Source: a virus
Strand: one strand, 5' to 3'
Virus record (IMG/VR): IMGVR_UViG_3300045912_000642
Location: 1-22,639 of that record
DNA length: 22,639 bases
Shown here piece by piece: positions 1 through 22,639 of the stretch. The notes below the pieces were generated by a model. It did no database searches and had not been told where the DNA came from. It saw only the letters and a list, made by a program, of their open reading frames with translations. How positions within the stretch are numbered: position 1 is the first letter of the stretch; every line of letters begins with the position of its first letter. A program made the translations under genes and the position numbers.

Positions 1-150
1 GCTGTCGAGAAAGGCGCGCACCGCTTCGGGATCGGCGCCGGTGGCGGCTTGGATCGCGGCGAAGGCGACCGGCCAGGCGTCGGCGGCGCTCCCACCCATC
101 GTGCCCCAGAAGCCCCAGTCGGTGTTCCGGGTGCCGAGGATCGTGCTCAT
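1..150 (-). CDS. Partial hypothetical phage protein (N-terminal 50 residues)
   Basis: This leftward gene starts with ATG at 150 and runs off the left edge of the window, so only its first 50 codons are visible. A good Shine-Dalgarno (GGAGGA) lies about 10 bases upstream on the minus strand. The protein begins MSTILGTRNTDWGFWGT and continues with an Ala-rich helical stretch. The N-terminus resembles small uncharacterised proteins I associate with alphaproteobacterial phages and plasmids, but I cannot name a function. It lies in the same direction as the next small gene and probably belongs to the same accessory transcript, which diverges from the late operon. Confidence 0.6.
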   Translation of the reverse strand, partial: MSTILGTRNTDWGFWGTMGGSAADAWPVAFAAIQAATGADPEAVRAFLDS

Positions 151-176
151 CGTCGTCGTCCTCCGCTACGCCCGCG

Positions 177-365
177 TCACGCTGCCTTCTCCTGCGCGGC
201 GGCGGCCTTGCCGGCGGCGTAGGCGGCGGCCAGCGCGCTGCGCAGCGCCCAGACCGAAACCGTGTGAAAGTCGAGATCGTCGGAGTAGCGCGTCTCCAGG
301 GTCTCGAGGTTGTGGACGTAATGGCGGGCGATTTCGAGGAGCAGGGCGTCAGGCGCGTCGGTCAT
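177..365 (-). CDS. Small hypothetical protein, DUF6900-like
   Basis: A 62-residue leftward ORF starting at ATG 365, preceded on its strand by AAGGAAG at suitable spacing. A longer reading from further upstream is possible, but it would run through the hairpin and repeats of the control region and lacks a comparable ribosome site. The pattern LLLEIARHYVHNLETLETR, then SDDLDFHTVSVW, then an Ala-rich helix matches my memory of DUF6900 proteins (LETR-x-SD-x-LDFH-x-V-x-VW core). That family has no assigned biochemical role as far as I know and is common in phage or mobile regions. The gene sits just downstream of a perfect hairpin and diverges from the terminase genes. Confidence 0.65.
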   Translation of the reverse strand: MTDAPDALLLEIARHYVHNLETLETRYSDDLDFHTVSVWALRSALAAAYAAGKAAAAQEKAA

Positions 366-385
366 GATGGTCTTCCTTCTCCGTA

Positions 386-458
386 GCAGGGGCCGATCCC
401 CTGCGCGTGAGGGACCATTCGCGCTGTGAGGCGCCGCGAGCCAAGCACCATTCGCGCT
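386..458. promoter_or_regulatory. Divergent control region with hairpin and 12-bp direct repeat
   Basis: Between the leftward small genes and the rightward terminase operon lie two visible structures. The first is a perfect inverted repeat, GCAGGGG-CCGAT-CCCCTGC (386-404), with a 7-bp stem and 5-nt loop and no T-run. The second is a 12-bp direct repeat, ACCATTCGCGCT, at 414-425 and 447-458, 33 bp apart and so about three helical turns. Paired sites at that spacing between divergent genes suit regulator binding. No convincing -35/-10 pair was identified, so the role is inferred. Confidence 0.35.
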
Positions 459-495
459 CATCGCATTGCTATCTTCGGGGGAGTTCGATCACATC

Positions 496-1065
496 ATGAT
501 CGCCGCGGCGCCGGGCCGGGTGGCCTCGCAGCGCGAGGTGGCGCGCCGTCTCGGCATCTCCCACACCGCGCTGCAGAAGGCCGAGCGCGCGGGGCGCATC
601 GCGCCGGAGGCCGACGGCGGCTGGGACGTCGAGAAGGTCCGCGCCCGTCTGGCAGAGAGCAGCGATCCGACGCGAAAGACCGCGATGCTGGCGGCGCAGC
701 GACCGGCGGCACCGCGCCCGGCGACGCCACCGCCCGTCGCTCCGCCGCCTGCCGCCGATGCGCTGCCGCGCGCGGGAAACACCTTCCACGACGCGCGCAC
801 CGCCAACGAGGTGCTCAAGGCGCAGGAGCGCCGGCTCAGGCTCGACGAGCGCCGCGGCAAGCTGGTGGACAAGGCCCGCGCGCTCATGCTGGTGCATCGG
901 CTGGCCAAGGAGGAGCGCGACGCCATCCTGGCCTGGCCCGCCCGCGTCGCCGCCGAGATCGCTGCCGAACTCGGCGTCGATGCGCATCGCTTGCAGACCA
1001 TGATGGATCAGAGGCTGCGGGAGCATCTGGCGGCGCGGCACGACGTCCGGGTGCAGGTTTCGTGA
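496..1065 (+). CDS. Terminase small subunit-like DNA-binding protein
   Basis: A 189-residue protein. The N-terminal region (about residues 8-45) contains a helix-turn-helix-like segment, VASQREVARRLGISHTAL, followed by KAERAGRI and a Trp-Asp-Val-x-Lys-Val-Arg segment, the layout of MerR/Nu1-like winged helices. A Pro/Ala linker follows (about 70-90), then a charged helical C-terminus. This architecture and its place directly before the GpA-type large terminase indicate the small terminase subunit, which recognises packaging sites and passes DNA to the motor. I chose ATG 496, which has a GGGGGAG tract upstream with a rather long spacer of about 12 nt; a TTG at 466 in the same frame is an alternative. 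The stop overlaps the next start in TGATG. Confidence 0.75.
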   Translation: MIAAAPGRVASQREVARRLGISHTALQKAERAGRIAPEADGGWDVEKVRARLAESSDPTRKTAMLAAQRPAAPRPATPPPVAPPPAADALPRAGNTFHDARTANEVLKAQERRLRLDERRGKLVDKARALMLVHRLAKEERDAILAWPARVAAEIAAELGVDAHRLQTMMDQRLREHLAARHDVRVQVS

Positions 1066-3032
1066 TGTCTGAAGCCGCGCTGCTTGGCGACCTTGGCCGC
1101 TTTGAAGGCGACGCCGAGCTTCTGCAGGCCTGGCGCGACGGCATGATGCCGGAGCCGCTGCTGCTGGTCTCGGAATGGGCCGACCGGCACCGGATGCTGG
1201 GCAGCCGCGACTCGGCTGAGCCCGGCCCCTACCGCACGGCGCGCACGCCCTACCTGCGCGAGGTCATGGACGCGCTCTCGCCGTCGCATCCGGCGCGGCG
1301 CGTGGTGTTCATGAAGGGTGCGCAGGTCGGCGCGACGACGGTCGGCAGCAACTGGATCGGCTACGTCATCCACCACGCGCCGGGGCCGATGCTGGCGGTG
1401 CAGCCCACAACGGAACTGGCCAAACGCTTTTCCGAGCAGCGCATCGAGCCGCTGGTTGAGGAGACGCCGGCGATCAGGGAGCGGGTCGCGCCGGCAAGGT
1501 CGCGCGACAGCGGCAACCGGCAGCTCAGCAAGGAGTTCCCCGGCGGGCAGCTGGTGATGACCGGCGCGAACAGCGCGGTCGGGCTGCGCTCCATGTCGGC
1601 GCGCTTCCTCTTCCTCGACGAGATCGACGCCTATCCGGGCGACGTCGAGGGCGAGGGCGATCCCATCGCGCTGGCCGAGGCGCGTGCTCGAACCTTCGGA
1701 TGGCGACGTAAGCTGTTCCTGGTCTCGACGCCCACCATCGCCGGGCTGTCGCGGATTGAGCGCGAGTATCTCGCCACCGATCAGCGGCGCTACTTCGTTC
1801 CATGCCCGCATTGCGGGGCGATGCAATGGCTGCGCTTCGAGCGGTTGGTGTGGGACAGGGACGCGCCCGAGACGGCGCGCTATCTCTGCGAGGCCTGCGA
1901 GCAGCCGATCGGCGAGCAGCACAAGGCGCGGATGCTGGCGGCTGGCGAGTGGCGCCCGACCGCCGAGGCCGAGGATCCGCAGGCGATCGGCTTCCACATC
2001 TCGGCGCTCTACTCGCCGCCGGGCTGGCTGTCCTGGGCAGAGATCGCGCGGCTTTGGCGCAAGGCGCAGGGCGACGATCGGGCGATCAAGACCTTCAAGA
2101 ACACCGTGCTTGGCGAGACCTGGCAGGAGGCGGGCGAGGCGCCGGACTGGCAGCGGCTCTACGACCGGCGGGAGCACTGGCCCGCCGGCACCGTGCCCAT
2201 GGGCGGGCTGCTGCTGACGGCGGGCGTCGATGTGCAGCGCGACCGGCTGGAGGCGAGCATTTGGGCCTGGGGGCAGGACCGGCAGTCCTGGCTGATCGAG
2301 CATCGCGTCCTTTCGGGGAATCCCTTTGAAGGGGCAGTGTGGGAGGAGCTCCGTCTGCTGCTGGCCGAGACCTGGCGGCACGAGAGCGGCCATCGCCTGC
2401 CGATCGCCATGGCGGCGATCGACAGCGGCGACGGCATGACCACGGCGGAGGTCTACGCCTTCGTGCGGCGTGCCGGGGCGGGGCGCGCCATCGCGGTCAA
2501 AGGGCAGGACACCCTGCGCGCCGCAATCGGGCAGCCGGCGGCGACGGAGGTCAGGCGGCAGGGGCGCAAGCTCGGCGGGCTCAAGGTCTGGCCGGTGGGG
2601 TCGTCCTTCCTGAAGGCGGAAACCTACGGCTGGCTCAAGCTCGACCGGCCCACCGAGGAGAGCGGCGACCCCTTCCCGCCGGGCTTCGTGCATCTGCCCG
2701 TGCATGTCGCTGCCGAGGAGTTCTGCCGCCAGCTTTGCGCCGAGCAGCTGGTGGCGCGCGCGGATCGGCGTGGCTTCCGGCGGCTGGAATGGGTCAAGAC
2801 GCGCGAGCGCAACGAGGCGCTGGACTGCCGCGTCTATGCCCGCGCCGCCGCCGCCGCGCTCGGCATGGACGGCTGGGGCGAAGGGCGCTGGGCGCGGATG
2901 GCGGATGCGCTCGGCATGCCCGTGGCGGAGACTGCGGTGCCCCCTGCGCAGGCCGGGATGCCGGAGACGCCCAAGCCGGTCGCGCTGCGGCCCCGCGCAT
3001 GGCTCGCCCCTCGCGGCGGCTGGCTGCGCTGA
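1065..3032 (+). CDS. terL: Phage terminase large subunit, GpA family
   Basis: A 655-residue packaging motor: the ATPase pumps DNA into the prohead and the C-terminal nuclease cuts genome ends. It has a Walker A-like loop, KGAQVGATT (residues 84-92), and Walker B, LFLDEID (182-188). The segment LVSTPTIAG looks like the coupling motif. A Cys cluster follows (CPHC, then CEAC about 33 residues later), typical of GpA proteins and probably zinc-binding. The nuclease part includes acidic positions in GVDVQRDR and AIDSGDG. The length is close to lambda gpA (641 residues). The ATG overlaps the upstream stop by one base. The open frame extends upstream to 426, but that part is a shadow of the small-subunit gene. 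Its GpA type implies a lambda-like packaging strategy. Confidence 0.95.
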   Translation: MSEAALLGDLGRFEGDAELLQAWRDGMMPEPLLLVSEWADRHRMLGSRDSAEPGPYRTARTPYLREVMDALSPSHPARRVVFMKGAQVGATTVGSNWIGYVIHHAPGPMLAVQPTTELAKRFSEQRIEPLVEETPAIRERVAPARSRDSGNRQLSKEFPGGQLVMTGANSAVGLRSMSARFLFLDEIDAYPGDVEGEGDPIALAEARARTFGWRRKLFLVSTPTIAGLSRIEREYLATDQRRYFVPCPHCGAMQWLRFERLVWDRDAPETARYLCEACEQPIGEQHKARMLAAGEWRPTAEAEDPQAIGFHISALYSPPGWLSWAEIARLWRKAQGDDRAIKTFKNTVLGETWQEAGEAPDWQRLYDRREHWPAGTVPMGGLLLTAGVDVQRDRLEASIWAWGQDRQSWLIEHRVLSGNPFEGAVWEELRLLLAETWRHESGHRLPIAMAAIDSGDGMTTAEVYAFVRRAGAGRAIAVKGQDTLRAAIGQPAATEVRRQGRKLGGLKVWPVGSSFLKAETYGWLKLDRPTEESGDPFPPGFVHLPVHVAAEEFCRQLCAEQLVARADRRGFRRLEWVKTRERNEALDCRVYARAAAAALGMDGWGEGRWARMADALGMPVAETAVPPAQAGMPETPKPVALRPRAWLAPRGGWLR

Positions 3033-3042
3033 GAGGAGAGAG

Positions 3043-3273
3043 ATGGACCCCGACGTTCTCGCCTGGGCCTTGGCGCAGCCCGCGTCGAGCCGCGCCGCGA
3101 CGCTCGCCGCAGCGTACACCGGCGGGACGACCCGCGTGAGCTTCGAGGGGCGCACCTTGGAATACCGCAGCCTCGACGAATTGGGCCGCGCGCTTTCCGC
3201 GCTGCATGGGGCGGAGAACAGCACCCGGCGGCGACCGGCTGTCACTCTGGCCCGCTTCCGACGCGAGGGGTGA
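3043..3273 (+). CDS. gpW-like phage head-tail joining protein
   Basis: A 76-residue protein starting at ATG 3043, ten bases after the terminase stop, with a strong GAGAGGAGAG ribosome site. The order is an Ala-rich helix, then YTGGTTRVSFEGRTLEYRS (a beta hairpin), then SLDELGRALSAL helix and a basic tail. This matches the small gpW fold (lambda gpW is 68 residues), which plugs the filled head and offers a platform for the tail connector. Its position between large terminase and portal is the same as in lambda (A-W-B). The stop lies in the left part of a perfect inverted repeat that ends at the stop of the convergent toxin gene. Confidence 0.85.
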   Translation: MDPDVLAWALAQPASSRAATLAAAYTGGTTRVSFEGRTLEYRSLDELGRALSALHGAENSTRRRPAVTLARFRREG

Positions 3274-3298
3274 GCGTGGCAGCTCCAACCCTCGCGTC
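3260..3298. terminator. Perfect 10-bp inverted repeat between convergent genes, possible bidirectional terminator
   Basis: GACGCGAGGG (3260-3269) and its exact reverse complement CCCTCGCGTC (3289-3298) flank a 19-nt loop. The left arm ends just before the joiner stop codon and the right arm overlaps the convergent toxin stop codon. The stem is very GC-rich but has no U-tract on either side. It is therefore not a textbook intrinsic terminator, though it could pause or separate the opposing transcripts. Confidence 0.4.
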
Positions 3299-3701
3299 AC
3301 AGTTCGGGTGAGATCAGCTGAACCGTCGGAAAGTAGGCCCGATAGCGGCGGATGTCGCGCGTCAAGAGCGGCAGTCGCGCGACGGCGGCATGCGCGCCCA
3401 CGAAGAAATCCGGCAGTACGCCGGAGCGCGTCCCGCCGGCCGTGCGATAGCGCTGGAACACCTTGGCGGCCAGGAACAGCGCCTCGCGGGGCATGGCGGC
3501 CATCTCGACCTGGGCGATGGCCAGCGCCTCGTCCACCTCCTCCTTGCGCAGGAACCCCACCGAGAGTTCCGCGTAGACGACGTCATTGATCAGCACCGGC
3601 CCGCGCACGGCTGCGGCTTCGAGCTGCCGTTGCGACCAGTCCGCCCAGACGGCATCCTCGGTGACCACGTCGAGCAGGACATTGGTGTCGACTAGCGTCA
3701 C
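3297..3701 (-). CDS. vapC: VapC-type PIN-domain ribonuclease toxin
   Basis: A 134-residue PIN-domain protein, normal length for VapC. The acidic metal-binding set is visible: Asp5 in LVDTN, Glu45 in YAELSVGF, Asp98 in LPDFFVGAHA and Asp116 in LLTRDIRRYR. PIN toxins of this kind are Mg-dependent endoribonucleases that cut tRNA or rRNA and stop growth unless bound by the partner antitoxin. The start is GTG at 3701, one base after the antitoxin stop, so the two genes are co-transcribed and probably translationally coupled. The pair is antisense to the phage late operon, between joiner and portal. All key residues are present, so the toxin looks intact. The RNA target cannot be read from sequence. 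Confidence 0.93.
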   Translation of the reverse strand: MTLVDTNVLLDVVTEDAVWADWSQRQLEAAAVRGPVLINDVVYAELSVGFLRKEEVDEALAIAQVEMAAMPREALFLAAKVFQRYRTAGGTRSGVLPDFFVGAHAAVARLPLLTRDIRRYRAYFPTVQLISPEL

Positions 3702-3702
3702 C

Positions 3703-3948
3703 TCATTCCTCGCCGCGCGTCAGCGCCATGATCTGCTCGGTGGTCATCCCCGCGCTGGCGCGGCCCCGCAGCTTGGCGAACCGGCTTCGCGGGCGGCTCG
3801 CCGGGCCACGACGGCCGACCTTGCTCACCACCACGCGCCCGTCCTCGGCCAGCTCGAACGCCACTTCGTTCCCGGGCTTGATGCCGAGCAGCTCGCGAAC
3901 CTCCTTGGGAATGGTGACCTGTCCCTTGCTCGTCACGGTGTTCGCCAT
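3703..3948 (-). CDS. vapB: AbrB/MazE-type antitoxin (VapB)
   Basis: An 81-residue protein with a typical swapped-hairpin AbrB domain at residues 1-45: VTSKGQVTIPKEVRELLGIKPGN, then VAFELAEDGRVVV. The basic, Pro/Arg-rich C-terminal part (about 45-81) is the expected toxin-binding tail. Such antitoxins neutralise the PIN nuclease and, alone or with the toxin, bind their own promoter. ATG 3948 has a CAGGAG site 7 bases upstream. A 5-bp inverted repeat lies about 32 bases upstream of the start and is a candidate operator. The gene precedes its toxin by one base. Confidence 0.92.
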   Translation of the reverse strand: MANTVTSKGQVTIPKEVRELLGIKPGNEVAFELAEDGRVVVSKVGRRGPASRPRSRFAKLRGRASAGMTTEQIMALTRGEE

Positions 3949-3979
3949 CGGAAGCTCCTGTCATACCGTTCGGCTGTCG

Positions 3980-3994
3980 GGTCTTACCTAGACC
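3980..3994. promoter_or_regulatory. Candidate operator of the first toxin-antitoxin pair
   Basis: GGTCT-TACCT-AGACC is a perfect 5-bp inverted repeat with a 5-nt centre, located in the 79-bp gap between the antitoxin start and the divergent portal start. AbrB-type antitoxins commonly autoregulate by binding palindromes here. Assignment is by position only. Confidence 0.3.
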
Positions 3995-4027
3995 ATGGCA
4001 TCCCGGCGCTCCAGTGGAGATCGACGG

Positions 4028-5497
4028 ATGATGGACCGTCTGCGGGCGGCATGGACGGCGCTGCGCGGCTACGCCGCCGCCCAGGACCACCGCGCCTCCG
4101 CCTGGGCGCCCTCAGGCGGCAGCGCGACCGCCGAAGTCGGCTTGGCCGCAGCGACGGTCGCCCGACGCGCGCGCGACGCCGTGCGCAACGATCCCTACGC
4201 CGCGCGCATCGTGGATCTGTGGACCGGCAACGCGGTCGGCGCCGGCATCACCACGCGCTGGCCGGACGATGCGCATGGTCGCGCCTGGCAGCGCTGGGCG
4301 GAGAGCGCCGCCTGCGACGCCGAGGCGCGGCTCGACCTCTACGGCTTGCAGGCGCTGGTAATGCGCGCAGTTGTCGAAAGCGGCGAGTGCTTCATCCGCT
4401 TCCTGCCGGCCGAGCCGACGCCCGCCAACCCCATAGGGCTGCGGCTGCAGGTGCTGGAAAGCGACCACCTCGACACCAGCCGCAACGGCATGGTCGAGGG
4501 CGCGCCGACTGTTCAGGGCATCGCGCTTGGCGACGCCGGGGAGCCGATCGGCTACTGGCTGCATCGCGTGCATCCGGGCATGGCGTGGATCACGCCAGGC
4601 GCGCCGTGGCTTGGCAGCGAGCGCGTGCCAGCAGGTGAGGTGCTGCACGTCTACCGCAAGCGCCGCCCTGGCCAGCTGCGCGACGTCTCCTGGCTGGCGC
4701 CCATCCTCTTGCGGCTGCGCGACCTCGGCGACTACGAGGCGGCGCTGCTGATGAAGGCCAAGATCGAGGCCTGCCTTGCGGCAGTGGTGACGGAGGAGGG
4801 CGACGAGGCGCTGACCGGTGCCGCCGCCGGGCTGCTGCGCGACGCCCAGGGTCGCGCGGTGGAAAGCTTCGAGCCGGGCATGATCCTCTACCGCCGGGGC
4901 GTGGGCAGCGTCGAGGTGGTGAACCCCTCGGGCGGCGGATCGCATGCGGCCTTCGCGCGGCGCGCGCTGGAAGCGGCGGCGGTCGGGACGGGGCTGACCT
5001 ACGACCAGGTGTCGGGAGACCTGACGCAGGCGAACTATTCGAGCCTCCGCGCCGGCAAGATCGAGTTTCGCCGCCTCTGCGAGCAGGTGCAGTACGGGAT
5101 GCTGATCCCGATGCTGGTGCGGCCCATCGCGGATCGGTTCCACAGGCAGGGCGCGCTGCTCGGGCTGTGGGGCGCGGAGATGCCGGAGGGTGTGAGCCAC
5201 GTTCCGCCCGCGCATGAGATGATCGACCCGCTCAAGGACACAACGGCGCTGATCGCCCAGGTGCGCGCCGGCTTCGTGCCGCAGGCCGAGGCGGTCGGCG
5301 CCTTCGGCTACGACTTCCGCGCCGCCGTTGAGATGATCCGCGAGGCCAACGCGCTGCTGGATGACGCAGGGCTTTCGCTCGACACCGACCCGCGGCGCGT
5401 CGCGAAGTCCGGCGCGGCGCAAGACGCGGCGCAGATGGCGGCGATCGAGATCGCGGCGACGGGCGCTGCCACCATCAGCCCGCCGGAGACCGGCTGA
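4028..5497 (+). CDS. Phage portal protein, lambda gpB family
   Basis: A 489-residue portal, near the length of lambda gpB (533). Portals form the dodecameric ring at one capsid vertex through which DNA enters and leaves and to which terminase and connectors bind. Family features include the N-terminal segment ARDAVRNDPYAARIVDLWTG, then GNAVGAGITTRW, the RLQVLESDHLDT segment, and GLTYDQVSGDLTQANYSSLR, which is highly typical of Phage_portal_2 proteins. I placed the start at ATG 4028 (MMDRLRAAW) because GGAG lies about 8 bases upstream. An in-frame ATG at 3995 has no ribosome site and lies next to the toxin-antitoxin operator. In lambda order this gene would directly follow the joiner; here a toxin-antitoxin cassette separates them. 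Confidence 0.95.
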   Translation: MMDRLRAAWTALRGYAAAQDHRASAWAPSGGSATAEVGLAAATVARRARDAVRNDPYAARIVDLWTGNAVGAGITTRWPDDAHGRAWQRWAESAACDAEARLDLYGLQALVMRAVVESGECFIRFLPAEPTPANPIGLRLQVLESDHLDTSRNGMVEGAPTVQGIALGDAGEPIGYWLHRVHPGMAWITPGAPWLGSERVPAGEVLHVYRKRRPGQLRDVSWLAPILLRLRDLGDYEAALLMKAKIEACLAAVVTEEGDEALTGAAAGLLRDAQGRAVESFEPGMILYRRGVGSVEVVNPSGGGSHAAFARRALEAAAVGTGLTYDQVSGDLTQANYSSLRAGKIEFRRLCEQVQYGMLIPMLVRPIADRFHRQGALLGLWGAEMPEGVSHVPPAHEMIDPLKDTTALIAQVRAGFVPQAEAVGAFGYDFRAAVEMIREANALLDDAGLSLDTDPRRVAKSGAAQDAAQMAAIEIAATGAATISPPETG

Positions 5498-5503
5498 ACG
5501 CCG

Positions 5504-5545
5504 TTATCCACAACCACGGCTGAGTTTTCCCCCGGGATATCCACA
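5504..5545 (+). other. Two DnaA-box-like motifs in the portal-capsid spacer
   Basis: The 47-bp spacer between portal stop and protease/capsid start contains TTATCCACA (5504-5512), an exact match to the strict DnaA box, and ATATCCACA (5537-5545), one mismatch away, in the same orientation 33 bp apart. The spacer is noticeably more AT-rich than its surroundings and has no clear ribosome site. Function is unproven; the match could be chance. Confidence 0.25.
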
Positions 5546-7638
5546 TGACCGAGAGCACCGAGCCGGGCGGCCGCAAGGCCGGGCCGCAGCCTGCCGCTTT
5601 GCCCGACGCGGCAGGCCTGCCCCTGATCGCCCAGCGCGCCATCGCCGCCCCCGCCACCGCCGATCCCGCCGCCAGAACCGTCGAGGTGGTGTGGAGCACC
5701 GGCGCGCGGGCCCGGAACTTTGTCCCGAGCCTCGGCCTGATCACCGAGGAGTTGGACATGTCGCCGAACGCGGTGCGCATGGAGGCGCTCCGGTCCGGCC
5801 GCGCCCCGGTGCTCGACACCCATCGGCGTGGCGGCGCCCGCGACGTGCTGGGGCGCGTCACGGCCGCCCGCCTCGAGCGCGGACGTGGGGTCGCCACGCT
5901 GCAGTTCTCCGCCGCCGCCGACGTCGAGCCGGTCTGGCAGCGCATCGCCGATGGCACGCTGCGTGCCGTGAGCGTCGGCTACCGCGTGCATCGCTACGAG
6001 CAGCGGCCCGACCCCGCCTCCGGCGAGACCATCCACCGCGCGGTGGACTGGGAGCCCTTCGAGATCTCCGTCGTGCCGATCCCGGTGGACCGCGACGCAT
6101 TCGTGCGTGGCGAGGCGCCGCAGGGCGCGCCCGCTTTCGCTGTCGAACCCGCCCTGCCTGACGAGGAACCCCCGATGCCCGAAACGACGCCGGCCCCGCA
6201 GGCCGAGCCGGCCGCCACGCCGGTGCCGACCACCCCGTCCCAGGAGACCGCCGTGACCACCATGCCCGAACCCACGCGCGCCGCCCCGGCGGCAGCCCCT
6301 CCGCCGGCATCGCCGCCCGACCCCGACGCCATCCGCGCCGAAGCCAGCCGCGCCGAGCGCGAGCGCATCGCCGGCATCGACGCCGCGGTGGACGCCGCCC
6401 GCGCCCTGCTGCCGGCCGACAGGATCGCGGCCGTCCGCGCCGAGGCGATCGCGCAGGGCTGGACCGGCGACGCCACCCGCCGCGCCCTCTTCGACCTGCT
6501 AGTGAGTCAGGGCCCGCGCCCCTCCATCCCGGCACGCCCCGAGGCCGGGGCCGGTCACGACGACCCCGCCGCCATGCGCGACGCCATGGCCGAGGCCATC
6601 GCCGTCCGCGCCATGCCCGGCTACCAGCCAAAGGGCAACGGTCGCCACGCCGAGTTCCTCGGCTGGCGCCCCTCCGACATGCTCCGAGAGCTCCTGCTGC
6701 TCGGCGGCGAGCGCCAGGTGCCCCGCGACCCGGTCCGCCTCGCCGAGCGCGCCCTGCACACGACCAGCGACTTCCCGCTGCTGCTGTCGGCCGCGGCCAA
6801 CAAGATGCTGCTCGCCGCCTACCAGCCGGCCGCGCCCTCGTACCGCCAGATCTTCCTCCGGCGCGACTTCCGCGACTTCAAGCCGCACCGGCATCTCCGC
6901 ATCGGCGACTTCCCGACCCTGCAGCCGCTCGCCGAGAACGGCGAGATCCAGGTCGGCACCATGTCGGAAAGCCAGGAGATCGTCCTGCTGCAGACCTTCG
7001 CCCGGCGCATCCGCGTGACCCGCCAGATGCTGGTCAACGACGACCTCGGCGCCTTCACCGACTTCGCCGCCGCCATCGGCCGGCGCGTCGCCGATTTCGA
7101 GAACGCTACCGCCTATGCGCTGCTCAACAGCGCGAACGGCGACGGCCCCACCCTCTCGACCGGCAACCTGCCGGTGTTCTCGACCAACACCGCCCGCGCC
7201 AACAAGGCGACGGCAGGCACCGCCCTCGACGAGACCAACATCGGCAAGGGCCGCGAAGCCATCATGAAGCAGCGTTCGCTCGACGGGCTGCCGATCGCCC
7301 TTGGCCGCAGCATGCGGATCCTGGTCGGCCCGGCGCTGGAACTCGCCGCCCTCAAGCTGACCGCGGCGATCACGCCCGCCAGTTCCGGCAACGTCAACCC
7401 CTATGTCGGGCTGCTGCAGCCGGTGGTCGAGCCGCTGATCCCGGCGAACCGCTGGTACCTGTTCGCCGAGCCGCCGACCACGCCGGTCTACGTCTACGGC
7501 TATCTGAACGGCGCCGAGGGGCCGCAGGTGACGACCGGCCCGGTGCCGGGCGCGGACGGCGTCGAGGTCAGCGTGATCTTCGATTTCGGCGTCGGTGCCA
7601 TCGACTGGCGCGGGGCGTGGTTCAACCCGGGCACCTGA
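5545..7638 (+). CDS. Prohead protease / major capsid protein fusion
   Basis: A 697-residue fused maturation protease, scaffold-like linker and major capsid protein. Residues about 45-190 are a U35/Mu-type prohead protease: catalytic His93 lies in APVLDTHRRGG, Ser143 in LRAVSVGYRVHR, and the domain closes with WEPFEISVVPIPVDRDA. Residues 195-305 are a Pro/Ala/Glu-rich linker, followed by a charged helical stretch (EASRAERERIAG and onward) typical of scaffold or delta regions. From about residue 430 comes the capsid fold (RDFRDFKPHRHLRIGDF, then RRIRVTRQMLVNDDLGAF). Fusions of protease and capsid are known in phages of this group. ATG 5545 has no strong Shine-Dalgarno, whereas an internal ATG at 6175 does, so a capsid-only product may also be made. 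The stop abuts the convergent toxin stop. Confidence 0.92.
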   Translation: MTESTEPGGRKAGPQPAALPDAAGLPLIAQRAIAAPATADPAARTVEVVWSTGARARNFVPSLGLITEELDMSPNAVRMEALRSGRAPVLDTHRRGGARDVLGRVTAARLERGRGVATLQFSAAADVEPVWQRIADGTLRAVSVGYRVHRYEQRPDPASGETIHRAVDWEPFEISVVPIPVDRDAFVRGEAPQGAPAFAVEPALPDEEPPMPETTPAPQAEPAATPVPTTPSQETAVTTMPEPTRAAPAAAPPPASPPDPDAIRAEASRAERERIAGIDAAVDAARALLPADRIAAVRAEAIAQGWTGDATRRALFDLLVSQGPRPSIPARPEAGAGHDDPAAMRDAMAEAIAVRAMPGYQPKGNGRHAEFLGWRPSDMLRELLLLGGERQVPRDPVRLAERALHTTSDFPLLLSAAANKMLLAAYQPAAPSYRQIFLRRDFRDFKPHRHLRIGDFPTLQPLAENGEIQVGTMSESQEIVLLQTFARRIRVTRQMLVNDDLGAFTDFAAAIGRRVADFENATAYALLNSANGDGPTLSTGNLPVFSTNTARANKATAGTALDETNIGKGREAIMKQRSLDGLPIALGRSMRILVGPALELAALKLTAAITPASSGNVNPYVGLLQPVVEPLIPANRWYLFAEPPTTPVYVYGYLNGAEGPQVTTGPVPGADGVEVSVIFDFGVGAIDWRGAWFNPGT
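6163..6177 (+). promoter_or_regulatory. Internal ribosome site and start inside the protease/capsid fusion
   Basis: GAGGAA (6163-6168) lies 6 bases before an in-frame ATG (6175-6177, residue 211), exactly at the end of the protease domain. Translation from here would give a 487-residue scaffold-plus-capsid protein without protease. The fusion's own start at 5545 lacks such a site. This is inferred from spacing and position. Confidence 0.4.
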
Positions 7639-8028
7639 TCACCGCGACCGGAGGATGGGCACGCCATAGCGCCTTGCGTGCCCGTCATCGGTCACGAAGG
7701 TCGCCCCCTCGGCGGCGGCCTGCGCGAGCAGCAGGTGATCGAACGGGTCGCGATGGCGGTCGGAGACCGGCAGCGCCAGCAGCCGTTCGACATGCCCGGC
7801 CGTCAAGTCCAGCAGATCGAACCCGGCCCGCACGCTCTCCCGGATCAGCGCGGACACGTCGACGTCCAGCTTGCCGATCCGCACCTTGATCGCCGCCTCC
7901 CACAGGGAGACGACGCTGACCAGCACCGTGTTGGCGGGATCGGCGATCGCCGCACGGGCCTTCCGCCCGAGCTGATCGTCACCGGCGGCGAACCACAGCA
8001 GCACATGGGTGTCGAGCAGCAGCCTCAC
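7639..8028 (-). CDS. vapC: VapC-type PIN-domain toxin (second cassette)
   Basis: A 129-residue PIN protein of a different subfamily from the one at 3297-3701. It begins RLLLDTHVLLWF (Asp6), has SLWEAAIKVRIGKL (Glu44), the signature HRDPFDHLLLAQA (Asp94 and Asp97) and FVTDDG (Asp114/115). This is the subgroup usually paired with Phd/YefM-type antitoxins. All acidic positions expected for the metal site are present, so it should be an active RNase; the target is unknown. The start is GTG at 8028, overlapping the antitoxin stop by 4 bases (GTGA). Its stop codon directly abuts that of the capsid gene, forming the palindrome TGATCA at 7636-7641. Confidence 0.93.
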   Translation of the reverse strand: MRLLLDTHVLLWFAAGDDQLGRKARAAIADPANTVLVSVVSLWEAAIKVRIGKLDVDVSALIRESVRAGFDLLDLTAGHVERLLALPVSDRHRDPFDHLLLAQAAAEGATFVTDDGHARRYGVPILRSR

Positions 8029-8303
8029 GCCGCTCGGCCACGCGGAGACGGCGGGAAGGGATCAGCCTCCATCGCGGCCAGGATGTCCGGCGGCGTCTCC
8101 TCGAAGTCGGGTGCCACGCGGATCCGGCCCTTCATGAAGCCGAAGGGCCGCGATGCGGCGGCCGGGCGCTCGACCGGGACGAGGCGCGCCACCGGCTCGC
8201 CATTCGACGTCACCACCACAGTCTGCCCGCGCCGCACGCGCCGGAGATGCTCCGCCAGCCTGCCGCGGAGATCGCGCACGCTGACCTTCGCCTCGTCGGG
8301 CAT
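8025..8303 (-). CDS. Phd/YefM-type antitoxin (second cassette)
   Basis: A 92-residue antitoxin with the N-terminal Phd/YefM DNA-binding pattern VSVRDLRGRLAEHLRRVRRGQTVVVTSNGEPVARLVP, followed by a disordered, acidic C-terminal tail (DFEETPPDILAAMEADP) that would wrap the toxin. I placed the start at ATG 8303 because GGAGG lies 6 bases upstream; an ATG-less extension back to 8336 would cross the palindromic operator. It overlaps the PIN toxin gene by 4 bases, which supports coupled translation. The two palindromes just upstream fit autoregulation by a Phd/YefM dimer. Confidence 0.9.
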   Translation of the reverse strand: MPDEAKVSVRDLRGRLAEHLRRVRRGQTVVVTSNGEPVARLVPVERPAAASRPFGFMKGRIRVAPDFEETPPDILAAMEADPFPPSPRGRAA

Positions 8304-8313
8304 CCGACCCTCC

Positions 8314-8334
8314 GTGATCACGCTAAGTGTACAC
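8314..8334. promoter_or_regulatory. Paired palindromes, probable Phd/YefM operator
   Basis: GTGATCAC (8314-8321) and GTGTACAC (8327-8334) are both perfect 8-bp palindromes with centres 13 bp apart, immediately upstream of the antitoxin ribosome site. TGTACA-centred palindromes are the known type of site bound by YefM/Phd antitoxins, so operator function is a reasonable inference. Confidence 0.55.
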
Positions 8335-8405
8335 ACGAGAGCCTGGTCGCCGCAACCGCGGCCTTCGTTCCCCTTGCCATTGCACGCCTCAAAGGAGACC
8401 CACCC

Positions 8406-8756
8406 ATGCGCAACTGCCTCCGTCCCGACGCCCGTTCCATCCCGATGCCGGTGCCCTACGCAGGCGGCATCCTCTCCGGCCAGGGCATGCTGGTCGGCGC
8501 CTTCTTCGGCGTGGCTGCGGCCGACGCCGCGCAGAACGCGCTCGTCGAATGCGAGACCCGCGGCGAGTTCGAACTGCCCAAGGAGCCGGCGCTTGCCATC
8601 AGCCAGGGGGCACGGCTGTTCTGGGACAACACGAACCGCCGCCTGACCACCACCGCCACCGGCAACTTCCAGGTCGGCCTCGCCACCGCCGCCGCCGGTG
8701 CCTCCGACGCCACGGTGCGCGTCATGCTCGCCCGCGTGCCGGCCTCGGGCGCATGA
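8406..8756 (+). CDS. Capsid cement / decoration protein, DUF2190 family
   Basis: A 116-residue protein with a strong AAGGAGA ribosome site. The pattern PVPYAGGILSGQGMLVGAFFGVA, then ETRGEFELPK and ISQGARLFWDNTNRRLTTTATGNFQVGLA is the compact beta-rich DUF2190 fold. Members of this family are now commonly called capsid cement proteins: they sit on the mature capsid surface and stabilise it. The position directly downstream of the capsid gene, interrupted only by the antisense toxin-antitoxin cassette, agrees. The stop overlaps the next start (ATGA). Confidence 0.88.
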   Translation: MRNCLRPDARSIPMPVPYAGGILSGQGMLVGAFFGVAAADAAQNALVECETRGEFELPKEPALAISQGARLFWDNTNRRLTTTATGNFQVGLATAAAGASDATVRVMLARVPASGA

Positions 8757-9061
8757 ACGTCTTCGCCGACGCCATGGCGGCGCTGGTCGCCGATGCGAAC
8801 CTTGGCACCGAGGCGATGCACCGTGCGGGCGGCACCGGCCCTCCGGAGCCGGTCCGGCTGCTGCGCTCCTCGCCCGACAGGCTCGCCAGCGGCTTCGGGA
8901 CCGAGCTTCTCTCGGTCACCGACATCCTCTCCGTCGCCATCGCTGCCCTGCCCTCGCTCGCCTCGGGCGACACCTTCGCCATAGGCGCCGAGCTGCTCAC
9001 CGTCACCCATGCCGAGCGCGACGCCAGCGGCACCGTCTGGCGCGTACTCTGCCAGCGCTAG
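8753..9061 (+). CDS. Head-tail attachment protein, gpFII-like
   Basis: A 102-residue protein translationally coupled to the cement gene by an ATGA overlap. It opens with an Ala-rich helix, NVFADAMAALVADANLG, continues with VRLLRSSPDRLAS, and has the beta-rich core ASGDTFAIGAELLTVTHAERDASGTVWRVLC. This pattern (a domain ending in GDTF-x-I-G-x-E-L-x-V and a Val-Trp-x-Val C-terminal strand) fits the gpFII/Phage_attach connector family. The lambda protein (117 residues) joins the filled head to the tail. Position after capsid and decoration genes matches lambda order. Homology is judged by eye, so moderate confidence for function and high for being a gene. Confidence 0.75.
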   Translation: MNVFADAMAALVADANLGTEAMHRAGGTGPPEPVRLLRSSPDRLASGFGTELLSVTDILSVAIAALPSLASGDTFAIGAELLTVTHAERDASGTVWRVLCQR

Positions 9062-9070
9062 GAGCGCGCC

Positions 9071-9391
9071 GTGCCGCAGAACAACCCCAACCTCTGGGCG
9101 ACCGCGCTCGAACTCGCGGCCGGTGCCGCGGCCGGCCTTGCCGGCGGCTTCCTGCGCTGGAACAACCCCGAGCGCCGGCGCTTCCACTGGTGCCTCGCCT
9201 GGGAACTCCCCTCGGCGGCGCTGGTCGGCAGCGCCGGCTATGCGCTGGCGGGCTTCCTCGAGGTCAACGAGTACGGTCGGTTCCTGTTTGCGTTCGTGTT
9301 CGGCTATCTCGGCCAGGCCGCGCTGCACGATCTTGCCATCGCCGTCCTGCGCCACCGCGCCGGCCTGCCGCCCGGCAAGGACAGGCCGTGA
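9071..9391 (+). CDS. Small three-helix membrane protein, possible holin
   Basis: A 106-residue protein starting at GTG 9071 with AGGAG about 6 bases upstream. Three hydrophobic segments are visible at residues 9-29, 44-64 and 70-94, with the basic loop NPERRRFHW after the first and a charged tail, LRHRAGLPPGKDRP. Size and topology suit a phage holin, and the style resembles LydA-type (superfamily III) holins, but I cannot confirm this. It lies between head-tail connector genes rather than beside a lysin, and its stop overlaps the next start (GTGA), so it is expressed with morphogenesis genes. It may instead be an envelope protein with another role. Confidence 0.6.
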   Translation: MPQNNPNLWATALELAAGAAAGLAGGFLRWNNPERRRFHWCLAWELPSAALVGSAGYALAGFLEVNEYGRFLFAFVFGYLGQAALHDLAIAVLRHRAGLPPGKDRP

Positions 9392-10110
9392 GGCTCGGGG
9401 CGGTCCTCGCGGGCGACCTCCGCCGCATCCTTCAAGCCGAGGCCGAGGCCGGCAAGCGCGCCGCCATGGCGGCCATCCGCGCGGAGACGGAGGCGGCGAA
9501 GCAGGAGCTGCGCGCCCAGGTGCGCAGCGCCTTCGGCGCGAAGAGCCTCGGCATCGCCAATGCCTGGCGCTCGCGGGTGTTCCCGTCCTCCGGCCAGTCG
9601 CTGCGGCCGGCGGGGCTGGTGTTCACCAAGGTGCCGACGATCGTGGACGCCTTCGATCGCGGCGCGACCATCCGGCCCAAGGGTGGCGGGAAGTTCCTCG
9701 CCATCCCGACCGGCTTCAACGCTGCGCGCGGCCGGCGTGGGCGCGGCGAGAAGGGGCTGCGCGTGACGCCGGCGCAGATGGTGGCCTCGAAGCAGGCCTT
9801 CCTCCGCCCCTTCAAGAATGGCCGCGGCTTCGTGTGGTGCCTGCCGGTGCAGCAGGCGCCCGCGGAGGCCGGCCGCCGCCCCGCGTTGATCGCGGGAGGT
9901 CTCGCCGCCGTCGCCACGGCCCGCCGCAAGGGCGCGCGCGGCTGGCAGGCGGCGCTGCTGAAACAGGGCTTCGTGCCGATGTTCCTGCTGCTGCCGCAAG
10001 TCACGCTGTCGAAGCGCCTGGATGTCGCGGCCGTGCAGCGCGCCGCCTCGCGCCGGCTGCCCGGGCGCTTCGTCGAGGCGTGGAACGACCAGGCAAGGAG
10101 GGCCTCATGA
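9388..10110 (+). CDS. DUF6441 family protein, minor tail / tail completion candidate
   Basis: A 240-residue basic protein starting at GTG 9388 inside the upstream stop. The segments are an N-terminal charged helix (EAEAGKRAAMAAIRAETEA), then LGIANAWRSRVFPSSGQSL, AGLVFTKVPTIVDAFDRGATI, KGGGKFLAIPTGFN, MVASKQAFLRPFKNGRGFVW and a C-terminal VPMFLLLPQVTLSKRLDV. This order matches what I recall of DUF6441 phage proteins. The position between the head-tail attachment and tail terminator genes is that of lambda gpZ, a tail completion protein, so a similar connector role is likely but inferred. The stop overlaps the next ATG (ATGA). Confidence 0.8.
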   Translation: MRLGAVLAGDLRRILQAEAEAGKRAAMAAIRAETEAAKQELRAQVRSAFGAKSLGIANAWRSRVFPSSGQSLRPAGLVFTKVPTIVDAFDRGATIRPKGGGKFLAIPTGFNAARGRRGRGEKGLRVTPAQMVASKQAFLRPFKNGRGFVWCLPVQQAPAEAGRRPALIAGGLAAVATARRKGARGWQAALLKQGFVPMFLLLPQVTLSKRLDVAAVQRAASRRLPGRFVEAWNDQARRAS

Positions 10111-10553
10111 GCGCCCGCGAAGCCGCCGTCGCCGCGCTGTTCGCGCGCCTCTCGACGGCGCTCGGCACCCGCACACCGCCGCCTGCCGTGCGGCGCAACG
10201 AGACCGTGCCGCAGCGCATCCCGGCCGGCGGCCTGGTGGTGCTGCGCGACGGCGAGACGGTGGAACAGACGCCGATCCTCTCGCCGCTCGCCTGGGCCGT
10301 CGAGCACCGCGCGGAGGTGGAAGTCATCGCGCCCGGCGCGACGGCTGCCGCCCGCGCGGCGCTGCTGGACGACATCCTGACCGACATCAGCGCAGCCATC
10401 GTCGCGCACCGCACCCTCTCCGGCGCGGTGGAATGGGCGCAGCCCGAGGCCGCGTCCTTCGAGGATGTCGAGTTCGAAGGCGCCGCCGCCGCCCGCGCGG
10501 CCCTGGTTCCCGTCACGCTCTACTTCACCGCGGCAGACACGCCGCTCGCCTGA
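10107..10553 (+). CDS. Tail terminator-like protein (gpU position)
   Basis: A 148-residue protein, coupled by ATGA to the preceding gene. It starts with a helix (SAREAAVAALFARLSTALG), has RRNETVPQRIPAGGLVVLRDGE, a strand EHRAEVEVIAP, a long helix ARAALLDDILTDISAAIVA, then VEWAQPEAASFEDVEFEGAAA and a closing strand ALVPVTLYFTA. The alternation of a long helix packed on a beta sheet and the gene position just before the tail tube match gpU-type tail terminators, which cap the tail tube and connect it to the head (lambda gpU is 131 residues). Similar proteins sometimes carry the misleading label acyl-CoA transferase; nothing here resembles that enzyme. Confidence 0.75.
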   Translation: MSAREAAVAALFARLSTALGTRTPPPAVRRNETVPQRIPAGGLVVLRDGETVEQTPILSPLAWAVEHRAEVEVIAPGATAAARAALLDDILTDISAAIVAHRTLSGAVEWAQPEAASFEDVEFEGAAAARAALVPVTLYFTAADTPLA

Positions 10554-10584
10554 CCCCTGCCCCTAGGCCAGAGGAGACACCGCA

Positions 10585-11541
10585 ATGGCCCGTGCCATCG
10601 GCGCGAATTGCCGCATCCACATGCAGAAGGAAGCCACCTACGGCACGCCGCCCGGTGGCAACTGGCTGCGCATGCCGTTCCTGTCGGTGGACCTCGGCGA
10701 GGAACAGCCGCTGATCGACAACAACGTGATCGGGCTCGGTGGCAACCGCGACGCGGCGACGCCGTTCCTCGACACGGTGACGGTCGCCGGCCGCGCCGTG
10801 GTGCCGGTGGACCTGATCCATTTCGGCCACTGGCTGCGCCTGCTGCTCGGCGCGCCGACCACCACGGGCACCAGCCCGAACTTCGTGCATACCTTCGTCT
10901 CCGGCGCGACGCCGCTGCCCTCCAACAGCGTCGAGATCGCCTATCCGGACGTGCCGTCCTACGATGTCTGCGCCGGCGTGCGGGCCGACACGCTGGAGAT
11001 CGACTTCTCGCCGACCGGCCCTGCCATCGCGACGGTGACGCTGATGGGCCAGGGCTCGACGCGTAGCGCGACCAGCAGCGCCGGCACGCCGACCAGTTCC
11101 ACCCTCACCCTGTTCCAGAAGCCGCAGGGCGAGATCAGGCGGAACACCACGCCGCTCGGCCAGGTGACGGCGGCGCGCGTGTCCTTCCAGAACGGGATGG
11201 AAATGGTCCGCACCATCCGCGCCGACCGCAAGGTGGAAGGCGTGGACCCCGGCATCTCGCTCGCCACCGGGCAGATCACCGCGCGCTTCGCCGATACGGT
11301 GCTGCTGACGCAGGCGGCGAACAACACCGCGGCCGAATTCGAGTTCGAATACCGGATCAATGCCGACCGCCGCCTGACCATCACGCTGCACCAGGTCTAT
11401 CTCTCGGTCGCCAAGACGCCGGTGGAAGGCCCGGGTGGTGTGGAGGCGACCTTCGACTTCCGCGCGGCCTATGACAGCACGGCCACGCGCATGATGACGG
11501 CGGTTCTGCGCAACGGCGAGGCGGGGAGCCTGTATGCCTGA
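10585..11541 (+). CDS. Phage tail tube protein
   Basis: A 318-residue structural protein with a strong AGAGGAGA site upstream. It opens ARAIGANCRIHMQKEATYGTPP, a typical beginning for tail tube subunits (a strand followed by E-x-TYGTPP), then LRMPFLSVDLGEEQPLIDNNVIGLGGNRD and a long Thr/Ser-rich beta region. The second half has FQNGMEMVRTIRADRKVEGVDPG and a C-terminal LTITLHQVYLSVAKTPVEGPGGVEATFDFRAA strand set. At over 300 residues it is larger than lambda gpV (246), suggesting duplicated or decorated tube domains. It polymerises as rings around the tape measure. The gene ends 3 bases from the convergent stop of the third toxin gene. Confidence 0.88.
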   Translation: MARAIGANCRIHMQKEATYGTPPGGNWLRMPFLSVDLGEEQPLIDNNVIGLGGNRDAATPFLDTVTVAGRAVVPVDLIHFGHWLRLLLGAPTTTGTSPNFVHTFVSGATPLPSNSVEIAYPDVPSYDVCAGVRADTLEIDFSPTGPAIATVTLMGQGSTRSATSSAGTPTSSTLTLFQKPQGEIRRNTTPLGQVTAARVSFQNGMEMVRTIRADRKVEGVDPGISLATGQITARFADTVLLTQAANNTAAEFEFEYRINADRRLTITLHQVYLSVAKTPVEGPGGVEATFDFRAAYDSTATRMMTAVLRNGEAGSLYA

Positions 11542-11544
11542 TGG

Positions 11545-11988
11545 CTATTCGGTCCGCCGGACCGCCGTGGTGCGGCGCTTCTGGCGCCATGCGGCAAAGG
11601 CCTCACGGATCTCCGCCATCACACGAGCCGGCAGCGGGCCATGGGTGAAGGGCCCCGTCCCGCCCTCGGTCGGCCGGAGATCGGGCCCCGGCCAGACAAA
11701 GAGGTTGTACTCGGTGACCACCACCCAGCATGGCTCTCGCTGCAGGCCGAGCCGCGCGCGGGTGCCGGCGGGTATCTCCACTCCCGCACCGGGCTCCTCC
11801 GGGGGCGTCGAGGTGATCGGCAGGACGACCACCTCGTCCTGCCCTTCAGCGCGGCGCAACAGCGCCACCACCGCGCAGGGACGGTCCTTCGACGCCTCCT
11901 CCCGTCCCGCAGCGTGCTCGTGGCTCCACAGATAGGCGTAGCGGATCACATCGCCGACCGCCGGCAGCGCCGGCGCGTCAGACCTCAT
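11545..11988 (-). CDS. PemK/MazF-like toxin (third cassette)
   Basis: A 147-residue protein with the features of the PemK/MazF beta-barrel: VGDVIRYAYLWSHE at the N-terminus, then KDRPCAVVALL, then VVVLPITSTPP, and WVVVTEYNLFVWPG. MazF-type toxins are sequence-specific mRNA interferases. The DRP and the ITS segments are conserved landmarks, although the spacing before DRP is longer than in classical MazF. The ATG at 11988 lies within the antitoxin gene (11-nt overlap). The gene is antisense to the late operon and its stop is 3 bases from the tail tube stop. Cleavage specificity cannot be told. A fairly divergent member, so the family call is less certain than for the PIN toxins. Confidence 0.8.
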   Translation of the reverse strand: MRSDAPALPAVGDVIRYAYLWSHEHAAGREEASKDRPCAVVALLRRAEGQDEVVVLPITSTPPEEPGAGVEIPAGTRARLGLQREPCWVVVTEYNLFVWPGPDLRPTEGGTGPFTHGPLPARVMAEIREAFAAWRQKRRTTAVRRTE

Positions 11989-12241
11989 GATCGAAGCGCT
12001 TGTTCTCCTCTGGCGGGCGTGCCGCGAGGATGGCGTCCACGACCTCCTGTGAGGCGTCCTCGGTCCGCACCACCTGCCGGTCGCGGCGCTTGAGGCGCTC
12101 GTATTCCTCGATCGAGATCAACACGGTGCGCGGACGCCCGTTGCGCGTGATGGCCACGGGCTGAGTGAGGGCCTTGTCCTGGTACAGGCCGAAGTTCCGC
12201 TGCGCCTCGGCCGCCGGGACCTTGAGCATGGGTTCGGTCAT
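11978..12241 (-). CDS. Phd/YefM-type antitoxin (third cassette)
   Basis: An 87-residue protein with the pattern KVPAAEAQRNFGLYQDKALTQPVAITRNGRPRTVLISIEEYERL, a near-textbook Phd/YefM N-terminal domain, followed by a charged, probably disordered tail. It represses its own promoter and inhibits the downstream toxin, with which it overlaps by 11 bases. I chose ATG 12241, which has AGGAAA at suitable spacing; an in-frame ATG at 12271 has no ribosome site. The divergent tail chaperone gene begins only about 53 bases away, so the promoter of this pair must lie within or very near the chaperone leader. Confidence 0.9.
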   Translation of the reverse strand: MTEPMLKVPAAEAQRNFGLYQDKALTQPVAITRNGRPRTVLISIEEYERLKRRDRQVVRTEDASQEVVDAILAARPPEENKRFDHEV

Positions 12242-12294
12242 CGGGGGTTTCCTGACTTCCGCAAGATACATAACCCATGGAGGACAAGGTTTCC

Positions 12295-12672
12295 ATGCTC
12301 GCCCTCGACATCCCGACCGAACCCTACTGGATCGACCTGCCGCGCGGCGTGCGGGTGGAAATCCGCCCCGTCACCACGGCCGTCGTCGCGGCGGCGCAGG
12401 CGGCGGCGCAGCGTTGCATGGCCGCGCTGCGCGAGGCGGACGCGAAGATGGACCCGGACCTCGCGCGCGGGCTCGCCTTCGCCTTCCTGGTGAAGGCGCT
12501 GGCGCGGCATGCCGTCACCGCCTGGGACGGCGTGGGCGATGCAACCGGCACGCCGCTGCCCCTCTCGCCCGAGGCGGTGGAGCGCCTGATGGACCTCGAC
12601 GAGATGGCGTCCGCCTTCTTCGACAAGGCGCTGATCCCGATGCGGAAGGTGGCGGCGGAGGGAAACGCCTGA
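12295..12672 (+). CDS. Tail assembly chaperone, gpG-like (zero-frame product)
   Basis: A 125-residue, Ala-rich, mostly helical protein beginning MLALDIPTEPYWIDLPRGVRVEIRPVTTAVV, with a strand-rich head and a helical body. Position between tail tube and tape measure is where siphophages encode the gpG-type chaperone that coats the tape measure before the tube polymerises. I placed the start at ATG 12295 with AAGG and GGAGG upstream; ATG 12277 (six residues longer) would contain that ribosome site inside the coding sequence. The last codons (GAG GGA AAC GCC TGA) contain the slippery heptamer G-GGA-AAC, and the -1 frame stays open for another 339 bases, strongly suggesting a lambda G/GT arrangement. 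Confidence 0.82.
   Translation: MLALDIPTEPYWIDLPRGVRVEIRPVTTAVVAAAQAAAQRCMAALREADAKMDPDLARGLAFAFLVKALARHAVTAWDGVGDATGTPLPLSPEAVERLMDLDEMASAFFDKALIPMRKVAAEGNA
12660..12666 (+). promoter_or_regulatory. Programmed -1 frameshift slippery site GGGAAAC
   Basis: The heptamer G-GGA-AAC is in the correct X-XXY-YYZ phase of the chaperone reading frame, two codons before the TGA stop. It differs in one base from the lambda G/T slippery site GGGAAAG. After slipping, codons GGG AAA CGC CTG continue into an open frame to 13007. Confidence 0.75.
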
Positions 12673-13007
12673 GGCGCCGCGCGGCGTGGCACGCGGGCAG
12701 CGGGCCGGACTACTGCCGCGGCTGCGCGGCGCTGGAGCGCGACTGCGGCCTGTCCTGCCCCTACGCCGCCCACGCGCCCGAGAGCGCCGAGGGCGCGGCG
12801 GTGTGGGCGGCCGGCATGGCCAGCGTGAGAGGCGGGATGACGGGTCCGGAGATGGACCTGGCCGACGCTCTGGCGCTGGCGCGGGAAGCGGGCGTGGCCG
12901 GCTGGGCGGCGGCGGAGATGCTGGCGGAGCTGCGCGCCGGCGTGGCGGAGGGCGTCGCTGCGCGCGACGCGCCGGCGGATGGCGGGGGCATGACGCATGT
13001 CGGATAG
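12666..13007 (+). CDS. Frameshift-encoded C-terminal domain of the tail chaperone (T-like)
   Basis: This open frame of 113 residues lies -1 to the chaperone gene and has no credible start of its own near its beginning. Slippage at 12660-12666 would join it to the first 124 residues, giving a 237-residue fusion. The domain starts with a basic segment, then a Cys cluster C-x2-C-x6-C-x3-C (YCRGCAALERDCGLSC) that could bind a metal, then two helical stretches (MDLADALALAREAGVAGWAAAEMLAEL). In lambda the analogous T domain binds the tail tube protein while G binds the tape measure. The stop overlaps the tape measure start by 11 bases. Separate initiation at an internal GTG or ATG around 12800-12840 is a less likely alternative. 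Confidence 0.7.
   Translation, partial: RLRRRAAWHAGSGPDYCRGCAALERDCGLSCPYAAHAPESAEGAAVWAAGMASVRGGMTGPEMDLADALALAREAGVAGWAAAEMLAELRAGVAEGVAARDAPADGGGMTHVG
12674..12732 (+). promoter_or_regulatory. Potential frameshift-stimulating RNA stem-loop
   Basis: The segment 12674-12685 can pair with 12721-12732 over 12 bp, including one G-U pair, closing a 35-nt loop. The stem begins 7 nt after the slippery heptamer, within the usual 5-9 nt spacer. A shorter self-complementary stem (12675-12686) competes. Pairing was done by eye; no energy was computed. Confidence 0.45.
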
Positions 13008-15144
13008 CACGCGCCGCGTGTCGGTTCGGATCGCGCTTGAAGGCGGCAGGCAGGTCGAAGTCTCGTTGCGCGAAGTCGGCGACGCCGGCCAGCGCGAGAT
13101 GCAGAAGATCGTGCAGGGCGCGGAAGGGGCGTCCCGCGCGCTGCGGCTTCTCGGGCCGATCGTCGCCGGGCTTTCCTTTGCGGGCGTCGGCGCATCTCTG
13201 GCGGCGTTCACGCGCAACGCGCTCGATACGGTGGGCGGCCTTGGCGAGCTCGCGGAGCAGGCAGGCGTCTCCACCGAGGCGCTGCAGGTGCTCAACTTCG
13301 CGGCGATCGATGCCGGGACGTCGGCCGAGGAAGTGCAGCGCGCGCTTGCGGCGCTCACCAGGCTGATTTCCGATGCCGCATCCGGCGAGCGGGCGGCGGC
13401 GGAGCGGTTCGAGCGCCTCGGCATCCGCTTCCGCGACGCCGCCGGCAATGCGCGCAACACCGAGGCGGTGTTCGCCGATCTGGCAGACGTCGTGGCGCGC
13501 TTCGAGTCGCCGGCCGAGCGCGCTGCGGCGGCGACCTCGCTGCTCAGCGATCGACTTGGCCAGCGGTTGATTCCGCTGCTGGCGCAGGGCCGGGATGGCC
13601 TGGAGGAAACCGCCGAGCGCGCGCGCCGCATGGGCGCGGTGCTGGACGCGGACCTCAGCGAGAAGGCCGATCGCGCGAGCGCCTCCATTGCCGAACTGAC
13701 GACGGCCCTCACGCGCATGGCGCAGGGGCTCGCGGTGAGTGTCGCCCCGGCGATCACCGCGACCGCCCAGGCTCTCAATCGCCTCATTTTCGGCGCGACC
13801 TCGGCGGAGCGGTCGCTCGAGATCGGCCAGCGCGTGGTGGCGCTCGGGCGAGAAATCGCCGCGCTGGAAGCTGGCGGGGCCGATCCCTCGCTGCTCGGCG
13901 CTTTCCAGACGCCGGCTGAGCGCGCCGCGACGAATGCGGGTCGTATCGAGGCGCTGCGTGCCGAACAGGCGCGGCTGATCGAGGAAAGCGCGCGGCTTGC
14001 TCGTGAGTACGAAGAACGTCAGCGGCGCATTGTCGAAGGCGGCGGTGTCTTCGGTGAGCGCGTCACTGCCGGCGCTGGCGAAGCCGAGCAGCGCCGCCGC
14101 CGCGCCGCGGCCGACATCGCGCAGCTGGAACAGCAGCTCGACGCCCGCGTGCGGATCGAAGCGCAGTTCCAGCAGCAGCTCGCGCGCATCCGCGAAGCCG
14201 AACAGGCCGGCGCGATCGACGCCGCGACGGCGCAGCGCCTGGTGGCGCGCGCCACCGACGAGCGCGCCGAGGCGCTGCGCCGGCTGACGACGGCCAGCCA
14301 GAGGGCCGCGCGCTCGACGAACGAGGAGACGGCGGAGGGGCGCGAGCTGATCGAGGTCCTGCGCGAGCAGGAGCGGCTGATCCAGCAGAACGAGACCGCC
14401 TATGAGCGGTTCCAGCGGCGCATTGAGAGCCTCGACACCCTCATCGAGCGGTCGCGGCGCGTCGGCGTCCCGCTTTCGGAGGAGGTGATCAACCGCGAAA
14501 TCTCCGCGGCGCTCGACGAGCTTGAGCGCGCGGAGGAACGCACGCGGCAGGTCAGCGACACCGCCCGCGACCTCGGCCTCGCCTTCTCCTCGGCCTTCGA
14601 GGACGCCATCGTCAACGGCCGGCGCTTCTCGGAGGTGCTGCGCGGGCTGGAACAGGACCTGCTCCGCCTCGGCACGCGCAAGCTGCTGACGGAACCGCTG
14701 CTCTCGCTGTTCAGCAACCTGATCGGCGGCCAGGGTTCTGGCGGCGACGTCTTCTCGCGGCTGCTGGCGGGGATCAGCGGCGGTGGCGGCGGCGGGCTGT
14801 TCTCGGGCATCGGCAACATCTTCAGCTCCATCTTCGGCTCGATCTTCCACGAGGGCGGCATGGTCGGCGGCCCGGCCGGCGCGCGGGCGGTGCCGGCGCT
14901 CGCCTTCGCCGGGGCGCCGCGCTTCCACTCCGGCGGCTTTCCTGGCCTCCGGCCCGGCGAGGTCCCGGCCATCCTCCAGCGCGGCGAGCGCGTGCTGTCG
15001 CGCGACGAGGTGCGGCGCGGCTCCGGCGGCGGCCAGGTCAACGTCACGATCGTGGCGCCCTCGCCCGAGACCTTCCACGCCTCGCGCAGCCTGATCGAGG
15101 CGCGGATGGCGCAGGCGGTGCGCATGGGCGCGAGGAACCTCTGA
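12997..15144 (+). CDS. Phage tail tape measure protein
   Basis: A 715-residue protein. Residues 1-50 are a basic/helical start, followed by a hydrophobic stretch around 50-70 (LLGPIVAGLSFAGVGASLAAF) and the conserved LGELAEQAGVSTEALQVLNFAA segment typical of tape measures. The central part (about 280-545) is rich in Glu/Arg/Gln heptads and probably forms long coiled coil. The C-terminus is Gly-rich (IGNIFSSIFGSIFHEGGMVGG, then FHSGGFPGLRPGEVPAILQ and RGERVLSRDEV), a family hallmark. The protein sets tail length: at 0.15 nm per helical residue, about 107 nm. The ATG overlaps the upstream frameshift frame by 11 bases. Confidence 0.93.
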   Translation: MSDSTRRVSVRIALEGGRQVEVSLREVGDAGQREMQKIVQGAEGASRALRLLGPIVAGLSFAGVGASLAAFTRNALDTVGGLGELAEQAGVSTEALQVLNFAAIDAGTSAEEVQRALAALTRLISDAASGERAAAERFERLGIRFRDAAGNARNTEAVFADLADVVARFESPAERAAAATSLLSDRLGQRLIPLLAQGRDGLEETAERARRMGAVLDADLSEKADRASASIAELTTALTRMAQGLAVSVAPAITATAQALNRLIFGATSAERSLEIGQRVVALGREIAALEAGGADPSLLGAFQTPAERAATNAGRIEALRAEQARLIEESARLAREYEERQRRIVEGGGVFGERVTAGAGEAEQRRRRAAADIAQLEQQLDARVRIEAQFQQQLARIREAEQAGAIDAATAQRLVARATDERAEALRRLTTASQRAARSTNEETAEGRELIEVLREQERLIQQNETAYERFQRRIESLDTLIERSRRVGVPLSEEVINREISAALDELERAEERTRQVSDTARDLGLAFSSAFEDAIVNGRRFSEVLRGLEQDLLRLGTRKLLTEPLLSLFSNLIGGQGSGGDVFSRLLAGISGGGGGGLFSGIGNIFSSIFGSIFHEGGMVGGPAGARAVPALAFAGAPRFHSGGFPGLRPGEVPAILQRGERVLSRDEVRRGSGGGQVNVTIVAPSPETFHASRSLIEARMAQAVRMGARNL

Positions 15145-15145
15145 G

Positions 15146-15766
15146 ATGTCCTTCCACGACATCCGCTTCCCGCCGGTGATCGGCCAGGGCGCGACGGGCG
15201 GGGCGGGCTTCAACACGCTGATCGCCACCACGGCCAGCGGCCATGAGGTGCGCACGCGCCTCTGGTCGCAGGATCGCGGCCGCTGGGATGTCTCCTCCGG
15301 CCTCCGCACCCGCGCGGATTTCGCGACGCTGCTGGCGTTCTTCCGCGCGCGCCAGGGCCGCGCCTTCGCCTTCCGCTTCAAGGACTGGTCGGATTTCGAG
15401 ATGGCGCGCCAGCAGATCGGCACCACCAACGGCACGCAAGCCGCGTTCCAGATCTTCAAGCGCTACACCTCGGGCGGCCAGAACCAGGACCGCACCATCA
15501 GCAAGCCCGTCTCCGGCACGGTGCGCTGCTGGGTGGACAACGTCGAGCGCTTCATCGGCACCGGCGGCACGCAGTTCCAGGTGAACCTGCTGACCGGCGT
15601 CATCACCATCGGCGCGACGCTCGCCGCCACCTCGGGCCAGGCGGTGGAAGCGCAGTGCGAATTCGACGTGCCGGCGCGCTTCGACACGGACGAGCTTCCC
15701 TTCACGCTGGAGACCTACCATCGCGGCGTGTGGCGCGACATTCCGGTGGTGGAGGTGCGGGAATGA
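15146..15766 (+). CDS. DUF2460 family distal tail protein (GTA gp12-like)
   Basis: A 206-residue protein starting one base after the tape measure stop. It begins SFHDIRFPPVIGQGATGGAGFNT, contains RLWSQDRGRWDVSSGLRTRADFATLLAFFRARQGRAFAFRFKDWSDF and ends FTLETYHRGVWRDIPVVEVRE, all hallmarks of DUF2460. The family includes the distal tail protein gp12 of the Rhodobacter gene transfer agent, which forms the ring at the end of the tail tube and joins the hub. The next three genes follow the same order as in that agent. The stop overlaps the next start (ATGA). Confidence 0.92.
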   Translation: MSFHDIRFPPVIGQGATGGAGFNTLIATTASGHEVRTRLWSQDRGRWDVSSGLRTRADFATLLAFFRARQGRAFAFRFKDWSDFEMARQQIGTTNGTQAAFQIFKRYTSGGQNQDRTISKPVSGTVRCWVDNVERFIGTGGTQFQVNLLTGVITIGATLAATSGQAVEAQCEFDVPARFDTDELPFTLETYHRGVWRDIPVVEVRE

Positions 15767-16827
15767 AGTCCGCCTCCGCCGGCCTTGCCGCGCATCTCTC
15801 CTCCGGCAATCCGCTGACGCTGGCCACCTGCGTCGAGATCACCCGCCGCGACGGCCAGCTGTTCCGCTTCACCGATCATGACCGCGACCTGGTGGTGAAC
15901 GGCGACACCTACCTTGCCGCGCGCGCCTACACGCGGGAGGCGGTGTCGGCCGCTTCCGACATGAGCGTGCCGGAGAGCGAGATCGTCGCGCTGCTCGACA
16001 ACGCCGCGATCACGGCGGCCGACATCCGCGCCGGGCTCTGGGATGGCGCGCGCTTCCGGCTGTTGCTGGTCAACTGGGTCGACACTGCGCAGGGCGCGAT
16101 CACGCTGCGCACCGGCTGGTTCGGTCGCGTGCAGCCGCAGGACAACGGGACGGCGCGCGTCGAGCTGCGCGGCCTGGCACAGGCATTGCAGCAGCAGATC
16201 GTGCGGCTCTACGCGCCGGGCTGCGACGCCGATCTCGGCGACGCGCGCTGCGGCATGCCGATGCGCCCGCCGCTCCGCGCCAACGGCACGGCCTATGCGC
16301 TCGGGGCCTTCGTGCGGGTCGAGACGGATGGCAGCGCGACCGGCACCTACCGCGAGGAGCGGCGCATCTATGAATGCACCACGGCCGGCACCTCCGCCGC
16401 CTCGCCGCCAACCTTCACCACCACGATCGGCGGCACCACGACGGACGGCACGGTGACATGGACCGCCCGCGCGGCCTGGACACAGCCGGCGACGGTGGCC
16501 AGCGCGCCGACGCAGGCGAGCGTGGTGCTGAACGCCGACGGCATCGAAGCCTTCGCGGATGGCTGGTTCGATGGCGGCCTCGTCACCTGGGAGACGGGCG
16601 CGAATGCCGGCCTGACGCGTGAGGTGAACGGCTGGGTGCAGGCGACGCGGACGCTGACGCTGTTCCTCTCCCTGCCGGGCGCCATCGCCGCCGGCGACGT
16701 GATCCGCGTGCAGCCGGGCTGCGACAAGCGTTTCGAGACCTGCCGGGACAAGTTCGCCAACTGGGTGCGGTTCCGCGGCTTCGAAGCGGTGCCGGGCGCG
16801 CAGGCGGCGCTGGAGATCGGCTCGTGA
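15763..16827 (+). CDS. DUF2163 tail hub protein (GTA gp13-like)
   Basis: A 354-residue protein with the DUF2163 N-terminal domain (LATCVEITRRDGQLFRFTDHDRDL and onward, residues about 20-150) and the conserved C-terminal segment QPGCDKRFETCRDKFANWVRFRGFEAVPG. Four cysteines, Cys154, Cys163, Cys320 and Cys327, occupy positions where related hub proteins (GTA gp13, lambda gpL) hold an iron-sulfur cluster. Between the pairs lies a Thr/Gly-rich beta segment (about residues 170-245) that looks like a small carbohydrate-binding or fibre-type insert. The protein forms the hub at the tail tip. It is coupled on both sides by 4-base overlaps. Confidence 0.9.
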   Translation: MKSASAGLAAHLSSGNPLTLATCVEITRRDGQLFRFTDHDRDLVVNGDTYLAARAYTREAVSAASDMSVPESEIVALLDNAAITAADIRAGLWDGARFRLLLVNWVDTAQGAITLRTGWFGRVQPQDNGTARVELRGLAQALQQQIVRLYAPGCDADLGDARCGMPMRPPLRANGTAYALGAFVRVETDGSATGTYREERRIYECTTAGTSAASPPTFTTTIGGTTTDGTVTWTARAAWTQPATVASAPTQASVVLNADGIEAFADGWFDGGLVTWETGANAGLTREVNGWVQATRTLTLFLSLPGAIAAGDVIRVQPGCDKRFETCRDKFANWVRFRGFEAVPGAQAALEIGS

Positions 16828-17234
16828 GCGCCATCGTCCATTGCGCCCGAGGCTGGGTCGGCGTGCCGTGGCGGCACCTCGGCCGCTCGCTGGCCGGGGT
16901 GGACTGCATCGGGCTTGTCGTGCTGGCGCATCGCGCGGCGGGCCACCAGGTGCCGGACCCTGCGCCCTATGGCCGCGATCCGGACGGCGCGGCGCTGCTG
17001 CGCGGGCTGGCGGAGGCCGGCGCGCGGCGCGTGCCGCCCGGCCAGGAGCGGCCGGGCGACGTGGCGGTGTTCCGGGTGGACGGGGTGAATGGTGGGCATG
17101 TCGGCATCCTGGCCGCACAGGATGGCGTGCGGACGGTGATCCACGCCTATGCGCCGCGCCGGCGCGTGGTGGAGGAGCCGCTGGCGCATGAGCTCGCCGA
17201 GGCGCTGATCGGCGCGTGGCGGATGGAGGGCTGA
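16824..17234 (+). CDS. NlpC/P60 family tail peptidase (GTA gp14-like)
   Basis: A 136-residue cysteine peptidase starting at GTG 16824 within the upstream stop (GTGA). The catalytic Cys28 lies in GVDCIGLVV, His92 in NGGHVGIL and the third polar residue His107 in VIHAYAPRRRV. The motif W-x-H-x-GRS-x-x-GVDC is typical of the GTA/lambda gpK-type peptidases. The enzyme cuts peptide cross-bridges in murein and lies in the tail tip, so it probably opens the cell wall locally during DNA entry rather than lysing the host at the end of the cycle. It ends 3 bases before the large tail-tip gene. Confidence 0.92.
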   Translation: MSAIVHCARGWVGVPWRHLGRSLAGVDCIGLVVLAHRAAGHQVPDPAPYGRDPDGAALLRGLAEAGARRVPPGQERPGDVAVFRVDGVNGGHVGILAAQDGVRTVIHAYAPRRRVVEEPLAHELAEALIGAWRMEG

Positions 17235-17237
17235 CGG

Positions 17238-20200
17238 ATGGCGGTCCTCGCCCTTGCCGCCGGCGGCGCGGCGCTCGGTTCGCTGGCCGGCGGCGGCGTC
17301 CTCACTTCCATCGGGTGGACGGCGGGCGCGCTGCTCGGCAACCTGCTGTTCCCGCCGAAGCCGCAGGGCGGGCCGCAGCTTGGCGACCTGACGGTGCAAT
17401 CCAGCGCCTATGGAACGCCGATCCCGCTGATCTTCGGGACGGTGCGGGTGGCTGGCAACATCATCTGGTCGCCCGGCATCCAGGCGCGGAAGCAGCGCCA
17501 GAGGCTCGGCAAGGGCGGCGGGCGCAGCACCACCACCTATCGCTACAGCGCCTCCTTCGCGGTGGCGTTCGGCGAGGGGCCGGGCAAGATCGTCAAGTTG
17601 TGGTTCAACGACAAGCTGGCCTATGACGCCACGGGCGCGTCGGTCCAGATCAAGGTCCAGGGCCTCCGCTTCCGCGCCTATGAAGGCGACGAGGCGCAGC
17701 AGCCCGATCCGCTGATCGTCGCCTCGAAGAGCGACGGCAAGGCGCCTGCCTATCGCGGCACGATCTACGTGGTGTTCGAGAACCTGCCGCTCGACGAGTT
17801 CGGCAACCGCGTGCCGAATGTGACGGCGCTGGTCAGCACGCAGGTCAGCGCGGCGAACAGCGACGACGCGGTGGGGCTGCCGTCCGGCTCCTATCAGGCG
17901 GACGGGGCGGCGGACTTCTCGACGCGGCGTTTCTATGTGCGCCGCTTGACAGGCGACACTGTGGCAGAGGTGGACTACATCAACGCGACTGGCCGGGTGC
18001 TGCCTATCAACGCAGCCAGCAAGTTCTGCGTCTTTCCTGGTGGCCCGCTTGTGGCGATGGCCGGCGGTGGTGGAGCAAACACTCGGCCAGTGGCAGCATG
18101 GGATGTCGTCTCGGGTGCGGAGTTGTGGCGCTTCGGGACGTTCAACAGCGGCCTGACGCAGACCGCAACTGGCGGCGTCCTCGCGGTCGGAACAAATGCG
18201 TGCGCGATATCAGTTCTCGGCCCGCGCCCGCGCCGCTTCGCGCTGCTGGAATCACGCGGGACCGGCGACGGCGTGCTGCCGTTGTGCCTCGATGCGGACA
18301 CCGGCACGCATATTTTCGGCGCGGCGACCAGCGGCGTGGTGCGGCTCTACGAGCCGGCCGGCGGCGCCACTGGGACATACGTGCAGGGCGCGCAGCGCAT
18401 CGGCGCAACCGAGGCATGGCACATCTGCCGCGGAACCTCGCCCTCGCGCATCCAGTTCTGGCGCATCAACCTGACCGACGCGGCGGCGTGGAACCCGGCG
18501 CCCTCGCTGACCACGACGGGGGTCACGGCGACGCTGGCAGGCGAGGTGCTGGCATCCGATCTCGGCTTCACCAGCGCCGGCACGCCGACCGTGCTGGATG
18601 TCGGCTATGACACGAGCGACGACAGCGTGATCGTGTTCGCCGCCTGGCCAGGCACGGTGACGAACCCGCAGCGCTTCGCGTTCAAGTGGTCTGCCGCCAC
18701 CGGCGTGGTGTGGCGCACGCCCGGTCATACCAACCGGATCGGCGTGAATGCCTCGGCCTACAACCAGAACCTGCTAATACGCGAGCGAGTAGCCCATTTG
18801 GGCGACAATGACGCAGTCGTGATGAACGCCAGGACGGGCGCGATCGAGTTCTCCGGCGTGGTCACCTCCGGCAACCCCGGGCTGATATGGCCGCGCTTCC
18901 TCTACGACGGAGACTTCGACATCGGCGTGACGTTCCAGCGCCGGGTGTTCCTCAACCGCGTCACGCCTGGCACCGTGTCGCTTTCCGGCATCGTCCAGGC
19001 CATCGCTACGCGCGCTGGGCTTGCCACCTCCGACCTGTCGCTCGGCGCGCTGACGGACGCTGTGCGCGGCTACGTCGTCTCCCGCGCCGGCACGGCGCGC
19101 GACGCGCTGGAGCCGCTCTGCGCGGCCTATCTGTTCGATCTGGTCGAGACGGACGGGCAGATGCGCGGCGTCAAGCGCGGCGGCGGCGTGGCCGGCAGCA
19201 TCGCCTACGCCGATCTGCTGCGCCCGCGCCCTACGGAAGGCGTGGTGACGGAAGACCGCGCCCAGGACCGGGAACTGCCGCGCCGGCTGACGGTGCGCTT
19301 TCTCGACGTGGGTCGCGACTACGAGCCCGGGGCGCAGACCTGGCAGCGCCCGGCTGCGCCAGTCGCCGTCTCGGCGGCGGACGGCAACGCGACGGTGGAT
19401 ATCGCCGTGCCGATGACCGCGACGGAGGCCCGCACCCTGGCGCGGCGGCTGCTGATGAGCGGCTGGCGCGAGCGCAACCGCGTCACCTTCGCCGGCACGC
19501 CGCGCCATTTGCGCTTCGATCCGGCCGACGTGCTGAGCGTGACGCGCGCGGACGGCACGACGATGCGGCTGCGCCTGCTGCGCGCCGATCTCGGCGCAGA
19601 CTATACGATGCGTTTCGAGGCGGCGGAGGAGGACCCGGCCGACTACGCGCTGACGGCGCAGGGCGTGGCGGGCGACTACTTCCAGAACGGCATGCCAGTG
19701 CCCTACCCGACGCGCGCCTTCGCGCCGGACCTGCCGCTGCTGGCGGATGGCGATGACACGGGCGGCCTGGCGCTGCGCGAATACGCCCTCGCCGGAGCCT
19801 ATTCCGCCGCGTGGCGCGGCGTGGAGGTGGCGACATCCGACGATCGCGTGACCTGGGATGCGCTGGATGTGCTGACCACCTCTGTTGCCTGGGGCGCAGC
19901 GGAGACGGACCTTGCCGCGCCGATCAGCCCCTGGACCTGGGATGACGCCAACACGCTCCGCGTCCGCATGGTGCGTGGCGAGCCGGACAGCGCGACCGAC
20001 CTTGAGGTGCTGAACGGCGCGAATTTCGCGGCGCTGATCAACCCGGTCAACGGCTCACTGGAAATCATCCAGTGGACGACGGCGACGCCGAACGCCGACG
20101 GCTCCTTCACCCTGTCGCGCCTGCTGCGCGGCCGGCGCGGCACCGAGGACGCCTGCGCCACGCGCGCGGCCGGCGACCTGTTCCTGGTGCTGGACGATCC

Positions 20201-20666
20201 GGAGACCGTGCTGCGCTATCAGACGCCTCTCGCGGCGCTCTCGGCCACGAGATACCTGCGCTTCCTTGGCCGCTTCGACGTGCCGGCCGCCGCCGCCGTG
20301 GCGACCAAGAGCGCGCGCGGCCGCGCCGAGCGGCCCTATGCGCCGGTGCAGATCGCCGGCAGCCGCGACGGCGGCAACAACCTGACCATCACCTGGGTCC
20401 GCCGCACGCGCGTCGGCGGCGAGCTGCGCGACACCAGCGGCGTCGTGCCGATCGCCGAAGCGAGCGAGGCCTATGAGGTGGACATCCGCAACGCCGCCGA
20501 CACCGCGACGCTGCGCACCATCTCCGGGCTGTCCTCGCCGTCGGCCACCTACACCGCCGCGCAGCAGACGACGGACGGGCTGACGCCGGGCGACCCGGTG
20601 CGGGTGCGCGTGTTCCAGATCAGCGCCGCGGTCGGGCGCGGCATCCCAGGGAGCGCCGTCGTATGA
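17238..20666 (+). CDS. Large tail-tip / host specificity protein (GTA gp15-like) with beta-propeller-like insert
   Basis: A 1142-residue protein. The N-terminus has a Gly/Ala-rich hydrophobic stretch and then GTPIPLIFGTVRVAGNIIW, the classic opening of the phage tail protein/gpJ-like family, and SASFAVAFGEGPGKIVKLWFND. From about 220 to 570 the sequence changes to repeats of short strands with WDVVSGAELWRFG, VLAVGTNACAISVLG and VMNARTGAIEFSG, like a PQQ- or WD40-type beta-propeller. Tail homology resumes at VFLNRVTPGTVSLSGIVQAIATRAGL (570 on). The C-terminus includes a gpJ-like part (LSRLLRGRRGTEDA) and a fibronectin-like segment ending near 1130. The propeller region probably contacts the host surface. 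Its codon use is less GC-biased than that of the flanks. Confidence 0.88.
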   Translation: MAVLALAAGGAALGSLAGGGVLTSIGWTAGALLGNLLFPPKPQGGPQLGDLTVQSSAYGTPIPLIFGTVRVAGNIIWSPGIQARKQRQRLGKGGGRSTTTYRYSASFAVAFGEGPGKIVKLWFNDKLAYDATGASVQIKVQGLRFRAYEGDEAQQPDPLIVASKSDGKAPAYRGTIYVVFENLPLDEFGNRVPNVTALVSTQVSAANSDDAVGLPSGSYQADGAADFSTRRFYVRRLTGDTVAEVDYINATGRVLPINAASKFCVFPGGPLVAMAGGGGANTRPVAAWDVVSGAELWRFGTFNSGLTQTATGGVLAVGTNACAISVLGPRPRRFALLESRGTGDGVLPLCLDADTGTHIFGAATSGVVRLYEPAGGATGTYVQGAQRIGATEAWHICRGTSPSRIQFWRINLTDAAAWNPAPSLTTTGVTATLAGEVLASDLGFTSAGTPTVLDVGYDTSDDSVIVFAAWPGTVTNPQRFAFKWSAATGVVWRTPGHTNRIGVNASAYNQNLLIRERVAHLGDNDAVVMNARTGAIEFSGVVTSGNPGLIWPRFLYDGDFDIGVTFQRRVFLNRVTPGTVSLSGIVQAIATRAGLATSDLSLGALTDAVRGYVVSRAGTARDALEPLCAAYLFDLVETDGQMRGVKRGGGVAGSIAYADLLRPRPTEGVVTEDRAQDRELPRRLTVRFLDVGRDYEPGAQTWQRPAAPVAVSAADGNATVDIAVPMTATEARTLARRLLMSGWRERNRVTFAGTPRHLRFDPADVLSVTRADGTTMRLRLLRADLGADYTMRFEAAEEDPADYALTAQGVAGDYFQNGMPVPYPTRAFAPDLPLLADGDDTGGLALREYALAGAYSAAWRGVEVATSDDRVTWDALDVLTTSVAWGAAETDLAAPISPWTWDDANTLRVRMVRGEPDSATDLEVLNGANFAALINPVNGSLEIIQWTTATPNADGSFTLSRLLRGRRGTEDACATRAAGDLFLVLDDPETVLRYQTPLAALSATRYLRFLGRFDVPAAAAVATKSARGRAERPYAPVQIAGSRDGGNNLTITWVRRTRVGGELRDTSGVVPIAEASEAYEVDIRNAADTATLRTISGLSSPSATYTAAQQTTDGLTPGDPVRVRVFQISAAVGRGIPGSAVV

Positions 20667-21370
20667 CCACGCCGAACCTCGCCATCACGCATGTCGCCGC
20701 CTCACAGAACCAGAAGGAGGTGACGATCAACGCCGCCTTCGATGCGCTGGACAACGCGGGCAATCGCGAGGTGGTGATCACCTACGCCGACGCCGACGTG
20801 ACCCTGACGGCGGACCAGGCGCGGCGCAACGCGGTGATCCGCTGCACCGGCAGCGTGACCGTCAACCGTCGGCTGACCCTCCCGGCGGGGCGGCGGCTGC
20901 TTTGCGTGGACAACCGGGTGTCCGGCGGGCGTTCGATCGAGGTGGGCTACCCCACCGGGGAGCGGGTGTGGGTTCCGCCGCTCGCCTCCGTGTGGGTGCA
21001 GGGCGACACGACGAATGTGCAGGCGATCGGCACCGGCGCGGAGATCGGGTTCTTCGTCGCAGGCGAGCCGGATGCGGATGAGCTGGTCGGCGTGTTCGTG
21101 GCGTCGCGGCGCTTCGTGATAGTGGCTGGCGCGCCCGGGGCGCGCGGCTACGCCGAGGTCGCGCCGACGGCAGGAGCGAGCTTCTCCATTCAGCGCAACG
21201 CGGTGTCCATCGGCTCGGCGTCCTTCGCCGCCGCGAGCAACACGGCGACCTTCACCGTGGCGACCGATGCGCTGTTCGAGCCGGGCGACCGGCTGATGCT
21301 GCGCGCCCCTGTCGCCCAGGACGCCACGCTGGCCGATATCGCCATCACCCTTCGCGCGAGGATGCTCTGA
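20663..21370 (+). CDS. Tail fibre-like protein with DUF2793-type N-terminus
   Basis: A 235-residue protein coupled to the tail-tip gene by an ATGA overlap. The N-terminus TPNLAITHVAASQNQKEVTINAAFDALD is the anchor segment seen in DUF2793-type phage appendage proteins. The remainder is rich in short strands, Gly and Thr (SIEVGYPTGERVWVPPLASVWVQG, then FSIQRNAVSIGSASF), consistent with a beta-structured fibre or receptor-binding module. It presumably attaches to the tail tip. No enzymatic motif was seen. Confidence 0.8.
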   Translation: MTTPNLAITHVAASQNQKEVTINAAFDALDNAGNREVVITYADADVTLTADQARRNAVIRCTGSVTVNRRLTLPAGRRLLCVDNRVSGGRSIEVGYPTGERVWVPPLASVWVQGDTTNVQAIGTGAEIGFFVAGEPDADELVGVFVASRRFVIVAGAPGARGYAEVAPTAGASFSIQRNAVSIGSASFAAASNTATFTVATDALFEPGDRLMLRAPVAQDATLADIAITLRARML

Positions 21371-21371
21371 C

Positions 21372-22421
21372 ATGGCCTATACGCTGATCGAGGGCTTTGA
21401 CGTCTACGGCGTGCAGGAGGACATGAGCGCCTCGCCGCAATGGCCGGTTCTGCCCGGCACCAGCCGCATCGTGACGCTGGTAGCCGGGTTCTACAACCAC
21501 GGCCGGGCGATCTCGGTGCCGAACGCCTCCACCGCGTGGGCGCTGCTGTGCGAGCCGGTTTCGGCGGCGTCGGAGGTGTTCATCGCCTTCGACGTGCTGT
21601 TCGAGGCACTGCCGACGACCACGCCGTCGCTGCTGGTGGCCTGCCGCGAGGGAGCGCAGACGCACACGAACATCGCCTTGACCACCACCGGCGCCATCCG
21701 CATGCGCCGCGCCACCACGCAGCTCGGGTCCGACAGCACCTTCACCTTCGCGCTCAACACCCGCTACCGCGTGGAGGTGCGGACGATCATCGCAGATGCC
21801 GGCGGCCTGATCGACGTGCGGGTGGACGGAACCTCCGTCGTCTCCGTCTCCGGCGTGGACACGCGCGACGCCGGCGCGGCTGGCGTCGCCTCGCGCTTCG
21901 AGTTGCGTTCGATGATCCAATCGAGCGGCATCGGCAACACGATCTTCGACAACCTGACGGTGAACAACACCACCGGCGCCGCACCGACCTCCTGGCCAGG
22001 CGCGCGGCGGATAGAGACGCTGTTCCCGAATGCCGACGCGTCCGTGCAATGGACGCCCTCGACCGGCGGGCTGAACTACGAGCTGGTGAACGACGCGACG
22101 CCGGACCTGCTGACCTGGGTCCAGTCCGACACGGCGGGCCATGTGGACCGCTACGATCTCACGAACCTCTCCGGCACGCCGACCGCGATTGATGCCGTGC
22201 AGCTGGTCTATCGCGCGGCGCGGTCAGACAACGGCGCGCGCACTATGCGTGGCCTGATCCGCTCCGGCACCACCACAGCGAATGGCGGCACGGTGACGCC
22301 GCCCGCCACGCCGACCGGGCAGTATTACCGCGACACTTGGCACACCGATCCCGACACCTCCGCCGCCTGGGATGCGGCCGGCGTGAACGCGCTGCAGGCC
22401 GGAGTCGAGGTGGTGACGTGA
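21372..22421 (+). CDS. Putative tail appendage protein with jelly-roll (LamG-like) domain
   Basis: A 349-residue protein that begins AYTLIEGFDVYG one base after the preceding stop. The order of strands (VFIAFDVLFEALP, IALTTTGAIRMRR, TRYRVEVRTIIADAGGLIDVRVDG, NTIFDNLTVNN) resembles concanavalin/LamG-like jelly rolls often found in phage adhesins. The second half contains DLLTWVQSDTAGHVDRYDL and YYRDTWHTDPDTSAAWDAAGVNALQAGVEVV, a pattern common at the C-terminus of phage structural proteins. No catalytic residues are evident. Likely a receptor-binding or decoration subunit of the tail. The stop overlaps the next GTG start (GTGA). Confidence 0.8.
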   Translation: MAYTLIEGFDVYGVQEDMSASPQWPVLPGTSRIVTLVAGFYNHGRAISVPNASTAWALLCEPVSAASEVFIAFDVLFEALPTTTPSLLVACREGAQTHTNIALTTTGAIRMRRATTQLGSDSTFTFALNTRYRVEVRTIIADAGGLIDVRVDGTSVVSVSGVDTRDAGAAGVASRFELRSMIQSSGIGNTIFDNLTVNNTTGAAPTSWPGARRIETLFPNADASVQWTPSTGGLNYELVNDATPDLLTWVQSDTAGHVDRYDLTNLSGTPTAIDAVQLVYRAARSDNGARTMRGLIRSGTTTANGGTVTPPATPTGQYYRDTWHTDPDTSAAWDAAGVNALQAGVEVVT

Positions 22422-22600
22422 GTACCCGTGCGCGTGTGTTCCAGGCCGCCGCGCAGGCGGTAGTTGGCGACATCCAGGCGGATGCCGGCATCGCCCGAGG
22501 CTACCAGGCCGGGGGATCGTGTCCCATCGCGTGGTGTAGGAGCGCGATGATCCTCGGCGGGTTGGGCCGCCGGGTCAGGCTGGCACGGCCGAGAGCCTGA
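22418..22600 (+). CDS. Short hypothetical protein, possibly a damaged tail gene
   Basis: A 60-residue frame starts at GTG 22418 overlapping the previous stop. The first 30 residues (STRARVFQAAAQAVVGDI and onward) look like a genuine phage protein, but after the GGGGG run at 22511-22515 the residues become Cys/Arg/Trp-rich and unlike a structural protein. In the frame reached by one extra base there is a sensible continuation (ERDDPRRVGPPGQAG, then TVAVLLTAPMASR) that is broken by a TAG at 22537 and runs to the window edge. The gene may therefore be longer and disrupted, or simply short; third-position GC does not settle it. Confidence 0.4.
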   Translation: MSTRARVFQAAAQAVVGDIQADAGIARGYQAGGSCPIAWCRSAMILGGLGRRVRLARPRA

Positions 22601-22639
22601 CGGTGGCAGTATTGCTGACGGCGCCGATGGCTTCCAGGG

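Follow-up and report, generated by a model that had tools for sequence, protein, structure and literature searches.

The window, a virus record of 22,639 bases, carries a tail assembly chaperone-like gene, gpG (positions 12,295–12,672), between the gene for the tail tube, or major tail, protein (10,585–11,541; Pfam Phage_tube_2, E 2.8e-45) on its 5' side and the gene for the tape measure protein (12,997–15,144; PhageMin_Tail and several PHROG tape-measure families), as in the lambda-type G/GT arrangement. All three genes are on the plus strand. The unshifted gpG product is 125 amino acids in length and matches phrog_313 (Tail assembly chaperone, E 2.7e-14); no match was found in Pfam or NCBIfam, and its AlphaFold model is poor (pLDDT 66.6). 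We place the start of gpG at the ATG at 12,295, because the alignments of most relatives begin there (residue 7 as counted from the upstream in-frame ATG at 12,277) and because the gpG ATG overlaps the tail tube stop codon (TGATG or TAATG) in relatives with no upstream insert. By these alignments, a start at 12,277 appears less likely. The named relatives are mainly Acetobacteraceae (Falsiroseomonas, Roseococcus, Rubritepida, Siccirubricoccus, Neoroseomonas, and others), and the carrier is an Acetobacteraceae siphophage or prophage.

A hypervariable cargo slot (11,541–12,295) lies exactly between the tail tube stop and the gpG start. Across relatives (L006 to L173), the slot ranges in size from 0 to at least 3.9 kb, the smallest case (2 nucleotides) having the TGATG overlap, and it holds many unrelated proteins. 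The 257 open reading frames picked from these slots, some of which are probably spurious, form 156 clusters, and PADLOC and Pfam matches include Lamassu LmuA and LmuB, PD-T4-6, SIR2-like, STAND, caspase, GmrSD, and HEPN/Toprim. From its gene content, the slot looks like a hotspot for prophage cargo and defence genes. Three toxin-antitoxin-like pairs are located antisense (minus strand) between structural genes of the window: a PIN and MazE/AbrB pair (3,297–3,948), a PIN and Phd pair (7,639–8,336), and, within the slot, a PemK-like and Phd pair (11,545–12,271), the PemK-like member falling just below the Pfam cut-off.

The gpG reading frame ends in GCG GAG GGA AAC GCC TGA. The heptamer GGGAAAC (12,660–12,666, plus strand) is read G|GGA|AAC in the zero frame, which is the exact X XXY YYZ phase claimed for it in a reading made from the window's sequence only, and the gpG stop (TGA, 12,670–12,672) follows two codons past it, as that reading also had it. 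The window contains two copies of GGGAAAC, with 1.06 expected. With about one copy expected, the window by itself leaves room for an accidental heptamer where two genes overlap and the -1 frame is unexpressed. Given these numbers the motif by itself proves nothing, and it is the in-phase conservation that decides.

That conservation is extensive. Among 166 loci anchored on gpG, drawn from viral contigs and genomes and partly redundant (some isolates are in both collections), 160 have GGGAAAC exactly 10 nucleotides 5' of the gpG stop. Four more (L129, L162, L165, and L170) have it in the same place and are overlooked when counting back from the gpG stop, bringing the in-phase total to 164 of 166. 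The two exceptions are L131, in which gpG is truncated and the T part absent, and L037 (near 4360), in which the heptamer is mutated to GTGAAAC, a change that also gives a premature gpG stop; this change could be decay or sequencing error. A second set was assembled independently of gpG by searching the -1-frame protein in 299 genomes of the order. In this set, 43 of the 46 loci read have GGGAAAC at T codon zero, two are truncated before the site, and one has GGGGGAA; the most distant of these loci match T with E values of about 1e-16. In the locus with GGGGGAA (L206, G241:C42), this motif replaces GGGAAAC at the same place, with the 6-nucleotide spacer and the hairpin described below retained. 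A report on SEA-PHAGES genomes lists GGGGGAA among the slippery motifs (PMC10885494).

The codons themselves are also constrained. GAG-GGA-AAC is invariant in all 112 loci of a non-redundant set (<93% identity), which was chosen for carrying the heptamer, the unselected count being the 164 of 166 given above. Among the 121 columns encoding a conserved degenerate amino acid in these 112 loci, only the heptamer codons are invariant. Elsewhere, GGA makes up 4.9% of glycine codons and GAG 78% of glutamate codons. We regard the conservation of the in-phase heptamer across these sequences as decisive evidence against chance. Taken with the conserved hairpin and the purifying selection that acts on the -1 frame, it leaves a chance heptamer with a negligible probability, the comparative data having already refuted it.

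After the heptamer, the -1 frame reads GGG AAA CGC CTG AGG and continues to a TAG at 13,005–13,007, past the tape measure ATG at 12,997, so that the two genes overlap and the -1 frame is open to the tape measure start as predicted. The T part (12,666–13,007, plus strand), read only after the shift, is 113 amino acids in length, from the CGC at 12,666 to the TAG. With gpG starting at 12,295, the fusion gpGT has 124 + 113 = 237 amino acids, the length originally proposed; relatives align from that start. The -1 frame has a median dN/dS of 0.36, whereas pN/pS for the two remaining frames of this DNA is 1.25 and 1.51. These ratios indicate that selection on the -1 frame is purifying.

The T part has a Cys4 motif, C-x2-C-x6-C-x3-C (12,714–12,758, plus strand), whose four cysteines are invariant in 25 T sequences, including phages at about 30% identity; the cysteine spacing is shorter in the Rhodobacter phages. 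The motif is metal-binding-like in its sequence, and a WH motif is also conserved in the T part. The T of the window itself has no match in Pfam, NCBIfam, or PHROG, while 7 of the 25 T members match phrog_11212, a family of unassigned function. The AlphaFold model of the T part is confident (pLDDT 85). It has no match in the PDB, and none of its 20 matches in BFVD is below E 0.29, several of these being named tape measure proteins or tail assembly chaperones. Searches of PDB sequences with G and T profiles likewise gave no match.

As proposed, this Cys-rich domain has no good start of its own: across the 112 loci the -1 frame holds no conserved ATG, GTG, or TTG 5' of the Cys motif, and no homologue with a separately initiated downstream gene was seen. 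In two loci (L143 and L161) a -1-frame stop lies directly 5' of the heptamer, and T is therefore not enterable from further upstream. The sole near-start is -1-frame codon 3, which is CTG in the window (12,669) and in 73 of the 112 loci. T might then be a gene of its own whose translation begins, through re-initiation or coupling once gpG has ended, at a non-standard start such as this CTG, for which the GGAGG just upstream, overlapping the heptamer, could serve as a Shine-Dalgarno sequence. We consider this very improbable. The candidate start codon is CTA in 37 of the 112 loci; in distant relatives the gpG stop is 87–135 nucleotides downstream, yet the heptamer is still where the T frame starts; and re-initiation leaves the synonymous invariance of GAG and GGA unexplained.

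The heptamer is followed by a 6-nucleotide spacer (12,667–12,672, plus strand), which in the window holds the gpG stop. The spacer is constant in length across relatives, even where the gpG stop is 87–135 nucleotides further on. Next comes a local hairpin (12,673–12,706, plus strand; -20.0 kcal/mol) whose position is conserved in the family. A fixed-register test of pair covariation against synonymous permutation gave almost no excess (H1, 0.762 versus 0.754; H2, 0.744 versus 0.744), because the stem register shifts by one between lineages, and a register-free sliding-window fold test was therefore used instead. This test compared 36-nucleotide windows at 43 positions over both genes in 23 divergent loci with synonymous shuffles. 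One clear minimum emerged, the 36 nucleotides at +13, 6 nucleotides past the heptamer (mean z -1.67, mean MFE -23.2 kcal/mol); no other position had a mean MFE below -16.6 kcal/mol. The hairpin at 12,673–12,706 in the window is itself not unusual against synonymous shuffles (z -0.58), and the structural claim rests on the family, not on the source sequence by itself. The 6-nucleotide spacer occurs with very different stems, as in RcKemmy (GCGCCCTTGC/GCAAGGGCGC) and L081 (GGGCCCGCG/CGCGGGCCC). The distant loci with the displaced gpG stop mostly retain the hairpin (z -3.26 in L205 and -3.35 in L211), L209 being the exception (z +1.22).

The structure originally noted at this site was a different one, a 12-bp stem beginning 7 nucleotides downstream of the heptamer. 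This longer stem (12,674–12,732, plus strand), an alternative of the window's lineage to the family hairpin, is present in the MFE fold of the window and is similar in L012. It reaches a z of only -1.30 against dinucleotide shuffles, 17 of 200 shuffles being as good, and was rejected as a family structure, since relatives do not keep it and retain the hairpin at 12,673–12,706 instead.

A conserved hairpin at fixed spacing suits ribosomal slippage, and it bears on whether the two frames might instead be joined by transcriptional slippage or by a sequencing error. Either can change the frame, and translation is not observed by sequence tools; however, GGGAAAC contains no long homopolymer, and the same arrangement recurs in more than 160 loci, many isolate genomes among them. 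We consider both highly improbable, more so than re-initiation.

Heptamer, spacer, and hairpin follow the standard layout for tandem -1 slippage, namely a slippery heptamer, a short spacer, and a hairpin. We conclude, with a probability of about 0.95, that a programmed -1 ribosomal frameshift operates in this G/GT tail assembly chaperone gene; the conservation of heptamer and phase in homologues supports the frameshift interpretation of the sequence-only reading. The majority of ribosomes would translate the 125-amino acid gpG up to the TGA at 12,670. A minority, with GGA paired in the P site and AAC in the A site, would meet the hairpin 6 nucleotides downstream, slip back by one base, and re-pair on GGG and AAA. 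Translation would then continue for 113 codons in the -1 frame to yield the 237-amino acid gpGT with its Cys4 domain. If lambda is a guide, the tape measure protein would be covered by many gpG molecules and few of gpGT, with the T domain bringing in the tail tube subunit, and both gpG and gpGT would depart before the tail is complete. The heptamer, its phase and conservation, the coding in the -1 frame, the absent start, and the conserved hairpin are direct observations, and on them we infer the slippage itself and its rate, and, from lambda, the chaperone roles of gpG and gpGT.

In tandem slippage the AAC is decoded before the slip, and the main junction should for this reason read VAAEGN-RLRRR, with a tryptic peptide VAAEGNR in the fusion as against the C-terminal VAAEGNA in gpG. 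The junction suggested earlier, GKR followed by LRRR, gives way to this one; it would need slippage in the P site alone.

The near-fixed choice of GGGAAAC may have to do with the host. In E. coli, AAC in the A site is less shift-prone than AAG (PMC5009743), a point that weighs against the frameshift reading. One speculative and rather unlikely proposal is that the heptamer reflects the host tRNA set: a separate tRNA-Lys(CUU) would spoil GGGAAAG; slippage at GGGAAAC would involve tRNA-Asn and might depend on the queuosine status of that tRNA, tying the ratio of tail chaperones to host tRNA modification. Of 60 genomes of the order, 59 contain candidates for tRNA-Lys(CUU) and 59 contain candidates for tRNA-Lys(UUU), with examples confirmed by ARAGORN, and tgt is present in all 60. 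As support for the proposal, this survey is suggestive only. The proposal stays tentative because C34 and G/Q34 both mismatch A after the slip; tRNA-Asn is mismatched as well. The dependence of heptamer choice on the host tRNA repertoire becomes testable with these loci, which together allow an AAC-type slippery site in bacteria, with its conserved hairpin, to be compared in depth. The frameshift also corrects the annotation of T, which has no start codon and is missed or mis-started in a large group of Acetobacteraceae prophages.

The programmed -1 frameshift of lambda G/GT (Levin 1993 and Xu 2004, as summarised in PMC5009743) provides a close parallel. In lambda, with gpG outnumbering gpGT about 30:1, the two proteins bind the tape measure protein through their shared G sequence, and T contacts the tail tube subunit (PMC5009743). 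The present locus shares with lambda the location of the site between the tail tube and tape measure genes, the layout of G plus a -1 GT fusion, and a GGGAAA-type heptamer in identical codon phase. It differs in having GGGAAAC rather than lambda's GGGAAAG, in the sequence families of G and T, which are distinct and in which no lambda match was seen, in the Cys4 motif of T, and in the family's hairpin at a fixed spacing of 6 nucleotides. In the haloarchaeal virus HCTV-1, an archaeal virus, the reported shift site of this gene pair (g-t) is G_GGA_AAC itself (PMC5009743), and the likeness lies in that site. Homologous G and T also occur in a Nostoc phage Nsp-JY21 record (L004, near 2839), with an A-run, GAAAAAAAAGG, at the junction. 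They are annotated there as two separate chaperone genes, possibly joined by an unannotated shift.

A further close comparison is with the Rhodobacter capsulatus RcC phages RcKemmy, RcMeacham, and RcKvothe, homologues with GGGAAAC in which a joined CDS is annotated. They share a homologous gpG (34–36% identity), GGGAAAC, the 6-nucleotide spacer, the hairpin, and a homologous Cys4 T, but differ in that their gpG stop is about 90 nucleotides past the heptamer, as against 3 here, and in a stem whose sequence is largely unlike. The paper on the Rhodobacter phage collection that includes RcKemmy treats programmed frameshifting as usual in these genes (PMC8601537). The site described here is thus well supported yet unexceptional as a member of the lambda G/GT kind, a shift of this type being already annotated in these related Rhodobacter phages.
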